A DNA stretch of 64,000 nt from Hymenobacter sp. YIM 151500-1 (GTDB lineage: Bacteria > Bacteroidota > Bacteroidia > Cytophagales > Hymenobacteraceae): positions 4,236,001 to 4,300,000 of the forward strand of contig NZ_CP110139.1 in assembly GCF_025979885.1 (NCBI RefSeq). Direction: 5' to 3'. Under the pieces are notes generated by a model. It was not told the DNA's origin. It saw only the letters and a program-made list of their open reading frames with translations, and did not search any database. The position numbers were made by a program, and so were the translations under genes. Shown here in pieces: positions 1 to 64,000 of this stretch (position 1 is the first letter of the stretch; every line of letters starts with the position of its first letter).

Positions 1-153
1 ATGTTCGTGCACGCCGACCCGTGCACTTTTGCCGCCTGCTCCCACTGCCACATGCCCGACTGCCCCGTGCGCCACCACCCCTTCACTCAAGAAATCCCCT
101 GGATAACCCAAAACGTGGTGAAAAATGAGCGGCACCAGTTGGTAAATGAGTAA
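1..153 (+). CDS. Cation diffusion facilitator transporter, C-terminal end (partial)
   Basis: The reading frame is open at the left edge and ends in TAA. The ATG at base 1 is probably an internal Met. The last 50 residues contain a Cys/His-rich tail (CSHCHMPDCPVRHHPF, then a W-x-x-x-NVVKNERH stretch). I recall this as the C-terminal tail of Bacteroidota CDF-family Zn/Co/Cd efflux transporters, where it follows the cytoplasmic metal-binding domain. None of the membrane part is in the window, so the family call rests on this tail alone. Confidence 0.5.
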   Translation: MFVHADPCTFAACSHCHMPDCPVRHHPFTQEIPWITQNVVKNERHQLVNE

Positions 154-493
154 ATGAGTGTATGGATAAATGAGTGAATGTCATTGCGAGCCGGAGGCGG
201 AGCAACCCGTCCTTGTCTGTGCGCAAAGCTTTGGCCTGCTCAAAAGCCCTGATGAGCGCCTTATCCCCAGCCTTCTGTGCCGCTTGATGCGCGGAATAGA
301 AAAGGAGAGGGAGTGCCAGGCGTCATTCTAAAATGGAGCAACAGCCCCAGCGGGGTGACATGTCGGTAGCAAACAGAACAAGCTAGAACAGTAAAGCCCC
401 AGTGAGGCGACACCACACGTCCGCAGACGGTGGGTGCTGCGCCACTGGGGCTTTGAACATGCGCCGTTGGTGTTGCCGTCTTGCTCAAGCAAC
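154..493. repeat. Intergenic region with degenerate dispersed repeats and a hairpin
   Basis: No gene is visible. The first part has short direct repeats built on AAATGAGT. A TCATTGCGAGCCGGAGGCGG stretch starting near 180 and an AACAGCCCCAGCGGGGTGAC stretch near 340 look like dispersed intergenic repeats that I recall from Bacteroidota genomes. At 393-457 an inverted repeat (AAAGCCCCAGTG / CACTGGGGCTTT) could end transcription of the leftward sugar dehydrogenase gene that stops at 494. Confidence 0.5.
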
Positions 494-1897
494 CTACCGC
501 ACCACCAGCCGCTGCGCGCCGGCTTCCGACTGCACTGAGTACACGCCGGGGCGCAACCCGCCGAGCGGCAGCGTCAGCTGCGTTTGGCCCGCGCCGAGGC
601 GGGCTGTGCGCACGGTGCGGCCCAGGGCGTCGCGTATTTCTACCGGTGCGGCTGTCGTTGCGGCAGCCGGCAGCTGCACCGTCACCGATTGGCCGGCCGG
701 ATTGGGCCACAGCTTGAGCTGCTGGGTTTGGGCCTTGCTGGTGCTGGTTGTGACGAAGGCCCGGTTTTCAAGCACCAGAATTCGGTCATCGGTGGCGGCG
801 GGATTGGCGCGGCCGTCACGGTTGCTGGTGGCCACGTACACCCGCCCCTGCGGCGACACGCACACGGCCCGCAACCGCCCGAAGCCGGAGAGAAAGTCGG
901 CGGCCGTGCCCACGGTGGTGCCGTTAGTAGCCAGGGGCAGCTGGGTCAGCTTGTTGCCGCGCAGGGCTACGGCCAGCAGGCTGCCCCGCCAGCCCGGAAT
1001 GGCGGGGTGGTCGTAGTAGGCGAGGCCGGCAATGCCCACGGTAGGCGCCCAGGCGTAGAGCGGCTCCCGCACGTTGTTGGCGGTGCAGTAGGGTCGTTCG
1101 TCGGCCAGGTTGCAGAAGCCTTCCACCGTGGGCCAGCCGTAATTGCCGTTGGGCTCCAGCAGGTTCAGCTCGTCCTCGGCGTTCTGGCCGTGCTCGGTGC
1201 TGTACACGCGCCCGTTGGCGGCTCGCACCAGGCCCTGGGCGTTGCGGTGCCCGTAGCTGTACACCAGGCTGCCGGCCACGGGGTTGTCGGCTGGCACAGA
1301 GCCGTCGAGGTTGAGGCGCAGCACTTTACCGTTGAGAGAAGCACGGTCCTGAGCCGCGGGCCGGTTCTGGGCGTCGCCGGTGGTCATGAGCAGGGTCCGG
1401 TCGGGGAGGATGAGCAGGCGGGAGCCGCTGTGCGTGCTGACGGCCGGAATATCGGCCAGCAGCACCCGCGGGCTGCCCAGCGCGGTGCCGGAGTAAGTGA
1501 GGCGCACCAGCTTCACTTTGTAGCCGTTGTCGTTGTAGTTATACACCACGTACACGAAGGGCGAGGTGGCAAAATCGGGGTGCAGCACCATGCCCAGCAG
1601 GCCGCCTTCGGAGCTAGTGGCCACGTCGGACAACGTGACGAGCGGCTGCACTTGCCCGGTAGTGGGATTTACGCGGCTGATGCGGCCCCCGCGCTCCGTC
1701 ATCCAGATGGCATTGTCGGGTCCCCATACCAGCTCCCACGGCACCTGCAAGCCCGTAGTCAGGGCCGATACCGTTACGGTAGTGTTGCCAACCGGAAAAG
1801 TGGTTAGGGCTGGCTGGGTTTGGGCGGCGGCCGGTTGCTGAAGTGCCGGCAGGAGTGCGGCGCTACACGCCAGGAGCAGGAAAGAAAGCTTTTTCAT
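494..1897 (-). CDS. Secreted PQQ-dependent sugar (glucose/sorbosone-type) dehydrogenase with T9SS sorting domain
   Basis: A 467-residue protein. Residues 1-25 are a signal peptide (MKKLSFLLLACSAALLPAL...). Residues about 40-385 form a GSDH-type six-bladed propeller: VPWELVWGPDNAIWMTERGG, GGLLGMVLHPDF, THSGSRLLILPD and YSYGHRNAQGL are the family's blade motifs. H156 and R218 fall where soluble PQQ glucose dehydrogenases carry the catalytic His and PQQ-binding Arg. Residues about 395-467 (KLWPNPAGQSVTVQL ... LRPGVYSVQ) are a type A T9SS sorting domain, so the enzyme is probably secreted or surface-anchored. It likely oxidises an aldose to its lactone outside the cytoplasm, but the substrate cannot be read from sequence. 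It stands alone, with a possible terminator hairpin downstream at 393-457. Confidence 0.88.
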   Translation of the reverse strand: MKKLSFLLLACSAALLPALQQPAAAQTQPALTTFPVGNTTVTVSALTTGLQVPWELVWGPDNAIWMTERGGRISRVNPTTGQVQPLVTLSDVATSSEGGLLGMVLHPDFATSPFVYVVYNYNDNGYKVKLVRLTYSGTALGSPRVLLADIPAVSTHSGSRLLILPDRTLLMTTGDAQNRPAAQDRASLNGKVLRLNLDGSVPADNPVAGSLVYSYGHRNAQGLVRAANGRVYSTEHGQNAEDELNLLEPNGNYGWPTVEGFCNLADERPYCTANNVREPLYAWAPTVGIAGLAYYDHPAIPGWRGSLLAVALRGNKLTQLPLATNGTTVGTAADFLSGFGRLRAVCVSPQGRVYVATSNRDGRANPAATDDRILVLENRAFVTTSTSKAQTQQLKLWPNPAGQSVTVQLPAAATTAAPVEIRDALGRTVRTARLGAGQTQLTLPLGGLRPGVYSVQSEAGAQRLVVR

Positions 1898-2188
1898 AGT
1901 CAGTTAGTTAGGTTGGATAAAGAGCAGGGCCGGAAAAGGTAAGCAGTTTTCCACTATAACTCGGCCAAGATGATTGGATGGTTGCCTCAAGCACCGGATA
2001 CTATGCGTTGCACGTCCAGGCCCTAGCCACCACGGGGCCGCCCGGCAGGAAGTATCAGCTGCTAGAACAGCCTGTGTACTCATGCCACGGAAGTAACGGT
2101 ACGGCGCTGAAAGAGCCGCTGCTACCCAATACTGCCGCCGTTTGCTTGCAGCTGCCTACTTTACGGCTCGTTTCTTCTGCTCCACCCC

Positions 2189-2623
2189 ATGTTCACCATC
2201 AGTACCGACCCCGCCCAACTCGACCTGAACACCGTGCACCGCTACCTGGCCGAGGAATCGTACTGGGCCCGCGGCATTCCGCGCGAGACGCTGGAACGGG
2301 CCGTGAGCAACTCCCTCAACTTCGGGCTGTACGCCCCCGATGGCCGGCAGGCCGGCTTTGCCCGCGTCATCACCGACCGGGCCACCTTCGCGTGGCTGTG
2401 CGACGTGTTTGTGCTATCTGAGTTTCGGGGGCAGGGCCTGAGCAAGCAGCTGATGACAGCCGTGTGGAGCCACCCCGACTTGCAGGGCCTGCGCCGCTCC
2501 ATGCTGGCCACGCTTGATGCCCACGGCCTCTACCGGCAGTTTGGGTTCGAGGATCTGGCCGCGCCCGAGCGGTACCTGGAAGTGCGTCGCCCGAACCCGT
2601 ACGGCGCCCCGACGGCGAACTGA
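2189..2623 (+). CDS. GNAT family N-acetyltransferase
   Basis: A 144-residue single-domain GNAT protein. Motif A is visible as CDVFVLSEFRGQGLSKQLM, with the acetyl-CoA pyrophosphate-binding R-G-Q-G-L-S loop. The C-terminal LDAHGLYRQFGF stretch is typical of the small GNAT group annotated as YjdJ-like or generic acetyltransferases. The acceptor substrate is unknown. The ATG at 2189 gives a full-length fold, and no alternative start is needed. It is monocistronic; the 290 bp before it show nothing else. Confidence 0.85.
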   Translation: MFTISTDPAQLDLNTVHRYLAEESYWARGIPRETLERAVSNSLNFGLYAPDGRQAGFARVITDRATFAWLCDVFVLSEFRGQGLSKQLMTAVWSHPDLQGLRRSMLATLDAHGLYRQFGFEDLAAPERYLEVRRPNPYGAPTAN

Positions 2624-2758
2624 GCGGTGCTGCCGGGCTGCATAGCACATAAGCTAGCGGCAACAGTTTTTAGCGAAGAAAAACGCACCGCTGGGCTTTT
2701 TTTCGTGTCCTGTATGCAGAAGGCGGCTTATCTTCCGCTACCGCTCCCATCCGCTGCT

Positions 2759-3406
2759 ATGAATACGACCTTGGCTGCCCGCTGGCACCGTCTTACCACG
2801 CCCCTGCTGCCCGATGAAGGATTGCGCAAAGCAGCCCTTCAGCAACTATCGGCGGCGTACGAGGCCTCCGACCGGCACTACCATTCCCTGCGGCACATCC
2901 GGGCCCTGCTCGAAACCCTGGACCGCCACGCCGCCCAGCTCCAAGATGCGCCGGTGGTGCAGCTGGCCGTGTGGTTTCACGATGCCGTGTACAACCCCTT
3001 GCGCGACGACAACGAAGCCCGCAGTGCCGCCCTGGCCCTGGAGTTTTTGCAGCGCACCACCCTGCCCGCCGACCGGCAGCAGCGCGTAGCCTTCCTGATT
3101 GAGCGCACCAAGGACCACACCCAGCCCCAACCCCCCGACGATACCGACCTGCACCTGCTCCTCGACGCTGACCTGCAAATCCTGGGTGCCGCCGAAGCCG
3201 ACTACTGGCAGTACGCCCGCCAGGTGCGCCAGGAGTACCGCCTCGTGCCCGATTTCATGTACCGCCGTGGCCGCCGCAAAGTCCTGGAAAAGCTGCTCGG
3301 CGCCCCAGCCTTGTATCATACCGAAGCTTTCCGCAACAAGCTCGATGCACAGGCCCGCCGCAATTTGCAGGCCGAGCTGAAGGCGTGGCAGAATGGGGGA
3401 TTGTAG
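2759..3406 (+). CDS. HD-domain metal-dependent phosphohydrolase-like protein
   Basis: A 215-residue cytosolic protein. YHSLRH (41-46), VWFHDAVYN with His74-Asp75, and LLLDADLQILG with the distal Asp follow the H...HD...D order of HD-superfamily phosphohydrolases. The pattern matches the predicted HD proteins sometimes mislabelled as NMDA-receptor-like. The reading frame is open from 2627, but the ATG at 2759 is chosen because homology begins there and a TATCTTCC box lies just upstream at 2729-2736. The substrate is unknown. The stop codon abuts a large palindromic element starting at 3407. Confidence 0.78.
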   Translation: MNTTLAARWHRLTTPLLPDEGLRKAALQQLSAAYEASDRHYHSLRHIRALLETLDRHAAQLQDAPVVQLAVWFHDAVYNPLRDDNEARSAALALEFLQRTTLPADRQQRVAFLIERTKDHTQPQPPDDTDLHLLLDADLQILGAAEADYWQYARQVRQEYRLVPDFMYRRGRRKVLEKLLGAPALYHTEAFRNKLDAQARRNLQAELKAWQNGGL

Positions 3407-3802
3407 GGGCCTCACCCCCCGGCCCCCTCTCCCGCGGAGAGGGGGAGCCTGACGCCAAGTCGTTCTGCGCCGCCCTGTCGGCTCCCGCCTCCAGAACGGC
3501 TTACCATTGAGGACGGCAACGAACAGCAGCCGCATAGCGGGCTACAGGTTTGTAGTGTGAAAGATTGGGTAAAGAGTTCAGCGCCGCGTAGCGGTGCCAG
3601 AGACGCTTGACCGTTTCTGGCACCGCTACGCGGCGCTGAACTTATCTGCATTAACCTGGCTACAACCCCTCAACCGCTACGCGGCCACTGTGCTACTACA
3701 GGCAGGTAGCCGTTCTGGAGGCGGTAGCCGACAGGGCGGCGCAGAACGACCTGGCGTCTGGCTCCCCCTCTCCGCGGGAGAGGGGGCCGGGGGGTGAGGC
3801 CC
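3407..3802. repeat. Composite palindromic element, family P1, copy A
   Basis: About 396 bp with near-perfect terminal inverted repeats: left arm 3407-3505, right arm 3705-3802 (starting GGGCCTCACCCCCCGGCC). Nested inside is a perfect 27-bp hairpin (3575-3601 / 3616-3642) with loop sequence GACGCTTGACC, and further short GCTACGCGG / CCGCATAGC pairing flanks it. It begins directly after the stop of the HD gene. A second copy lies at 37013-37400. The arms translate to a spurious SPSPRERGPGGEA peptide, so predicted small ORFs here are not genes. Confidence 0.9.
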
Positions 3803-3876
3803 GCAACTTCACACCGCCTAACGTGTCCATTGGCTGCTGCTGACTAATTTCAGCGCTTCGCTAACCTTTGCTTTTC

Positions 3877-6297
3877 ATGCTACACCGATACGTGCTGCCG
3901 CTGGTGGCGCTGAGCCTGCTGGCCGCAGCTGCCCACGCCCAGCAGCTGGCCCCGCTTACTGTTGAGAAAATCATGCGCGACCCGGCGCAGTGGCTGGGAA
4001 CTTCGCCTTCCAACATCTACTGGGCCGAAGATGGCAAGACCATTTTCTTCACCTGGAACCCCGAAAAAGCCCGCCGCGACTCGCTGTACCGTCTTTCGCC
4101 CGCGGGTGGCACGCCGCGCAAGGTAAGCCTGGCCGAGCAGCACAGCCTGCCTGCGCCCGGCGGCGAGTACGACCGGCGCTTCACCCGGCGCGTGTTTGAA
4201 AAGGAAGGCGACATCTACCTCCAGGACCTGAAAACCCAGCGCGTGCGGCGCGTCACGAACACGGCCGAGCGGGAAGCCGAGCCGCAGTTTGCCCTGCTGG
4301 GCCAGGTGGTGAGCTACACCCGCGCCGGCAACCTGTTCACCTGGGACCCCGCCACCGGCGAAACCGTGCAGCGCACTGATTTCCGCAAGGGCCCCAAGCC
4401 TGGCCCGGCCGTGCTCAGCCCCGCCGACAAGTTTCTGAAGGTCCAGCAGCTGGCTTTGTTTGAGGTGCTGCGCGGCAAGGAGCAGGACGCCCAGGCCCGG
4501 CAGCGGGTGCAGAAAGCCCTGGCCCGCCTGCGCCCCAAGGCCATCTACCTGGGCACCCAAACCGTGCGCAACCTGCGCCTCGCCCCCGACGGCCGCTACG
4601 TCACCTACACGCTGGCCCAGGAGCCCTCGGCCGAAAAAGTGGCCCTGGTACCCAACTTCGTCACGGCCTCGGGCTTCACCGAAGACCTAACCACCCGACC
4701 CAAAGTAGGCGCCCCCCAAACGGCTTTCCAGCTGGGCATCTACGACATCGGCCGCGACACCACGTTTCTGGTGGGCTACGCGGAGCTGAAAGGTCTCGAC
4801 GAGCAGCCCGCCTACCGCAAAGAGTACCAGCTGAAGCCCCAGGCCCCCACGCCCGCTGATACGGCCAAAGCCAAGGCCGCGGCGCGCAAGCCAGCCGCCG
4901 AAACGCGGCGGGTGGTGCTGTTCGGGCCGTTCTGGTCGGATGATGGGCAGCGGGCTTTCCTCGTCATTCGCAGCGCCGACAACAAGGACCGGTGGCTGGT
5001 GAGCCTGGACCCGGCCACCCAGAAAATCAAGCTCCTGGACCGCCAGCACGACGACGCCTGGATTAACGGCCCTGGCATCGGGTACGACGAAGGCAACGTG
5101 GGCTGGCTGCCCGACTCGCGCCGCATCTGGTTTCAGAGCGAGGAAACCGGCTTCAGCCACCTCTACACCGTGGACGTGACGACCGGCCAGAAAAAGGCCC
5201 TGACCAGCGGCCGGTGGGAGGTGCAGAAGGCTCGCCTCAGCCGCAACGGCCGCACCTGGTACCTCACGGCCAACAAGGTGCACCCCGGCGAGCAGCACTT
5301 TTACCGCATGCCCGCAGACGGCGGCCCGCTCACCCAACTCACCACCCAGCCCGGCGCCCACGACGTTACGCTTTCCCCCGACGAAAAAACCCTGGCCGTG
5401 CGCTACAGCACGCCCACCCAGCCCTGGGAGCTGTACCTGATGGACAACAAGCCCGGTGCCCGCATGCGCCGGATCACCCACAGCACTACGCCCGAGTTTG
5501 AGAGCTACGCCTGGCGCACCCCCGAGGTCATCAGCTTCAAGGCCCAGGACGGGGCCGAGGTGTACGCCCGCCTGTACCGCCCGGCCTCGCCCCAGGCCCA
5601 GGGCCCGGCCGTCATCTTCGTGCACGGGGCGGGCTACTTACAGAACGCGCACAAGTGGTGGAGCCAGTACTTCCGCGAGTATATGTTCCATAACCTGCTG
5701 GCCGACAAAGGCTACACCGTGCTCGACATCGACTACCGCGGCTCCAGCGGCTACGGCCGCGACGTGCGCACCGGCATCTACCGCCACATGGGCGGCAAAG
5801 ACCTCTCCGACCACGTGGACGGCGCCCGGCTGCTGGTGGAGAAGTACGGCGTCAGCCCCCGGCGCATCGGCATCTACGGCGGCTCCTACGGCGGCTTCAT
5901 TACGCTCATGGCCATGTTCACCCAGCCCGACGTGTTCCGGGCCGGGGCCGCCCTGCGCTCCGTCACCGACTGGGCCCACTACAACCACCCGTACACCGCC
6001 AACATCCTCAACGAGCCCTCCGCCGACTCCCTGGCCTACGCCCGGTCCTCGCCCATCAACTTTGCCGAGGGCCTCAAGGGCGCCCTGCTCATGTGCCACG
6101 GCATGGTCGATACCAACGTGCACTTCCAGGATATCGTGCGCCTGTCGCAGCGCCTCATCGAGCTGAAAAAGGAGAATTGGGAGCTGGCCGTGTACCCGGT
6201 CGAGGACCACGCCTTCGTGGAGCCTACTTCTTGGACGGATGAGTACAAGCGTATTCTGAAGCTGTTTGAAATCAACCTAAACGGAGAGAGCAGATGA
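3877..6297 (+). CDS. Secreted S9 family (DPP IV/prolyl oligopeptidase-like) serine peptidase
   Basis: An 806-residue protein. Residues 1-21 are a signal peptide, about 40-540 a beta-propeller, and about 560-806 the alpha/beta-hydrolase peptidase domain. The nucleophile is Ser670 in GGSYGG; Asp745 (HGMVDTNVHF) and His778 (VEDHAFVEP) complete the triad. The enzyme should release N-terminal dipeptides or cleave proline peptides in the periplasm. The ATG at 3877 is preferred over an in-frame TTG at 3868 because it starts a clean signal peptide. A TAACCTTTG stretch ends 6 bp upstream. A strong hairpin (6298-6397) directly follows the stop. Confidence 0.93.
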   Translation: MLHRYVLPLVALSLLAAAAHAQQLAPLTVEKIMRDPAQWLGTSPSNIYWAEDGKTIFFTWNPEKARRDSLYRLSPAGGTPRKVSLAEQHSLPAPGGEYDRRFTRRVFEKEGDIYLQDLKTQRVRRVTNTAEREAEPQFALLGQVVSYTRAGNLFTWDPATGETVQRTDFRKGPKPGPAVLSPADKFLKVQQLALFEVLRGKEQDAQARQRVQKALARLRPKAIYLGTQTVRNLRLAPDGRYVTYTLAQEPSAEKVALVPNFVTASGFTEDLTTRPKVGAPQTAFQLGIYDIGRDTTFLVGYAELKGLDEQPAYRKEYQLKPQAPTPADTAKAKAAARKPAAETRRVVLFGPFWSDDGQRAFLVIRSADNKDRWLVSLDPATQKIKLLDRQHDDAWINGPGIGYDEGNVGWLPDSRRIWFQSEETGFSHLYTVDVTTGQKKALTSGRWEVQKARLSRNGRTWYLTANKVHPGEQHFYRMPADGGPLTQLTTQPGAHDVTLSPDEKTLAVRYSTPTQPWELYLMDNKPGARMRRITHSTTPEFESYAWRTPEVISFKAQDGAEVYARLYRPASPQAQGPAVIFVHGAGYLQNAHKWWSQYFREYMFHNLLADKGYTVLDIDYRGSSGYGRDVRTGIYRHMGGKDLSDHVDGARLLVEKYGVSPRRIGIYGGSYGGFITLMAMFTQPDVFRAGAALRSVTDWAHYNHPYTANILNEPSADSLAYARSSPINFAEGLKGALLMCHGMVDTNVHFQDIVRLSQRLIELKKENWELAVYPVEDHAFVEPTSWTDEYKRILKLFEINLNGESR

Positions 6298-6397
6298 TTT
6301 CTCGTAGTGTGGCGCAGTGGTGGCGCAGGGTTTCGCAGTGTGCTGACGCCTGAACACTGCGGAACCCTGCGCCACCACTGCGCCACACTGCGAGAAA
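6298..6397. repeat. Long hairpin element P5 after the S9 peptidase gene
   Basis: 44-bp arms (6298-6341 / 6354-6397), nearly perfect, with a 12-nt loop that begins right after the peptidase stop codon. The loop region carries GACGCCTGAAC (6345-6355), which also occurs in the central hairpin of the P1 element at 37203-37213. The right terminus CTGCGCCACACTGCGAGAAA matches the right terminus of the P4 element (43519-43538) at 19 of 20 positions. Confidence 0.9.
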
Positions 6398-6514
6398 TCC
6401 TTTAAAAGCGGAATCAGTCGGTGTTTTTGGCCGGCTGGTCGATTGGAGAGGGAAGGCTAGGAGCGGGAAGAGCATCTTTGACTACTCTTTCAGCCACACT
6501 TTTAGCCTCTTCTC

Positions 6515-7234
6515 ATGGAACGAAAGCATTTTCTGAAAAGCCTATTTCTGGGGGCCGTATCGACGCCCGTGTTGCTGGCCGCTTGCAGCAAAGACGACGA
6601 AGCCGTAACGCCCACTACCACTGGCACCGGTACCACCGGCACGGGCTCCGGCACCTGCGCCGTGGCGCCCACCGAAACCGAGGGGCCGTTTCCCACCAAG
6701 TCGCCCGCCTCCTTTGTGCGCTCCGACATCCGCGACGGGAAAGCCGGGCACACCATGACGGCCAAGCTCACCATTACCAACAGCAACGCCAACTGCGCCC
6801 CGCTAGCCGGCGCCATCGTGGACATCTGGCACTGCGACACCGAGGGCAACTACTCGGAGTACGGCGGCACGGGCATGCAGTCCACCAACTACCAGAGCGT
6901 GCACTTCCTGCGCGGGCGCCAGGTGACGGACGCCAACGGACAAGTCACCTTCACGACCATCTTTCCGGGCTGGTACACGGGCCGCGCCACCCACATTCAC
7001 GTGCACGTGTACTCGGCCAGCGGCACCTCTCTGAAAATTACCCAGATTGCCTTCCCGGAAGGAACGGGCTCGGCTATAGAAGCTGTGAATGGCTACAGCA
7101 AAGGCCTGAACGGCTACACCACCAACGCCCGCGACAATGTGTTCAGCGACGGGGTAGCTCAGGAGCTGGCCACCGTGACGGGCAGCATTGCGGCCGGCTT
7201 CAACCTGGCCATTACGTTTGGCGTGCCGGCCTAG
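6515..7234 (+). CDS. Intradiol ring-cleavage dioxygenase-like lipoprotein
   Basis: A 239-residue protein. The N-terminus (ERKHFLKSLFLGAVSTPVLLAAC) ends in a lipobox with Cys24, followed by a Thr/Gly-rich linker. The domain has TETEGPFP, AGAIVDIWHCDTEGNYSEY and FPGWYTGRATHIHVHV, the hallmark order of intradiol dioxygenases. Y113/Y116, Y154, H160 and H162 are candidates for the two-Tyr, two-His Fe(III) site. Such secreted members are mostly uncharacterised, and the substrate may be a catechol or protocatechuate-like aromatic. No aromatic pathway genes are nearby. The signal resembles a degenerate Tat signal but lacks a twin arginine. Confidence 0.85.
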   Translation: MERKHFLKSLFLGAVSTPVLLAACSKDDEAVTPTTTGTGTTGTGSGTCAVAPTETEGPFPTKSPASFVRSDIRDGKAGHTMTAKLTITNSNANCAPLAGAIVDIWHCDTEGNYSEYGGTGMQSTNYQSVHFLRGRQVTDANGQVTFTTIFPGWYTGRATHIHVHVYSASGTSLKITQIAFPEGTGSAIEAVNGYSKGLNGYTTNARDNVFSDGVAQELATVTGSIAAGFNLAITFGVPA

Positions 7235-7315
7235 CAGCCTGTTTAAAGCTGCTGGAACTCGCCACAGCACGGTTTCTAGCTGCTTCTTCGCTGTCCATCA
7301 GCTTACCCCCAAGCC

Positions 7316-7828
7316 ATGACAGAGCGCCGTATCCGCATCAGCTACCGCAAAATCGTCGACGCCACCGCTACCCGGCCCTGGGACAAGCTGGTGTTCGAGG
7401 ATACCTACCAGGAGTTTCGGTTGCAGGCGCAGCTGTTTAGTCAGGCGGGCAAGTACCGCACGTTCGGTGAGCTGCTGCACCACGCCCCAGGGGCCGAGCA
7501 GCTGCATTTTCTGGTCAGCGCCGCCGTGCGCGGGTACGTGCAGCAGCTCACCGGCTGGGTGCCCGATGTGGTCGACAACCTGGGGCGGCTCTTTCTGAAA
7601 TTCAGTCAGTTTCAGTTTGAAATCATCAACTCCGACCTGCTCGACAAGGCCCGCCACCAGGTAGCGGTGAGCTTCTACTCCGAGCCGCTGCTCTGGCACG
7701 ACACCGTGGGCAGCTACCTGCTCGTGTCGGAAGCCGCGGCGGAGCCTCAGCCCACGGGCGAGACGCTGACCCACCTGTTTCAGCTGCCGCCCTTTGTTTC
7801 CATCCATTCCCTGCACCTCAGCCCTTAG
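7316..7828 (+). CDS. Hypothetical protein upstream of pirin
   Basis: A 170-residue soluble protein with no signal peptide, rich in aromatic residues (FGELLHH, YVQQLTGWVPDVVDNL, FQFEIINSDLLDKARHQV). I do not recognise a domain. It ends 4 nt before the pirin-like gene, so the two are probably co-transcribed and translationally linked. The frame is well supported by GC-rich third codon positions and absence of interruption. Confidence 0.7.
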   Translation: MTERRIRISYRKIVDATATRPWDKLVFEDTYQEFRLQAQLFSQAGKYRTFGELLHHAPGAEQLHFLVSAAVRGYVQQLTGWVPDVVDNLGRLFLKFSQFQFEIINSDLLDKARHQVAVSFYSEPLLWHDTVGSYLLVSEAAAEPQPTGETLTHLFQLPPFVSIHSLHLSP

Positions 7829-7832
7829 CCCC

Positions 7833-8531
7833 ATGCAGCAGATACCCGGCAAACTGTTCTTGGCCGACCAGCGCGGCACCGCCGCCGACGCCCACTTCCG
7901 GCGCTTCAGCACCTTCCATTTCGGCGAGTACCGGGCCGTGCACAAGGAGCCCTTTGGCCGCCTGCTGGCCGTGAACGAGGAAACTCTGGCCGCTGGCCGC
8001 CGCGTGTCCCTGGCCGTGCCGGAGGCCGCGCACGTGCTGGTGCTGCCCCTTACCGGCGCGGTGCAAGCCAGCCTGGAGCCGGGCAAAGCGGGCCGAGTGG
8101 AAGTGGAGGAGCTGGGCGTGCTGACCGCGCCGGCCGGCAGCACCGTGCACTTCACCAATCCGTACCCGGACGAGGTGATTCACTTCCTGCACCTGTGGGT
8201 AGCCGGCCCGGCCACCACGGCCGCCAGCCGGGTTTCCGCTTTCAACGCCGAAGAGCTGGTCAATCAACTAGGGCCGCTGCTACCGACTGAGGGCGGCTCC
8301 GGGCTGCCGTTTCGGGTGAGCATGGGCCAGTTTGGCGGGCGGGTAGAAGTCGAATATCAGCTGCAACGCTCCACGGCGCGTTTTTTCGCGTTTGTGCTGG
8401 CGGGGGCCTTTGAAATAGCGGGCCGGCTCCTGCACGAAAAAGACGGCGTGGCCCTGTGGGACACCCCGGCCGTGGAGCTGGAGGCGCTGAGCAATGAGGC
8501 GGTAGTACTGGTTATCGAGCTGGAAGCGTAG
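7833..8531 (+). CDS. Pirin-like bicupin protein
   Basis: A 232-residue protein. The order RFSTFHFGEYRAVHKEPFGRLLAVNEETLAAG, then HVLVLPLTGAVQ and GVLTAPAGSTVHFTNPYPDEVIHFLHLWV is the pattern of short bicupins related to pirin/YhhW, which include quercetin 2,3-dioxygenases. The usual N-terminal metal-binding HPH motif is not obvious, so catalytic activity is uncertain. The ATG at 7833 is used; the frame is open from 7794 but that would overlap the upstream gene. Confidence 0.7.
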   Translation: MQQIPGKLFLADQRGTAADAHFRRFSTFHFGEYRAVHKEPFGRLLAVNEETLAAGRRVSLAVPEAAHVLVLPLTGAVQASLEPGKAGRVEVEELGVLTAPAGSTVHFTNPYPDEVIHFLHLWVAGPATTAASRVSAFNAEELVNQLGPLLPTEGGSGLPFRVSMGQFGGRVEVEYQLQRSTARFFAFVLAGAFEIAGRLLHEKDGVALWDTPAVELEALSNEAVVLVIELEA

Positions 8532-8687
8532 CCATTGTGGGGTGCGGTGCCTGCTGGTGGAAAGTAGCAAGGAGACGAAATGGCACAAACAGCGGAGAAT
8601 CTTGGTACTTTGTACAAGCTCGGCCGGCAGCCCTGGTGTAGGTGGAAGCCCGGCGGCCAGGCAGTAGCTACCTTATTACGTCACCGG

Positions 8688-9815
8688 ATGTCATTGCTTA
8701 CCCCGCGCCAGGCGCAGACTGGTTTGTTGCACGCCGTTATTTGGGTGCTGCTGGGGGTGCTGCTGTTTACGCAGCCCGCCGGCAGGCTGCCGGCCCGGTG
8801 GTTTTACGCTTTGCAAACGGGCCTGCTGCTGGTGTCGCTGGGCGTGTTTTACCTCAACGCGCAATGGGCCGTGCCGCAGCTGCTGTACCGCCGCCGCGTG
8901 CTGCTTTACCTGGCGTTGGTGGGGGCCGTAGTGCTGGCCGTGACGGTGGGACACCGCTGGGTGCAGCAGGCGCTGGAAGCCCACAGCCGCCCGCTTGGCC
9001 TAGCGGCCGGGCCGCCGCCCGTCGGGAGCCGGCCGCCGGGTCCGCCGCCCGGCTGGGGCCCCGATGATGAACTTGGGGGCGGACCGCACCCTGGCCGGGA
9101 GGCCGGCTGGATAAATCCGGCCGTGCTGCTGTCGACGCTTCTGGTAATGGGGCTGGGTACCAGCGTGGCGGCCGTGCAGCGCGGGCAGCACGAGGCCCAG
9201 CTGCGGCAGGCCCTGGAGCAGGAAAAGCTGGCTACCGAGCTTTCGTGGCTGAAGGCGCAGCTCAACCCCCACTTCTTCTTCAACACGCTCCACAACATCT
9301 ACGCCCTTACCCTGATTGATGGCGGCCAGGCCCGTGAAGCCATTCACCGCCTCTCGCGCATGATGCGCTACGTGCTTTACGAAACCCAGGCCGGCACCGT
9401 GCCCCTCAGCCAGGAGGTGCAGTTCGTGCGCGACTATATCGAGCTGATGCAGCTGCGCCTGACCGATAATGTGCACGTGCACCTCGACTTGCCCCAGCCT
9501 TTGCACGAGGCGCCCATGGCTCCGCTGCTGCTGCTGCCCTTCATCGAAAACGCCTTCAAGCACGGCACCAGCGCCCTGGCTCCCAGCCACATCCGCATTG
9601 AGCTGGCGCAGCCCACGCCCCACACCCTGGCGGTGCGGGTCCGGAACCCGGTGTTTGCCGACCGCCCCGCGGCCCTGGATGAAGGCAGCGGCATTGGCTT
9701 GGCCAACACCCGGCGCCGGCTGGCCCTGCTGTACCCCAGTCGTCACACGCTCACCATCACCGAGCTAACCCCGAGCCACGAGTACGAGGTGCACCTCACC
9801 CTGACCCTGGCTTGA
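8688..9815 (+). CDS. LytS/YehU-type sensor histidine kinase
   Basis: A 375-residue membrane kinase. Four hydrophobic segments occupy about residues 12-165, interrupted by a Pro/Gly-rich loop. A fifth segment (PAVLLSTLLVMGLGTSVAAV) precedes a coiled coil and the His_kinase domain (ELSWLKAQLNPHFFFNTLHN) with phospho-acceptor His195, then an HATPase with LLLPFIENAFKHG and GSGIGLANTRRRL. The ATG at 8688 is chosen over the in-frame ATG at 8580 because the additional 36 residues are not membrane-like and a TACTTTG promoter-like box lies between them. Its partner is the LytTR regulator that starts 119 nt downstream. Confidence 0.9.
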   Translation: MSLLTPRQAQTGLLHAVIWVLLGVLLFTQPAGRLPARWFYALQTGLLLVSLGVFYLNAQWAVPQLLYRRRVLLYLALVGAVVLAVTVGHRWVQQALEAHSRPLGLAAGPPPVGSRPPGPPPGWGPDDELGGGPHPGREAGWINPAVLLSTLLVMGLGTSVAAVQRGQHEAQLRQALEQEKLATELSWLKAQLNPHFFFNTLHNIYALTLIDGGQAREAIHRLSRMMRYVLYETQAGTVPLSQEVQFVRDYIELMQLRLTDNVHVHLDLPQPLHEAPMAPLLLLPFIENAFKHGTSALAPSHIRIELAQPTPHTLAVRVRNPVFADRPAALDEGSGIGLANTRRRLALLYPSRHTLTITELTPSHEYEVHLTLTLA

Positions 9816-9934
9816 ATTTGAGTTGGGGGACAGTAGATAGGAGAAGGTAGAACGCAGATAGCCTAAAGATTTTCAGTAGCTTATACCGATACAGACACCC
9901 TTGCCAGTTTCCTTTTGCCGCATTACCTAACACC

Positions 9935-10690
9935 ATGACCCTGAACTGCATTGCCGTTGATGATGAACCCCTGGCCCTGCGGCTGGTAGCCAGCTTTATC
10001 GAGCAAACGCCGTTTCTGAAGCTGGTGGGCACCTACAACAGCGCCGTGGCGGCCCTGCGCGGCTTGCAGCAGACGCCCGCCGTGGATGTGCTGTTTCTGG
10101 ATATTCAGATGCCCGACCTCAATGGCCTGGAGCTGGCCCGCATCCTCGACCGGGGCCCCGGCTCCGCCAGCCCGCGGGTCATTTTCACCACGGCTTTTCA
10201 TCAGTATGCCCTGGAAGGCTACAAAGTCGACGCCCTGGACTACCTGCTCAAGCCCTTCGACGCCACCGATTTTGAGCGGGCCGCCCGCAAAGCCCAAGCC
10301 TACTTCGAGCTAGTTCGGCGGCCGGCCCCGGCGCCCACCGCCCCCGGCCCGGCGTCGGCGGCCGAGGCGCAGGACTACTTATTTCTGAAAGTGGAATACC
10401 AGCTGGTGCGCGTGGCCTTGCAGGACATCCTCTACATCGAGGGGCTGAAAGACTACGTGAAGGTGTACCGCCGCTCCGAGGCCCGGCCCCTGCTGTCGTT
10501 GACCAGCCTGAAAGCCCTGGAAGAAAAGCTGCCGCCGCGCCGGTTTATGCGGGTGCACCGCTCGTTTATCGTGGCCCTGGACCAGATTGACAGCGTTTCG
10601 CGCGGACTTATTCAAGTGGCCGGCCACTCCGTTCCCATCAGCGACAATTACCGCGCGGCTTTCGAGCAGTACCTGAACGGCTGGAAGTAG
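9935..10690 (+). CDS. LytTR family response regulator
   Basis: A 251-residue protein. The receiver domain covers 1-120 with the acidic pair VDDEP, phospho-acceptor Asp56 (FLDIQMP) and KPF. A Pro/Ala linker leads to a C-terminal LytTR DNA-binding domain (about 145-250; DILYIEGLKDYVKVY, FMRVHRSFIVALDQI). It forms a two-component system with the kinase gene just upstream. Its targets are not evident; no LytTR direct repeats were identified with confidence. The stop is 6 nt from the convergent next gene, with no terminator between them. Confidence 0.92.
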   Translation: MTLNCIAVDDEPLALRLVASFIEQTPFLKLVGTYNSAVAALRGLQQTPAVDVLFLDIQMPDLNGLELARILDRGPGSASPRVIFTTAFHQYALEGYKVDALDYLLKPFDATDFERAARKAQAYFELVRRPAPAPTAPGPASAAEAQDYLFLKVEYQLVRVALQDILYIEGLKDYVKVYRRSEARPLLSLTSLKALEEKLPPRRFMRVHRSFIVALDQIDSVSRGLIQVAGHSVPISDNYRAAFEQYLNGWK

Positions 10691-10696
10691 GCGGCG

Positions 10697-12130
10697 CTAG
10701 GGCTGGTCGGTGTTGCGGTTGAGGCGGTAGGCCAGCGTCAACTGGCCCTGGTAGTTGCGTAGGGTGTAGGTGCTGGTGGAAAACGCCACCGGCCGCCCGG
10801 TATCTTTTTCCACCAGCACCGAATTCACGGTGGTGTTGTCGGTGACGGTGCCGCCGAAGTAGCGGGCCGCGGCCGTGGCCGTGAAGCGGCCCCAGCGGTA
10901 GCCGCCTTCCAGGTACACGCCCACCTGCTGGCGCGTGTAGCCCAACTGGCCGCGCACGGGCAGCGCCTGGCTCCGGAAGCTGCGGCCGCTCACGCCGGGG
11001 TACTCGGCTTGGTTGCGGCTCAGAACCGTAAACACGTTTAGCAAACCCAGCCCGCCCAGCACCTGCCCGCTGCCCACGGGCCGCAGCAGCCGAACGCCCA
11101 GGGCTGCCAAGGTTTGCACCCCGCGCAGGGCGTAGGTTTTGGTTGGATACGCCGGATTGCCCGTTGTGACGGTGCGGGTAAAGGTTTCGGGGGCCCGCAC
11201 GCTGACTTCGGCGTGGCCCGCCACCCGCCGGCCCGGAAACAGCAGGTCGGCGTAGAGGCCGCCCGTGGGGCGCACACTGCTTTCCAGGCGCTGCCCGGCC
11301 AGGTAGAAGGGCTCCAGGGGCAGGGTTTCCAGCTGGGGGCCGCCGGGGGCCACTGCCACGTTGAACCCGGTGGCCGTGCCGCTGCCGAGCGTAGCGCGGG
11401 TGTACGCCGCCCCGGCCAGCCCGCCCCACTCCAGGCGCAGGCGGGCCGTACGGGGTTGGGCTGTCAGTACCGAGGCCTGGCCCAGGCACTGCGTGTTGTA
11501 ATCCTGAATGGCCTGCTGCAGCTGCCGGGCCTCGAAGCGCAGCTTCTCCCACCGACCCGCCAGCGCCGGGCACTCGGGCAGGTACAGGCGCAGCTGCTCC
11601 TTGTAGTTGTTCACGGCGCTGAAGTACTGCCGCCCGTCGGGGCCGGTGCGCCGGTACGTGCGCGCCACCAGCTCCAGCGGCGGCCGGTCGGTTTGCTGCA
11701 CAAAGTAGTGGGGCGTGGTGCCGCGGAAAGCCACCGTGAGCAGCACCGGGCCCTGCACCAGCACTTCGGTCAGGAGCGAGTCCGATACGAGGCGGCTGCG
11801 CGGGGCATCGAGTTGGGTTAAGTCGCGGCGCGACTCGGCGGCGGCATCGTAGGTGAGGTACTGGCGACGCCAGAAGCGGCCCTGGCTCAGGCCAAAGCCC
11901 CGCAGGGAGCGGGTACTCACCTCCTGCACGGCGGCAGCCGGGGCCGTCCGGAAGCGGAGCGTGGCCGGCGCATCTTCCCAGAAGCCATTTTCCAGCTCCC
12001 CGCGCACGGTGTCGCCGGCAGCCCGCACCAGGTAGCCGGGCGTGAAGCTCTGGGCATTACTGAGTAGGGGAGCCGTAGCGCCAAGCACCAGCCCAGCCGC
12101 GGCCCAGCGACGGAAAGAAAGGAAGGTCAT
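10697..12130 (-). CDS. Outer-membrane beta-barrel-like hypothetical protein
   Basis: A 477-residue protein with a signal peptide (MTFLSFRRWAAAGLVLGATAPLLSNAQS). The second half shows alternating short beta-strands and aromatic/Gly ends (GGLYADLLFPGRRVAGHAEVSV, LGYTRQQVGVYLEGGYRWG), ending in an aromatic strand. This is the look of the uncharacterised outer-membrane beta-barrel proteins common in Hymenobacter-like genomes. The ATG at 12130 is used because the 54 extra in-frame residues upstream precede the signal peptide. CGAAGATA at 12242-12249 (minus-strand TATCTTCG) could be its -7 box. Confidence 0.7.
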   Translation of the reverse strand: MTFLSFRRWAAAGLVLGATAPLLSNAQSFTPGYLVRAAGDTVRGELENGFWEDAPATLRFRTAPAAAVQEVSTRSLRGFGLSQGRFWRRQYLTYDAAAESRRDLTQLDAPRSRLVSDSLLTEVLVQGPVLLTVAFRGTTPHYFVQQTDRPPLELVARTYRRTGPDGRQYFSAVNNYKEQLRLYLPECPALAGRWEKLRFEARQLQQAIQDYNTQCLGQASVLTAQPRTARLRLEWGGLAGAAYTRATLGSGTATGFNVAVAPGGPQLETLPLEPFYLAGQRLESSVRPTGGLYADLLFPGRRVAGHAEVSVRAPETFTRTVTTGNPAYPTKTYALRGVQTLAALGVRLLRPVGSGQVLGGLGLLNVFTVLSRNQAEYPGVSGRSFRSQALPVRGQLGYTRQQVGVYLEGGYRWGRFTATAAARYFGGTVTDNTTVNSVLVEKDTGRPVAFSTSTYTLRNYQGQLTLAYRLNRNTDQP

Positions 12131-12308
12131 CAGCAGAAGAATAAAGCAGCCAGCGCTGGCACCAAAACTCGGAAAACTGGTGCGGCACCCTGGCAAGATA
12201 CTGGTAAATACCCGCTGTATACCCCAAGTAGCCCGGTAAAGCGAAGATATTGGGAGAAGAATAGGTAGGTTTAGCCAGCTGTTTTCTACCAACCATTTTC
12301 GTTTTTTT

Positions 12309-13223
12309 ATGACTTCAACTTACTACCAACCTTCTGGCCGCTTCACCATGGGCGGGGTGCTGGGCTTCGTGCTGCTGGGCGCCGTGGTGGCCTTCTTCCT
12401 GGCTTTTGCCTACGCCTACGCCATCTGGTACGTGCCGTTCATTTATTTTAATGTGGCCTTCACCGTCATCTTCGGCGGGGCGTTGGGCTACGTGTTGAAG
12501 AAGCTTACCAAAGCCGGCAAGCTGCGCAACCCGGCCCTGGTGGGCTGGCTCAGCCTGGGCGTGGCCGTGTGGGCCTGGTACGTGCACTGGGCCGTGTATA
12601 TAACCCTGCTGGCCGGCGCCGGCGAAACGCAAGCGCTGGGCAGCCGGGCGTCCTACACCTCCACCACCTTCGAGGCCGACCTATTTCTGGGGCTGCTGCT
12701 GAGCCCGGCCGAGCTGCTCGGGTTTCTGCCGCGCATCGCCGAAGAAGGCACTTGGAGCCTGTTTGGGACGACGCCCAGCGGCTTTTTTCTGTACCTGATC
12801 TGGCTGCTGGAGTTTCTGGGAATTGTGCTGACGGCCTGGTTTTTCCCCCGCGACCAAGCCGGCCAGCCCTTCTCGGAGCTGGCCAGTGAATGGGCCGAAA
12901 AAATTACCCTGCCGCAGTCGGCGGTGGCGTTTGCCGATGCTGCCGCCACCAAAGCCGCCCTCGAAGCCGCCGACTGGAACCACCTCCAGCCCCTGCCCGC
13001 CGAGGCGCCGGCCTCGCCCAGTGGCCGCCTGCACTTCTACCAGGCCCCCCACGACCCCGACTGCTGCTACCTCAGCCTCGAAAACGTAACCATCGAAACC
13101 GACAAAAACGGCAAGCCCTCCGAAAAAACCGACGAGGTGGTGGCCTACCTGCGCGTGCCGCCCCAGGTGCGCCAGGAGCTGCACGCGCGCTTCGGTGCCG
13201 CGGCGCTGGTGTCGGCGTCGTAG
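12309..13223 (+). CDS. Multipass membrane protein of unknown function
   Basis: A 304-residue protein. Four predicted membrane helices lie at about 15-40, 42-63, 78-103 and 160-180 (GFVLLGAVVAFFLAFAYAYA; VGWLSLGVAVWAWYVHWAV; FFLYLIWLLEFLGIVLTAWF). A soluble C-terminal domain of about 120 residues follows, containing HDPDCCYLSLENVTIETDKNGK. I do not recognise the family. It is divergent from the beta-barrel gene to the left and followed by a perfect hairpin. Confidence 0.72.
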   Translation: MTSTYYQPSGRFTMGGVLGFVLLGAVVAFFLAFAYAYAIWYVPFIYFNVAFTVIFGGALGYVLKKLTKAGKLRNPALVGWLSLGVAVWAWYVHWAVYITLLAGAGETQALGSRASYTSTTFEADLFLGLLLSPAELLGFLPRIAEEGTWSLFGTTPSGFFLYLIWLLEFLGIVLTAWFFPRDQAGQPFSELASEWAEKITLPQSAVAFADAAATKAALEAADWNHLQPLPAEAPASPSGRLHFYQAPHDPDCCYLSLENVTIETDKNGKPSEKTDEVVAYLRVPPQVRQELHARFGAAALVSAS

Positions 13224-13246
13224 CGTGTTTCCGAGCGGAGAAAGTG

Positions 13247-13280
13247 CCAAAGCCCGTCAGCTACTGCTGACGGGCTTTGG
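13247..13280. terminator. Bidirectional hairpin terminator
   Basis: A perfect 14-bp stem (CCAAAGCCCGTCAG / CTGACGGGCTTTGG) with a 6-nt loop, between the convergent membrane-protein gene and the HTH/DUF2975 operon. Confidence 0.75.
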
Positions 13281-13306
13281 TATTGGCGGCCGGGCCAGAA
13301 GTAAGG

Positions 13307-13543
13307 TTATTCTCCGTCCGAGGGGCGCAGGTCAGTCGGGTCGGGGCGGTGCTCCAGCAAGTCGGCGGGCTGGCACTCCAGCACCTGGCAAATGGCGGCC
13401 AGCGTGCTGAAGCGCACGGCCTTGGCCTTGCCGCTTTTCAGAATGGACAGGTTGGCCAGCGTAATGCCCACGGCTTCGGCCAGGGCGCTGAGCGTCATTT
13501 TGCGCCGGGCCAGCATCACGTCGAGGTTCACGATAATGGGCAT
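13307..13543 (-). CDS. Small Cro/C1-type HTH regulator (YozG-like)
   Basis: A 78-residue protein that is essentially one helix-turn-helix domain (MLARRKMTLSALAEAVGITLANLSILKSGKAKAVRFSTLAAICQVL). It has the short form typical of YozG-like regulators paired with DUF2975 membrane proteins. Its ATG overlaps the TGA of the upstream DUF2975 gene by one base (TGATG), implying translational coupling. It probably represses its own operon. Confidence 0.9.
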   Translation of the reverse strand: MPIIVNLDVMLARRKMTLSALAEAVGITLANLSILKSGKAKAVRFSTLAAICQVLECQPADLLEHRPDPTDLRPSDGE

Positions 13544-14268
13544 CAGATGGTGAGTTCGGCTTCCTGGCTTAGCTCAACGCCCCGCTGGTACACGCCCGCA
13601 ATAATCAGAAACATCAAACCTACTTCCCAGCCGGGCAACGTATGGTAGGTGTTTAGTTCCACATAATGGCCGAGTGGCTCGTCTAATCTTGGCACCCGAA
13701 AAGGCGGCACTAGTTCACGCACCATGAAAGAGGAAAGCTCGTGCCACAAATCCAGACCCAGCACGAGTAGCGCTAAGGTACGGAGGCGCCGGGCACTAGC
13801 GTAGGTAAACGGAGTGGTGGGCGTCACGTCCAGGAGCAAGAGCCAAAGTTGCCAGCTACCTACCAAAAAAAAAATCATCAATGCCAGTGAAAGATATCCG
13901 TCAGAAGCTCCCAAATACAGTAAGCTGATTCGCTTCCATGTGCTGTCTTCTTGATAGCGTAGAGTAGGTGCAGTAGGGTCGGCTGTAAGAGCAAAACCAC
14001 TGGAATCGGCCCGCAACGTTGGTGGTTCTACCCACCTTTCCATCGAGCGTCCGTGCCAACCATCTTCAAAGCCTTTCTTGTAAGCTCGTACTTCGGTAAA
14101 GACGTTTGGGGCAGTAGTGTCTAGCTTCAGTTTCACTTCTTTTTCGTCAGTACCTACTTCCAACGTTTTGAGTAAGAATAAGGGGAGTAGCAACAGCCCG
14201 AACAGGAGGAAGAAAGCCATCAAGGGTCGGGTCAGGCGGAGCAGCGTGTTGAGGGAGAAGGTAGCCAT
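13543..14268 (-). CDS. DUF2975 membrane protein
   Basis: A 241-residue protein with four predicted membrane segments (about 15-33, 125-147, 163-180 and 212-230). The C-terminal signature YQRGVELSQEAELTI and the ASARRLRTLALL motif match DUF2975 proteins, which usually precede a small HTH gene as here. The function is unknown. The coding sequence is visibly richer in A/T than its neighbours (for example a run of ten A near 13870), suggesting relaxed selection or transfer. It shares the same layout and identical SQEAELTI end with the gene at 14338-15099. Confidence 0.83.
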   Translation of the reverse strand: MATFSLNTLLRLTRPLMAFFLLFGLLLLPLFLLKTLEVGTDEKEVKLKLDTTAPNVFTEVRAYKKGFEDGWHGRSMERWVEPPTLRADSSGFALTADPTAPTLRYQEDSTWKRISLLYLGASDGYLSLALMIFFLVGSWQLWLLLLDVTPTTPFTYASARRLRTLALLVLGLDLWHELSSFMVRELVPPFRVPRLDEPLGHYVELNTYHTLPGWEVGLMFLIIAGVYQRGVELSQEAELTI

Positions 14269-14337
14269 GGTGAGAGTAGGTTTAGTTGACGCATTACATG
14301 TAGGCAGACGTAGGAAATCAAGGTCCCAGTACTGGTG

Positions 14338-15099
14338 TCAAATTGTAAGCTCGGCCTCCTGGCTTAGCTCGACGCCGCGGCGGTACATAAGCGCAACAAC
14401 GCTGAGAACCATCACCATCCACATTTCTGGCGCCTGAGCGTCTCCGTTTAGCTCGACATAGCGCGCTACGGGCAAGGCAAGATTTTGCAAGGAGAAAGCA
14501 GGCATCAGGAAGGAAAGGAACAGATGGGCTAGCTGTTGCCACACAATCCACCCTACTATCAATAAGAGCATCTGCCTTAACCGGCGAGCATTGGTTTGCG
14601 TGAAAGGAGTAGCTGGCGTTACATCGCGGAGTAGTCGCCAAAGCAACCACGTCAGGGCAGTTAAGATCAGAGCTGTGCTCAACGCCATGGTTTCGTGCGA
14701 CGCTCCCAGCCACAGCAACGCTACCCGACGCCAGAGGCTGGGTTCCCGATAGCGCACTATCTGCTGATCGGTATCGGCCAGTAATTCAAAACCAGAACGG
14801 TTGAAGCTCGGGGCTACAGAATCTGGAGTGAAAGGCGCAGGTCGTGGCACCGCTAGCGCATCTTGTTGCGCATCCTGCCAGCCCCTTTTCATATCCCGCA
14901 CGGTTCCTTCGAAGGTGTAATAATGCGGGTGAGCTAAGTTAAGCCGCAATGTCATGGTATCTGCTGGTACCGAAGGATGGCCCGTGGTATGACCCGCGCT
15001 GAACAAGGTGGCCAACACATTGACGCAGGAGCCAATAAAGAGCAAGGCAATTACGAATCTGGTGTACCGCAGTACAAACGCCGTTGATTTCGTGGCCAT
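14338..15099 (-). CDS. DUF2975 membrane protein, tandem paralogue
   Basis: A 253-residue paralogue of the adjacent gene. The C-termini (YRRGVELSQEAELTI versus YQRGVELSQEAELTI), the NARRLRQ motif, the DVTPATPFT loop and the FxLxADxxxxxxRYxExSxWxRxxLLxLGAS segment are shared. The ATG at 15099 is preferred over 15132. It lies 69 nt upstream of the second copy and has no HTH gene of its own, so the regulator at 13307 may serve both. The region just upstream (15100-15200) is AT-rich and likely carries the operon promoter. Confidence 0.8.
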   Translation of the reverse strand: MATKSTAFVLRYTRFVIALLFIGSCVNVLATLFSAGHTTGHPSVPADTMTLRLNLAHPHYYTFEGTVRDMKRGWQDAQQDALAVPRPAPFTPDSVAPSFNRSGFELLADTDQQIVRYREPSLWRRVALLWLGASHETMALSTALILTALTWLLWRLLRDVTPATPFTQTNARRLRQMLLLIVGWIVWQQLAHLFLSFLMPAFSLQNLALPVARYVELNGDAQAPEMWMVMVLSVVALMYRRGVELSQEAELTI

Positions 15100-15200
15100 A
15101 CGCTGAGGAATGGTTAGGTTCGACACCAGCAAAGAAAATAGTATTTATTGAAAAACAATAAATAATTTCTGATAAAGGGAAAAAATATGCCGAAAAGCAA

Positions 15201-15232
15201 CAACCCGGTTTAGCCAAGGCCAAACCGGGTTG
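15201..15232 (-). terminator. Terminator hairpin of the PAP2 gene
   Basis: CAACCCGGTTT / AAACCGGGTTG forms a perfect stem. On the minus strand it is followed by GTTGCTTTTC and further T-rich sequence, downstream of the leftward PAP2 gene. Confidence 0.75.
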
Positions 15233-15257
15233 CCACGAAAACTAAAAAGAAGGCTTG

Positions 15258-16091
15258 CTACAGCCGCTTCGTCAGTAGCAGGCCGCTGTAGGCGTAGCCG
15301 TTGCTATTGATGCCCTGTATGGGCTCCAGACTCAGGCGGCCTTGACCAGCTTTGTGCAGGTGCGGCACTAGGATGCCGGCCGTGGCGCCCACGGCGTAGC
15401 CCAGCAGGTTGTCGGAGAGGAAGTGCTTGCCAGCTTGCAGGCGGTAGTAGCCCACCGCGGCCGGAATGGCGGCTGCCGCGCCCCACACGTAGGGCCGGGC
15501 CGGCGAGTCGGGGTGGAAGTCGTTAAACACCTTGGCGGCGAAGAAAGTAGCCGTGGCCGTGGTGGCGGTGTGGCCCGCGAAAAACGAGTTAGTGGCGTTC
15601 TTGCGGGTGCGCTGCCGGGTGGAGGCCTCGTTGCTGTAGGTGAGCGGGCGGCTGCGGTACACGTTGCCAGCCGCCATGGTGAACAAAGCGCCCGTGGTGG
15701 CTACCGTCTGCACGTACAGGCCCGCCACCTGGCCGTAGCGGTGGCGGGTGGCCGGCAGCAGCGCCAAAAAGGTAGGAGTAGCCACCAAAGAGCCATAAAA
15801 TAGATAGTCGCTCTTGGTGCGGGCCGATTCACTGTACTTGCCGGCCACAAACCGGTCGAACTTGGGCACGTTGTTTTTGCTGAGGGCGGCCACCTCCTCC
15901 TTGGTCAGGCCGGTTTTCTGCTGAATGAGGTAGAGGCCCAGCACGTTGGCGCCGGCCAGGCCCAGCGTAATAGGCGCATCCACCACAAAGCGGGTGCGGT
16001 ACGGGGAGCTGGCCTGGGGCTGTTGGGCCTGGGCGGTGGCTCCGGTAAGCAAAGAAAAGGTGAGCAGCAGGGAAGCAGCGGCTTTTTTCAT
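15258..16091 (-). CDS. PAP2 superfamily phosphatase
   Basis: A 277-residue protein with signal peptide MKKAAASLLLTFSLLTGATAQA. Several hydrophobic helices and a type-2 phosphatidic acid phosphatase pattern follow: RSRPLTYSNE, then NSFFAGHTATTATATFF and YRLQAGKHFLSDNLLGYAVG, corresponding to RP...(S/A)GH...(K)H...D. Ser of the usual SGH motif is replaced by Ala (FAGHT), while both His residues remain. It is probably a periplasmic or membrane lipid-phosphate phosphatase. The start at 16091 is chosen at the signal peptide; 16295 would place 68 non-homologous residues in front. Confidence 0.82.
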   Translation of the reverse strand: MKKAAASLLLTFSLLTGATAQAQQPQASSPYRTRFVVDAPITLGLAGANVLGLYLIQQKTGLTKEEVAALSKNNVPKFDRFVAGKYSESARTKSDYLFYGSLVATPTFLALLPATRHRYGQVAGLYVQTVATTGALFTMAAGNVYRSRPLTYSNEASTRQRTRKNATNSFFAGHTATTATATFFAAKVFNDFHPDSPARPYVWGAAAAIPAAVGYYRLQAGKHFLSDNLLGYAVGATAGILVPHLHKAGQGRLSLEPIQGINSNGYAYSGLLLTKRL

Positions 16092-16225
16092 GGAAGTACA
16101 GCAAAGGAAAATAGGGAGAAACTGCCCCCTAAACGCAACGCTGCTGTTGAGGTTGGCTGCGGCGGTGCGGTTAGGCTTTCCGAAGCATGTTGGCGGCGGA
16201 GTTCCCGACGCACTCAGAAAACTTG

Positions 16226-16233
16226 TAGCTTTG
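16226..16233 (+). promoter_or_regulatory. metK promoter -7 box
   Basis: TAGCTTTG matches the Bacteroidota TAnnTTTG box exactly. A good -33 TTTG is not present at the expected spacing (only TTCC near 16202). The implied leader of about 65 nt shows no recognisable SAM riboswitch. Confidence 0.5.
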
Positions 16234-16306
16234 CGGCCCTGCCCGGCACCAAGGCCGCGGCAGGGCAGGGGCTGCCGGCCCCTTGCGTACTTCACTTTTT
16301 CAGCTG

Positions 16307-17569
16307 ATGCCTTACCTGTTCACCTCCGAGTCTGTTTCGGAAGGCCACCCCGATAAAGTAGCCGACCAGATTTCGGACGCCATCCTCGACGAATATCTGC
16401 GGCAGGACCCCGCGGCGAAAGTAGCCTGCGAAACCCTGGTTACCACCGACTTTGCCCTGGTGGCCGGTGAAATCAAATCGTCGGCCCGCGTGGAAGCCGA
16501 GCCAATTATCCGGGAAGTGATTCGGCGCATCGGCTACAACAGACCCGAGTACCTGTTCAACGCCGACACCTGCGAGGTAATGAACCGCCTGCACGAACAG
16601 TCGCCCGACATCAACCAGGGCGTAGAGCGGGCCCGCCCCGAGGAGCAGGGCGCCGGCGACCAGGGCATGATGTTCGGGTACGCCACCCGCGAAACGGCCA
16701 ACTACATGCCCCTGGCCCTCGACCTGTCGCACCGCCTGCTGCGGGAGCTGTCGGCCATCCGCAAGGCCGGGGAGCAGATGACCTACCTCCGCCCCGACGC
16801 TAAAAGCCAGGTTACCATCCGCTACACCGACGACAATACCCCCGAGGCCATTGAAACCATCGTGGTCAGCACCCAGCACGACGAGTTCGACCCCAGCGAA
16901 GCGGCCATGCTGCGGCAGATTGAGCAGGACATCAAAACCATCCTGATTCCGCGGGTGAAGGACCAGCTGAGCTTTGGCGTGCAGCAGCTCTTCACCGACG
17001 ACATCACCTACCACATCAACCCCACCGGCAAGTTCGTCATCGGGGGCCCCCACGGCGACTCCGGCCTCACCGGCCGCAAAATCATCGTCGACACCTACGG
17101 CGGCAAGGGCGCCCACGGCGGCGGCGCCTTCTCCGGCAAAGATTCCTCGAAAGTGGACCGCTCGGCCGCCTACGCCGCCCGCCACATTGCCAAAAACCTG
17201 GTGGCTGCCGGCGTCGCCGACCAGGTGCTGGTGCAGGTAGCCTACGCCATCGGCGTGGCCGAGCCCGTGGGCGTGTTCGTCACCACCTACGGCACCACCA
17301 AAGCCAACGGCCCCGACGGCCGCCAGCTCACCGACGGCCAGATTGCCGACAAGGTGCAGCGCCTATTCGACCTGCGCCCTTACGCCATTGTGCAGCGCCT
17401 GGGCCTGCAAAACCCCATTTTCGCCGAGTCGGCCGCCTACGGCCACATGGGCCGCCAGCCCGGCACTAAGCACGTGAGCCTGGCCGATGGCACCACCAAG
17501 GAAGTCGAAACCTTCACCTGGGAAAAGCTCGACTACGTGGACAAAATCAAAGCCGAGTTCGGCTTGTAG
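16307..17569 (+). CDS. metK: S-adenosylmethionine synthetase
   Basis: A 420-residue enzyme making SAM from methionine and ATP. Diagnostic motifs: SVSEGHPDKVADQISDAIL at the N-terminus, GAGDQGMMFGYA in the middle, and GGGAFSGKDSSKVDRSAAYA for the P-loop-like phosphate site. It is of normal length for bacterial MetK. The ATG at 16307 starts directly at the conserved MPYLFTSESVSEG. It is divergent from the PAP2 gene and convergent with hpf, with a hairpin terminator between. Confidence 0.98.
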   Translation: MPYLFTSESVSEGHPDKVADQISDAILDEYLRQDPAAKVACETLVTTDFALVAGEIKSSARVEAEPIIREVIRRIGYNRPEYLFNADTCEVMNRLHEQSPDINQGVERARPEEQGAGDQGMMFGYATRETANYMPLALDLSHRLLRELSAIRKAGEQMTYLRPDAKSQVTIRYTDDNTPEAIETIVVSTQHDEFDPSEAAMLRQIEQDIKTILIPRVKDQLSFGVQQLFTDDITYHINPTGKFVIGGPHGDSGLTGRKIIVDTYGGKGAHGGGAFSGKDSSKVDRSAAYAARHIAKNLVAAGVADQVLVQVAYAIGVAEPVGVFVTTYGTTKANGPDGRQLTDGQIADKVQRLFDLRPYAIVQRLGLQNPIFAESAAYGHMGRQPGTKHVSLADGTTKEVETFTWEKLDYVDKIKAEFGL

Positions 17570-17596
17570 GCTGTAGTTAAAGTTTGCGCTACACCA

Positions 17597-17630
17597 AAAC
17601 GCCCGGCCTGCTGTAGCAGGTCGGGCGTTT
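17597..17630. terminator. Hairpin between metK and hpf
   Basis: AAACGCCCGGCCTGCT / AGCAGGTCGGGCGTTT, one G-T pair, separating convergent metK and hpf. It can serve both strands. Confidence 0.8.
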
Positions 17631-17657
17631 CTATTTCAGCTCTCTACAAGTGGCGGC

Positions 17658-17957
17658 TTAATGAGCCGTTAGCTTCTCCTTGTGCTTGGTAATCTGCCGC
17701 TTCAGGTTGTCGGCGGCGGCGTCGGTTGCGGCTTCAAACGAGGCGGCGTCTTCCTGCGAGAACAAGGTGGCGCCGGGTACGTGCAGCTTCACTTCCACAG
17801 TTTTATTATTGATACCGTCTTTGTTGTTGAGGCGCAGAATTACTTCGCCCTCTATCACGCGGTCATAAAAGGTTTCCAGCTTATCGAGGCGCTTCTGGAT
17901 GAAGTCGAGCAGTTTCTGGTCGGCATCAAAATGCACCGATTGCGTCTGTACTTTCAT
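17658..17957 (-). CDS. hpf: Ribosome hibernation promoting factor, short form
   Basis: A 99-residue HPF/YfiA family protein that binds the 30S decoding region and stabilises inactive ribosomes. The family order is visible: VHFDADQKLLDFIQKRLDKLETFYDRV, then VEVKLHVPGATLFSQEDAASFEAATDAAADNLKRQITKHKEK. It lacks the C-terminal dimerisation domain of long HPF. The start at MKVQTQSVHF (17957) is chosen. It follows xerC by 35 nt on the same strand, probably one transcript, as in the conserved Bacteroidota rpsU-xerC-hpf order. Confidence 0.95.
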   Translation of the reverse strand: MKVQTQSVHFDADQKLLDFIQKRLDKLETFYDRVIEGEVILRLNNKDGINNKTVEVKLHVPGATLFSQEDAASFEAATDAAADNLKRQITKHKEKLTAH

Positions 17958-17992
17958 CGGGGGTTGGGTTAAGGGGTAGAACAAGAAACAAA

Positions 17993-18880
17993 TCAGGCCT
18001 TTGGGTGGGCCTTATCAAACACTGATTTCAGCTTGTCGATGCTCAGGTGAGTGTATACCTGAGTGGCCGCCAGATTCGCGTGCCCGAGCAGCTCCTTAAT
18101 GGCATTCAGATCAGCCCCTTTGCCCAGCAGGTGCGTGGCAAACGAGTGGCGCAGCACGTGCGGGTGCTGCTGGCCCGAGGCCGTCGTAATCTGACTTAAA
18201 TAGTGCTTCACGGTGCGGTAGACGAACTTTTCGTAGAGCGGCTCGCCCTTATTGGTAACGAGCAAGGCCGGCCACGCGTTGCTGCCGGGCGCAAAGTCGC
18301 GTTGCTTGCGGGCTATATAGCGTTCCAGTACGGCCAGCAGCGTAGGGTTCAGCGGCACCAGCCGCTGCTTGTTGCCCTTGCCCGTTACGCGCACCGTCCG
18401 GCCGCTCAAACTCAGGTCGTCGTGCCGGATGCCCAGCAGCTCCGACAAGCGGATGCCCGTGCCGTAGAGCAGCTCCAAAATCAGCTGGTCGCGCACCCCG
18501 GCAAAGTCGTCCGGGAAGGCAAACGAGTTAAGCAGCCCGTTCAATGATTCCTCCGGTACGAAGTCGGGCAGCTTCTTAGCCACCTTGGGCGAGGTAATGC
18601 GCAGCATGGGGTTTTTCTGAATGGCCCCGGTGCGCAGCAAATACTTGAAATAGGAGCGCAGGCAGGCAATTTTGCGGTTCACGGTGCGCGGGTCGCGGTG
18701 CTGCTGCATCAGGGCCACCACCCAGGACCTAATCAGGGTGTGGTCGGCCTGCGTGGGGTCGGCCAGCTCGAAAGCGGCCAGCAGGTATTCCGAAAACTGC
18801 CGTAAGTCGGTTTGGTACGAAAGGACCGTATGCGGGCTGTAGCGGCGCTCAAACCGCAGATAGTCAAAAAACAATTCCAT
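17993..18880 (-). CDS. xerC: Tyrosine recombinase XerC/XerD family
   Basis: A 295-residue site-specific recombinase for chromosome dimer resolution. The N-terminal SAM-like domain (LRFERRYSPHTVLSYQTDLRQF) is followed by the catalytic domain: GTGIRLSELLGI (Arg), VTGKGNKQRLVPL (Lys), HVLRHSFATHLL (His-x-x-Arg), LLGHANLAATQVYTHL (His and nucleophile Tyr). The start at MELFFDYLRFE (18880) is the homologous one. It is on the same strand as rpsU and hpf, and separated from rpsU by a terminator. The context argues for a housekeeping Xer, not a mobile-element integrase. Confidence 0.95.
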   Translation of the reverse strand: MELFFDYLRFERRYSPHTVLSYQTDLRQFSEYLLAAFELADPTQADHTLIRSWVVALMQQHRDPRTVNRKIACLRSYFKYLLRTGAIQKNPMLRITSPKVAKKLPDFVPEESLNGLLNSFAFPDDFAGVRDQLILELLYGTGIRLSELLGIRHDDLSLSGRTVRVTGKGNKQRLVPLNPTLLAVLERYIARKQRDFAPGSNAWPALLVTNKGEPLYEKFVYRTVKHYLSQITTASGQQHPHVLRHSFATHLLGKGADLNAIKELLGHANLAATQVYTHLSIDKLKSVFDKAHPKA

Positions 18881-18961
18881 ACGCGGCAGGCCCGCTGGCT
18901 GGGGCCGGGTTTCTAATGTAGAGAATTCGCCGAAAAGAAAAAAGCGAAACCACTGAATACA

Positions 18962-19005
18962 AAAAGCCGGATAATCTGCCCCGTAGAGCAAATTATCCGG
19001 CTTTT
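18962..19005 (-). terminator. rpsU terminator
   Basis: AAAAGCCGGATAAT / ATTATCCGGCTTTT forms a 14-bp stem. Read on the minus strand it ends in CTTTTTG just after rpsU. Confidence 0.8.
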
Positions 19006-19028
19006 CGGCCCTGAAAACGAGGTGGCGT

Positions 19029-19223
19029 CTAGCTGGCGTCGGTGCCGTAAGTAGCCTGCTTGTAGATAGCTTTCTGCTTCTGCTTACGCTGGGTAATAGA
19101 AGGCTTCTGGAAGAAGGTGCGGCGGCGCAGCTCTTTCAGCACGCCCGTGCGCTCAAATTTCTTTTTGAAGCGCTTCAGCGCGCGGTCAACCGACTCGTTT
19201 TCTTTGATTTGGACGATGATCAT
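19029..19223 (-). CDS. rpsU: 30S ribosomal protein S21
   Basis: A 64-residue S21: MIIVQIKENESVDRALKRFKKKFERTGVLKELRRRTFFQKPS is the family signature with its basic C-terminal helix. The ATG at 19223 is used; the longer frame to 19304 runs into the palindromic repeat. A minus-strand TATCTTTG box (19268 down to 19261) sits about 38 nt upstream, beside the 42-bp palindrome. Confidence 0.98.
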   Translation of the reverse strand: MIIVQIKENESVDRALKRFKKKFERTGVLKELRRRTFFQKPSITQRKQKQKAIYKQATYGTDAS

Positions 19224-19260
19224 ATCTTCAGTGAGGTTGGAATCCAGGGTTGGAGGGCCG

Positions 19261-19268
19261 CAAAGATA
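19261..19268 (-). promoter_or_regulatory. rpsU promoter -7 box
   Basis: CAAAGATA on the plus strand is TATCTTTG on the minus strand, an exact TAnnTTTG. It overlaps the first base of the adjacent palindromic element, so the upstream -33 region lies inside the palindrome arm. Confidence 0.55.
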
Positions 19269-19381
19269 ATCACAGATTGTGCAGATTAAAAAATTTGATT
19301 TCACAGATTACTGACGAGCCGCCCGAAGTGCACCCCCAAAATCTGTGAAATCAAATTTTTTAATCTGCACAATCTGTGATT
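19268..19381. repeat. Perfect 42-bp-arm palindrome P6
   Basis: Arms 19268-19309 and 19340-19381 are exact inverted copies (beginning AATCACAGATTGTGCAGATT), separated by 30 nt of unrelated GC-rich sequence. It fills the gap between the 3' end of the acyl-CoA dehydrogenase gene and the rpsU promoter. Its AT-rich composition contrasts with the flanks, and I recall similar CACAGATT repeats scattered in Bacteroidota. Confidence 0.92.
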
Positions 19382-19395
19382 CAATCCTGTGATTC

Positions 19396-20535
19396 TTACT
19401 TCAGCAGGGCGCGGGCAATAACCAGCTTCTGAATCTCGGAGGTGCCTTCGCCGATGGTGCACAGCTTGGCGTCGCGGTAGTACTTCTCGGCCGGATAATC
19501 CTTGGTATAGCCGTAGCCCCCGAAGATTTGCACCGCCTCATTCGCCACGCGCACCGACACTTCCGAGGCGTACAGCTTGGCCATTGCTGACTCGCGGTTC
19601 ACGTTCTGGCCGTGGTCCTTCATGTCGGCAGCGCGGTAAGTCAGCAGCGAGGCCGCCTCGATTTCGGTAGCCATGTCGGCCAGCTTGAAGGCCACGCCCT
19701 GGAAGTTGCTGATGGGCTGGTTGAACTGGTGGCGTTCCTTGGAATATTGCACGGCCGCCTCGTAGGCACCCTGCGCAATGCCCAGGCTCAGAGCCGCAAT
19801 GCTGATCCGGCCGCCGTCGAGCACCTTCAACGACTGCACAAACCCGTCGCCAACCTTGCCAATCACGTTTTCCTTGGGCACGCGGCAGTCGGTGAAAATC
19901 AGCTCCGTAGTTTCGGAGGCGCGCATCCCCAGCTTATCTTCCTTGCGGCCGGCCGCAAAACCAGGCGTGCCCCGCTCAATGATGAAAGCCGTCATGCCGT
20001 GCGAGTCGCCGACTTCGCCGGTGCGGGCAATAACCACGGCCACATTCCCGCTCTTGCCGTGGGTAATGAAGTTTTTGGCTCCGTTCAGCACGTAATAGTC
20101 GCCGTCTTCCACGGCCACGGTGCGCATGTTGCCGGCGTCGGAGCCGGTGTTGGGCTCTGTCAGGCCCCAGGCCCCAATCCACTCACCGGAAGCCAGCTTG
20201 GGCAGGTACTTGCGCTTTTGCTCCTCCGAAGCGTGCTGCAGGATGTGGCCGGTGCACAAGGAGTTGTGCGCCGCCATGCTTAGGCCGATGCTGCCGTCGA
20301 TTTTGGCCAGCTCGGCAATGGCCGTGACGTACTCCATGTAGCCAAAGCCCGAGCCGCCGTACTCCTGCGGCACCAGCACGCCCATCAGGCCTAGCTCACC
20401 GAGCTTGTGAAACACGTCGATGGGGAACTCCTGGGTTTCGTCCCACCGCATCATGTGGGGCTTGATGTGCTGGGCGCCGAAGTCGCGCACCATCTGGGCA
20501 ATCATTGTCTGGTTTTCGGTAGCGACCAGTTCCAT
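19396..20535 (-). CDS. Acyl-CoA dehydrogenase
   Basis: A 379-residue FAD enzyme of normal length that introduces the alpha-beta double bond into acyl-CoA. Visible signatures: [16 protein letters not shown] (FAD/substrate loop), [13 protein letters not shown], and the C-terminal [34 protein letters not shown], which contains the region of the catalytic glutamate. It is most like short/medium-chain or butyryl-CoA-type members. It is monocistronic, and its chain-length specificity cannot be read. Confidence 0.95.
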
Positions 20536-20679
20536 GGGTGGGGTGGGATATAAGGGTGGGTGGGAAGTAAAGAAGCTAGCTGCAGGCTACAACCCGCAGG
20601 GCTCAGTTTTGGGTCCGCGAAAGTACGATTTTGCGGCTGCATCCGCCAGTACAGGATTCGGGCCTGACGGGGCACGAAT

Positions 20680-20711
20680 TTTGAAAGGGCGTCCTAATTC
20701 GGTTACCTTTG
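20680..20711 (+). promoter_or_regulatory. Promoter of the capsule export operon
   Basis: TTTG (20680-20683), a 20-nt spacer, then TACCTTTG (20704-20711): an exact match to the Bacteroidota TTTG / TAnnTTTG promoter. It predicts a start near 20717 and a leader of about 70 nt before the ATG at 20787. Confidence 0.75.
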
Positions 20712-20786
20712 GTGGTTTTTCAGACAAAAACCGCCCGGCGCGGCGCTGTCGTTACATCCGAACCTGAACCCGGCTTCCCGGCCTGC

Positions 20787-21719
20787 ATGCAACCATCTTT
20801 TTCTTGCCGCCTCTTGCGCCTGTGGGTGCTGTGCGTGCCTGTAGTGCTGTTTTTCGCCTCGTGCACTGCCTCGCGCATCCGTCAGCAGAACATCCTCTTC
20901 CGCACGGATGGCGCCGGCCGCCTCGACACGGCCAGCCTGCGCAACGTAGTAAACCGGGCCGAGCGCAACTACATCATCCAGCCCAACGACTTCCTCGACG
21001 TGCGGGTGTATACCAATAGAGGGGAGCGAATTCTGGACCCCAACGGGGAGTTGTTTTTTGGTCAGCCCGCGGGCACTGGCGCCGGCAGCGTCAACCGGCA
21101 GGGCAGCGGTGGCCGGTCAGCCCAGCCACAACGGATTGGGGGCCAGGCGGGGCAGCAACCCTTGGCTGAGTTTTTGGTGCAGCGGGACGGCGTGGTGAAG
21201 CTACCCCTAGTAGGCACGGTGAAACTGTCGGGCCTGACGTTGCTGCAAGCCGATAGTCTGCTGCAAACCAGGTACGCAGAGTTTTACAAGGAAGCGTTTG
21301 TGACCACCCGGGTCACCAACAACCGCATCATTGTGCTGGGTGCTACCAGCGGAGGGTCCGGACAAATAATCTCCATGTTCAACGACAACATGAATTTGTT
21401 GGAAGTGCTGGCCGCCGCGGGAGGCATTGAAGGTGGCTTTGCGGGAACTACCGGCCAGAGCCGCGTTGGCCGGGTCGACAATATTCGCCTGATTCGGGGT
21501 GATTTGAAAAATCCGCAGGTGCAAGTTATTGACCTGACGACCATTGAGGGCATGCGCCGGGCTAACCTACAGGTGGAACCCAATGATATAATTTATGTTG
21601 AACCCATTCGGCGGCCTTTCTTCGAAAGCCTGCAGGATGCTGGCCCCCTGTTCGGGCTAATTGGCAGCCTTGCCGGAATTGCCAATATCTTTTTTATTAT
21701 ATCCCAAATCAACAACTAA
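20787..21719 (+). CDS. Wza-like polysaccharide export lipoprotein (SLBB family)
   Basis: A 310-residue outer-membrane lipoprotein. The signal peptide ends in a lipobox (LFFASC). A Poly_export domain (YIIQPNDFLDVRVYTN ... VQRDGVVKLPLVGTVKLSGLTLLQAD) and an SLBB-like segment (IIVLGATSGGSGQIISMFNDNMNLLEVLAAAGG) follow. It should form the outer-membrane channel for capsule or exopolysaccharide. The ATG at 20787 gives the lipoprotein signal; the 26 residues upstream are not signal-like. It is first gene of the operon with the Wzc-like kinase (57 nt downstream) and CapC-like phosphatase. Confidence 0.92.
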   Translation: MQPSFSCRLLRLWVLCVPVVLFFASCTASRIRQQNILFRTDGAGRLDTASLRNVVNRAERNYIIQPNDFLDVRVYTNRGERILDPNGELFFGQPAGTGAGSVNRQGSGGRSAQPQRIGGQAGQQPLAEFLVQRDGVVKLPLVGTVKLSGLTLLQADSLLQTRYAEFYKEAFVTTRVTNNRIIVLGATSGGSGQIISMFNDNMNLLEVLAAAGGIEGGFAGTTGQSRVGRVDNIRLIRGDLKNPQVQVIDLTTIEGMRRANLQVEPNDIIYVEPIRRPFFESLQDAGPLFGLIGSLAGIANIFFIISQINN

Positions 21720-21776
21720 CTGCCGATTGACTTGCTATCTGTATCTACGTCATTCTCTGAAAACAATTAGTACTAC

Positions 21777-24224
21777 ATGGCAGCGAAAGAAGACGCTGAG
21801 CTAGAAGAACTCATCCGCAGTGCGGGCGCCGAGCCGGAGGAAGAAAGCGAAGGCGGCGGCCTTGATCTAACCACGTTGGTGATGGTGGCGCGCAAAAGCG
21901 TGCCGTGGATCTTGCTGCTGATTGTGGTGGGTGTTACGGCGGCCTGGCTTTTCCTGCGCTATACTCCGCCCACTTACAAGTCCTCCTCTACTCTCAAAAT
22001 TGACGAAAAAACCGAAGCTGGCGTGCTGGGCATTGGCGCGCTGGGCGGGGCTGCCGAAAAGCAGCAGAACGTAAACAAGCTGTCGGGTGAAATTGAGCTT
22101 ATTAAATCCGACCTGATTTACCGGCGGCTAAAAGATTCGCTGAAGCTGGATGTAACCTACTACGTGGAGGGCACGGTGCTGGAAAGTGAGCTGTACCGCA
22201 CCTCGCCGTTTCGCGTGGAGTATGAAGCGAAAGAGGGTGCTGCCTACAACACCAAGTTTGGGCTGCAGTTTCTGCCTAATCGGCGCTTCCGCCTGACGTA
22301 TACAGCCAACAATCAAGAGGAATCCGGCGAATACAGCTTCGGCCAGCCGGTTCAGGCGGCGGGCTTTCTGCTGCGCGTGTTTGCTACCGATGCCTACACC
22401 ACTGAGGCGTTGGATGGTAGCTATCATTTCGTTATTAACGACGACGCCAGCCTGAACGAGTACCTGAACGAAAACCTGCTGGTCGAAATCATCAACCCCG
22501 AGGCCAATACCATCGGCATTTCCTTCACCGACCACAATCCGCAGAAAGCTCAGGCCATTGTCAATAAGATTGACTCGGTGTACTTGGTGGAGAAAATACT
22601 GCGCAAGCAGGAGCAGGCCGCCCGAAGCATGAAATTCCTGGACGAGCAGCTCGGCGAAAACCGGGGCAACCTGCAAGGGGCCGAAGAAAACCTACAGGCT
22701 TTTTTCAAGCGCAACAAAACCAACGACGTCAAAGCCGACGTTGCGCAGATCACCCAGCTGCTCCAGCAGCTGGAAGATGAGCGGGAGAAGCTGGAGGAGC
22801 AAGCCGATCTGCTGGCCGACCTGGCCCGCCTGATAGAACAGGACCGCCTGACCACCCGTGAAGACGGAGACGTGTTTCAGAGCGTGCCGGCATTGTCGAG
22901 CATCAAGGACGGGCAGCTGACCCAGCGCATTGCCGAGCTGAGCGACCAGCAACTGGACCTGCGGCGGGTGCAGTTCTCGTACCAGAACTCTACCGATGCC
23001 GTGAAGCTGCGGCAGGAGCAAATTGCCGATACCAAGCAGGTTATCCGGGAGCTGTTGCAAAAAAACCAGCGGCTGGTCCGGCGCCAACTGGCCAAGATGG
23101 ACATCAAACAGGCCGAGCTGGAAGCCCGCCTGCGGGAGCTGCCTGAAAAGCAAACCGAGCAAGCTCGCCTCCAACGGCCGCTTGAGTTGTACGAAAAGTA
23201 CAATATCAACATGATGGACCGGAAGATTGAGTTCGGCATTCAGCTGGCCGGCACCACGCCCGACTTTCAGATTCTGTCGCCGGCCACGCTGCCTAGCATC
23301 CCGATTTCGCCGCGCCGGCTGATGGTGTACGCCATCGGGCTGGCGGCCGGCGTGGTGCTGGGCCTGGGGCTGATTGCGGCGCGCTACCTGCTGCACAACA
23401 CCGTGACCAACGTGGCCGAGCTGGAGCGCAACACCCAGGCGCCGGTGCTGGGCGTGATTCCGACCTACGAGAAGGAAAAGATGGTGGTGTCGAAGCTGGT
23501 AGTAGACAAAAACCCCAAGTCGGCCATATCCGAGGCTATTCGCTCCATCCGCACCAACCTGGAGTTCATGGCGTCGTCCAAGAAGAAGCGCCTGATTTCG
23601 GTTACGTCGACGGTGAGCGGCGAAGGCAAAACCTTCGTGACGGTGAACCTGGCCGGCATCATTGCCGCCTCCGACCAGCGGGTGGTGATTCTGGACCTGG
23701 ACATGCGCAAGCCCAAAATCAACCTGGCCTTCGACGCCGAAAACGTGAAGGGCGTTAGCACCATCCTGATTGAGAAGCACACTTGGCAGGAATGCTTGCA
23801 GCACACATCTATTCCGAGCCTCGACTTTATCTCGGCCGGCCCCACGCCGCCCAACCCCTCGGAGTTGATTCTGAGTCCGCGTTTCGACGAGTTGGTGGAG
23901 AGCTTGTTTCAGCACTACGACGTGGTGATGATTGACACTCCGCCGGTGGGGCTGGTAACGGACGGCATCCTGATTATGCGCCGGGCCGACGTGCCAATTT
24001 ACATTGTGCGCGCCAACTACTCCAAGAAATCGTTCCTCAAGAATATCAACAAGCTGATTCGCGTCAACGGCTTCACCAAGCTGACCACCATCCTGAACGA
24101 CGCCCAGGCCAGCAGCATGCATGGCTACGGCTACGGCTACGGCTATGGCTACGGGCAGGGATACTACGAGGAAGAGGCCCCCAAAGCCGGCTTGCTGGGA
24201 CGGCTCCGCAAGCAGTTCTCCTAA
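21777..24224 (+). CDS. Wzc-type polysaccharide co-polymerase / tyrosine autokinase
   Basis: An 815-residue inner-membrane protein. TM1 lies at about 40-60. A large periplasmic region has Wzz and coiled-coil GNVR parts (about 280-500), TM2 lies at about 515-537, and a cytosolic BY-kinase domain follows with Walker A (TVSGEGKTFVTVNLAG, about 608-623), Walker A' (VVILDLDMRKPKIN) and Walker B (DVVMIDTPPVGLVTDG). The tail contains a GYGYGYGYGYGQGYY repeat that would carry the autophosphorylated tyrosines. It controls capsule polymer length and export with the Wza-like partner. The next gene encodes the matching PHP-type tyrosine phosphatase. Confidence 0.95.
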   Translation: MAAKEDAELEELIRSAGAEPEEESEGGGLDLTTLVMVARKSVPWILLLIVVGVTAAWLFLRYTPPTYKSSSTLKIDEKTEAGVLGIGALGGAAEKQQNVNKLSGEIELIKSDLIYRRLKDSLKLDVTYYVEGTVLESELYRTSPFRVEYEAKEGAAYNTKFGLQFLPNRRFRLTYTANNQEESGEYSFGQPVQAAGFLLRVFATDAYTTEALDGSYHFVINDDASLNEYLNENLLVEIINPEANTIGISFTDHNPQKAQAIVNKIDSVYLVEKILRKQEQAARSMKFLDEQLGENRGNLQGAEENLQAFFKRNKTNDVKADVAQITQLLQQLEDEREKLEEQADLLADLARLIEQDRLTTREDGDVFQSVPALSSIKDGQLTQRIAELSDQQLDLRRVQFSYQNSTDAVKLRQEQIADTKQVIRELLQKNQRLVRRQLAKMDIKQAELEARLRELPEKQTEQARLQRPLELYEKYNINMMDRKIEFGIQLAGTTPDFQILSPATLPSIPISPRRLMVYAIGLAAGVVLGLGLIAARYLLHNTVTNVAELERNTQAPVLGVIPTYEKEKMVVSKLVVDKNPKSAISEAIRSIRTNLEFMASSKKKRLISVTSTVSGEGKTFVTVNLAGIIAASDQRVVILDLDMRKPKINLAFDAENVKGVSTILIEKHTWQECLQHTSIPSLDFISAGPTPPNPSELILSPRFDELVESLFQHYDVVMIDTPPVGLVTDGILIMRRADVPIYIVRANYSKKSFLKNINKLIRVNGFTKLTTILNDAQASSMHGYGYGYGYGYGQGYYEEEAPKAGLLGRLRKQFS

Positions 24225-24243
24225 TCCCTGATACCTTCGGCCC

Positions 24244-25023
24244 ATGGCAAGTTTTCTGCAAAAGCTGTGGGGCCGCAAAGCGGAGGGCACTACCACCCAA
24301 CCAGAGGAGCTACGGAGCCTGGCCAGCCTAGGCACCGACATGCATTCCCACCTGCTGCCCGGCCTCGACGACGGCGCCGAAACCATGGAGCAGGCCGTGG
24401 AGCTGGTGCGTAGCATGCAGGCCCTGGGCTACCACAAGCTGGTGCTCACGCCCCACGTCATGGGCGACTTTTACCGCAACACGCCCGAGGGCATCGGGGC
24501 GGCCCTGCACCAGCTGCAACAAGCCGCCCAAACGGCAGGCATCACGGGAGTGACGCTGGAGAGTGCCGCGGAGTATTACCTGGATGAATGGTTTGGGCAG
24601 AAGCTGGCGGACGGGGAGCCGCTGCTCAGCTTCGGCGGGGCCCGGCGCTGCGTGCTGGTAGAAACCTCCTACATCAACGAGCCCTTCAACTTTCAGCAAA
24701 CCATATTCGAGTTGCAGGCGGCGGGCTACCAGCCGGTGCTAGCCCACCCAGAGCGGTACACCTACTTGTACGGGCGCTTTGAGGAGCTGGAGAAAATTCG
24801 GGAAACGGGCGTGTGGCTTCAGCTCAACCTGAACTCCCTGACTGGCTACTACTCCACTGGAGCCAGGCGCGTGGCCGAGAAGCTGATTGACGCCGGCCTG
24901 GTAGACCTGGTAGGCTCCGACGCCCACCACCTGAAGCACCTGGAAAACATTCGCACTAAAGTGCTGCCCTCCGACTACCTGCGGAAGCTGCTCGCGCTGC
25001 CGCTGATGAATACGAGTTTGTGA
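24244..25023 (+). CDS. CapC/CpsB-like PHP-domain tyrosine phosphatase
   Basis: A 259-residue metal-dependent phosphatase that dephosphorylates Wzc-type kinases. PHP motifs are clear: DMHSHLLPGLDDGA, KLVLTPHVMGDFY, PVLAHPERYTY and LVGSDAHHLKHL supply the His/Asp metal ligands. It starts 19 nt after the kinase gene. A TACCTTCG box ends 4 nt before its ATG, so it could also have its own start. Using a PHP enzyme instead of the low-molecular-weight Wzb phosphatase of proteobacteria is usual for Bacteroidota and Firmicutes. Confidence 0.93.
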   Translation: MASFLQKLWGRKAEGTTTQPEELRSLASLGTDMHSHLLPGLDDGAETMEQAVELVRSMQALGYHKLVLTPHVMGDFYRNTPEGIGAALHQLQQAAQTAGITGVTLESAAEYYLDEWFGQKLADGEPLLSFGGARRCVLVETSYINEPFNFQQTIFELQAAGYQPVLAHPERYTYLYGRFEELEKIRETGVWLQLNLNSLTGYYSTGARRVAEKLIDAGLVDLVGSDAHHLKHLENIRTKVLPSDYLRKLLALPLMNTSL

Positions 25024-25281
25024 GTGGGGACTTAGGGTCTTGGGGGCTTAAGGTTTTAAATTTGTGCTGTCATCTTCTGAGCACGTTGCCTATCAGGCGA
25101 GATAAATCCCCTTCTCACGGCGGAGCGGCTGGCGCTAGAATAACTTGGCTGCGCCAACGAGCAGACGACATTAGCTACACTGACTTTTGACTTGGCCATT
25201 GCCGGACACCAGATGAAGGATGACGGCTGTTAATTAGAACAGAAACTAAGCCCCTAAGTCCCCAAGACCCTAAGTCCCTAT
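25023..25281. repeat. Palindromic element P2, long copy
   Basis: Terminal inverted repeats GGGACTTAGGGTCTTGGGGG (from 25027) and CCCCAAGACCCTAAGTCCC (to about 25279) flank about 180 bp. That interior has GTCATCTTCTGAGC and GGACACCAGATGAAG, resembling parts of the P3 repeats. The right arm contains AGAACAGAAACTAAGCCCCT, shared with the short copy at 28023-28121. It starts at the stop codon of the phosphatase gene and ends 4 nt before the next ATG. Confidence 0.85.
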
Positions 25282-25284
25282 AAA

Positions 25285-26283
25285 ATGATTTTTGTTACTG
25301 GTGGCAGCGGCTTGGTGGGTAGCTTTTTGATTCCGGAACTGCGGCGGCGGGGGCTGCCGGTGCGGGCCTTGTACCGGCAGCGTGTGCCGCTGGTAGCCGG
25401 GGCCGATGGGGTAGAATGGGTGGAGGGCGACATCCGGGATGGGCTGGGGCTGCGGGCGGCGCTGGAGGGCGTAACTCACGTGTTTCACTGCGCGGGCCTA
25501 GTGTCATACGCCCCCCAGGATGAGGAGGCCCTGCTGCAAATCAATGTGGAAGGGGCCGCCAACGTGGTAGATGCCTGCCTGGAGCGGCCCGGCATCCGGC
25601 TGGGCTTTGTGTCGTCGGTGGCGGCGCTGGGCGGGGTGGCTGGTACTAGTGAGCAGCTTGTGGGGCCGGTGTTTCTCGATGAAAATGCCAAGTGGGACCT
25701 GGGCGCCGAGCACAACGCCTACGCCACGTCGAAGTACCTGGGGGAGCTGGAAGTGTGGCGCGGCGTGTCGGAAGGGCTGCGGGCGGTTATTGTGAATCCC
25801 TCCGTGATTCTGGGGCCGGCCGACTGGAACCGCAGCAGCACCCGCCTTTTCCGCTATGCCCACCAGGAACACTGGTTCTACACGCCCGGCAGCATCAACG
25901 TGGTGGACGTGCGCGACGTGGTGGACATGCTGCTGCGCCTCACGCTTGACACTACAATAAGCGGGGAGCGGTATGTACTAAGTGCCGCCGCCGTGCCCCT
26001 GCACGAATTTCTGGCTCAGGCAGCAGCCAGTTTTGGCAAGCAAGGCCCGTCGGTGGCCGTGCCCACCTGGGCCGCCGAAACCATCTGGCGCCTAGAGCAC
26101 CTGCGCTCCTGGCTGACTGGAGCCCGCCCGCTCATCACCAAAGACACCGCCCGCGCCGGCCGCCACCCCGTCATCTACCAAACCGACAAAGTGCGCCGTG
26201 CCCTGGGCATGGAGTTTCGGCCCGTAGCAGAAACCATTCGCTGGTGCTGTGAGGGGTTACAGGAAAAGGTGAGAAGTGAATGA
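25285..26283 (+). CDS. NAD(P)-dependent SDR epimerase/dehydratase-like protein
   Basis: A 332-residue extended SDR. The N-terminal MIFVTGGSGLVGSFLIPEL is the TGxxGxxG nucleotide-binding motif. YATSKYLGELEV contains the catalytic YxxxK, preceded by FVSSVAALGG with the Ser. The C-terminal half resembles dihydroflavonol-4-reductase-like and NAD-dependent epimerases of Bacteroidota. The substrate is unknown. The start is fixed by the P2 element that ends just upstream. Confidence 0.88.
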   Translation: MIFVTGGSGLVGSFLIPELRRRGLPVRALYRQRVPLVAGADGVEWVEGDIRDGLGLRAALEGVTHVFHCAGLVSYAPQDEEALLQINVEGAANVVDACLERPGIRLGFVSSVAALGGVAGTSEQLVGPVFLDENAKWDLGAEHNAYATSKYLGELEVWRGVSEGLRAVIVNPSVILGPADWNRSSTRLFRYAHQEHWFYTPGSINVVDVRDVVDMLLRLTLDTTISGERYVLSAAAVPLHEFLAQAAASFGKQGPSVAVPTWAAETIWRLEHLRSWLTGARPLITKDTARAGRHPVIYQTDKVRRALGMEFRPVAETIRWCCEGLQEKVRSE

Positions 26284-26460
26284 GGTGGGGAGGTAAATGG
26301 TGACAAGTGACACGTAACAGGTAGCACGTCGGTCATGCTGAGCTTGCCGAAGCATCTCTACCACTGGCTAATCTCAATCGTGAGAACGGAGCGGGAGAGA
26401 TGCTGGGCTACGCCTTCCTTCGGTTCGACTGCGCCTCCGGTTGCGCGGACGCCAGATGAA
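26281..26460 (+). repeat. Dispersed repeat P3, copy 1
   Basis: GTGACAAGTGACACGTAACA, then GGTCATGCTGAGC, GAAGCATCTC (26349-26358), GGCTAAT, CAATCGTG and GCGGACGCCAGATG. The same blocks occur in the same order, inverted, at about 33180-33450. GGCTACGCCTTCCTTCGG (26406-26423) is also shared with the P4 repeat. The derived peptide MLSLPKHL is a familiar spurious ORF product. Confidence 0.8.
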
Positions 26461-26623
26461 GCAGAACGTTCAACGTGGCACCTTTTCACTCCTTTTAGAA
26501 CCGAACCCATGCGCCTCCGGTGCGGTTGTTGTATATTCAGGGCGGACGCTTTTTTCGGAGAGTAAACCGCCGTCCGCCCTGCGGAGGCTGCCATGTTGGC
26601 GGCTTCTGGCCGATAGTAGTAGC
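26461..26623. promoter_or_regulatory. Upstream region of the TPR gene with short hairpin
   Basis: Not coding as far as I can see. AGGGCGGACG (26539-26548) pairs with CGTCCGCCCT (26571-26580), leaving a T-rich loop. TATATTC just before the left arm could belong to a promoter, but no full TTTG/TAnnTTTG pair is present. Confidence 0.3.
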
Positions 26624-28027
26624 ATGAGAATGAACGAGAATTTTGAGGACCGGGACGAAGTGTTGGATACCGTGCGACGATTCGAGCGCATGGTGGCCCA
26701 CAATGAGCCTGTATTTTTTGACCTGGCCGATTTCGAGAATATCATCGACCACTACACCACCACTACGCAGTACGAAAAAGCCCTGCAAGCATGTGAGGCG
26801 GCCATTGCGCAGTATCCGTTCAGCACGGAGCTGCTGATTGACCGCTCTCAGGTGCTGGCTATGAAAGGGGAGTACGCGGCGGCCAGCAGCCAGATTGAAG
26901 ACGTGGCCCACCTCGACCCCGATAACCCCGACGTGGCCGTGACGCGCGGCATTATTGCCACCCAGAAAGGCGAGTTTGCCGAGGCCGTGGCCTTTTTCCA
27001 CCAGGCCGCTGAGCGGGCCCAGGACCGCGACGACATCTTTTTTAACCTGGGCCTGGCCTACCAGAGCTGGCAGAAGTTTAAGAGCGCCGCCAAGTATTAT
27101 AAGCAGAGCCTGCGCCTGAACCCCGACAACGACGTGGCTGTGCAGGAACTGCTGTACTGCCTGGAAGTGAGCGAGCGGCTGGAGAAAAACCTGGAGTTCT
27201 TCCGGCGCTTCACCGATGAAGACCCCTATTCGGCAGTGGCCTGGTACAACCTGGGCCAGGCCTACTACCGCGCCGCCCGCTACGACGACGCCATCAGCGC
27301 CTTCGACTACGCCATCCTCATTGACGCAAAATTCTACGAGGCGCACGGCTTTCTGGCCAGCACCTACGTGAGCCTGGAGCAGTACCGGCGGGCCATTGAG
27401 GAGTTTCAGCTGAGCTACCCTGAAGGGGAGCCCACGCCCGAGGCCATGTGCAACATCGGGGAGTGCTACGAGAAGCTGGCCGAGTGGGACCAGGCCCGCC
27501 GCCACTACCAGCAGGCCATGGACCTGGACCCGAAAATGGACGAGGCCTGGTTTGGCATGGGCATCGTGATGAACGCCCAGGAGCGGTACTTCGAGGCCAT
27601 CCACTTCTTCCGCAAGGCCGTGAGCCTCTACGACGAAAGCATCGAGTACTGGCTGGCCCTGGCCGCGGCCGAGTACCAGCTGGGCAACGTGGTGTCGGCC
27701 GTTGAGGCCTACGACCGGGCCACTCAGGTAGCGCCCGACAACAAGGACGCCTGGCTGAACTGGAGCATCATCCTCTACGAGCAGGGCAACTTCGACGGAG
27801 CCATTGACCTGATGCGCAACGCCGTGGAGATTCAGCCCCTGGAAGCCGAGCTGCACTACCGCCTGTGTGCCTACCTGCTGGCCGCCGGCCGCTACCGCGA
27901 AGCTTACCAGTGCCTGGAAAACGCCCTGACCCTGGACTTCGACAAGCACCGCCTGCTATTCGAGTACTTTCCGGAGCTGGAGTCGCAAAAAGCCCTGGCC
28001 CGCCTGATTGAGCAGTATAGGAAATAG
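26624..28027 (+). CDS. Tetratricopeptide repeat protein
   Basis: A 467-residue soluble protein of about ten TPR units (for example AWYNLGQAYYRAARYDDAISAF, AWFGMGIVMNAQERYFEAIHFF, AWLNWSIILYEQGNFDGAI). It has no signal peptide and is acidic, so it is presumably a cytosolic scaffold. The start is at MRMNENFEDRDEVLDT (26624 or 26630); the frame upstream is repeat DNA. A palindromic element begins at its stop codon. The neighbourhood with phosphosulfolactate synthase matches an arrangement I recall in Cytophagales, but the role is unknown. Confidence 0.88.
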   Translation: MRMNENFEDRDEVLDTVRRFERMVAHNEPVFFDLADFENIIDHYTTTTQYEKALQACEAAIAQYPFSTELLIDRSQVLAMKGEYAAASSQIEDVAHLDPDNPDVAVTRGIIATQKGEFAEAVAFFHQAAERAQDRDDIFFNLGLAYQSWQKFKSAAKYYKQSLRLNPDNDVAVQELLYCLEVSERLEKNLEFFRRFTDEDPYSAVAWYNLGQAYYRAARYDDAISAFDYAILIDAKFYEAHGFLASTYVSLEQYRRAIEEFQLSYPEGEPTPEAMCNIGECYEKLAEWDQARRHYQQAMDLDPKMDEAWFGMGIVMNAQERYFEAIHFFRKAVSLYDESIEYWLALAAAEYQLGNVVSAVEAYDRATQVAPDNKDAWLNWSIILYEQGNFDGAIDLMRNAVEIQPLEAELHYRLCAYLLAAGRYREAYQCLENALTLDFDKHRLLFEYFPELESQKALARLIEQYRK

Positions 28028-28121
28028 GTTGTTAGGGACTTGGGGGCTTAGGGGCTTAGTTTCTGTTCTACAATACAATCGTTGAGCAGAAACTAAGCCC
28101 CCAAGTCCCTAACAACCTATT
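28023..28121. repeat. Palindromic element P2, short copy
   Basis: A near-perfect inverted repeat (AATAGGTTGTTAGGGACTTG ... CAAGTCCCTAACAACCTATT) includes the TAG stop of the TPR gene in its left arm. The inner part has TTAGTTTCTGTTCT as in the long P2 copy at 25023-25281. The left arm has an extra 8-nt GGGGCTTA duplication. Confidence 0.9.
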
Positions 28122-28135
28122 ACAGAATTCGGGCG

Positions 28136-28143
28136 TACTTTTG
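28136..28143 (+). promoter_or_regulatory. Promoter -7 box of the phosphosulfolactate synthase gene
   Basis: TACTTTTG is an exact TAnnTTTG, 77 nt before the ATG. The -33 position falls in the end of the P2 palindrome, and no clear TTTG is present there. Confidence 0.45.
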
Positions 28144-28220
28144 CGCCCGTTGTTTTTTTAGGGTAATGGGTATGGCTGAAAAATCAGGCTCCCAGGACCC
28201 CAAAACCCCAAGCCCCACGA

Positions 28221-29054
28221 ATGAACTACAACCTCAACCAACTCCCCGAGCGGACCCAAAAACCCCGCGAGCAAGGCTTTACCATGGTGATGGACAAAGG
28301 CCTGAGCGTGCGCGAAGCCGAAGATTTTCTGGAGGTTGGGGCCGACTACACCGACATTGTAAAGCTGGGCTGGGCCACCTCTTACGTGACGCCCAACCTG
28401 AAGCGTAAGCTGGCCGCCTACAAGGAAGCCGGCGTGCCAGTATATTTCGGTGGGACGTTGTTTGAGGCCTTCATCATCCGCAATCAGTTCGACGATTACC
28501 GCCGCCTGCTCTCCGACTTCGACATGGAGTACGCCGAGGTATCGGACGGGTCCATTGACCTGAACCACGACAAAAAGCTGGAGTTTATCAGCACCCTGGC
28601 CAAAGACGTGAAGGTGCTGAGTGAGGTAGGCTCCAAGGATGCGGAGAAGATTATTCCGCCCTACAAGTGGATTGCTCAGATGAGAACCGAGCTGGAAGCC
28701 GGGGCCATCAAAGTTATCGGCGAGGCCCGCGAAGCCGGCAACGTGGGCCTGTTCCGGAGCACGGGCGAGGTACGCTCGGGCTTGGTAGAGGAGATTCTGA
28801 CCCAGATTCCGTTCGAGAAAATCCTGTGGGAAGCCCCGCAGAAGGCCCAGCAGGTATGGTTTATCAAGCTGCTGGGTGCCAACGTGAACCTGGGCAACAT
28901 TGCACCCAACGAAATTGTGAGCCTGGAAACCATCCGCCTGGGCCTGCGCGGCGACACGTTCACCCACTTCCTCGACATGGACGGCGTGGACGAAATGTTC
29001 CGCCCCGAAGTCCGGCCCGCCGGCAAGCCCGGCACCTCCATGCCGCGCGGATAA
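28221..29054 (+). CDS. comA: Phosphosulfolactate synthase
   Basis: A 277-residue ComA-family TIM-barrel enzyme that adds sulfite to phosphoenolpyruvate to give (R)-phosphosulfolactate. Family blocks visible: GFTMVMDKGLSVREAEDFLEVGADYTDIVKLGWATSYV, PVYFGGTLFEAFIIRNQFDDY, YAEVSDGSIDL, VLSEVGSKD, EAREAGNVGLFRSTGEVR and LGANVNLGNIAPNEIVSLETIR. In archaea it starts coenzyme M synthesis. In Bacteroidota the product may feed sulfonolipid (cysteate) or other sulfonate synthesis; this is inference. No comB or comC is in the window. Confidence 0.9.
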   Translation: MNYNLNQLPERTQKPREQGFTMVMDKGLSVREAEDFLEVGADYTDIVKLGWATSYVTPNLKRKLAAYKEAGVPVYFGGTLFEAFIIRNQFDDYRRLLSDFDMEYAEVSDGSIDLNHDKKLEFISTLAKDVKVLSEVGSKDAEKIIPPYKWIAQMRTELEAGAIKVIGEAREAGNVGLFRSTGEVRSGLVEEILTQIPFEKILWEAPQKAQQVWFIKLLGANVNLGNIAPNEIVSLETIRLGLRGDTFTHFLDMDGVDEMFRPEVRPAGKPGTSMPRG

Positions 29055-29069
29055 CTTACTGGCGCTTAC

Positions 29070-29104
29070 AGCCGCTGCTCTTTCGGGCAGCGGCTTTTCT
29101 TTTT
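29070..29104 (+). terminator. comA terminator
   Basis: AGCCGCTGC / GCAGCGGCT stem followed by TTTTCTTTTT, 15 nt after the comA stop. Confidence 0.85.
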
Positions 29105-29167
29105 CCGGTTCTGCTAGTCTGTATACGGCCCGGCCGCCCGTTGCTGGCCGGGCCTTCTATTCCCGAA

Positions 29168-30637
29168 ATGCGTATTCCGAAGCCTCTGGTGGTGTTGCTG
29201 GCCGTGCTGGTGCTGGCTGATATGGTGTATTCCTTTGGCCAGCACTTGCAGGCCCCGCTTGATGGCGACATGGCCGCCATCATCTGGCCCAGCGAAGGGT
29301 ACCGCGCTGTGCTGCACGACCCGCTGGGGCTGGGGGCCTTGCTGCGGCACGAAATTTACGCCGCGCCCAACCGCTACGTCGCTCACCAGTCGTTTTCGTC
29401 CTACTTCAAGGCTGTGCCTCTGTGGCTGCAAGCCGCTGGCGCTACTCCGCTCGACAGCGTGTACCTGGCCTGCGCCCTGGCTAAGACGTTGGTGCAGGCG
29501 GCGCTGCTGTATTTGCTGGCAGCATATTGCAGCGGTACGGCCCGCCCCACGCGCGCCCCGTTTGTTGTGGCAGCCGCGTTGCTGACGCCGCTGTTTCAGA
29601 CGGCCGGCTACAACAACCAGCTGGGCCTGATTGACCGCTCCATCACCTACACGTGGTTCTACGCCCTGCCTTCGGTGCTGCTGCTGCTGTTCTTCTGGCC
29701 GTTCTACCGGGCCTGGCGCCAGGGCCAACCGGTGCTGCGGCTGCCGGCGCCGCTGGTCCTGGGGCTGGCGGGCTTGGCCGTGGTGCTGGCCCTGCATGGC
29801 CCGCTGGTGCCGGGCGTAGTGCTGCTAGTGTGCCCATTGGTGGTGGCCGGCACCTACTGGCGCCGCCGGCCGATGGTGGCCGGCGGCGGGCTGAGCCGGT
29901 GGCTAGCTCCGCTGCCCACCTTGCCCTGGGCCACTGTGCTGCTGTTCGGATTTTTCAGTTTGGTGTGTTTGTATTCTCTGTACATCGGCACGCACAACGC
30001 CGAGAATCTGACCCACACGCTGCCCCTGGCCGAGCGGTACCAGCGGCTGCCCCAGGGCTTCTTTTCTCAGTTGACGCAGAAGCTCGGTACGCCTATCGTA
30101 CTGGCGGTGGTGTTGTTGAACGCGTGGCTGATTCGCCGGAAGGCGGCCACCGCCGAGGGCCACCGCCTACTCACGGCCCTGCGGTGGCTGGGCGTGCTGG
30201 CGGTGGTATACATGCTGCTGCTGCCCCTGGGTGGCTACCGGGAGTACCGCCCCCACATCCTGCGCCGCGACACCCTGCAGCCGGTGCTGCTGGGGCTGTT
30301 TTTTGCCTACGGAGCCACGACGCTCTACTTACTGCAACAACTTCCGGCCGCGGCCCGGCGACGCTACGTGGGGTTAGCCCTCGGAGTAGGAATCCTGTTT
30401 GCCGTGACGGACAGATTCCGGCTGAAAGACGGCAACGCCTGTGAGCGGCAGGCCCTGGCCCAGCTGGCCCAGGCCTCCACCAACGTAGTGCCCCTGCCCA
30501 ACACCTGCACCATTATGAGCTGGTTTCCGGTTACCGACCCCGGCCAGTCGGCGGTAAATGTGGCGCTGCTGCACTACTGGGGCGTGCTGCCCCGCAAAAC
30601 GCTGTACGTGCAGCCGGCCAGCGCAGCCGGTCAGTAG
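29168..30637 (+). CDS. Multipass membrane protein, glycosyltransferase-like (unassigned)
   Basis: A 489-residue protein with roughly ten or more membrane helices (for example VVLLAVLVLADMVYSF, TLVQAALLYLLAAY, LVLGLAGLAVVLALHG, WATVLLFGFFSLVCLYSL). The N-terminal loop has PLDGDMAAIIWPSEGY. The overall plan resembles membrane GT-C-type glycosyltransferase or polymer-synthesis proteins, but I see no diagnostic motif. The ATG at 29168 is chosen because upstream in-frame codons overlap comA. It converges on the Blh gene with 19 nt between stops. Confidence 0.72.
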   Translation: MRIPKPLVVLLAVLVLADMVYSFGQHLQAPLDGDMAAIIWPSEGYRAVLHDPLGLGALLRHEIYAAPNRYVAHQSFSSYFKAVPLWLQAAGATPLDSVYLACALAKTLVQAALLYLLAAYCSGTARPTRAPFVVAAALLTPLFQTAGYNNQLGLIDRSITYTWFYALPSVLLLLFFWPFYRAWRQGQPVLRLPAPLVLGLAGLAVVLALHGPLVPGVVLLVCPLVVAGTYWRRRPMVAGGGLSRWLAPLPTLPWATVLLFGFFSLVCLYSLYIGTHNAENLTHTLPLAERYQRLPQGFFSQLTQKLGTPIVLAVVLLNAWLIRRKAATAEGHRLLTALRWLGVLAVVYMLLLPLGGYREYRPHILRRDTLQPVLLGLFFAYGATTLYLLQQLPAAARRRYVGLALGVGILFAVTDRFRLKDGNACERQALAQLAQASTNVVPLPNTCTIMSWFPVTDPGQSAVNVALLHYWGVLPRKTLYVQPASAAGQ

Positions 30638-30656
30638 GCTACCGTGGCTGGTCGCG

Positions 30657-31679
30657 CTACGGGCTGCTAGTGCTGCCCTGCCGGGCCCATTGCGGCTCGT
30701 CGAGAACCAGGCTCACCAGCAAGGCATGGGGCAGCGTAACCACCGAGGCCACCACCAAGGCGCCGCTGAACAGTGCGGCCGGTGTGGGCAGGTGAGGAGC
30801 CAGCCAATAGTAAAGAACTCCTAAAGCCAGCACGCTCACGGCCAGCAGCGGCCACGCCCGCCGCAAAAAGAACACAACCTGCCGGCCCAACGCCGTCCAA
30901 CCCGGCAAGCGGCCTGGCTGGGTGGCGGAATAGCCCAGCAGCGGAGTCATGCGCAGCACGTGCTGCAAGCTGTGCCAGAACACAAAGTACACCCCCACCG
31001 ACAGCACCGGCGGCAACGCGGCCAGCATAAAGGTGAGCACCAGCACGTCGGCGGCATCGGTGCGCCAGAGCAGATGCTCCCGCCGGGCGGCGCAAGCAGC
31101 CCACACGGCCAGTAGGCCCGCGCCAACTGCCAGGACCAAGATTATCCGGACCTGGGCCAGTACTACTGCTGGCACAGGCGCCGCGCCCACCAGGCGCAAC
31201 AGCTCCTGCACAACGCCTTGGGTTTCGGTGGGCCAGGCGGCCAACGGCACGGCAAACAGCAGCAGGCCGCGCAGCCAGCTGTGGGCCACCCACCACGCCG
31301 GACGGCCGGGCTGCGGGGGCGCGTCGGCGGAGCCCCAGTGCCAGGCGCTCAGCAGAAAAAACAGCCCCACGGCTACCCCCGGCCAGCACCACCACAGCCC
31401 AACTACCACGCCCGCCAGGCCCAGGTATGCCCCGCCAAACGCCAGCAGGTAGCGCCACGAGCCCAGCCCAACTGTAGCCCGGCGGCCCGGCACCACAAAC
31501 TGGTCGCAGGCGCCGTGGGCCAGGCCGAGCACCAGCAGCCCCACCAGCAGCGGCGGCCCCAGCAGCAGGGTGGCGGCAGTGGGCAGCAGCACCCCAACAA
31601 CGCCAGCCACGGCCAGCGCGACGTACGAATAGGCCCGGCCCGTTGCCGGAAGCCGGTAATCAGAAAAAGCAATTGCCAT
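30657..31679 (-). CDS. blh: Brp/Blh-family beta-carotene 15,15'-dioxygenase
   Basis: A 340-residue integral membrane enzyme that splits beta-carotene into two retinals. The conserved histidines are present in order: H55 (AHGACDQ), H114 (WHWGSAD), H236 and H240 (FWHSLQHVLRM), H318 (LPHALLV). Multiple helices match the family length. Retinal normally serves a microbial rhodopsin; none lies within this window, nor any carotenoid gene. The start at MAIAFSDYRL (31679) is preferred; the frame extends 28 non-homologous residues upstream. Confidence 0.92.
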   Translation of the reverse strand: MAIAFSDYRLPATGRAYSYVALAVAGVVGVLLPTAATLLLGPPLLVGLLVLGLAHGACDQFVVPGRRATVGLGSWRYLLAFGGAYLGLAGVVVGLWWCWPGVAVGLFFLLSAWHWGSADAPPQPGRPAWWVAHSWLRGLLLFAVPLAAWPTETQGVVQELLRLVGAAPVPAVVLAQVRIILVLAVGAGLLAVWAACAARREHLLWRTDAADVLVLTFMLAALPPVLSVGVYFVFWHSLQHVLRMTPLLGYSATQPGRLPGWTALGRQVVFFLRRAWPLLAVSVLALGVLYYWLAPHLPTPAALFSGALVVASVVTLPHALLVSLVLDEPQWARQGSTSSP

Positions 31680-32087
31680 GGGAGAAAGGCACCAAATGCT
31701 GCCGGGCCAGCCGCGAAACGCCAACGAAGCAGTGGCTACAGGTGTAGCTCTACCCCTACGCACATTGTCTTGTTCTTGTTGGCCGCCGCCGGGCAGTAGC
31801 TACCTGGCACTAGGTCAGGCAGAAATGACGTCCGGAAGTAATAGTGACCAGCAGCTGCAAAGGCACAAAAAGGCGCTTGGCGAAGTCGACAGGCCCATTT
31901 TCGGGCGGCTGTGGCAAATACGAAGGGAGTGGAAGCATACGGACCAGCGCATCAGCACTGTGGGTGGGGCGCGAATAGAGCCGGCGAGTAAGAGGTAGAG
32001 CCGCCTCACCTGAAAAAAGATAGAAGCGGAGTGTAATGCTGAGCTGCTTCGGGCGAATAAGGAGGCAGTTCATCTACCCTAACCCCT
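31680..32087. other. Divergent intergenic region, about 400 bp, no gene seen
   Basis: Non-coding gap between the leftward blh and rightward TraB genes, so both promoters should lie here. I found no exact TAnnTTTG on either strand and no strong hairpin. Confidence 0.4.
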
Positions 32088-33008
32088 ATGCGTATGCAAC
32101 TCTTTCACCGGGCGGCCCTGGCCGCGGCCCTGCTGCTTTCCGCTTTCAGCACGCAGGCTCAGAAAGTTAAAGTCAAGGCGAAAACCGAAACTTCGGCATC
32201 GGCAGCGGCGCCGGCTAACTCGCTGCTTTGGGAAGTGTCAGGCAAAAACCTGAGCCAACCCTCGTACATCTACGGCACCATTCACCTCATCTGCCCCCAG
32301 GACTTGCAGATAACCGAACCCACGAAGCGGGCCTTTACCAGCGCCCAGCAGGTGGTAATGGAGCTGGACATGGACAGCCCCACCCTGGCCCAGGAAATGC
32401 AGGCCGGCATGCTCATGGGCGGCGGCCAAACTCTGGAGAAGCTGCTGCCCCCCGCCGACTACGCCCGCGTGGGCGAGTACCTGCAAGCCAAAGCCGGCCT
32501 GCCAGTGGCGCAGGTAGGCATGCTCAAGCCCTTCATCGTCAGCTCCATTCTGTATCCGGCCCTGCTGGGCTGCAAGCCGGCCAGCTACGAAACTACTTTC
32601 GTGGAAATGGCGAAGGCGCAGCAGAAGGAAGTGACGGGCCTGGAAACGGTGCAGGAGCAGCTGGGCTTCTTTGAGAAGATACCCTACCCCGCGCAAAGCA
32701 AGATGCTGGCCGACATGGTGCTGAAAGAAGCCCAGGCCCAGCAGGAATTTCAGCAGATGCTGACCCTCTACAAAGCCCAGAACGTGGAAGGCCTGCGCGA
32801 CATGACCAGTAAAAGCTCCTTTGGCTTCCGCGAATATGAAAGCCTGCTCCTGGACGAGCGGAATCAGCAGTGGATTGCCCGCATCGAAAAGCAGGCCGCA
32901 GCTAAGCCCACGTTTTTCGCCGTGGGCGCCGCCCACCTCGGCGGCCCCAAGGGCGTGCTGAACCTGCTGCGCCAGCAAGGCTACCAGGTGCGCCCCGTAG
33001 TGCAGTAA
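32088..33008 (+). CDS. TraB/GumN family protein, secreted
   Basis: A 306-residue protein. Residues 1-24 are a signal peptide (LFHRAALAAALLLSAFSTQAQ). The TraB/GumN fold is visible as LLWEVSGKNLSQPSYIYGTIHLICP, VVMELDMDSPTL and, near the C-terminus, AAKPTFFAVGAAHLGGPKGVLNLLRQQGYQV: the GTIH and GAAHLGG motifs are diagnostic. Some relatives are Tiki-like metalloproteases, so a periplasmic peptidase role is possible. The start could be either of two Met codons (32088 or 32094). A terminator follows. Confidence 0.88.
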   Translation: MRMQLFHRAALAAALLLSAFSTQAQKVKVKAKTETSASAAAPANSLLWEVSGKNLSQPSYIYGTIHLICPQDLQITEPTKRAFTSAQQVVMELDMDSPTLAQEMQAGMLMGGGQTLEKLLPPADYARVGEYLQAKAGLPVAQVGMLKPFIVSSILYPALLGCKPASYETTFVEMAKAQQKEVTGLETVQEQLGFFEKIPYPAQSKMLADMVLKEAQAQQEFQQMLTLYKAQNVEGLRDMTSKSSFGFREYESLLLDERNQQWIARIEKQAAAKPTFFAVGAAHLGGPKGVLNLLRQQGYQVRPVVQ

Positions 33009-33038
33009 GCTACCCCAGGCCCGGCGCTAGCAACGCTG

Positions 33039-33090
33039 AAATCCTCCGGCTTGAGCTATGGAAGTAGCTTGGGCCGGAGGATTTATTTTT
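33039..33090 (+). terminator. Terminator of the TraB gene
   Basis: AAATCCTCCGGC (33039-33050) pairs with GCCGGAGGATTT (33073-33084), with an inner AGCTA/TAGCT pair, followed by ATTTTT. Confidence 0.85.
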
Positions 33091-33150
33091 ATGCCTCCAT
33101 CCGGTCCGCTGCTGGTAACGAACTTGCTTCAGACTGCATGGGAAAATTAC

Positions 33151-33452
33151 CAAGAACTTCCTGCGCTGGCTGGCGTCCGTGCAGCCAGAGCCGAAGCATC
33201 TCGCGTGCTGACGTTGTGGAGCTAACCATCCTACTCCATCTGGCGTCCGCTTGTCGAAGCATCTCTTCCGCTTCGTTGGGTCCTCCGTAGCCCAAGGTTT
33301 AACCCCTGGGCTATGCAGCGGAAGCCGTTTGCACGATTGGAATTAGCCCGCAGTAGAGATGCTTCGACTGGGGCTGCGCACCCTGGCTGGATGCGCCACA
33401 TGCTCAGCATGACCGTTCACTTGTCACTTGTCACCTGTTACCCTTCACCTCT
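33151..33452 (-). repeat. Dispersed repeat P3, copy 2 (inverted relative to copy 1)
   Basis: Read on the minus strand this contains, in order, GTGACAAGTGACAAGTGAAC, GGTCATGCTGAGC, GAAGCATCTCTAC, GGGCTAATTCCAATCGTG and GCGGACGCCAGATGGAG, matching 26281-26460. GAAGCATCTC also recurs in plus orientation at 33193-33202 and 33256-33265, giving internal inverted repeats. TAGCCCAAGGTTTAACCCCTGGGCTA adds a hairpin near 33288-33313. No gene is present. Confidence 0.8.
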
Positions 33453-33461
33453 AAACACAAT

Positions 33462-34130
33462 ATGCACAGGCTGCTGACGAGGCTGCGGCATTGGCTGAGC
33501 TACGTGGTGCCGCTCACGCGCCGCGTGCCCTCCCAGCATAGCGGGGAGCTGGAAATTACCCTGTACCAGGGGCAAAAGGTGCTCAACACCCGCCATGCCA
33601 ACTACAGCTACGGCGGCCTCCATCAGGTGCTGCGCTACGGGCTGCTGTTTACCCAGCCGCCGGCCACGGCACCCGTGCTGGTGCTGGGCCTGGGCGGGGG
33701 CTCGGTGGTGCAGCTGCTGCGGCAGGAGCTGCACCTGCACGGGCCCATTACGGCCGTGGAGCTGGACCCCGCCGTGGTAAGCGTAGCGGCCGACGAGTTT
33801 GGCATTGAGGCTTCCGACACGCTCCGCGTTGTGTGTGCCGACGCGTTTGCCTGGCTGCCCACAGCTCCGGCCGACACCTACGGACTCGTTGTTATCGACC
33901 TGTTTCTGGACCTGGAGCTGCCAGCGGGGCTGGCCCAGGCGTCGTTCTGGCGCCAGGTGCACCGCTGCCTGCAACCCGGCGGCTGGGTGCTGTTCAACAG
34001 CCTGCTGCGCCAGGACCTGCTGATTGACCACGTGCCGGCCTCCGACAAGCTGCCGAGCCTGGGCTTGGTGGTGCAGGAGCAGCTGGAAGTGGAGCTGAAC
34101 CGCCTACTGGTGCTGCGCAGGCAGAAGTAG
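33462..34130 (+). CDS. Spermidine synthase-like class I methyltransferase-fold protein
   Basis: A 222-residue protein. LVLGLGGGSVVQLLRQEL is the SAM/dcSAM-binding loop, ITAVELDPAVVSVA the acidic motif II, and YGLVVIDLF the post-II motif of the spermidine synthase family. It lacks the N-terminal beta-domain of true SpeE and is short, so polyamine synthesis is not certain. It is followed 66 nt later by the porin gene on the same strand. Confidence 0.82.
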   Translation: MHRLLTRLRHWLSYVVPLTRRVPSQHSGELEITLYQGQKVLNTRHANYSYGGLHQVLRYGLLFTQPPATAPVLVLGLGGGSVVQLLRQELHLHGPITAVELDPAVVSVAADEFGIEASDTLRVVCADAFAWLPTAPADTYGLVVIDLFLDLELPAGLAQASFWRQVHRCLQPGGWVLFNSLLRQDLLIDHVPASDKLPSLGLVVQEQLEVELNRLLVLRRQK

Positions 34131-34196
34131 CCGCCGAAAGGCGCAGGGCAACTCAGCCGGAACACATTGCGCCGACCGGCGTAACTTCGGCGCCCT

Positions 34197-35420
34197 ATGA
34201 CGCTTTCCTTCTTCGATACTCCCCGGCGGACCGCGCTGGGGTGGTGCTTGCTGCTGGTGCTGGGGTGGCTGCCGGGCCGCGCCTGGGCTCAGGGCGAAGG
34301 CGACGAGCGGCCCGTGCGCTTCAACGGCATGGAGTTTCGCTCCGCCGACTCGCTCTTCTACATCAACTTCCGCTTCCGGATGCAAAACCGGGTGGGCCTG
34401 GTAACCCGCGGCGGCGACAACCTACGCGTAGCCAACTACGACGCCCGGGTGCGCCGCCTCCGTTTGCGCGCCGACGGCTACGCCCTGGGCGAAAGAATTG
34501 GCTACAGCCTGCAGCTGGCGTTTGCGCGCGGCGACCAGGACTTCGAGAATACCGGCGTGGCCAACATTGTGCGCGACGCGGTGATTTTCTATAATGTCAC
34601 GCCCAACTTCTATTTGGCGTTTGGCCTCAACAAGCTGCCCGGCAACCGGCAGCGGGTTACCTCGTCGGGGCAGCTGCAGTTTGCTGAGCGCTCCATTGTC
34701 AACTCGGCCCTGAACATCGACCGGGACTTTGGCCTGAAGGCCTACTACACCCACCAGCTGGGTGCCAACGCCCTGTGCTTGCTGAAAGGCGCCATTACCA
34801 CCGGCGAGGGCCGCAGCGCCAACGGCACCGATGCCGGGCTGGCCTACACCGGCCGGGTAGAGCTGCTGCCGCTGGGCGCGTTTCAGGACGGCGGCGACTA
34901 CTCGGAGGGCGACCTGGCCCGGGAGCCCACGCCCAAGCTGGCCGTGGCCGGGGGCTACAGCTTCAACCGGCGCACCACCCGCAGCGGCGGCCAGCTCGGC
35001 CCCGACCTCTACGGCCCCGTCGACCTGGGCACGCTCATCGTGGATGGGGTGTTCAAGCACCGCGGCTGGGCCTACCTGGTGGAGTACCTGGACCGCCGCA
35101 GCCCCCAGCCCCTCACCTACGATGGCGGGGGCGAGCTGCGCTACGCCTACGTGGGGCGCGGCCTCAACCAGCAGCTTTCTTACCTGCTGCCCAGCAATCT
35201 GGAGCCCGCCCTGCGCTACTCCTGGCTACAACCCCGCCGCAGCCTGCGCGGGCTGGAGCGGCAGCAGGAAGTGCTGGAAGTGGGCCTGACGCAGTACCTG
35301 CGCAAGCACCGCGTGAAGGCCCAGCTCAACGCCAGCTACCAGGTGCAGCAGGGGCGGTGGCAGCTTGGCAGCCCTGGCAACCGCTGGGGTGGGGTGTTTC
35401 AGTTTGAGCTGGGCATTTGA
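34197..35420 (+). CDS. Outer-membrane porin (phosphate-selective porin O/P-like)
   Basis: A 407-residue protein. The signal peptide ends near WAQGEGDE. FYINFRFRMQNRVGLV, RRLRLRADGYALGERIGYSLQLAFA and FYLAFGLNKLPGNRQRVTSSGQLQFAERSIVNSAL match the OprO/OprP-like family in Bacteroidota; the C-terminus ends in an aromatic/hydrophobic strand (WGGVFQFELGI). It is probably a 16-strand trimeric channel. Ion preference cannot be inferred. A TAACTTCG box ends 7 nt before the ATG. Confidence 0.88.
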   Translation: MTLSFFDTPRRTALGWCLLLVLGWLPGRAWAQGEGDERPVRFNGMEFRSADSLFYINFRFRMQNRVGLVTRGGDNLRVANYDARVRRLRLRADGYALGERIGYSLQLAFARGDQDFENTGVANIVRDAVIFYNVTPNFYLAFGLNKLPGNRQRVTSSGQLQFAERSIVNSALNIDRDFGLKAYYTHQLGANALCLLKGAITTGEGRSANGTDAGLAYTGRVELLPLGAFQDGGDYSEGDLAREPTPKLAVAGGYSFNRRTTRSGGQLGPDLYGPVDLGTLIVDGVFKHRGWAYLVEYLDRRSPQPLTYDGGGELRYAYVGRGLNQQLSYLLPSNLEPALRYSWLQPRRSLRGLERQQEVLEVGLTQYLRKHRVKAQLNASYQVQQGRWQLGSPGNRWGGVFQFELGI

Positions 35421-35484
35421 CCCCAGCGGCCGGCCGCTTATTGCCCGGCACCTGCTTTCTTTGCAGCCTCAACCCCCGGCGCCC

Positions 35485-36141
35485 ATGGAAATTCTGAAAC
35501 AGCTGCTCGATTTTATTCTTCACCTCGACAAGCACCTGGCCGACATCATCCAGGACTACGGCGCCTGGACCTACGCCATTCTGTTCCTCATCATCTTCGT
35601 CGAAACCGGCGTAGTGGTGCTGCCCTTCCTGCCCGGCGACTCCCTGCTGTTTGCGGCCGGCTCCCTGGCTGCCTTGCCCAATTCGCCCCTGAACGTGTGG
35701 GTGATGATGGGCCTGCTCATTGTGGCGGCCGTGCTCGGCGACACGCTCAACTACCACATCGGCGACTATCTGGGGCCGCGGGTGTTCCGCGAAAACTCCC
35801 GGTTTCTGAAGCGGGAGCACCTGGAGCGCACCCAGGCCTTCTACCAGAAGCACGGCGCCAAGACGATTATTCTGGCCCGCTTTATCCCCATTATCCGCAC
35901 GTTTGCGCCGTTTGTGGCCGGCGTGGGCACCATGAGCTACGGCAAGTTTCTGAGCTACAACGTGGTAGGGGCCGTGCTCTGGGTAACGCTGCTGACGCTG
36001 GCCGGCTACTACTTCGGCGGCCTGGAAGTGGTGCAGAATAACTTTTCCCTGGTTGTGGTGGCCATCATTGTACTGTCGGTGCTGCCGGCGGTGTGGGAGT
36101 TCTTCAAAGCCCGCCGTGCCCCCGGCCGCCCCGTAGCCTAA
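35485..36141 (+). CDS. DedA family inner-membrane protein
   Basis: A 218-residue SNARE-associated/DedA protein, a likely lipid flippase. FVETGVVVLPFLPGDSLLFAAGSLA is the re-entrant loop signature with the acidic E and D, and ARFIPIIRTFAPFVAGVGTMSYGKFL carries the conserved Arg pair. TM helices flank both and end the protein. The ATG at 35485 is chosen; the longer frame overlaps the porin gene. Confidence 0.93.
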   Translation: MEILKQLLDFILHLDKHLADIIQDYGAWTYAILFLIIFVETGVVVLPFLPGDSLLFAAGSLAALPNSPLNVWVMMGLLIVAAVLGDTLNYHIGDYLGPRVFRENSRFLKREHLERTQAFYQKHGAKTIILARFIPIIRTFAPFVAGVGTMSYGKFLSYNVVGAVLWVTLLTLAGYYFGGLEVVQNNFSLVVVAIIVLSVLPAVWEFFKARRAPGRPVA

Positions 36142-36274
36142 ACCGTACTGCAGGGAGGCATAGCTAAGCTCCGCGGTACGAAACCAGTCTGCACCAGTGA
36201 TTGTAGCTACGGACGAGCTTGGGGCCGGACGGTTTTTTTCGTTGCTTTAAGCGGGCATCAAGTGCCCGCCTGTT

Positions 36275-37012
36275 ATGCCCGACTACGGACTTATTGGCCG
36301 CTCCCTGCGCCATTCCTTTTCCCAGACGTATTTCACGCAGAAATTTCACAACCTCGACCTCGCTGACCATCGGTACGAGCTGTTTGAGCTAAGCTCAGTG
36401 GAAGAGCTGCCCGCGCTGGTGCAGCGGGAGCCGAACCTGCGGGGCCTCAACGTCACCATTCCGTACAAGGAAAAAGTCTGGCCTTTTCTGGATGGCGTAG
36501 CGCCGTCGGCCGCGCGGGTGGGGGCCGTCAACGTAATTGAGTTTCGGGAGGATGGCCGCCTTATCGGGCACAATACCGACATGGTGGGCTTCCGGGATTC
36601 GCTGCGCAGCTTTTTGCCGGTGGGCTTCCAGGGCCGGGCCCTGGTGCTGGGCAGCGGCGGGGCTTCCAAAGCCGTAGAAGTAGCTCTGCGCGACCTGAAC
36701 CTGGGCTACTGGGTGGTGTCGCGCAACCCGCTGGGGCCGGGCTTCACCTACGACGAGCTGACGCCCCGTCTGCTCCAGGAGCATCCGCTCATCATCAACA
36801 CCACGCCCCTGGGCACCTTCCCCGACGTGCACGAGTGCCCCCCGCTGCCCTACGAGGCCCTCACCACCCAGCATTACCTCTACGACCTCATCTACAACCC
36901 CCGCGAAACCGAATTCATGCGGCGCGGTGCCACCGCCGGCGCCCAAACCAAAAACGGGTTTGAAATGCTCTGCCTCCAGGCCGAAGCCGCCTGGAAGATT
37001 TGGCAAGGGTAG
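36275..37012 (+). CDS. aroE: Shikimate dehydrogenase
   Basis: A 245-residue NADP(H)-dependent enzyme reducing 3-dehydroshikimate to shikimate. YGLIGRSLRHSFSQTYF, NVTIPYKEKV (catalytic Lys), GHNTDMVGF (catalytic Asp) and ALVLGSGGASKAV (Rossmann loop) are all present. The length is slightly below 270, as in Bacteroidota. GCGGGCA / TGCCCGC pairing directly upstream (36251-36269) forms a small hairpin 5 nt before the ATG. The stop codon is inside the terminal repeat of the P1 palindrome. Confidence 0.96.
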   Translation: MPDYGLIGRSLRHSFSQTYFTQKFHNLDLADHRYELFELSSVEELPALVQREPNLRGLNVTIPYKEKVWPFLDGVAPSAARVGAVNVIEFREDGRLIGHNTDMVGFRDSLRSFLPVGFQGRALVLGSGGASKAVEVALRDLNLGYWVVSRNPLGPGFTYDELTPRLLQEHPLIINTTPLGTFPDVHECPPLPYEALTTQHYLYDLIYNPRETEFMRRGATAGAQTKNGFEMLCLQAEAAWKIWQG

Positions 37013-37400
37013 TGGCCTCACCCCCCGGCCCCCTCTCCCGTGGAGAGGGGGAGCCTGACGCTCCGCCCAGCGCCGCCCCGTCGGCTACCGCCTCCGGAAC
37101 GACTACCGCTGTGAACGACAACGGACATCACGGCCGCCTAGCGGCCCAGAGGGTTGTAGATGGATGGGAGGGAACAGCATAGCACAGCGTAGCGGGGCAA
37201 GAGACGCCTGAACGTTTCTTGCCCCGCTATGCGGCGCTACTTCTTTATAACGTGTGGTTTCTACAATCCTTCGGCCGCTATGCGGCCACTGTGTTACCAC
37301 GAGCAGGTAGCCGTTCCGGAGGCGAGAGCCGACGGGGCGGCGCTGGGCGGAGCGTCAGGCTCCCCCTCTCCACGGGAGAGGGGGCCGGGGGGTGAGGCCA
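37013..37400. repeat. Composite palindromic element, family P1, copy B
   Basis: Same plan as 3407-3802: terminal inverted repeats beginning TGGCCTCACCCCCCGGCC, and a central hairpin around 37180-37240 with loop GACGCCTGAAC (37203-37213). It fills the whole space between the convergent aroE and TonB-receptor genes. The palindrome even runs into both stop codons (TAG at 37010-37012 and its mirror at 37401-37403). Confidence 0.9.
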
Positions 37401-39992
37401 CTACTGCTGGCCCTGGCCGCCGCCTTCGCCCTGCTTGGCGTCGTCGTTCTGGATGCCGCGGCGGCGCTTCTGAGGCTGCTGCGACACCTTGCCGAAGCGG
37501 TAGTTGAAGGCCAGGCGCACCCCGCGCAGGTAGATATAGTTGTTGCTTTCCTGGCGAAACTGCTCGGTGTCGAGGATGCTGTTCAGGTTGCGGGTGGCTT
37601 GCAGGAAGTTGTCGGCGTTCAGGGTCAGGTCGCCTTTTTCCTTGAGGATGTTTTTGCGCAGGCCCATGGAGTAGAACGCCCAGGCCCGCTGCCGCCCTTG
37701 CAGCTGGATGCGCGGCGAGTTCAGGCCCCCGAAGAATTGCAGGCTCAGTCCTTTCTCGAACTTGTAGCTGGAGTTCAGGTTCAGGTTGTACATCACCCCG
37801 CTGTTGGAGTAGCCCGCCATGCTGCCCACGCCTTCGCCAAAGTTCAGGGACGGGCTTTTCAGCGACACGAAATAGGCGTTTACGTTGCCGCTCAGGTCCC
37901 ACTTGGGCAGCGGCTTCACCGACCCAAACACGCTCAGGCCGTACGTGGCGTTGCGCCCGATGTTGCGAAACGTCTGGTTGTTGACCCCGTTGCTGACGAA
38001 GCGCACGGCCTCAATAGCATTGCCGGTGCGCCGGGCATAGGCCGAGAAGTTCAGCACCGAGCCTTTGATGAACGTGGTGTAGTTCAACTCGTAAGAATCG
38101 GTCAGCTCGGGTTTCAGTCCTGGCTCGCCGTAGCTGACGTTGAGGCTGTCGGCGGCGTTGCGGAAGGGGTTGAGGAAGAAAATCTGGGGGCGCTGGATGC
38201 GGCGCGAGTAGGCCAGGCGCAGGGTCTGGCCGGGTTTTTTGGGGTTGCCGGGCTGGTAGCTCACGCTCAGGTTAGGCAGCAGGTTGGTGTAGTTCTGCTC
38301 CACGCCGGAGTTCTGGCTTTCCTGCTGCTGAAACGAGCCGTCGATGCGGGTGTTTTCCAGGCGGGCACCCAGCTTGAAGCTCACCTTCTTGGAGGCCGAA
38401 AACCCGTAGGTGCCGTAGGCTGACAGCACATCCTGGCGGTAGTCGAACAGGTTGGACCGCAACGGGTTAAACACCGGGTCGATATTGCTGCTACGGGCGG
38501 GGCTGGTGAATACGTCGAAGTCGCTGCTCACGCGGCGCAAGATGGCCTTGGCGCCGGTTTCCAGCAGGGCGGTTTCCGAAAACGGGTGGGCGTAGTCGGT
38601 TTGCAGGGTGGTTTCGAGGTTGCGGGCCAGGTTGTCGCTTTCTTCCCGGTAGGTTTTGTCCTCGTTGCGCTCCGAGCGGCCCCGAAACTGGTCGAGGTTG
38701 TAGGCCTGCACGTTGCGGTTGCGGGTGTGCTGGGCCAGCACGCTCCACTCGCGGCGCTTCTCCTCGAAGGTGCGGGTATAGGAGCCGTTCAGGTCGTAGC
38801 TCTGGGTGTGGAAGCCGCGGCGCGTGTCGCGGCTAAACTCATTGGCTACCACATTGCCCACTGGCAGCACGTTGTTGTATTGGTCGTAAGTGCCGGCGTT
38901 GCGGAACAGGCTGCCCTGCACGTTCAGCGTGAGGTTGTGGTACTGGGCCGGGTCGTAGTCGAGGCCCAGGCGCCCGAAGCCCCCGCCACCCAGCGTAAAC
39001 CCGTCGCCTTCCTGCTGCAAAGACAGCTGCTCGGTGCCATTGGGGCTTTTCAGGTAGCGGGTCAGGTCGTTGCGGTTGGGGCTGTAAAACGTCCAGCCGT
39101 TAGCCGAGCTGCTCAGGCCCACCTTGCCTTTGCGGTAGTTCAGCGAGGCGTTGGCGTTGGAGCTGCGCGTGCCGGCCGCCGCACCCACCGAGCCATTGAG
39201 GCCGCCCAGGTCGTTCTTTTTCAGAATAATATTGATAATGCCGCCCGTGCCTTCGGCGTCGTACTTGGCCGAGGGCGTCGTCACCACCTCCACGCTCTTA
39301 ATCTGGTCGGCCGGAATCTGCTTCATGGCATCGGCCACCGACGAGGCTACCACGCCCGAGGGCTTGCCGTTGATGAGCACCCGCACGTTGGAGGTGCCGC
39401 GCAGCTCCACGTTGCCGTCGGGGTCCACGTTTACCAGCGGCACCTTGCGCAGCACGTCGGCGGCCGTGCCGCCCGTGTTGGTCAAGTCCCGGTCGGCGTT
39501 GTAGATGATGCGGTCCGGCTTGGTTTCCACCACTTCCCGCTCCCCGGTCACCTTCACCTCGCCCAGCTTCTGGGCCGTGGAAGCCAGCTGCACGGTGGGC
39601 ACGGTGGTCAGGCCCTGGCCCACGGTTACGTTCAGCGTCTGGGTGGCATAGCCGATAAAGCTGATTTGCAGGCGGTAGTCGCCGGCGGCCAGGCCCTTCA
39701 GCGCGAAGCGGCCCCGCTCGTCGCACACGCCGCCGTCCAGCGGCGTGTTGCCGGCCAGGGGCAGCAGGGCCACCGTGGCAAACTCCACCGGCTTTTTGGT
39801 GGCAGCGTCGAGCACGGTGCCCTCCAGGCGGCCAGCGCCCTGGGGCGCCTGGGGCAGCACGGGCCGGGTCGCGGCAGGGGCGCCAGCGGGCCGGGCACCC
39901 GCCGGCGCAGCGCCGGCGGGCGGGGTGGTTTGCGCCAGGGCCGGGGCGGCGAGCAGGCCGGCCAACAGCAGGAGCAACGTAGATTTTTTCAT
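37401..39992 (-). CDS. TonB-dependent receptor-like outer-membrane protein
   Basis: An 863-residue protein with signal peptide MKKSTLLLLLAGLLAAPALA. After an Ala/Pro-rich stretch, about residues 55-135 form a CarboxypepD-regulatory-like domain (GTVLDAATKKPVEFATVALLP). A plug-like region follows (TAADVLRKVPLVNVDPDGNVELRGTSNVRVLINGKPSG), then a large barrel of the OMP_b-brl_3 type. The ligand is unknown. It is the last gene downstream of two DUF4097 genes and an ECF/anti-sigma pair on the same strand, with a 199-bp gap, so it may belong to that regulon. Confidence 0.92.
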   Translation of the reverse strand: MKKSTLLLLLAGLLAAPALAQTTPPAGAAPAGARPAGAPAATRPVLPQAPQGAGRLEGTVLDAATKKPVEFATVALLPLAGNTPLDGGVCDERGRFALKGLAAGDYRLQISFIGYATQTLNVTVGQGLTTVPTVQLASTAQKLGEVKVTGEREVVETKPDRIIYNADRDLTNTGGTAADVLRKVPLVNVDPDGNVELRGTSNVRVLINGKPSGVVASSVADAMKQIPADQIKSVEVVTTPSAKYDAEGTGGIINIILKKNDLGGLNGSVGAAAGTRSSNANASLNYRKGKVGLSSSANGWTFYSPNRNDLTRYLKSPNGTEQLSLQQEGDGFTLGGGGFGRLGLDYDPAQYHNLTLNVQGSLFRNAGTYDQYNNVLPVGNVVANEFSRDTRRGFHTQSYDLNGSYTRTFEEKRREWSVLAQHTRNRNVQAYNLDQFRGRSERNEDKTYREESDNLARNLETTLQTDYAHPFSETALLETGAKAILRRVSSDFDVFTSPARSSNIDPVFNPLRSNLFDYRQDVLSAYGTYGFSASKKVSFKLGARLENTRIDGSFQQQESQNSGVEQNYTNLLPNLSVSYQPGNPKKPGQTLRLAYSRRIQRPQIFFLNPFRNAADSLNVSYGEPGLKPELTDSYELNYTTFIKGSVLNFSAYARRTGNAIEAVRFVSNGVNNQTFRNIGRNATYGLSVFGSVKPLPKWDLSGNVNAYFVSLKSPSLNFGEGVGSMAGYSNSGVMYNLNLNSSYKFEKGLSLQFFGGLNSPRIQLQGRQRAWAFYSMGLRKNILKEKGDLTLNADNFLQATRNLNSILDTEQFRQESNNYIYLRGVRLAFNYRFGKVSQQPQKRRRGIQNDDAKQGEGGGQGQQ

Positions 39993-40191
39993 GTAACAAT
40001 AAGAAAAGAGAAACTCCCGGAAAAAGCTGGCTTCCACAACGGGGCGCCCAAGCTGCCCACCACGGTAACGAAGTCGGCTACTGACAGCAAATGTCCGCTA
40101 CCGTTGCGCTGCCCGGCGTTTTATTCAACAAATCCGATACACAGGCCCTTCAACGCCCCGCTGCTCCCCGTGTACCGGGGCGGCGGAGCGC

Positions 40192-40908
40192 CTACTTGGC
40201 CCGCCGAAAAAACACGTCCCCGCTGATGGATTCCAGCCGCAGAGCCGGCCCCGTGCCGCCGGCCAGCGTGCCCTTCACCTCGTAGCCCACGATGGGGTTT
40301 TCCTGCCGGTTGACGAAGGCCACATCCTGGTCGGTGTACACCTCGCCGGTAATGGTTTTCAGGGCTACGCTGGCGGCCCGCGCCGCCGGCCAGCTCACAT
40401 CCACGAAGCCGCTGATGGACTTGGCCTGTAGCTCGCCCGTGAGGCCCTGCACGTCAATGTCGCCGCTGATGGTGCTGATGCGCAAGTCGGTAGCGGCCGG
40501 CACGGTGACTTCAAAAACGATGTCGGCGCACACCGGGGCCGAGTTTTGTTTGTTGCCGTTCCAGGTGCCGTAGTACATCGTGCCGTTGGCGGGACAGTCG
40601 CCGGGCTTAGCTTGTTCCAGACGCTTTTTATTTAGGTCCGAAGCCACCCGGAGCCCGTTCCCAGCGGGCGTTAGGTCCAGCTCGAAGGCATCGTTGAGCT
40701 TGTTCTGGTTGATGCTGACGGTGGCCCGCACCCGCAGCTGCCCATCCGTTGCGGGCCGGACGCGGATGGTGGTGGCGTGCTTCAGGTCCAGGGTTACGGC
40801 CTGGCCGGCCGGCACGGGCGCGTTCTTCTCGATGACGGATTGAGCAGCTACCGGGCGCTGGCCACTCAGCAGCAATAGCAAAGCGAAAGAAAATAGCAGG
40901 CGCAACAT
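40192..40908 (-). CDS. DUF4097 family beta-helix protein, secreted (1)
   Basis: A 238-residue protein with signal peptide (LLFSFALLLLLSGQRPVAAQ). The repeated beta-strand pattern ISTISGDIDVQGLTGELQAKSISGFVDVS ... ALKTITGEVYTD ... LRLESISGDVFFRRAK is typical of DUF4097 putative adhesins. It is a paralogue of the next gene upstream, with the same ISGDxFxRxAK end. Such genes often sit next to ECF/anti-sigma pairs, as here. Confidence 0.85.
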   Translation of the reverse strand: MLRLLFSFALLLLLSGQRPVAAQSVIEKNAPVPAGQAVTLDLKHATTIRVRPATDGQLRVRATVSINQNKLNDAFELDLTPAGNGLRVASDLNKKRLEQAKPGDCPANGTMYYGTWNGNKQNSAPVCADIVFEVTVPAATDLRISTISGDIDVQGLTGELQAKSISGFVDVSWPAARAASVALKTITGEVYTDQDVAFVNRQENPIVGYEVKGTLAGGTGPALRLESISGDVFFRRAK

Positions 40909-40961
40909 GGGAAAAGAGAGGTTGAGGTGAAAGATTTGATGACTGCCGAAGCTCTCGGCGC

Positions 40962-41735
40962 TTACTTGGCCTTGCGCACGAAAATGTCGCCGCTGATGGT
41001 GTGCAGGCTCAGCTTGGGGCCGCCGCCGTTCAGGGGCACCGTAATGGTTTGGCCGCCCACCCGGTTAAGGCCGTCGGGAGTAGGGCGCGGGTTCAGGTCG
41101 AAGTCGGTATAGATTTCCCCGGATATAGAGCGCAGGGCTAGATTGGCCTTCGTAGAGGCCGGCATCGTAACATCCAGCTTCCCGCTGATAAGCGACACGG
41201 CCGTGGGCGCATCGGGCACTTCGGAGAAGCGCACGGCCAGGTCGCCGCTGGTGCTGTTGGCTACCAGGGGGCCCGTCACGTTGGTCAGCGTAACATCCCC
41301 GTTTTTCATGTTCAGCTCCAGGCTGCCGGCCAGGCCCGTAACCGTGAGGTTGCTGCCGCTCCAGGTGGTTTCGGTGAAAACCAAGCTGGTGCGCCGGGGC
41401 ACGCGCAGGGTGTAGGTGACGTCTTTGCGCGAGGCCTGCACCACTCGCAGGGCGTTGCCATCGGGGGCTACCGACAGGCCCAGGCGGGTGTTGTCTTCGG
41501 CAGAGTTGTAGAGGGGCCGCAGCCCCTCCGCCTGCTTGGGCGGCGCCTCGTAGCCATTGCCCCGAATGACTACCTCATCCCCATCGTAGCCCTCCACCAC
41601 CACGTTGCTGCCCCGCATTTCGATGACGAGGCGGCGGTCCTGGCGGTTGGTGAAGCGGGCTTTGTATTCTTGGGCGTGGAGGGCAGTGCCGGTGCCCAGC
41701 GTCAGCAGTAGAAAAAAGAAACAGGAGCGGTTCAT
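40962..41735 (-). CDS. DUF4097 family beta-helix protein, secreted (2)
   Basis: A 257-residue protein with signal peptide MNRSCFFFLLLTLGTGTALHA. It shows the strand ladder LTVTGLAGSLELNMKNGDVTLTNVTGPLVANSTSGDLAV ... VSLISGKLDV ... LRSISGEIYTD ... LHTISGDIFVRKAK. The paralogue follows at 53 nt. The start is at 41735; 14 extra in-frame residues upstream are not part of the signal peptide. Confidence 0.85.
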   Translation of the reverse strand: MNRSCFFFLLLTLGTGTALHAQEYKARFTNRQDRRLVIEMRGSNVVVEGYDGDEVVIRGNGYEAPPKQAEGLRPLYNSAEDNTRLGLSVAPDGNALRVVQASRKDVTYTLRVPRRTSLVFTETTWSGSNLTVTGLAGSLELNMKNGDVTLTNVTGPLVANSTSGDLAVRFSEVPDAPTAVSLISGKLDVTMPASTKANLALRSISGEIYTDFDLNPRPTPDGLNRVGGQTITVPLNGGGPKLSLHTISGDIFVRKAK

Positions 41736-41861
41736 AAGCAGAAGAGTTAGTAAGGAGAAATCAAAAAGGAAGGACAAGCCGGGCCCAGGCTACGGGCGCA
41801 GGGCCGGTGGCAAGCCGTGAAAACCACGGAAAAGGAAGAAGCAAGCGGCGGGCAGCCGGGG

Positions 41862-42743
41862 CTAAATCAGCAGGCTCAGGCCCCGCTCGGCCTGCTGGCG
41901 CACGGCGGGCAGCACCTGGGGCTGGCGGGCCAGCTGCTCCAGTGGGGCCACAGCCCGCTTGTCGCGCAGGGCTACGAGCAGCTCAATCAGGGTTATCTGC
42001 ACGTTGGGGTCGGTTTGGTTGGGCAGGGCCTGCACCAGGGCGGGCCCCACGCGGGGGTCGGCGCGCAGGTGGTACAGGGCTTCGGCAGCGGCCAGGCGCA
42101 CGTTGGGGCTGGGGTCGGCGTTGAGCGTGGTGATGAGCACCTGCACGGCCGGGTCGCCGGGCTGCACGGTGGCCGGAGCCTCGCTCACCAGCCGCAGGCG
42201 GCGGCTGGCCGTGGCCGGCTGGCCGGAGGCGGATGTCAGCTGGGCGGCCAGCTCCGCGGCCGGAGCGGGGCGCGTCGCCACTTCCGGCTGGGCCACGGGC
42301 CGCAGCAGCAGCCCCAGCACCGCACCCACGGCCAGCAAGGCTACGGCTGCCGCTATGCGCAGCCACTGCCCGGCCGGCGAGGCTTCCCACAGCGGCACCA
42401 CCTTGGCCTCCTGAGTCGATGGGGGTGAAGAGCTGGGTGAAAAGTTGAGCGAGGCAGCCGGCGCGGCGGCATCGGCCAGTGCAGCTTTCTCCTGGGCCAG
42501 GGAGGCCAGAAAATTGTCGCGCAGGGCCAGGGGCGGCACCGGAGCGGGCACGTCGTCTAGGTCGCGGAGCAGCTGGCGCAGCTGGGTTAGCTGCTGGCTA
42601 CACGCTAGGCACTGAGGCAGGTGAGCGGCCACGGCAGCGGCTTCGGCCGGGGCTAGGGTACCGTCGGCGTAGGCGGCCAGCAGCGGCACCAGGGCAGCGC
42701 AGTCAGGCGAGAGTGGAACGGCAGTTTCGGGCGAGGCAGACAT
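41862..42743 (-). CDS. Anti-sigma factor with zinc-finger-like N-terminus and HEAT-like C-terminus
   Basis: A 293-residue membrane protein. The N-terminus has a zf-HC2-like HLPQCLACSQQL motif (about 41-52), as in anti-ECF factors. A single TM lies at about 126-146 (LRIAAAVALLAVGAVLGLLL). The outer part ends with alpha-helical repeats (SPNVRLAAAEALYHLRADPRVGPALVQAL, PNVQITLIELLVALRDKRAVAPLEQLA) that look like HEAT repeats. It starts 30 nt downstream of the ECF sigma gene and should hold it inactive. The HEAT-like sensor half is unusual. Confidence 0.85.
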   Translation of the reverse strand: MSASPETAVPLSPDCAALVPLLAAYADGTLAPAEAAAVAAHLPQCLACSQQLTQLRQLLRDLDDVPAPVPPLALRDNFLASLAQEKAALADAAAPAASLNFSPSSSPPSTQEAKVVPLWEASPAGQWLRIAAAVALLAVGAVLGLLLRPVAQPEVATRPAPAAELAAQLTSASGQPATASRRLRLVSEAPATVQPGDPAVQVLITTLNADPSPNVRLAAAEALYHLRADPRVGPALVQALPNQTDPNVQITLIELLVALRDKRAVAPLEQLARQPQVLPAVRQQAERGLSLLI

Positions 42744-42773
42744 ATAGGGAGGCAGCGCGGGCCGCCGGTGAGG

Positions 42774-43322
42774 TTAGCGGAAGTACAAGGTGCGCAGGGC
42801 TTCTAGGGCGCGGTGGGCTTTCACGCGGGCCGCCCCTTCCGAGCAGCCCAGCATCTCCCCGATTTCGGCGTAGTCGAAGCCCTGAAAGCGGTGCAGCACC
42901 AGGATTTCGCGCTGGGCGGCGGGCAGCAGGGCCAGGGCTTCCTGCACCGAGTCGGCGCAGTCGGTGGCGGTGCGGTGGGCCTGGGCGGCGCGGCCGTGGG
43001 AGGTGGTGCGCTCCAGAGAGTCGAGGTCGGTGGGGGCGGGGCGGCGCTGCTGCCAGTGGTCGGCGTGCACGTGGCGGGCCAGCTGGTAGAGCCAGGTGCG
43101 GAAGCTTAGGCCTGGCCGGTAGGAGGCCCGGTACTTCAGCACCCTGAGGAACACGTTTTGGGTCAGGTCCTGGCCGGTGTCCCGGTCGCCGTTGTTGAGG
43201 CGAGTCAGGAAGCCGAACAGGGGGCCGTGGTAACGCTCAAACAGCGGCGTGAGCTGGTCCAGGTCGTTGGCCTGCACCCGGAGCATCAAGTCTTCGTCGC
43301 TGGGAGTAGAGGAAGCTACCAC
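42774..43322 (-). CDS. ECF-type RNA polymerase sigma factor
   Basis: A 182-residue sigma factor. Region 2 is LFERYHGPLFGFLTRLNNGDRDTGQDLTQNVFLRVLKY...FRTWLYQLARHVHADHW. Region 4 is ALALLPAAQREILVLHRFQGFDYAEIGEMLGCSEGAARVKAHRAL. It is partnered by the anti-sigma gene downstream. Upstream on the minus strand, TTGTAACGAAT (43386-43376) has the AAC core of ECF -35 elements and could be an autoregulated promoter. Confidence 0.93.
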   Translation of the reverse strand: MVASSTPSDEDLMLRVQANDLDQLTPLFERYHGPLFGFLTRLNNGDRDTGQDLTQNVFLRVLKYRASYRPGLSFRTWLYQLARHVHADHWQQRRPAPTDLDSLERTTSHGRAAQAHRTATDCADSVQEALALLPAAQREILVLHRFQGFDYAEIGEMLGCSEGAARVKAHRALEALRTLYFR

Positions 43323-43410
43323 GTGAGAGAAAGGTCAGAGAAGCGAATGTGACCCGAATACCGGCCAGGTTGCTATTCGTTACAAGCGTTGTGAAAAAAA
43401 TTTGCAGACG

Positions 43411-43540
43411 GGTTTTCTCGCTGAGGTTGGCTACGCCTTCCCTCGGGTCGCAGAGGAAAAGCGCAGAGGTTCGCGGAGGTTGTTCAATGACAACACTGCG
43501 AACCTCTGCGCTTTTCCTCTGCGCAACACTGCGAGAAACC
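43411..43540. repeat. Palindromic element P4
   Basis: Outer ends GGTTTTCTCGC / GCGAGAAACC and a strong inner hairpin (GCAGAGGAAAAGCGCAGAGG pairing with CCTCTGCGCTTTTCCTCTGC) with a short loop. It ends exactly at the stop codon of the ABC permease gene (43541-43543). GGCTACGCCTTCCCTCGGG (43429-43447) recurs at 51975-51997 (inverted) and, diverged, in P3 copy 1. The right terminus matches that of P5. Confidence 0.88.
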
Positions 43541-44371
43541 TTACCCCGCCGCCCGCCGCCACCGCAGCAGCGCGTACCCAGCCACCGCTGCTACTGCAAA
43601 CCAGGCCAGGCTCCACCACTCCGACGACGACATGGCCGTTTTCACCAGCAGCTCGCCCTGCTTGCCGCCTTCAAACGCCGACAGCACCTTGGTGGAAGCA
43701 GCGTACGGAATCAGGTCACTATGCTCCCAGCGCAGCAGCGTCAGGGCCGTGACGATGCCCCCGATGCCCAGGGCCAGGGGCCCCACGAAGCTGCGCAGGG
43801 CCAGGGCCGCCGCAAACTGCACGCCCAGAATGCCCAGCGTTGCCACAAACGTGTGAGCCAGCATCAGCAGCAGGGGCGCTACCTCCACCAGGCCGCTCTG
43901 GAAGCCCAGCCCCGGCCGCAGCCAGCCCAGCACTACCCCCGAGGCCAGCAGCAACACCACGTACAGGCTCTGGGCCAGCGCGTTGAGGCCCAGCAGCACC
44001 AGCAGCTTGCTGCCGTACGCGGCCCCGCGGCCCACGGGCTGCACCAGCAAGTGCTTCCACCCTTCGGACCGGTGCTCCAGGGCCAGCACTAGGCTGCTGA
44101 GCAGCACCACAAACAACGGCAGCAGCAACACCGAAGCCGTTTGCCAGCTCATGCTGATGTAGGCTGGCCAGGGGTTTTGGCCGGGCTTGAGCAGCTTGTC
44201 GCCCTTGAAGTAGAAGATCAGGAAGTTGAGCAGCACGGGCAGGGCCCCGCCGCCCAGCGTCAGCCAGAGTGCGGCCGTGCGGCGCAGCTTGAGCATATCC
44301 ACGGACAGGCAGCGGGCCAGCTGGGTTAGGGCGCTGGGCCGGGGTAAGGCGAGAGTAGGGGCGGAGCTCAT
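43541..44371 (-). CDS. ABC transporter permease (ABC-2 type)
   Basis: A 276-residue protein with six predicted helices, including ALWLTLGGGALPVLLNFLIFYF, SVLLLPLFVVLLSSLVLALEH, LGLNALAQSLYVVLLLASGVVLGWL and LALGIGGIVTALTLL. EHRSEGWKHLLVQPVGR is the cytoplasmic loop typical of ABC-2/lantibiotic-immunity-like permeases. Its ATG overlaps the stop of the ATPase gene by 4 nt. The substrate is unknown. Confidence 0.88.
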   Translation of the reverse strand: MSSAPTLALPRPSALTQLARCLSVDMLKLRRTAALWLTLGGGALPVLLNFLIFYFKGDKLLKPGQNPWPAYISMSWQTASVLLLPLFVVLLSSLVLALEHRSEGWKHLLVQPVGRGAAYGSKLLVLLGLNALAQSLYVVLLLASGVVLGWLRPGLGFQSGLVEVAPLLLMLAHTFVATLGILGVQFAAALALRSFVGPLALGIGGIVTALTLLRWEHSDLIPYAASTKVLSAFEGGKQGELLVKTAMSSSEWWSLAWFAVAAVAGYALLRWRRAAG

Positions 44372-45297
44372 GCTATCTGGCTGGTTTGGGTGAGGTGGAG
44401 GAAAGTGGTTTCGAGGCTAGGCTGCTCGCAGCGCAGGCCGTACACGGGCTGGCCCGCGCCCACCAGGGCCGCCGCCAGCGCCGCCGTGTGCTCGGGCCCC
44501 TGATAGGGCAGCCGCAGCGTGCCGGCATCTGCCACCAGAGCCGTGCCCAGCAGTTGGGGCAGCAGGTTGCGGCAGGTGTCGGCGCTGTTGGTTTCCAGCA
44601 CCAGCTCGGCCCGGCCCAGTTGCAGGCGTTGCAGCTCCGTCAGGCTGCCCTGAAACACCAGCTGGCCCTGCTGCAATACGCCCACGTGAGTTGCCACTTT
44701 TTCTACTTCGCTGATGAGGTGGCTGCTGACCAGGATGGTAGTGCCCTGCTCCTGGCACAGACGCCGCAGCAGCTCCCGCATCTCAATAATGCCGTTGGGG
44801 TCGAGGCCGTTGGTAGGCTCGTCGAGCAGGAGCAGGTCGGGGCGGGGCAGCAGGGCCAGAGCCAGCCCCAGCCGCTGCCGCATGCCCAGCGAGTAGCCCC
44901 GCACCGGCCGGCGGGCCGAAGCCGCCAGGCCCACCAGCTCCAGCACGGCCATGGTGCGCTCGGCCGGCAGCCCGCGCAGGCGGCGGGTAGCCTCCACGTT
45001 TTCCAGGCCCGTAAGGTGGTCGTAGAGGGAGGGGTTTTCGATGAGGGCACCCACCCGGCTCAGCAGGGCCACGCGGTGCTGCTCCAGCTCCTGCCCAAAC
45101 ACGCGCACCGTGCCGGCCGCCGGTTGCAGCAGGCCCAGCAGCAGGCGCATGGTAGTGGTTTTGCCGGCGCCGTTGGGCCCCAGAAAGCCATAGATGCTGC
45201 CCGGCGGTACGGCCAGGTTCAGGTCGTGCAGCACAGGGCGCTGGCCGAAGCGGAAGTGCAGGCCCTGGGTTTCGAGTAGGGGAGCGGGTGTTGGCAT
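44368..45297 (-). CDS. ABC transporter ATP-binding protein
   Basis: A 309-residue ATPase. Walker A is FLGPNGAGKTTTMRLLLG, the signature YSLGMRQRLGLALALLP (LSGGQ variant), Walker B LLLLDEPTNGLDPNG, and the switch histidine is in VSSHLISEVEK. The C-terminal 90 residues are an accessory domain of the BcrA/CcmA-like class. It forms an exporter with the overlapping permease. A minus-strand TAGGTTTG box (45330-45323) lies upstream, and the operon is divergent from a LytS-type kinase, a common arrangement for regulated exporters. Confidence 0.95.
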   Translation of the reverse strand: MPTPAPLLETQGLHFRFGQRPVLHDLNLAVPPGSIYGFLGPNGAGKTTTMRLLLGLLQPAAGTVRVFGQELEQHRVALLSRVGALIENPSLYDHLTGLENVEATRRLRGLPAERTMAVLELVGLAASARRPVRGYSLGMRQRLGLALALLPRPDLLLLDEPTNGLDPNGIIEMRELLRRLCQEQGTTILVSSHLISEVEKVATHVGVLQQGQLVFQGSLTELQRLQLGRAELVLETNSADTCRNLLPQLLGTALVADAGTLRLPYQGPEHTAALAAALVGAGQPVYGLRCEQPSLETTFLHLTQTSQIA

Positions 45298-45322
45298 AGT
45301 GAAGTCAGAAGTTGAACCGCTG

Positions 45323-45361
45323 CAAACCTACCCGCGCCGGAATATAGAGCCCGGTCTATTC
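45323..45361 (-). promoter_or_regulatory. ABC operon promoter box with adjacent inverted repeat
   Basis: CAAACCTA (45323-45330) is TAGGTTTG on the minus strand, an exact TAnnTTTG, predicting a leader of about 20 nt. GAATATAGAGCCCGGTCTATTC (45340-45361, split here as GAATATAGA-6 nt-TCTATTC) lies over the -20 to -35 region and looks like an operator. Confidence 0.45.
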
Positions 45362-45536
45362 AACCAATCCTGGCACCGGTGGCTTGCAACGGCTGTTTTC
45401 GGCCACCGAACGAGCCTGCGCCGGCTGGCTGGCCCGCCGCTGCCTTTGGTTGGACCCGCTGGGGCGTTGAGGGCCCCGGCCGCGGGGTTGATTGAAAACC
45501 AGCCGCCCGATTTCTGGCCTCCTGCTATTTTTCGGT

Positions 45537-46829
45537 ATGGAAGTGTCCTCGCCCTACGTTGCCCCGCCCGCTGCCGAGCCCCTGCCCGCGGCCCGCCCCA
45601 CCTGGCGGAGCCGCCTGCGCACCTGGCTGCGGCCCGCCAACTGGTCGGCGGCCGCCGAGCCGGGCCGCATTCCGCGCGGCGTGCACGTGCTGCTGTGGCT
45701 GTGGCTGCTGGGGCTGGATGCGCTGAAGCTGAGCGGGGTAGTAGCCGCGCTGCCTCGCTTACCCAATACATTCAGCGAATGGCAGCCCCTGCTGGCTATG
45801 ATGGGCCGGCTGCTGCTGGAGGATGTCTGCGGAGCTACGCTGTTTTACCTGGTGTGGCGGTGGCTGATTCCGCGCACCCTGGGCCGGGCTAGGGTAGTGC
45901 TGTACGTGGCGCTGGCAGTGGCGCTGGTGCTACCATATGCCGCCCTGCTGGGTTGGGTAGCCAGCCGAATCAGCTACCAAGACGCGAAAACGAAAGTTGC
46001 GCGCATGATGCAGCCGGCAGCGACGCCCAAGAAGCCTGCCGCAACAACGCCAATCAAGAAAAACCAAGAAGCAGCCGCGGCAAAGCCGGGAACGGACAAG
46101 ATTGAACTGTGGATGCTTATGCTGGGCCATCTGATTATCGGTACGTTCATCGTAGCCAGCTCCTCGGCCCTGCGCATTACCGGCGACTACATCCGGGGGC
46201 AGCGCAACCGCCGGGAGCTGGAGCGCCAGCAGCTGCTCACGGAGCTGGCCATGCTCAAAACCCAGATCAACCCGCACTTCCTGTTCAACACCCTCAACAA
46301 CATTTACTCGCTCACGAGCCGCAAGTCTGACAAGGCGCCCGAGGCTGTGCTGCGGCTGTCGGAAATTATGCGCTACCTGCTCTATGAAAGCAGCACCGAC
46401 ATGGTGCCCCTGAGCCGGGAGCTGGCCCATCTGCACTCTTTCCTGGACCTCCAGCGCCTGCGCCTGCCAGCCACGGCGCAGGAGGCCATCCGGCTGGATG
46501 TGGAGGGCACCGACCCCGACTGCGCCTACCCCGTAGCGCCCCTGCTGCTGCTGCCCCTAGTCGAAAACGCCTTCAAGCACGGCGACTTATCGGCCCGGCC
46601 GGTGGCGGTGCACATTCGCCTGCTGCTGGCCGCTGATGGACTGCTGCGCTTCTCGGTGCTCAACCACGTGCCCCCCGCCGACCCCACCCGGCAGCTGCCC
46701 GCCCAGCCCGGCGGCGTGGGCCTGGTCAATCTGCGCCGCCGCCTGGAGCTGCTCTACCCCAACCGTTACTCTCTTGAAGTGCACGCTACTCCCGCCCAGC
46801 ACCTGGTTACATTGGTGCTGTTGCAGTAA
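45537..46829 (+). CDS. LytS/YehU-type sensor histidine kinase (second system)
   Basis: A 430-residue membrane kinase. Helices lie at about 50-68, 88-110, 120-143 and 190-210. A Lys/Ala/Pro-rich loop (about 150-187) separates the third and fourth. The His_kinase domain has LAMLKTQINPHFLFNTLNN with His247, and the HATPase has LLLPLVENAFKHG and GGVGLVNLRRRLELLYPNRY. The ATG at 45537 is chosen; TATTTTTCG ends 2 nt before it. The cognate regulator follows at 58 nt, and the divergent ABC exporter is a plausible target. Confidence 0.9.
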   Translation: MEVSSPYVAPPAAEPLPAARPTWRSRLRTWLRPANWSAAAEPGRIPRGVHVLLWLWLLGLDALKLSGVVAALPRLPNTFSEWQPLLAMMGRLLLEDVCGATLFYLVWRWLIPRTLGRARVVLYVALAVALVLPYAALLGWVASRISYQDAKTKVARMMQPAATPKKPAATTPIKKNQEAAAAKPGTDKIELWMLMLGHLIIGTFIVASSSALRITGDYIRGQRNRRELERQQLLTELAMLKTQINPHFLFNTLNNIYSLTSRKSDKAPEAVLRLSEIMRYLLYESSTDMVPLSRELAHLHSFLDLQRLRLPATAQEAIRLDVEGTDPDCAYPVAPLLLLPLVENAFKHGDLSARPVAVHIRLLLAADGLLRFSVLNHVPPADPTRQLPAQPGGVGLVNLRRRLELLYPNRYSLEVHATPAQHLVTLVLLQ

Positions 46830-46887
46830 GCCTTCTTGATGGCAACACATTTAGCACATTTCTCATAGTTCCACATTCGCCTCCCCC

Positions 46888-47622
46888 ATGACGTGCGCTA
46901 TTCTCGACGATGAACCGTTGGCTCTGGACTTGCTGGCCGATTATTGCGCGCAAGTGCCGGGGCTAGAGCTGAAGGGGCAGTTTGATGATGCCCTGGTGGG
47001 CCTGGCTTTTTTGCAGGACAACCCCGTGGACATTGTGTTCCTGGACGTGCACATGCCCCGGCTCACTGGCCTGCAACTGGCCCAGTTGCTGCCCACCCCG
47101 GGGCCGCGCATCATCTTCACCACCGCCTACGACCAGTACGCCGTGCGCAGCTACGACCTGAACGCGGCCGACTACCTGCTCAAACCCATTGCCTTCGACC
47201 GGTTTGTGCAGGCCGTGCAGAAAGTGCGGCAGCAGCTGGCATCGGCCGCTCCCGCCACGCTGCCCGCCGCTCCGGCTTCTCCGGAAGCGCCCGTCGTGGC
47301 CCCCGATGCCATGTTCGTCAAGAACGAGCACCGCCTTCAGCGCGTGGCCTTCGATGATATTCTCTACATCGAGGGCATGAAAGAATACCTGATGCTCTAC
47401 ACCACGGCCGGCAAGGTACTCACGCTCCAGTCGTTTCGGCGGGTGGAGGAGGTGCTGCCCCCCGACCGGTTTGCCCGCATTCATAAGTCGTACCTGGTGG
47501 CCCTGAGCCGCATCGAGCACGTGGAGCGCGGCAAGGTGCAGATTGCCGGCCGCCTGCTCCCCATCGGCGACACCTACCGGGAACCCTTCTTCAACCTGAT
47601 TAAAGCCTACAATCTGTTATAG
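46888..47622 (+). CDS. LytTR family response regulator (second system)
   Basis: A 244-residue protein. The receiver domain has acidic LDDEP, phospho-acceptor Asp53 (VFLDVHMP) and KPIAF; an Ala/Pro linker then a LytTR domain (DILYIEGMKEYLMLYT, RFARIHKSYLVALSRI, GRLLPIGDTYREPF) follow. It is paralogous to the regulator at 9935-10690 with the same architecture. A palindromic element begins 4 nt after its stop. Confidence 0.93.
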   Translation: MTCAILDDEPLALDLLADYCAQVPGLELKGQFDDALVGLAFLQDNPVDIVFLDVHMPRLTGLQLAQLLPTPGPRIIFTTAYDQYAVRSYDLNAADYLLKPIAFDRFVQAVQKVRQQLASAAPATLPAAPASPEAPVVAPDAMFVKNEHRLQRVAFDDILYIEGMKEYLMLYTTAGKVLTLQSFRRVEEVLPPDRFARIHKSYLVALSRIEHVERGKVQIAGRLLPIGDTYREPFFNLIKAYNLL

Positions 47623-47625
47623 AAT

Positions 47626-47772
47626 AGAAGTGAGTACCGAGAAGTGAGAGGTGAGACTCTCGTTCTATCGTAGAGGGTAGATACTAGAAGTGAGAGGTGA
47701 GACTTTCGCTCTGAGAGCCCGGCTGGGTTGCAGAACAAGAGTCTCACCTCTCACTTCTCGGTACTCACTTCT
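47626..47772. repeat. Palindromic element P7
   Basis: 41-bp arms (47626-47666 / 47732-47772) with one mismatch, beginning AGAAGTGAGTACCGAGAAGT. The central part repeats AGAAGTGAGAGGTGAGACT directly at 47686-47704. It fills the gap between the convergent LytTR and wrbA genes. Confidence 0.9.
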
Positions 47773-47794
47773 CCTAGTCTCAGGTCTGGTCTAC

Positions 47795-48406
47795 TTACCG
47801 CGCCAGCTTGCTGGCAATTTCGGCGGTGTGGCGACCTTGGTGGCGGGCACCTTCCAACTCATTTTCGCTGGGCATCCGCTCGCCTTGACCCCCGGTCACG
47901 GTGCTGGCGCCGTAGGGCGTGCCGCCGGTTACTTCCTCGTGGCCCATCTGGCCCTGCCAGGCGTAGGGCAGGCCCACAATGACAAAGCCGTGGTGGAGCA
48001 GCTCCGTGTGAAACGACCGGATGGTGGTTTCCTGGCCGCCGTGCTGGGTGGCAGTGCTGACGAACACGCCCCCAACCTTCCCAATCAGCGCGCCGCTGGC
48101 CCACAGGCCGCCCGTGCTGTCCATGTACGCCTGCATCTGGCCGCACACGTTGCCGTAGCGGGTGGGCGTACCGAATATGATGGCGTCATACTCCGTCAGC
48201 TCGTTGGGGGTAGCCACTGGAATATGCTCGAAGGCTTTCTGGGCCTGCGTAGCGCCAATTTGGTCGAGCAGAGCGGGCGGCAGCGTTTCCGGCACCCGCT
48301 TCAGAACCACTTCGTTGCCGGCTACCTGGCGGGCACCTTCGGCTACGGCTTCTGCCATTCTGTAAAGGTGTCCGTAGGTGGAATAAAACAAGACAAGCGT
48401 TTTCAT
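47795..48406 (-). CDS. wrbA: NAD(P)H:quinone oxidoreductase type IV
   Basis: A 203-residue flavodoxin-fold enzyme reducing quinones by two electrons. [18 protein letters not shown] is the FMN phosphate loop, [25 protein letters not shown] and [25 protein letters not shown] are WrbA signatures, and the C-terminus ([20 protein letters not shown]) is typical. It is monocistronic with its promoter region at 48407-48530. Confidence 0.96.
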
Positions 48407-48497
48407 ACAGTGGAATTAGTTGGAAATGAAAAAAACAAACGCGAAAGCAGACGTACGGCGCCTCCACCCGTGAGGTAGGTAAAAGAGTAGGTGCTGG

Positions 48498-48529
48498 CAA
48501 ATATATGTACATACATTATATGTTCTAAC
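48498..48529 (-). promoter_or_regulatory. wrbA promoter with palindromic operator candidate
   Basis: CAAATATA (48498-48505) reads TATATTTG on the minus strand, an exact -7 box about 90 nt before wrbA. TATGTACATA (48504-48513) is a perfect palindrome overlapping it, and ACATA / TATGT (48509-48513 / 48519-48523) adds a second. The rest of 48407-48792 shows no gene. Confidence 0.5.
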
Positions 48530-48792
48530 ATGGTTGCTCTTTTTCTATTCTCAAAAGTTGAACGGCTTGGTTTACAGCGGAGCAGCTTATCTTTTCATAA
48601 AAAATAAGTAGCCATTGCAACCTTCGTCCGGCCAGGGTAGCTCTTCCTTCCGAAGCACCCGCCCTCGACGGGGCTGCCTCTAGTATTGCCTTATCTGATT
48701 CTGCTGCATATGCCGCAATCGTACCTCCGTTGCACCTGGGCTGCGCCCGCCGGTGCCCACCTAACCGCCGGTCCTGGGGACCGGACTGCCCG

Positions 48793-49482
48793 ATGAGTGC
48801 CGTGGCGCCGCTGGGAGCCGGCGGCTTGCACCGGCTGCTGCCTGGCGCGGCTGCGGCCGCGCGCCCGGAGTCCCTATCGTCGTCGTTATCCGCTCCCGTG
48901 CGTACCCTGACCCCGCCTTCCCAGCTCTCCGATGCCGAGCTGATTGACGGCTGCCTCGCGGGCAGCCGCCTGATGCAGAAGTATCTGTACGAACGATTCT
49001 CGGGCCGCATGTTGGCCGTGTGCCTGCGCTACGCCCAAACCACCTTCGAGGCCGAGGATATTTTGCAGGATGGCTTTCTGACGGTCTTCAAGAGCCTGGG
49101 CAACTTCCGGCGCGAATGTCCGCTGGAATTCTGGATTCGGCGTATTATGATTAACGCCGCCCTGCGCCAGCACCGCCGCAACGCCCCGCTGGTAGCAGTA
49201 AGCGACGGCGGCGAGTACCCCGAGGACCTGGCCGGTGAGGAATTTACCCTGTCTAACTACAACTTCGAGCAGCTGCTGAGCATGGTGCAGGAGCTGGCTC
49301 CGCGCTACCGCATGGTATTCAACCTGTTTGCCATTGAGGGCTACGGCCACAAGGAAATCGGGGAGATGCTGGGCATTTCGGAAGGCACCAGCAAGTCGCA
49401 GTACTCCCGGGCTCGGGCAATTTTGAAAAGCAAACTGGAGCGCCTCGACGCTCATCATACGCATGGTACCCTCCGCTCCTAA
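48793..49482 (+). CDS. ECF-type RNA polymerase sigma factor (second)
   Basis: A 229-residue protein. Region 2 is LIDGCLAGSRLMQKYLYERFSGRMLAVCLRYAQTTFEAEDILQDGFLTVFKSL...FWIRRIMINAAL. Region 4 is YRMVFNLFAIEGYGHKEIGEMLGISEGTSKSQYSRARAIL. Conserved sequence starts near residue 40; ATGs at 48730 and 48793 are both possible and I take the latter. Its last 20 nt overlap the next gene, so the two are coupled. It is unlike the first ECF in that no zinc-finger anti-sigma follows. Confidence 0.88.
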   Translation: MSAVAPLGAGGLHRLLPGAAAAARPESLSSSLSAPVRTLTPPSQLSDAELIDGCLAGSRLMQKYLYERFSGRMLAVCLRYAQTTFEAEDILQDGFLTVFKSLGNFRRECPLEFWIRRIMINAALRQHRRNAPLVAVSDGGEYPEDLAGEEFTLSNYNFEQLLSMVQELAPRYRMVFNLFAIEGYGHKEIGEMLGISEGTSKSQYSRARAILKSKLERLDAHHTHGTLRS

Positions 49483-51022
49483 TTCTACTCCCAACCCACA
49501 CGACCAGCACCCGCGCACGGGCAGCCTGGAAGACGTGTTTCGCCAGAAGTTTGCCGAGGCCGAAGTGACGCCCCGCGCCAGCCTCTGGGAGCAGCTCGAC
49601 CATGAGCTGCTGGTGCAGCAAAACGACACTTACCGTCGCCGCCTGGCCGTGCACCGCTGGGTAGCGGCGGCTTGCCTGCTGCTGCTGCTGGGCGGGGGCG
49701 GGTGGGCCACGTGGCGCCAATGGGCCCAAAACGCCTCGGCGGAGCTGGCTGCTCAGGCCTCTGGCAACGCTAACCCCTCGGCTGCCACGGCCGACGCCCG
49801 CGCCACCTTGCCGGCTGGTGCACGGAGTGTCGCTGGCCCCGTAACACCGGGCACCGCCGCCTCCGAGGCAGCCACAGCAACCGGTATGCTGGCTGCGGCT
49901 GGCGGCGCAACCGAAACGGCAACTGGCGCAACTGCTTACCCGAACTCGCCGGCCGCGGCAGCTCGCCTGCTGCAAAATGCCCTACTGGGTGCGCCTGCCG
50001 GTACGCCCGCGGCAGTAGGTTTCGGGTTCAACGGCAGCCTGACCACCGAACAAGCCTACGCCAATCTGCTAGGGAGTGCCTTCGGCGACATGCCGCTGCG
50101 CGCCGTGCGGGTAAGCGGCTTCGGCAGCCTGGCCGGCCGCCCCGATACGCTCAAGCCCGCCCTGCTCACCTTGCCCCAGGCCCCGGCCGGCCAGGCGCAA
50201 CTGGCAGCCGCCAGCCCGGAAGCTCAGGAAAGCCAGCTCCCCACGAAGCTGTGGCGGCGTCTGCGCCTGGGCGGCAGCTATGCCGCCTCATCCTACAACC
50301 CCAACATTAATTTCTCCCAGTCGGAAGGCCGGGTGAAGGCTGACCCCGTAACGGTGGCTTTGCGCAACTACTACCAGGACGATGCCGAGCAGGAGTACCG
50401 CCGCAACCTGCGCGCCGGCCTGAGCCAGCGCGTAGCCTTGGCCGCCACCTTCGCCCTCAACGACCGGTGGGCCGTAACGGCCGGGGCCGAAGTAGCCGAG
50501 CACCGCGCCACCTCGGCCACTACCTATGGTTTCCTGGATGGCAAGCAGCAGGGCCGCCAGGCCGCCGACTTGTTCCGGCCGGCTTCATTGCCCCCGTCGC
50601 AGCCCGAGACCCGCGCTACCTCGTACCGCTACCGCACGGCCAGCGTGCCGGTGGGCGTGCGCTATGGCAGCACCAAGCCGGGCGTGTCGCTTTACGCCAA
50701 GGTGGGCGCGGCCGTGAGTGTGCTGCTGAGCAGCCGCTCCGAGCTGGAAGGTTCCCCCGAGGCCACCCGCACCTACACCGTGTCGTCGGCGGAGTCGCCC
50801 TACCGCCAGGTGCTGACTTCGGCGCGGGCCGGAGCCGGGGTGCGCTACCAGCCCACCGATGCTTCCTGGAACGTAGCCGTGGGTCCCACCGCCGAGGTGG
50901 GCCTGACCACGCTCAACGCCAGCCCCACCCAGCGCCTGCTGCGCCAGAGCCGCCCGTATAGCGTAGGCGTGGAGGCCAGTGTCGAGTTTGGTCCGGTGAA
51001 GGCAAGCCCCGTAGGTCAATAA
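49463..51022 (+). CDS. Single-pass membrane protein with C-terminal outer-membrane-barrel-like domain
   Basis: A 519-residue protein. The N-terminal cytosolic part (SLEDVFRQKFAEAEVTPRASLWEQLDHELL) precedes one TM helix (about 65-82, WVAAACLLLLLGGGGWATW). An Ala/Thr-rich linker of about 150 residues leads to a C-terminal beta-rich region from about 265 (LRLGGSYAASSYNPNINF ... WAVTAGAEVAEHRA ... VPVGVRYGSTKPGVSLYAKVGAAVSVLL), which resembles an outer-membrane beta-barrel. Its position overlapping an ECF gene suggests an anti-sigma role for the N-terminus. This is inference; the protein family is known to me only as uncharacterised. Confidence 0.8.
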   Translation: MVPSAPNSTPNPHDQHPRTGSLEDVFRQKFAEAEVTPRASLWEQLDHELLVQQNDTYRRRLAVHRWVAAACLLLLLGGGGWATWRQWAQNASAELAAQASGNANPSAATADARATLPAGARSVAGPVTPGTAASEAATATGMLAAAGGATETATGATAYPNSPAAAARLLQNALLGAPAGTPAAVGFGFNGSLTTEQAYANLLGSAFGDMPLRAVRVSGFGSLAGRPDTLKPALLTLPQAPAGQAQLAAASPEAQESQLPTKLWRRLRLGGSYAASSYNPNINFSQSEGRVKADPVTVALRNYYQDDAEQEYRRNLRAGLSQRVALAATFALNDRWAVTAGAEVAEHRATSATTYGFLDGKQQGRQAADLFRPASLPPSQPETRATSYRYRTASVPVGVRYGSTKPGVSLYAKVGAAVSVLLSSRSELEGSPEATRTYTVSSAESPYRQVLTSARAGAGVRYQPTDASWNVAVGPTAEVGLTTLNASPTQRLLRQSRPYSVGVEASVEFGPVKASPVGQ

Positions 51023-51057
51023 GAGCAGTAGATGGGTTGAACTTTACGCTGTGCGCC

Positions 51058-51417
51058 ATGTCACGCCTCCTTTCCTGGATTCTTCTGCTTCTGCTCGGCA
51101 CCGTTGCGGGCTGCAACGTGGCCAGCGAAGAAGCCACTCCCAACTGCCCCAGCGACTTTTCGGCCACGCTGATTGAGCAGCTCAAGCAGCAGCCCAAGCA
51201 AAACCCGCCCGCCGAAGTAACCCAGTACACCTACCAGGGCCGCACGGTGTACCTCGTCACGGGTGGCTGCTGCGACAACTACAACTACCTGTTCGATACC
51301 TGCGGCAACGTGCTGTGCGCGGCCAGCGGCGGCGTATCCGGCCGCGGCGACGGCCGCTGCCCCAACTTCAGCGCCACCGCCACCAACCCTGTGCTCATCT
51401 GGCGCGACCCGCGCTAG
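51058..51417 (+). CDS. Cysteine-rich lipoprotein (DUF6970-like)
   Basis: A 119-residue protein. The signal peptide ends in a lipobox (LLLGTVAGC). The mature part has TYQGRTVYLVTGGCCDNYNYLFDTCGNVLCAASGG, a CC...C...C pattern that I associate with small Bacteroidota lipoproteins such as DUF6970. The function is unknown. It follows the barrel gene by 35 nt, probably in the same operon. The ATG at 51058 is used. Confidence 0.75.
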   Translation: MSRLLSWILLLLLGTVAGCNVASEEATPNCPSDFSATLIEQLKQQPKQNPPAEVTQYTYQGRTVYLVTGGCCDNYNYLFDTCGNVLCAASGGVSGRGDGRCPNFSATATNPVLIWRDPR

Positions 51418-51474
51418 GTGTCTGCTACCGGCGCTGTTCACGGGGGCCATGTTCAACCAACTGCTGTTTAGGTG

Positions 51475-51900
51475 ATGAAAACGCTACTTCTTCTACTTGG
51501 ATTCTGGGTGCTGCTGGGGCTGGTGCAATGCACCAAAGACGAGGACCCGGCCGTGGTAAAGCTGGGCCAGAAAATAGAGCTGAAGAAAGACCAAAGCGTG
51601 CAAGTAGTCACTGCCAAGGCACCGGTGCAGCTCACTGTAACCGAGATAACCGACTCGCGCTGCCCCAGTGGTGTAAACTGCGTGGCGCCCGGACAAGCCG
51701 ACGTGAGCGTGGAGCTGCGCGACGGCGCAGGCGCAGTGCAGAAAGCCACCCTGTGCCTCGGCAGCTGCTCCAACGACTCGGCGGCCGTGGTGCTGGATGC
51801 CGTGCCGTACTGGCTGCGCCTGACCGACGTGAACCCATACCCTTCAGCAAACGCGCGCTTCGGCCCCCAGACGGCCACGCTCTACCTAACGCAGCAGTAA
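51475..51900 (+). CDS. Small lipoprotein of unknown function
   Basis: A 141-residue protein with a signal peptide and lipobox (LLGLVQC). The mature part has EITDSRCPSGVNCVAPGQADVSVELRDG, which resembles small Bacteroidota lipoproteins carrying an RCPxGVxCVWxG-type motif. The two Cys may form a disulfide. It is the last gene of the ECF-barrel-lipoprotein group, followed by a terminator. Confidence 0.75.
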   Translation: MKTLLLLLGFWVLLGLVQCTKDEDPAVVKLGQKIELKKDQSVQVVTAKAPVQLTVTEITDSRCPSGVNCVAPGQADVSVELRDGAGAVQKATLCLGSCSNDSAAVVLDAVPYWLRLTDVNPYPSANARFGPQTATLYLTQQ

Positions 51901-51921
51901 GCTGCTCCTGGTTTTGTTCTG

Positions 51922-51960
51922 AAGCCCGCTCCTGATGCCTTGGGAGCGGGCTTTTTGTTT
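51922..51960 (+). terminator. Rho-independent terminator
   Basis: AAGCCCGCTCC / GGAGCGGGCTT stem followed by TTTTGTTT, ending the ECF-associated operon. Confidence 0.88.
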
Positions 51961-51972
51961 ACCAGAACAGCT

Positions 51973-52034
51973 CAGCGACCCGAAGGAAGGCGTAGCCACC
52001 CTACGCGCCACCCTCCGCGCACCTTAGCGAGAAA
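51973..52034 (-). repeat. Remnant of palindromic element P4
   Basis: On the minus strand it reads TTTTTCTCGCTAAGGT ... GGCTACGCCTTCCTTCGGGTCGC, matching the left half of P4 (43411-43451). The inner hairpin is absent, so it is a truncated or decayed copy upstream of uvrB. Confidence 0.7.
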
Positions 52035-52115
52035 AAGACGCCTAGCTTAACCTCAATTTCCCCCGAACCAGAAACGGGTAATTACAGTTATCCTAGGCTA
52101 CGTATCTTTCCCTGC

Positions 52116-54155
<2,040 letters not shown>

Positions 54156-54171
54156 GTAGGTATCTTCGACT

Positions 54172-54382
54172 ATGAATTCCATTCACCCGCACATCAGCCT
54201 CAATCCTGCCGTTCGGTTTGGCAAGCCTTGCATTGTCGGCACACGCATCACCGTGCAGGATATTCTGGGATGGTTGGCCTCGGGTAGGACGTTCGAGGAG
54301 ATTGAGGAAGACTTTCCGGAGCTGAATCAGACTCGGTGCGGAACTGGCGGCTGCTGATGAATTAAGCCTGTTAGAATTGTAG
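54172..54382 (+). pseudogene. DUF433 antitoxin-like gene with a frameshift near its end
   Basis: The ATG at 54172 opens a 61-residue frame. Residues 1-50 are a clear DUF433 domain (FGKPCIVGTRITVQDILGWLASGRTFEEIEEDFPEL). The normal continuation is lost: the frame ends as NQTRCGTGGC with TGA at 54355-54357. In the +1 frame from 54338, AELAAADELSLLEL ends at TAG 54380-54382, a typical DUF433 C-terminus, so about two bases were lost near 54325-54337. No DUF5615 PIN-like toxin gene follows, so it is an orphan. Confidence 0.75.
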
Positions 54383-54484
54383 TAATCTTTCGGCACGATA
54401 GTAGGAACACAGCCGAATCGGCTGGCCCAGGTATCATAACCCTGCTGCCAGCCGGTTTGTGTTTTCTTCCTTATCGTGTTTTTT

Positions 54485-55003
54485 ATGAAGCTACGTTTCC
54501 TTCTCCTGCTACCTGCGCTGTGCGTGCTGCCCTTCGCCGCCGCTACCCAGACCGCCCCGCCGGCTGTCGTGCGGCCTGTGTCGTTGGCCGCCCTGCCGGA
54601 AGGCACATGGCAGCCGGTGGCTACCAGCACCATCTTGGCGGCCCCGGCTACTACGAGCACGCGGTTTCAGTATCAGCTACTGAAAGTGGAGGATGACGAG
54701 CAGGCCTTTTTGGCCCCAGCGTGGCGGGGCCACACTCAGCTGGCGCCTGAGCAGAAGAACCTGTTTGGCCGGCCCAAGGCCGGTGAGTTAGACGCCTTAG
54801 TGATGCAGGCGCTTAACGACTTGGCCGCTGAAGGCTGGGAGCTACTGGAAGTGTACCATCTGACACAGCCCGTGCGGGCCACGCAAAAGATAGAAACCGA
54901 CCTGACTTTCAACAACCCCAACCGGCCCAACTATACCGGCAACACTTCCATTCAGAGCCACACCGAAACCCGCTACCTCTTCCGCCGCCCTTTGGCGAAG
55001 TAA
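54485..55003 (+). CDS. Secreted DUF4177-like protein (1)
   Basis: A 172-residue protein with signal peptide MKLRFLLLLPALCVLPFAAATQ. The middle segment ALNDLAAEGWELLEVYHL resembles the LNELxxEGWELVxV core of DUF4177, followed by ETRYLFRRPLAK. The gene at 55260 encodes a shorter relative with AELDAEGWELVQATPL and TRYLFRKAK. The function is unknown. Confidence 0.7.
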   Translation: MKLRFLLLLPALCVLPFAAATQTAPPAVVRPVSLAALPEGTWQPVATSTILAAPATTSTRFQYQLLKVEDDEQAFLAPAWRGHTQLAPEQKNLFGRPKAGELDALVMQALNDLAAEGWELLEVYHLTQPVRATQKIETDLTFNNPNRPNYTGNTSIQSHTETRYLFRRPLAK

Positions 55004-55259
55004 GGCTCGAGGGCACCCACAGCAAACAGGCTCAGGCTAGTAACCGGCAGCAAGCGTATCGTCTACTCTCCACCCGATTCTTCGCCCTGCCCCGGAAGAC
55101 GGCTTTTCGAGCTTTGCAGGTGGGGTAAGCGTCCTTGGTTCGACGGTTTGGGAGCGGGAGTTGGCCGAGGGAAAGTGCCTGTTGAAGGGAGAGGCTTTTG
55201 GGCGGATAGATATTCCACTAATTTCCGGAGGTTTTTTACATCCTAATTGCTTTACGCGC

Positions 55260-55667
55260 ATGCGGTTTACTTTTTTTCTGTTTTTGCTGCTACTGCTGGG
55301 CGGCGCGCACCACTCGGCCCAGGGCCAGGTTCGGCCACTGGCATCGGCTGGAATTGCGTACCAGTACTTGCAAATGACGACGATTGAATCGATAGTAGCC
55401 GGGGGGATGGGCCGGTCCCGCATCCTGTTTACGCCTCAGTTCAAAGGCAATAAGGAGGTCAACCTGGAAAACCTGTTCAGCCTGACGGGCCTAAACCTAC
55501 AGAACGTCCGCAGCAACGAGGAAACCATTTTGCGCTACCTCGCCGAGCTGGACGCCGAAGGGTGGGAACTGGTACAAGCCACTCCCTTGACGCAGACGCT
55601 GGTCAGCGGCGGCACTACCGGCCAAGGCCTGTTTATGACGCGCTACCTGTTCCGAAAAGCCAAGTAA
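55260..55667 (+). CDS. Secreted DUF4177-like protein (2)
   Basis: A 135-residue protein with signal peptide (FFLFLLLLLGGAHHSAQGQ). It has YQYLQMTTIESIV at the N-terminus and LRYLAELDAEGWELVQATPLTQTL ... FMTRYLFRKAK at the end, paralogous to the preceding gene. The ATG at 55260 is chosen for the signal peptide. The 256-bp gap between the two paralogues shows no gene. Confidence 0.7.
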   Translation: MRFTFFLFLLLLLGGAHHSAQGQVRPLASAGIAYQYLQMTTIESIVAGGMGRSRILFTPQFKGNKEVNLENLFSLTGLNLQNVRSNEETILRYLAELDAEGWELVQATPLTQTLVSGGTTGQGLFMTRYLFRKAK

Positions 55668-55695
55668 CCGCCCAGAAGGCTGCCCGCCTGAGTGA

Positions 55696-55738
55696 CAGCA
55701 GAAAGCCCCGAGCCAGCCAGGCTCGGGGCTTTCTGCTG
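55696..55738. terminator. Hairpin terminator
   Basis: A perfect 19-bp stem CAGCAGAAAGCCCCGAGCC / GGCTCGGGGCTTTCTGCTG with a 5-nt loop, 28 nt after the second DUF4177-like gene. Confidence 0.8.
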
Positions 55739-55880
55739 TGGGGCTCTTTCCCTCTGAGAGTTTTCAGGCAAACCAGTGCTTTCCCTGATGCCCGCTGGCC
55801 CGACCCAACTGAAAAATAGTAGCTCACAAGCACGATGGGCCGCGGGCCATTTCCTTAAATTACTGCGCACTTCTTCCCGA

Positions 55881-57269
55881 ATGAAGAATATGAAATCTTG
55901 GTTTCCTCTGATGCTGGCCCTGCTGCTGGCCTTGCCCATCCCGCCGGCGAGTGCCCAACAACGCCCGGTGGGAGCGGCCCCCACGCCCCCGCTGGGCTGG
56001 AACAGTTACAATTGCTTTGGCTCGGCCGTGCTCGAAGACGAGGTGAAGGCCAATGCCGCCTACATGGCCCGGCACCTGAAGTCGCACGGCTGGCAGTACG
56101 TGGTGGTGGACTTTCTCTGGTCCTACGACAACCCGCCCGGCAGCAACTTCGGCAACCCCCAGCAGTACCGGCTGCCCGACGGTGCCCACGTGCCCTGGCT
56201 GACCATGGACCAGTGGGGCCGCCTGCTGCCGCAGCCGCGTAAGTTTCCTTCGGCCCAGGGCCAGGCCGGCTTTAAGTCCCTGGCCGACTACGTGCACGGG
56301 CAAGGGCTCAAGTTTGGCATTCACCTGATGCGGGGCATCCCGCGCCAGGCCGTGTGGGCCAAGACGCCGGTGCTGGGCGCCAGCGGCATCACGGCCGACA
56401 TGATTGCCGACACGACCTCGACCTGTTCCTGGAACAACCACATGTATGGCCTGAACATGGCCAAGCCCGGCGCTCAGGAGTACCTGAATTCGCTGTTCCA
56501 GCTCTACGCGGCCTGGGATGTGGACTTTGTGAAAGTGGACGACCTCTCGCGGCCCTACCACGCGGCCGAGGTGGAAGGCTACCGCAAGGCCATCACGCAG
56601 AGCGGGCGCGAGATGGTGTTTAGCTTGTCGCCGGGCGAAACACCGGTGGCCCAGGCCGCCCACGTGGCGCAGCACGGCGACATGTGGCGCATGGCCGACG
56701 ACTTCTGGGACGAGTGGAAGGCCGTGCTGGGCATGATGGCCTACGCCCGGCAGTGGCAGGGCAAGGACCGCGAAGGGCACTGGGCCGACTGCGACATGCT
56801 GCAAATCGGGCGGCTCTCCAAGCGCGGGCCGGTGGGCCCCGAGCGGTACAGCCGCTTCACCAACGACGAGCTGTACACCCACATGACGTTCTGGTCCATC
56901 TTCCGCTCGCCGCTGATGATGGGCGGCAACCTGCCCGACAACCGGGAACTGGAACTGAAGCTGCTCACCAACGACGAGGTGCTGGCCGTCAACCAGCAGG
57001 GCCGCAACCCGCGCGAGCTGTACCACAAAAACGGCTATTCGGTGTGGTACTCCCAGGCGCCCGGCCCCCAGGGCGGCGTGTACGTGGCCCTGTTCAACCT
57101 CAACGAGAAGCCCGGCCAGCTGGCTCTGAACCTTGGGGAGCTGGGCTTCAAGGGCAAGGTCAAGGTGCGCAACCTCTGGGAAAAGCGCAACCTGGGGTCC
57201 TTCAAAACCAGCTACGGGCAAACCCTGAACCCTCACGCCACGGCCCTGCTGCTACTCACGCCGGAGTAG
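55881..57269 (+). CDS. GH27 family alpha-galactosidase, secreted
   Basis: A 462-residue protein with signal peptide (MKSWFPLMLALLLALPIPPASAQ). GH27 blocks: TPPLGWNSYNCFG, YVVVDFLWSY, GLKFGIHLMRGIP, FVKVDDLSRPY with nucleophile Asp220, WRMADDFWDEW with acid/base Asp274 (or 273), and PLMMGGNLPD. It should remove terminal alpha-galactosyl (or related N-acetylgalactosaminyl/arabinosyl) residues in the periplasm or outside. A GH31 gene follows 121 nt downstream on the same strand. Confidence 0.93.
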   Translation: MKNMKSWFPLMLALLLALPIPPASAQQRPVGAAPTPPLGWNSYNCFGSAVLEDEVKANAAYMARHLKSHGWQYVVVDFLWSYDNPPGSNFGNPQQYRLPDGAHVPWLTMDQWGRLLPQPRKFPSAQGQAGFKSLADYVHGQGLKFGIHLMRGIPRQAVWAKTPVLGASGITADMIADTTSTCSWNNHMYGLNMAKPGAQEYLNSLFQLYAAWDVDFVKVDDLSRPYHAAEVEGYRKAITQSGREMVFSLSPGETPVAQAAHVAQHGDMWRMADDFWDEWKAVLGMMAYARQWQGKDREGHWADCDMLQIGRLSKRGPVGPERYSRFTNDELYTHMTFWSIFRSPLMMGGNLPDNRELELKLLTNDEVLAVNQQGRNPRELYHKNGYSVWYSQAPGPQGGVYVALFNLNEKPGQLALNLGELGFKGKVKVRNLWEKRNLGSFKTSYGQTLNPHATALLLLTPE

Positions 57270-57390
57270 CCGGCGCTGCTGCCTGCTCTACCCTGGGAGC
57301 TGCCGGGCGGCCTTGGCTTGACCTATACTGCACATAAAGCCAGGGCCCTGGTTGCGCCAGGCGCCTGCTTCCCACCCCCAATTTTCGTCT

Positions 57391-59130
57391 ATGAATCAGC
57401 TTCTTCCCTTTCGCCTTTGCTTTACCACCCAGCAAACCACCGAGCCGGGCCGACGACGAGCCGTGCTGACGCTGGTAGGTGCGTTGCTGCTGGCGGGCGG
57501 GCCGGCGGTAGCGCAGGTAGCGCCGGCGGCGGGCGGGGCCGCAGCGGCTTCAGTGCCGCAGGTTATTACGCTTGAGCCGGGGGAGCACTGGTGGGGCGGG
57601 GCAGTTAAAGAAGGCCACAAAATGCCTTTCAGCACGGCACCCTACGCCTTCAACCTCTACGGCGACAACCTCTACAATCAGTCGCAGCCGCTGCTGGTTT
57701 CCGACCACGGGCGCTACGTGTGGAGCGAGGAGCCGTTTCGTTTTGCCTTTGAAGGCAATAAGCTCACCATCAGCGAAGCGCGGGGCCCGGTGCAAACCGG
57801 CTCGGCCGGCCGCACCCTGGCCGATGCGTACCGCTTTGCGAGCCGCAAGTTCTTTCCGCCCAGCGGCAAAACGCCCGACCCGGCCCTGTTTGCTCAGCCC
57901 CAGTACAACACCTGGATTGAGCTGAACTACCACCACAACCAGGCCGACGTGCTGCGCTACGCCCACGCCATCATCGACAACGGCCTGCCGCCGGGCGTGT
58001 TCATGATTGACGACACCTGGCAGGAAGACTACGGTCTGTGGCGCTTCCACCCCGGCCGCTTCCCCAACCCCCAGGCCATGATGGACGAGCTGCACCGGCT
58101 GGGCTTCAAAGTCATGGTGTGGGTGTGCCCGTTCGTCAGCCCCGACTCGCCCGAGTACCGCGACCTGCGCGCCCGCAAAGCCTTTTTGCTGGACCGCCCC
58201 GCCGACCCGGCCGCGACCTGGCTTACCGCCCAAACCCAGCCTCGGCTGGTGCAGTGGTGGAACGGGGCCAGTGCCGTGTTGGACTTCACCAACCCCGCTG
58301 CCGTAGGCTGGTTTCGGGAGCAGCTCACCAGCGCCGCCAAAACCTACGGCATAGACGGTTTCAAATTTGACGCCGGCGACATGGAGTTTTACCAGGGCAA
58401 CCCGCTTTCCTTCGCCCCGGCCACGCCCAACGAGCACTGCCGGCTCTACTCGCAGTTCGGGCTGGAGTTTCCGCTTAATGAATTTCGGGCCTCCTGGAAA
58501 ACCGGCGGCCAGCCCCTGGCCCAGCGCCTGGCCGACAAAAACCACACCTGGGCCGACCTGCAAAACCTGATTCCGCACATGGTGCTCGAAGGCCTGAGCG
58601 GCTACACCTTCACCTGCCCCGATATGATTGGGGGCGGCGAAATCAAGTCCTTCGGCTACACCGACGCCGGGGCCAGCGCCGACGCCTTCGTGGCCAACAA
58701 GCTCGACCAGGACCTGGTGGTGCGCTCGGCCCAGTGCCACGCCCTGATGCCGATGATGCAGTTCTCGGTGGCACCCTGGCGCATCCTCGACCCCGAGCAC
58801 CTGGCCGCCGTCAAGCAAGCCGTGGCGTTGCGCAGCCGTTTCGCGGCCCGCATCGTGGCGCTGGCCCAGGCTTCGGCCACGAGCGGTGAGCCCATCGTGC
58901 GCAGCCTGGAGTACGTGTTTCCGCGCCAGGGCTACGCCGAAGTCAACGACCAGATTATGCTCGGCGACAAGCTGATGGTGGCGCCGCTGCTGGTTCATGG
59001 CCGGGGCACGCGCGAGGTGGTCTTCCCCAGGGGCCGCTGGCGCGCCGACGACGGACAAGTGTTCCGCGGGCCCGGCAAGCACACCATCACGGTGCCGCTA
59101 GACCGGCTGCCGTATTTTGAGCGCCAGTAA
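57391..59130 (+). CDS. GH31 family glycosidase, secreted (MYORG-like)
   Basis: A 579-residue protein with an N-terminal signal/TM segment (about 25-43). The (beta/alpha)8 domain has FMIDDTWQEDYGLWRFHPGRF, VMVWVCPFVSPDSPEYRDL, GIDGFKFDAGDMEFY with nucleophile Asp327, and YTFTCPDMIGGGEI with acid/base candidate Asp411. The FKFDAG and PDMIGG motifs resemble the MYORG branch of GH31, whose vertebrate member acts on alpha-galactosides. Beside the GH27 gene this suggests a shared alpha-galactoside substrate (inference). AATTTTCG ends 3 nt before the ATG. Confidence 0.88.
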   Translation: MNQLLPFRLCFTTQQTTEPGRRRAVLTLVGALLLAGGPAVAQVAPAAGGAAAASVPQVITLEPGEHWWGGAVKEGHKMPFSTAPYAFNLYGDNLYNQSQPLLVSDHGRYVWSEEPFRFAFEGNKLTISEARGPVQTGSAGRTLADAYRFASRKFFPPSGKTPDPALFAQPQYNTWIELNYHHNQADVLRYAHAIIDNGLPPGVFMIDDTWQEDYGLWRFHPGRFPNPQAMMDELHRLGFKVMVWVCPFVSPDSPEYRDLRARKAFLLDRPADPAATWLTAQTQPRLVQWWNGASAVLDFTNPAAVGWFREQLTSAAKTYGIDGFKFDAGDMEFYQGNPLSFAPATPNEHCRLYSQFGLEFPLNEFRASWKTGGQPLAQRLADKNHTWADLQNLIPHMVLEGLSGYTFTCPDMIGGGEIKSFGYTDAGASADAFVANKLDQDLVVRSAQCHALMPMMQFSVAPWRILDPEHLAAVKQAVALRSRFAARIVALAQASATSGEPIVRSLEYVFPRQGYAEVNDQIMLGDKLMVAPLLVHGRGTREVVFPRGRWRADDGQVFRGPGKHTITVPLDRLPYFERQ

Positions 59131-59344
59131 GTCCCGGCAGAAACTCTCGCCACTTCGACCCCAGTTCTGGCCTTGCCTCCCGCCAAAGCCGCAGTGGCTC
59201 AGCTACGCTATCCTCCAGTTCGCGGAGGACGCAGCTTGCGTAGCACCAGCAAGGCCGTACTCCACGCCGAACACCACGCCTAGAAAGCGCAGGTACCAGA
59301 GCCCCACTGCAACCCCTGTCGGCTCAATGCGGACATTAAAAGCA

Positions 59345-59380
59345 AATCAGCCACCCAGGATTATACCTGAGTGGCTGATT
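59345..59380 (-). terminator. Terminator of tRNA-Gly
   Basis: AATCAGCCAC / GTGGCTGATT stem just downstream (minus strand) of the tRNA, followed on that strand by TTGCTTTTAATG. Confidence 0.75.
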
Positions 59381-59387
59381 CTGAATG

Positions 59388-59460
59388 AGCGGGAAACGAG
59401 GCTCGAACTCGCGACCCTCAGCTTGGGAAGCTGATGCTCTACCAACTGAGCTACTCCCGC
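59388..59460 (-). tRNA. tRNA-Gly (anticodon CCC)
   Basis: A 73-nt tRNA on the minus strand. The acceptor stem is GCGGGAG / TTCCCGC, the D-arm AGCTCAGTTGGTAGAGCA, the anticodon loop TTCCCAA within stem TCAGC/GCTGA giving anticodon CCC, and the T-arm GTTCGAGC. The discriminator base is T and CCA is not encoded. It reads GGG codons. Confidence 0.95.
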
Positions 59461-59620
59461 GGTTTTTGGTAAAGCAAAAATACACTTGGAAAATCAATTT
59501 CCAATCCAGATACGAGGCAAAACGTGCCCGGCCCGGATAAGGAATGTACGTTCTTTTTCTGACTTTTCGGCCGCTGAAGCGTAGGTACGCTTTGCGTATT
59601 CGGTTGAAAGAACGTTGTCT

Positions 59621-59863
59621 ATGCCGTGGCCTTTGCCTTCCCAGACCCGCCGGCTTGTGGGCTGGCTGTTACTGATTGCTGGAGTGCTATTACTGCTCGG
59701 GCAGGTGCTGCGCTTGGTGGTAACGTACTACGAGTATCGGCGCCTGGGCGCAGAGGCTATCAGCGCGGTGCAGCTTGCAATGCAACTACTGCTGCTGCTA
59801 GCAGCCATGCTGCTGCTGCGCTACGGCTGGCACGAGCGGCGCGGCGGTGGCGCTGCCAAGTAG
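59621..59863 (+). CDS. Small two-helix membrane protein
   Basis: An 80-residue protein with two predicted helices (LVGWLLLIAGVLLLLGQVLRLVV and LAMQLLLLLAAMLLLRYGW) and a basic C-terminus. I do not recognise it. The ATG at 59621 is used. It lies 55 nt before the GNAT gene on the same strand, possibly co-transcribed. Confidence 0.55.
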   Translation: MPWPLPSQTRRLVGWLLLIAGVLLLLGQVLRLVVTYYEYRRLGAEAISAVQLAMQLLLLLAAMLLLRYGWHERRGGGAAK

Positions 59864-59918
59864 GATTGCCGTAGTAGCGCACTGCGTAAGCCAGTCCAAA
59901 TTCTGCCATCTTCGCGTT

Positions 59919-60455
59919 ATGTCTTCTCCTCTTCGCATTGTGGTGGCCAAGCACACAGCCGCCGTGGCCGCCCAGCTGGCCGAACTCGGCCGCCGCACCT
60001 TCCACGATACCTTCGCGGCTCACAACCGCCCCGAGGACATGGCCGCTTATCTGGAGGCCACTTTCAGCCCCGAAAAGCAGCTGGCCGAGCTGCACGACCC
60101 GAACATCGTATTTCTGCTGGCTCAGCTAAACCAGGAGGTGGTCGGCTACGCCAAACTCCGGCTGCACTCCACGCTGGGCCTCACCGAAGAGAAACCCCCC
60201 GAGGACCGGCTGGAAATCGAGCGGTTGTATGTGCTGGAAGACTGGATTGGCACGGGGCTGGGCGCGGCTCTTATGCGCCGGGCCATCGAGGAGGCTCGCC
60301 AGCGGGGTAGCCGGGCCGTGGTGCTGGGCGTGTGGGAGAAAAATGAGCGCGCCCTGGAGTTTTACCACCGGTTTGGATTTAAGAAGAGCGCACAGCACGA
60401 GTTTATGCTGGGCACCGATGTGCAAACGGATATAGTGCTGCGCAAAGGCCTGTAG
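59919..60455 (+). CDS. GNAT family N-acetyltransferase
   Basis: A 178-residue acetyltransferase: LGRRTFHDTFAAHNRPEDMAAYLEATFS, LEIERLYVLEDWIGTGLGAALMRRAIEEA (motif A, G-T-G-L-G loop) and VVLGVWEKNERALEFYHRFGF match the spermidine/ribosomal-alanine-type GNATs common in Bacteroidota. CATCTTCG ends 4 nt before the ATG. Its substrate is unknown. Confidence 0.9.
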   Translation: MSSPLRIVVAKHTAAVAAQLAELGRRTFHDTFAAHNRPEDMAAYLEATFSPEKQLAELHDPNIVFLLAQLNQEVVGYAKLRLHSTLGLTEEKPPEDRLEIERLYVLEDWIGTGLGAALMRRAIEEARQRGSRAVVLGVWEKNERALEFYHRFGFKKSAQHEFMLGTDVQTDIVLRKGL

Positions 60456-60490
60456 ATGCCGTTGGCGTGAGTTGGCCGAGCGGGGGTGGG

Positions 60491-60519
60491 TTGAAAACTA
60501 GCTGGGCCGCGTACCTTTG
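60491..60519 (+). promoter_or_regulatory. Promoter of the degenerate hydrolase gene
   Basis: TTG (60491-60493), an 18-nt spacer, then TACCTTTG (60512-60519). The predicted start near 60525 leaves a leader of about 75 nt before the TTG start at 60600 and argues against the TTG at 60528. Confidence 0.6.
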
Positions 60520-60599
60520 GCGGCGCCTTGCCGGAGCTGGTAGCTGGCAATGCTGCTTTCCGGTCCCGTTCGTATCATCTAATTCCTAGCTGCTTGCCG

Positions 60600-61709
60600 T
60601 TGAAATTCGTTTCGTATGCTGGTCGGGCCGCTTCGTGGCCTGGGCTGTGGGGGCTGATTAGGATAGGCGCGGGAGTGGGCGGCGTCTTGCTGGCGGGCTG
60701 CTCCCCCGATGCATCCCGCGACAAGCCTGCTGTGGCGCTGCCCACCGGGCACTACGAAGGACCCGTTACCTACCAGGGCACCGAGCTGCGGGTAGCCCTG
60801 GACCTGCGCGAAACCCAGCCGGGGCAGCTTACGGCCACCATCAGTTTTCCGCAGCTGCCCGGCCTGGAAATAGCCGCCACCGATGTGCGCTACCAGGAGC
60901 CGCAGCTGCGCCTGGCGCAGGAGCCGGGCCAGGCAGGCGGCGTCAGCGTGCAAGCCATCCGGGAGGGCGACTTTCTGCGGGGGGCGTTTGCCTGGGACAG
61001 TATCCGGACCGATTTTGTGTGGGTGCGCCGGGGGCCAGCACCCGAATTGGGGTTTCGGGAGCAGCCATTGACGCTGCAACTGCCGGGTGGCGCTCAAACT
61101 GCTGCCCTGCTGATTCCCGACGATACCCTAACCCGACACCCGGCGGTGGCTTTTCTGCCTACGGGCGTGGCGGCGGCCCGGCAGCGGGCCGTGTATCTGG
61201 CCCGGCGGGGTTTCGCAACCTTGTTGCTGCCCGGTCCGGTAGTAGCCGCTGACTCCGCCGCCGCTCACCTCACGGCGGCAGCGCTGGCAGGGTTGCGCCA
61301 GCACCCCGCCGTGGACTCGGCGCGGGTGGGCGTGTGGGTGCGCGGTGCCCTGGCGGCCCAGGTAGCCACGGCCGCCGCCCAAGCCCAGCCTGCCGCCGCA
61401 TTCGTACTACTGGAAGGGGCCCCAGCCAACACGCCGGCCGAGGCCCAGCCTTTTCAGGTGCTGGCCCGGCGCCGGGTGCCGGTGCTGGGCCTCTACGCCG
61501 GCCTCGATACCACGGTGCGCCTGCGCGAAAGTAGCCGCCGCCTCCGCAGCGCCGTGGGCTACCGCCGCCATACCCAAGTCCGCACCTTCTCCCGTGCCAC
61601 CGCCGACTTTCTCCAGCCCGGCCACATAGGCCCCAACGGCCAGTGGCAGTGGCCCCAGCCTGCTCCCGGCTATTGGGAAGGGCTGGAAGCGTGGCTGCGG
61701 CAGCTATGA
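60600..61709 (+). CDS. Lipoprotein with degenerate alpha/beta-hydrolase domain
   Basis: A 369-residue protein if it starts at TTG 60600. The signal peptide ends in a lipobox (GVLLAGC). A beta-rich N-terminal domain (YEGPVTYQGTELRVALDL...) precedes a C-terminal hydrolase-like fold (HPAVAFLPTGVAAARQRAVYLARRGFATLLLPGP ... VPVLGLYAGLDTTV). The usual GxSxG nucleophile elbow is replaced by GVWVRGAL, so it is probably not a serine hydrolase. It resembles Bacteroidota acyl-CoA thioester hydrolase/BAAT-like lipoproteins. There is no in-frame ATG, hence the TTG. Confidence 0.65.
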   Translation: MKFVSYAGRAASWPGLWGLIRIGAGVGGVLLAGCSPDASRDKPAVALPTGHYEGPVTYQGTELRVALDLRETQPGQLTATISFPQLPGLEIAATDVRYQEPQLRLAQEPGQAGGVSVQAIREGDFLRGAFAWDSIRTDFVWVRRGPAPELGFREQPLTLQLPGGAQTAALLIPDDTLTRHPAVAFLPTGVAAARQRAVYLARRGFATLLLPGPVVAADSAAAHLTAAALAGLRQHPAVDSARVGVWVRGALAAQVATAAAQAQPAAAFVLLEGAPANTPAEAQPFQVLARRRVPVLGLYAGLDTTVRLRESSRRLRSAVGYRRHTQVRTFSRATADFLQPGHIGPNGQWQWPQPAPGYWEGLEAWLRQL

Positions 61710-61713
61710 AATG

Positions 61714-61748
61714 AAGGGAGGCATACCTTATCAAAGTATGCCTCCCTT
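61714..61748. terminator. Bidirectional hairpin terminator
   Basis: A perfect 13-bp stem AAGGGAGGCATAC / GTATGCCTCCCTT between convergent genes, followed by TT on the plus strand. Confidence 0.75.
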
Positions 61749-61812
61749 TAGGTTCGGTGGCCTTTAGGCTCGCCCTAGATTCAAACTTTTGTACACTTCT
61801 TTTGCAGTAGTG

Positions 61813-63420
61813 TTATTGCATTAGTACCCTAGTCACCGCAACACTACCAGCGCTGCGGGCTCGTAACAGGTACACACCCACGGGCAAAGTAGGCATAGTG
61901 AGGGTGGCCGTATGCCGCCGCCCAATTCCGGCAGGAGCAGCAGTTGTGCGAGCTATAACCTGACCAAGCGACGAAAGTAGTTCTACCGTTACCGGACCAG
62001 GTGCGGAAGCTAGGCCGCCTACCTCCACGCGTAGCGAGTGGCCACTCACTGGGTTTGGCGTCACGCGCAGTTCTCCGGTGGTAGTGCGGCCCCGTGTAGC
62101 CAAGCCGATAGGGGCGCGGGCCGCCCGCAGCACGGCAAAACGGCTATTTTGGCCCGTCGCCGTAGCAGCTGCAAACCCCACAGCTACGGTGTTGCCATCA
62201 GGCTGCTCTACCACATCGGTTAAACGGTCAACTGCGTCCTCGTTCACGGTCAGGTAGCTATTGAGGCCATAGGTGAGGTCGGGTTGGCCGGTGGGCAGCA
62301 GCCGACGCAGGGCAAAATCGTTGTTGACGGAGCCAACCAGCAGGATTTTGGCATCAGCTAGCAAGCTCATTTCTGTGAAGTCGTTAGCAGTCAGCAAGCC
62401 CAGGTTAACGGTGCCGTTGGTACCGAACGTTGCATCAAGAGTGCCGGTGGCGGTGAAGCGGGCCAGAAACAAGGAGGCAGTAGCCCCCCGCGTTTCACCT
62501 AATACAAGGAATTGGCCACCGGGTAGCTCGCTCACAGAACGGCCAGCTACCGGGGCATTATCAAGCTGCCGCAGTTCGGCTACCCCTGCGGTGCCAAAAG
62601 CCGGGTCGGCTGCGCCAGTGGGTAGGCGGCGCGCCACAATCAGTTGGCGAGTGATGGTACTGGAGCCACTTTCCGCCACGTCCTGGAATCCCACGGCTAT
62701 GGCTCGCCCGGCGTTGTCAACGAAACCATCGGTGAAGCGGGCATAGCTGCGGCCAAGGTCGCCGACATAGCTGTTATCAAGAGTGCCGTTGGCTTGCAGC
62801 CGATACACGGCGGGGTTGCCCGCCCCGATGGGGTAGTTGCCCGAATTAATGCCTACCCGATGGGCCATTACCAGCAACTCGCCCGTAGGCTGCCGGCCCA
62901 CGCGCACGGGGTACCCGGCTACCGTGCCCCCGCAAACGTAGGTTATGCCATTGGTGCCAAACCCGGTATCGAGGGCACCCGTGGGTAGAAACCGCGCTAC
63001 AAAACTGGCTTTCGAAGCGGCCGAACCTGCTACCACCAGCTTGCCGTCGGCCTGTAAGGTCATGGCATAGGTAATAACCGGAACTGTGCCGGGGTTGGTA
63101 GCAAAGCACGGCGAACCGGTGGGCGGTGCAACAAGATAGGTGACCTTGCCATCCGTGCCGAACGTGGGGTCGAGGGCGCCAGTGGGATTGTACCGGGCTA
63201 TTTCCAGGCCCGCGGCGCCTTGCCCAGCCACTACTAGCTTACCATCGGGTTGCAAAACTACGGCGGCGGCAGCATCGGTGGTTGGCGCCGCCGTGAAGGT
63301 GGTAAATACCTTTCCGCCGGTACCAAATGTGGCGTCCAGGCCCGACTGCGCCTAGGCGGCGTGGCCTGCTACCAGCATGCCTACTACCTGAGCACATAAT
63401 CTGAATAAAGAATGCTTCAT
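61813..63420 (-). pseudogene. T9SS-exported delta-60-repeat protein interrupted by an amber codon
   Basis: The ATG at 63420 opens a signal peptide (MKHSLFRLCAQVVGMLVAGHAA), then TAG at 63354-63352, then the frame continues without further stops for about 510 residues. AQSGLDATFGTGGKV immediately after the TAG is the usual mature start. The body consists of about eight delta-60 repeats (LDxxFGxxGxV ... DGKLVVAG). The last 80 residues are a T9SS sorting domain (LRVTPNPVSGHSLRVEV ... VYLLRARSAG). CAG to TAG is one substitution. It could be a sequencing error or a real pseudogene. Confidence 0.8.
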
Positions 63421-63522
63421 ACGTCATGGGGTTTATTTGACGCACGAAATGTACGAGTCTGCTATATACTTGTCTTTATCATATATAAAGTATTGGTAGA
63501 GCAACTGCCTTACAAAACCTAT

Positions 63523-64000
63523 CTACACCACCAGCAACCCCTTTTCCCGCAGCAACTGCCACGCCGGCGTTTGCAGAAACTGCTCAAACGATTGACCGGC
63601 GGCAGTCGGGTAGGAGACGGCAGCATCTTTCACTAGCACTTTGGTGTCGTAATCGGTGCTGAGGCGCGTAAGCAGCTCCAGCAGCCAGGGGCCTATAGCA
63701 GCAGGCACTTTCACCTCGAAGTCCTCGGCCTGTTCATAAAACGTAAGCACGGCGCGGCGGCCTTTCCGAGTGTCTTCGTAGCGCAGCTCGGGGGCGTGGC
63801 CCAGCCAGAACAAGCGGTTATTAAGACGAGCAGAATCGGGTTTGACCGGTTCTTGAAGGGCTTGCTGGATAAGCTGGCGCGGCACCGTGGGGCGCGGCAC
63901 TCGGAAATCAAACCAGAAGCTGAGCGGCTCAGTGAGGGCTACGCCGTGCAGGTAGTTGTACAGGGCTTTGCTCAGGCCGGGCCCGAACTGCTCGTGGTCG
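63523..64000 (-). CDS. C-terminal part of an unidentified protein (partial)
   Basis: An open frame from the right edge to TAG at 63525-63523, encoding the last 158 residues: DHEQFGPGLSKALYNYLHGV ... LNNRLFWLGHAPELRYEDTRKGRRAVLTFYEQAEDFEVKVP ... LLREKGLLVV. There is no membrane segment or signal in this part. I do not recognise the family. The 100-bp gap to the delta-60 gene is AT-rich and has no clear terminator. Confidence 0.7.
   Translation of the reverse strand, partial: DHEQFGPGLSKALYNYLHGVALTEPLSFWFDFRVPRPTVPRQLIQQALQEPVKPDSARLNNRLFWLGHAPELRYEDTRKGRRAVLTFYEQAEDFEVKVPAAIGPWLLELLTRLSTDYDTKVLVKDAAVSYPTAAGQSFEQFLQTPAWQLLREKGLLVV

Follow-up and report, generated by a model that had tools for sequence, protein, structure and literature searches.

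Near-400-bp composite palindromes of Hymenobacter as probable non-autonomous derivatives of DUF559 nuclease elements

Palindromic repeats are present in dozens to thousands of copies in many bacterial genomes. We know of no enzyme for the super-family of C-rich palindromic repeats. The sections of PMC3733652 drawn on here present RAYT-REP systems as established, record REPs beside both 3' ends, less than 20 bp away, in other bacteria, and describe the CGTC repeats as apparently without a dedicated transposase. According to the same sections (Di Nocera 2013), REP/BIME repeats with a RAYT or TIRYT (GTAG and CGTC super-families) are short inverted palindromic pairs near convergent 3' ends, sometimes intragenic, and in this they resemble the two palindromes described below. 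In the open-licence literature we found no paper on inverted repeats or palindromes in Hymenobacter and no report of a link between DUF559 and repeats.

The window is a 64,000-nucleotide stretch of Hymenobacter sp. YIM 151500-1 (C1:4236001-4300000 of a 4.8 Mb contig; a dnaA match begins at position 481). A sequence-only reading of it had singled out two composite palindromes of near 400 bp, here P1 and P2, as non-autonomous mobile elements or structured RNA or terminator elements. Both are real and far beyond chance in inverted-repeat and folding tests. The arms of P1 (3407-3501 and 3708-3802; 95 nt) and of P2 (37009-37107 and 37306-37404; 99 nt) are 97% complementary. Folded as DNA, P1 reaches -203.8 kcal/mol against a mean of -84.9 in 100 shuffles (z -26.5), and P2 folded as RNA reaches -352.4 kcal/mol (z -28.8), with 0/100 shuffles as good in either case. 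There is indeed a nested hairpin at the centre (3575-3642 in P1), and both palindromes do adjoin stop codons: P1 begins directly after the TAG of ORF 2627-3406, and P2 is bounded by the TAG of ORF 36275-37012 and the opposite-strand TAG of ORF 37401-40037. P2 had been placed at 37013-37400, which gives its position correctly but not its limits, since it extends from 37009 to 37404. The stem strings quoted as differing between the two contain real differences (a T-A pair becomes G-C and a C-G pair becomes A-T, read by eye), but they are overlapping pieces of one stem and not two stems. The parts of both palindromes, in window coordinates, are:

3407..3802, no strand: P1, whole composite palindrome; arms 97% complementary, one of 24 aligned full-length copies
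3408..3449, + strand: P1 left tip, REP-like and forming a hairpin by itself; DUF559 elements have it as their terminal inverted repeat (TIR), with the same sequence at DUF559 loci
3760..3801, - strand: P1 right tip, the left one inverted; its sequence is also found at DUF559 loci
3459..3505, + strand: P1 second layer, left; resembles in alignment the inner TIR part of the genome's own DUF559 element C1:804977-805606
3705..3750, - strand: P1 second layer, right; located by sequence
3529..3685, no strand: P1 core, MITE-like remnant of an IS200/IS605-type Y1 element; homologous core in 13/61 genomes, same repeats flank Y1 genes
3529-3555 and 3660-3685, no strand: P1 core outer hairpins, part of the Y1-element remnant
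3575..3642, no strand: P1 central hairpin; in loci L267 and L269 a transposase gene lies in its loop
37009..37404, no strand: P2, whole composite palindrome, occupying all the space between two convergent genes, whose stops are flush with its ends
37014..37055, + strand: P2 left tip; located by sequence
37358..37399, - strand: P2 right tip; located by sequence
37061..37107, + strand: P2 second layer, left; located by sequence
37306..37352, - strand: P2 second layer, right; located by sequence
37133..37286, no strand: P2 core, same Y1-element remnant as in P1; core shared by aligned copies and relatives
37187..37232, no strand: P2 central hairpin; located by sequence

The two palindromes are far from being the only copies. 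A search of the genome with P1 returned 105 matches (both strands counted), and 24 full-length copies (tip to tip 342-430 bp, 71-84% identity to P1) could be aligned; there are shorter relatives as well. The tip, CTCACCCCCCGGCCCCCTCTCC, occurs 151 times with up to two mismatches (0 for the reversed-pattern control), and its CTAG variant has 71 exact occurrences. A loose 16-base pattern picks out 78 convergent tip pairs in the fetched stretches, along with 38 tips that have no partner. Across 84,980 species genomes, an exact match to the 39-base tip turned up in 51 stretches, each of them titled Hymenobacter. An assembly artefact, which the sequence-only reading had also considered, is unlikely because the copies differ from one another and their relatives carry the same modules.

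Each full-length copy is built of modules mirrored about one axis: a hairpin tip, a second layer and a core, the last consisting of a central hairpin between outer hairpins (GCCGCGTAGCGG...GGTTTGTAG). These modules combine freely among copies. Inside CCGG tips lies either the long core or one that resembles a terminator and has a variable stem; inside CTAG tips it is mostly CTAG-rich filler. Three different outer palindromes have the same core at their axis, and those of L030 and L032 bear no relation to the tip. The arms are haplotypes mixed among copies and not perfect self-copies. Left and right arms share 0.788 identity within an element versus 0.751 between elements (permutation p 0.0002; 23 of the 24 elements, one having been dropped for an unreadable right tip), and on these values the strong form of the idea that arms are strictly self-corrected is rejected. 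A 21-bp hairpin replaces a few tip-stem bases in one arm of L013, L021, L023 and L024 and in both arms of L034, L035 and L036, which suggests arm-to-arm conversion or arm exchange. The outer flanks of two elements 2 kb apart in L055 (C1:120642-123245) mirror each other, as they might after rearrangement of a segment bounded by repeats. Target duplication of TA or CTAG was considered from the flanks and had no fixed boundary. Long flank symmetry, which might point to insertion into the centre of pre-existing terminators, is seen in a few CTAG copies (C1:631861, 4653558, 3774580, 1705045 and 3506973) and is not general among the copies.

P1 and P2 themselves encode no protein, as had been stated, but relatives with the same ends do, and the protein is DUF559. 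Tips 613-650 bp apart enclose a DUF559 frame at C1:804977-805606, 120642-121259 and 3771217-3771867, and tip pairs likewise enclose one in H. gummosus, H. frigidus and H. jeollabukensis. The family (PF04480) has matches in 51/61 Hymenobacter genomes, with five in the genome studied; these lie away from P1 and P2, which carry the ends of a DUF559 element without its gene. A tip in flanking orientation stands within 500 bp of DUF559 at 26 of 30 loci of the genus, and on both sides at 22, the 30 being the best-scoring loci with full flanks plus three own loci first found through the tip. Where loci were picked by the protein alone, a tip is near 23 of 27. Flanking tips within 500 bp were found at 0/27 Y1 loci and 0/28 aroE-region loci used as controls; one loose match lies near the Y1 locus L270 in the other orientation and one farther off in L262. 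At DUF559 loci the tip is mostly contained in TIRs of 40-60 bp. Among the tipless loci, L305, L311 and L319 have TIRs like the sequence inside CTAG elements, and L303 has a decayed tip.

Over its whole length the P1 arm aligns collinearly, with 82 of 102 columns identical, to one TIR of a DUF559 element in the same genome, and the inner layer of P1 compared with that single element scores 20.5, against a maximum of 17 in 1000 shuffles (0/1000). With the elements of H. gummosus, H. jeollabukensis and genome G003, P1 aligns well mainly over the tip. Judged by sequence, we take the outer arms of P1 and P2 to be the terminal inverted repeats of a DUF559 element. Tip and DUF559 counts per genome show a rank correlation of 0.40 (p 0.05, 24 genomes), and among scored candidates there are tip-rich genomes without a DUF559 match (60 tips in G024, 47 in G010).

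A match to PF04480 has an E-value of 1e-34, and the DUF559 protein of L055 matches PDB 3hrl at 1e-23. For a structure model built from five sequences (mean pLDDT 67), 3hrl scored Z 12.9, I-Bth0305I (a homing endonuclease) 9.5 and Vsr of E. coli 9.4, with the next other row at 7.0; 3hrl and 3r3p were found by both Foldseek and VIA-align, and 1cw0 and 1vsr by VIA-align. Residues E113, D115 and H119 (numbering of L225) are among those invariant in the five-sequence alignment. The acidic residues that are conserved in DUF559 lie in a VExDG motif. DUF559 is thus predicted to have a Vsr-like catalytic fold and to be a PD-(D/E)XK endonuclease. PMC12907096 reports for Caulobacter that VsrA, a DUF559 protein, accounts for the SOS response seen in cells without a solitary methylase. 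DUF559 as a defence protein was considered and set aside, with one weak PADLOC match for one of two proteins and only weak matches in PHROGs.

Proximity of DUF559 to C-rich hairpins extends beyond the sequence of the P1 tip and beyond the genus. A general hairpin motif (CCYTCYCC-loop-GGRGARGG, one mismatch allowed) was sought within 400 bp of DUF559, at the 30 best-scoring matches of each search rather than at a random sample. The motif is found at 24/27 loci in Hymenobacter, with a density of 2.18/kb near DUF559 vs 0/kb far from it. PF04480 has matches in 109/198 Bacteroidota genomes, and outside Hymenobacter the motif lies near 17/23 Bacteroidota loci, on both sides in 11 (2.12/kb near vs 0.13/kb far). 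A strict TIR score was passed by 8/24 Bacteroidota loci, one of the eight being from Hymenobacter. In other phyla, represented by 16 loci of Pseudomonadota, Cyanobacteriota and Deinococcota taken from plasmid-collection records (40 records hit), TIRs exceed the shuffle maximum plus 2 at 9/16 loci, and the motif occurs 20 times in 12.8 kb near DUF559 vs 10 times in 27.2 kb far from it. The repeats of these loci differ in sequence and are C-rich hairpins.

One such case is E. coli K-12 (L395), where the DUF559 gene ycjD has two C-rich hairpins at its 3' end or next to it, both on the fabI side. Of 5426 E. coli genomes, 3365 contain ycjD and 5372 the sapF stretch next to it. The 41-base repeat beside ycjD, which we take to be box C, occurs in E. 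coli genomes at a median of 13 positions each. The fabI-ycjD gap was also considered as a strain-level empty site; the three E. coli strains fetched with short matches have other genes beside fabI, one further strain has a truncated ycjD, and we claim no empty site there.

The core has a different source. It is present in 13/61 Hymenobacter genomes, mostly as about 150 bp with the same layout. A Y1 gene encoding about 150 residues stands between core repeats in L267, L268, L269 and L275. It occupies the central hairpin's loop in L267 and L269 and has a whole core on each side in L275; the short locus L272 has a core repeat on one side. These are five of the 29 Y1 loci of the genus, and the remaining ones have other flanks. 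The L267 protein exceeds the cut-off of the NCBIfam IS200/IS605 transposase model NF033573 and fails that of the REP-associated model NF047646 (44 bits vs 80). The centre of P1 and P2 is, on this evidence, the end repeat of an IS200/IS605-type Y1 transposon, nested at the axis of the outer palindrome. The genome itself has three Y1 genes, which are surrounded by other inverted repeats; no tip was found near them within the loci fetched, nor did we find there the neighbour pattern of the core's transposase type. One of the three (L051, G000:C1:382252-382563) lies between the arms of a 125-bp TIR that contains the CCGCGTAGCGG motif and the GGCCGCGTAGCGGCC hairpin.

The presence of a Y1-element end in the core, Y1 genes in 43/61 Hymenobacter genomes and the standing of RAYT-REP systems (the sections of PMC3733652 cited above) would all suit a rival account, in which P1 and P2 are ordinary REP/BIME-type repeats moved by Y1 tyrosine transposases (RAYT or TIRYT) and DUF559 is a passenger. 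We regard it as unlikely, given that flanking tips lie within 500 bp at 26/30 DUF559 loci vs 0/27 Y1 loci and that DUF559 is again linked to repeats, of other sequence, in further Bacteroidota and in other phyla, which is hardly expected of a passenger. A RAYT as mover of the outer arms was likewise held unlikely because Y1 genes lack tips in flanking orientation.

Some of the repeats reside within genes. Twelve of the genome's 78 tip pairs sit within an open frame that continues as coding sequence to either side, and they translate to peptides like SPPSPLS-REGEL...SPSLLERGLGGEA. Ten of the twelve hosts were scanned, one of them without a match. Hosts above the NCBIfam cut-off include MenD, polynucleotide kinase-phosphatase, IspG, penicillin-binding protein 1C and MetH, and those below it include PurL and AddA-like and AddB-like proteins. 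Among ten DUF559 proteins of other Bacteroidota, picked for their long open frames, DUF559 is inside leucyl-tRNA synthetase in two, methionine synthase in two and restriction-modification proteins in six. In the restriction-modification proteins DUF559 could simply be a nuclease domain of the ordinary sort; for the two cases within leucyl-tRNA synthetase (L322, L325), no TIR exceeds the shuffle maximum.

The AddA-like site provides a comparison at an orthologous position. Among the 26 readable loci of 30 (four were unreadable), two hold a DUF559 element (L369 of the genome studied, and G003), two a tip pair without DUF559, two a single or decayed tip, and 20 none of these; there is no clear target duplication at the junctions. 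As far as the sequences tell, P1-like copies would arise from a DUF559 element through a series of the same kind.

In gene context, as given by a simple codon-based gene caller, the two tip classes differ. CCGG pairs lie between convergent genes in 24 of 35 cases, 17 of the 24 having both stops within 4 bp, and the stops at flush ends are TAG 38, TGA 4 and TAA 3 times, vs 125, 54 and 150 in the background. Any flush stop is seen at 6/43 CTAG pairs, and none of their four convergent pairs is flush on both sides. The classes also differ along the chromosome: 0/35 CCGG pairs fall in the quarter farthest from dnaA (p 2.8e-5, a post hoc value since the limit of 1.77 Mb was chosen after the positions had been viewed), compared with 10/43 CTAG pairs, and long CCGG pairs lean to one chromosome half (18/22), which CTAG pairs do not. 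At the aroE 3' gap, the site of P2, other Hymenobacter genomes (L112-L140) have unrelated palindromes, some of them nearly flush with both stops; in some genomes the gap has a short hairpin only, or none.

The placement of the CCGG class at gene ends, together with the small CCGG members, whose terminator-like core has an upper stem that varies yet is still paired (read by eye), would fit selected RNA devices, namely bidirectional terminators or 3'-end stabilisers of convergent genes. The sequence-only reading had noted what looks like compensatory change in the stems. Two-sided changes do occur at several positions of 43 central hairpins (of 45 sources; 874/989 cells Watson-Crick), but mismatches of G-U type and A-C type are equal (34 each in the 989 cells), so there is no one-strand RNA signature, and the covariation that would speak for an RNA is weak. 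At Rfam gathering thresholds P1 and P2 have no match, and the window yields one tRNA only. The in-frame tip pairs, the few CTAG pairs with a flush stop and the use of unrelated sequences in the orthologous aroE gap also speak against RNA devices as the general explanation, to which we give little credence; a terminator role at gene ends is plausible.

Strong inverted repeats are common in the gaps of this genome irrespective of the tip. In an unbiased survey of the window and twenty 20-kb stretches (gaps of 20-700 bp, inverted-repeat score of at least 20), they were found in 26/53 convergent, 33/156 tandem and 3/37 divergent gaps, with none in shuffles. Another Hymenobacter had 5/22, 13/72 and 2/24, respectively; there were 0/79 in a genome of another family and 0/19 in a 50-kb E. 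coli stretch. The window itself holds palindromes of unrelated sequence at 6296-6399, 19268-19381, 47626-47772 and 25235-28070. That DNA mechanisms acting in the gene gaps (template switching, documented in PMC8794818 as a source of hairpins, and quasipalindrome correction) mainly build the palindromes and maintain their symmetry, with terminators as seeds and no transposing unit, would agree with these many unrelated palindromes, with those in the aroE gap and with the equal mismatch types, but is very unlikely when copies at unrelated places are 71-84% identical to P1, their arms are mixed haplotypes, and the AddA-like site shows discrete in-frame presence or absence that includes a gene-bearing form.

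Non-autonomous mobile elements, the first of the original proposals, are by comparison well supported by dispersed copies, modules in common with coding elements and presence or absence at an orthologous site. The DUF559 link, the nesting and the AddA-like presence/absence series taken together therefore lead us to read P1 and P2 as non-autonomous derivatives of DUF559 elements. We consider it probable that they are composite derivatives of a DUF559-encoding element with the remnant of a second element inside, DUF559 being the presumed mover and repair the presumed route of copying.

The complete element consists of a repeat, one DUF559 nuclease gene and a second repeat, about 0.5-0.75 kb in all. 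The outer arms of P1 and P2 are two REP-like units facing each other without the nuclease gene between them, and at their axis lies instead the MITE-like remnant left by a Y1 (HUH) transposon unrelated to it; when complete, that transposon holds its own transposase gene between the same repeats. Most likely, DUF559 would cut or nick at or near the hairpin-forming repeats or target sites, and repair might then copy the repeat-bounded segment into the break, by analogy with homing endonucleases; copies without the nuclease would have been moved in trans. Copies occur where insertion is tolerated, flush with stops between convergent genes (CCGG) or in frame (many CTAG copies and the DUF559 elements), and the CCGG hairpins could double as two-way transcript ends.

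A broader proposal, which we hold about evenly balanced between acceptance and doubt, is that DUF559 may be the dedicated mobilising enzyme of widespread C-rich palindromic repeats of the CCCTCTCC-loop-GGAGAGGG type: a homing-like counterpart of RAYT-REP, occurring in four phyla including E. coli K-12 and lodging in frame in core genes (methionine synthase, recombination helicases), of which P1 and P2 would be gutted and re-invaded copies. It offers a one-gene candidate, present in several phyla and in E. coli, for the enzyme that spreads repeats without a linked tyrosine transposase. The candidate is linked to repeats in several phyla and is available in E. coli, and the question is therefore directly testable. 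DUF559, a domain of unknown function, gains a concrete hypothesis, and giant palindromes can evidently arise when one element nests at the symmetry axis of another.

The composites can finally be set beside the described systems. P1-type stems are of the CCCCCTCTCC type (by eye) and differ from the stem of 8-9 bp with A-T pairs first that marks CGTC REP families 1-4; a CGTC-like tag is present in many P1-type arms. Outer units flanking a Y1 gene, as in the GTAG REPs of RAYT systems, were seen at 0/27 Y1 loci. The P1 core fits the arrangement of TIR plus Y1 transposase given for TIRYTs in the sections of PMC3733652 used here; unlike in REP/BIME systems, the outer units of P1 and P2 are C-rich hairpins linked to DUF559 and not to a tyrosine transposase, and the whole forms concentric composites of about 390 bp. 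In the consulted parts of PMC10969869 and PMC3733652, Rickettsia palindromic elements are likewise palindromic and read in frame within genes; their sequences are different, and these parts of the accounts mention no encoded enzyme. With MITEs, P1 and P2 share long terminal inverted repeats, the absence of a gene, many dispersed copies and kinship to coding elements, but they are nested at symmetry axes, and their flanks give no fixed boundary for a target duplication. The predicted fold of DUF559 is like that of the homing endonuclease I-Bth0305I and of E. coli Vsr, and DUF559 elements reside in frame in conserved genes as Vsr-like homing endonucleases do; unlike these, they are known here from sequence, are bounded by palindromic repeats, and no intron or intein was seen with them. 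In E. coli, ycjD is likewise a DUF559 gene next to hairpins of this kind, but both of them stand to one side of the gene.
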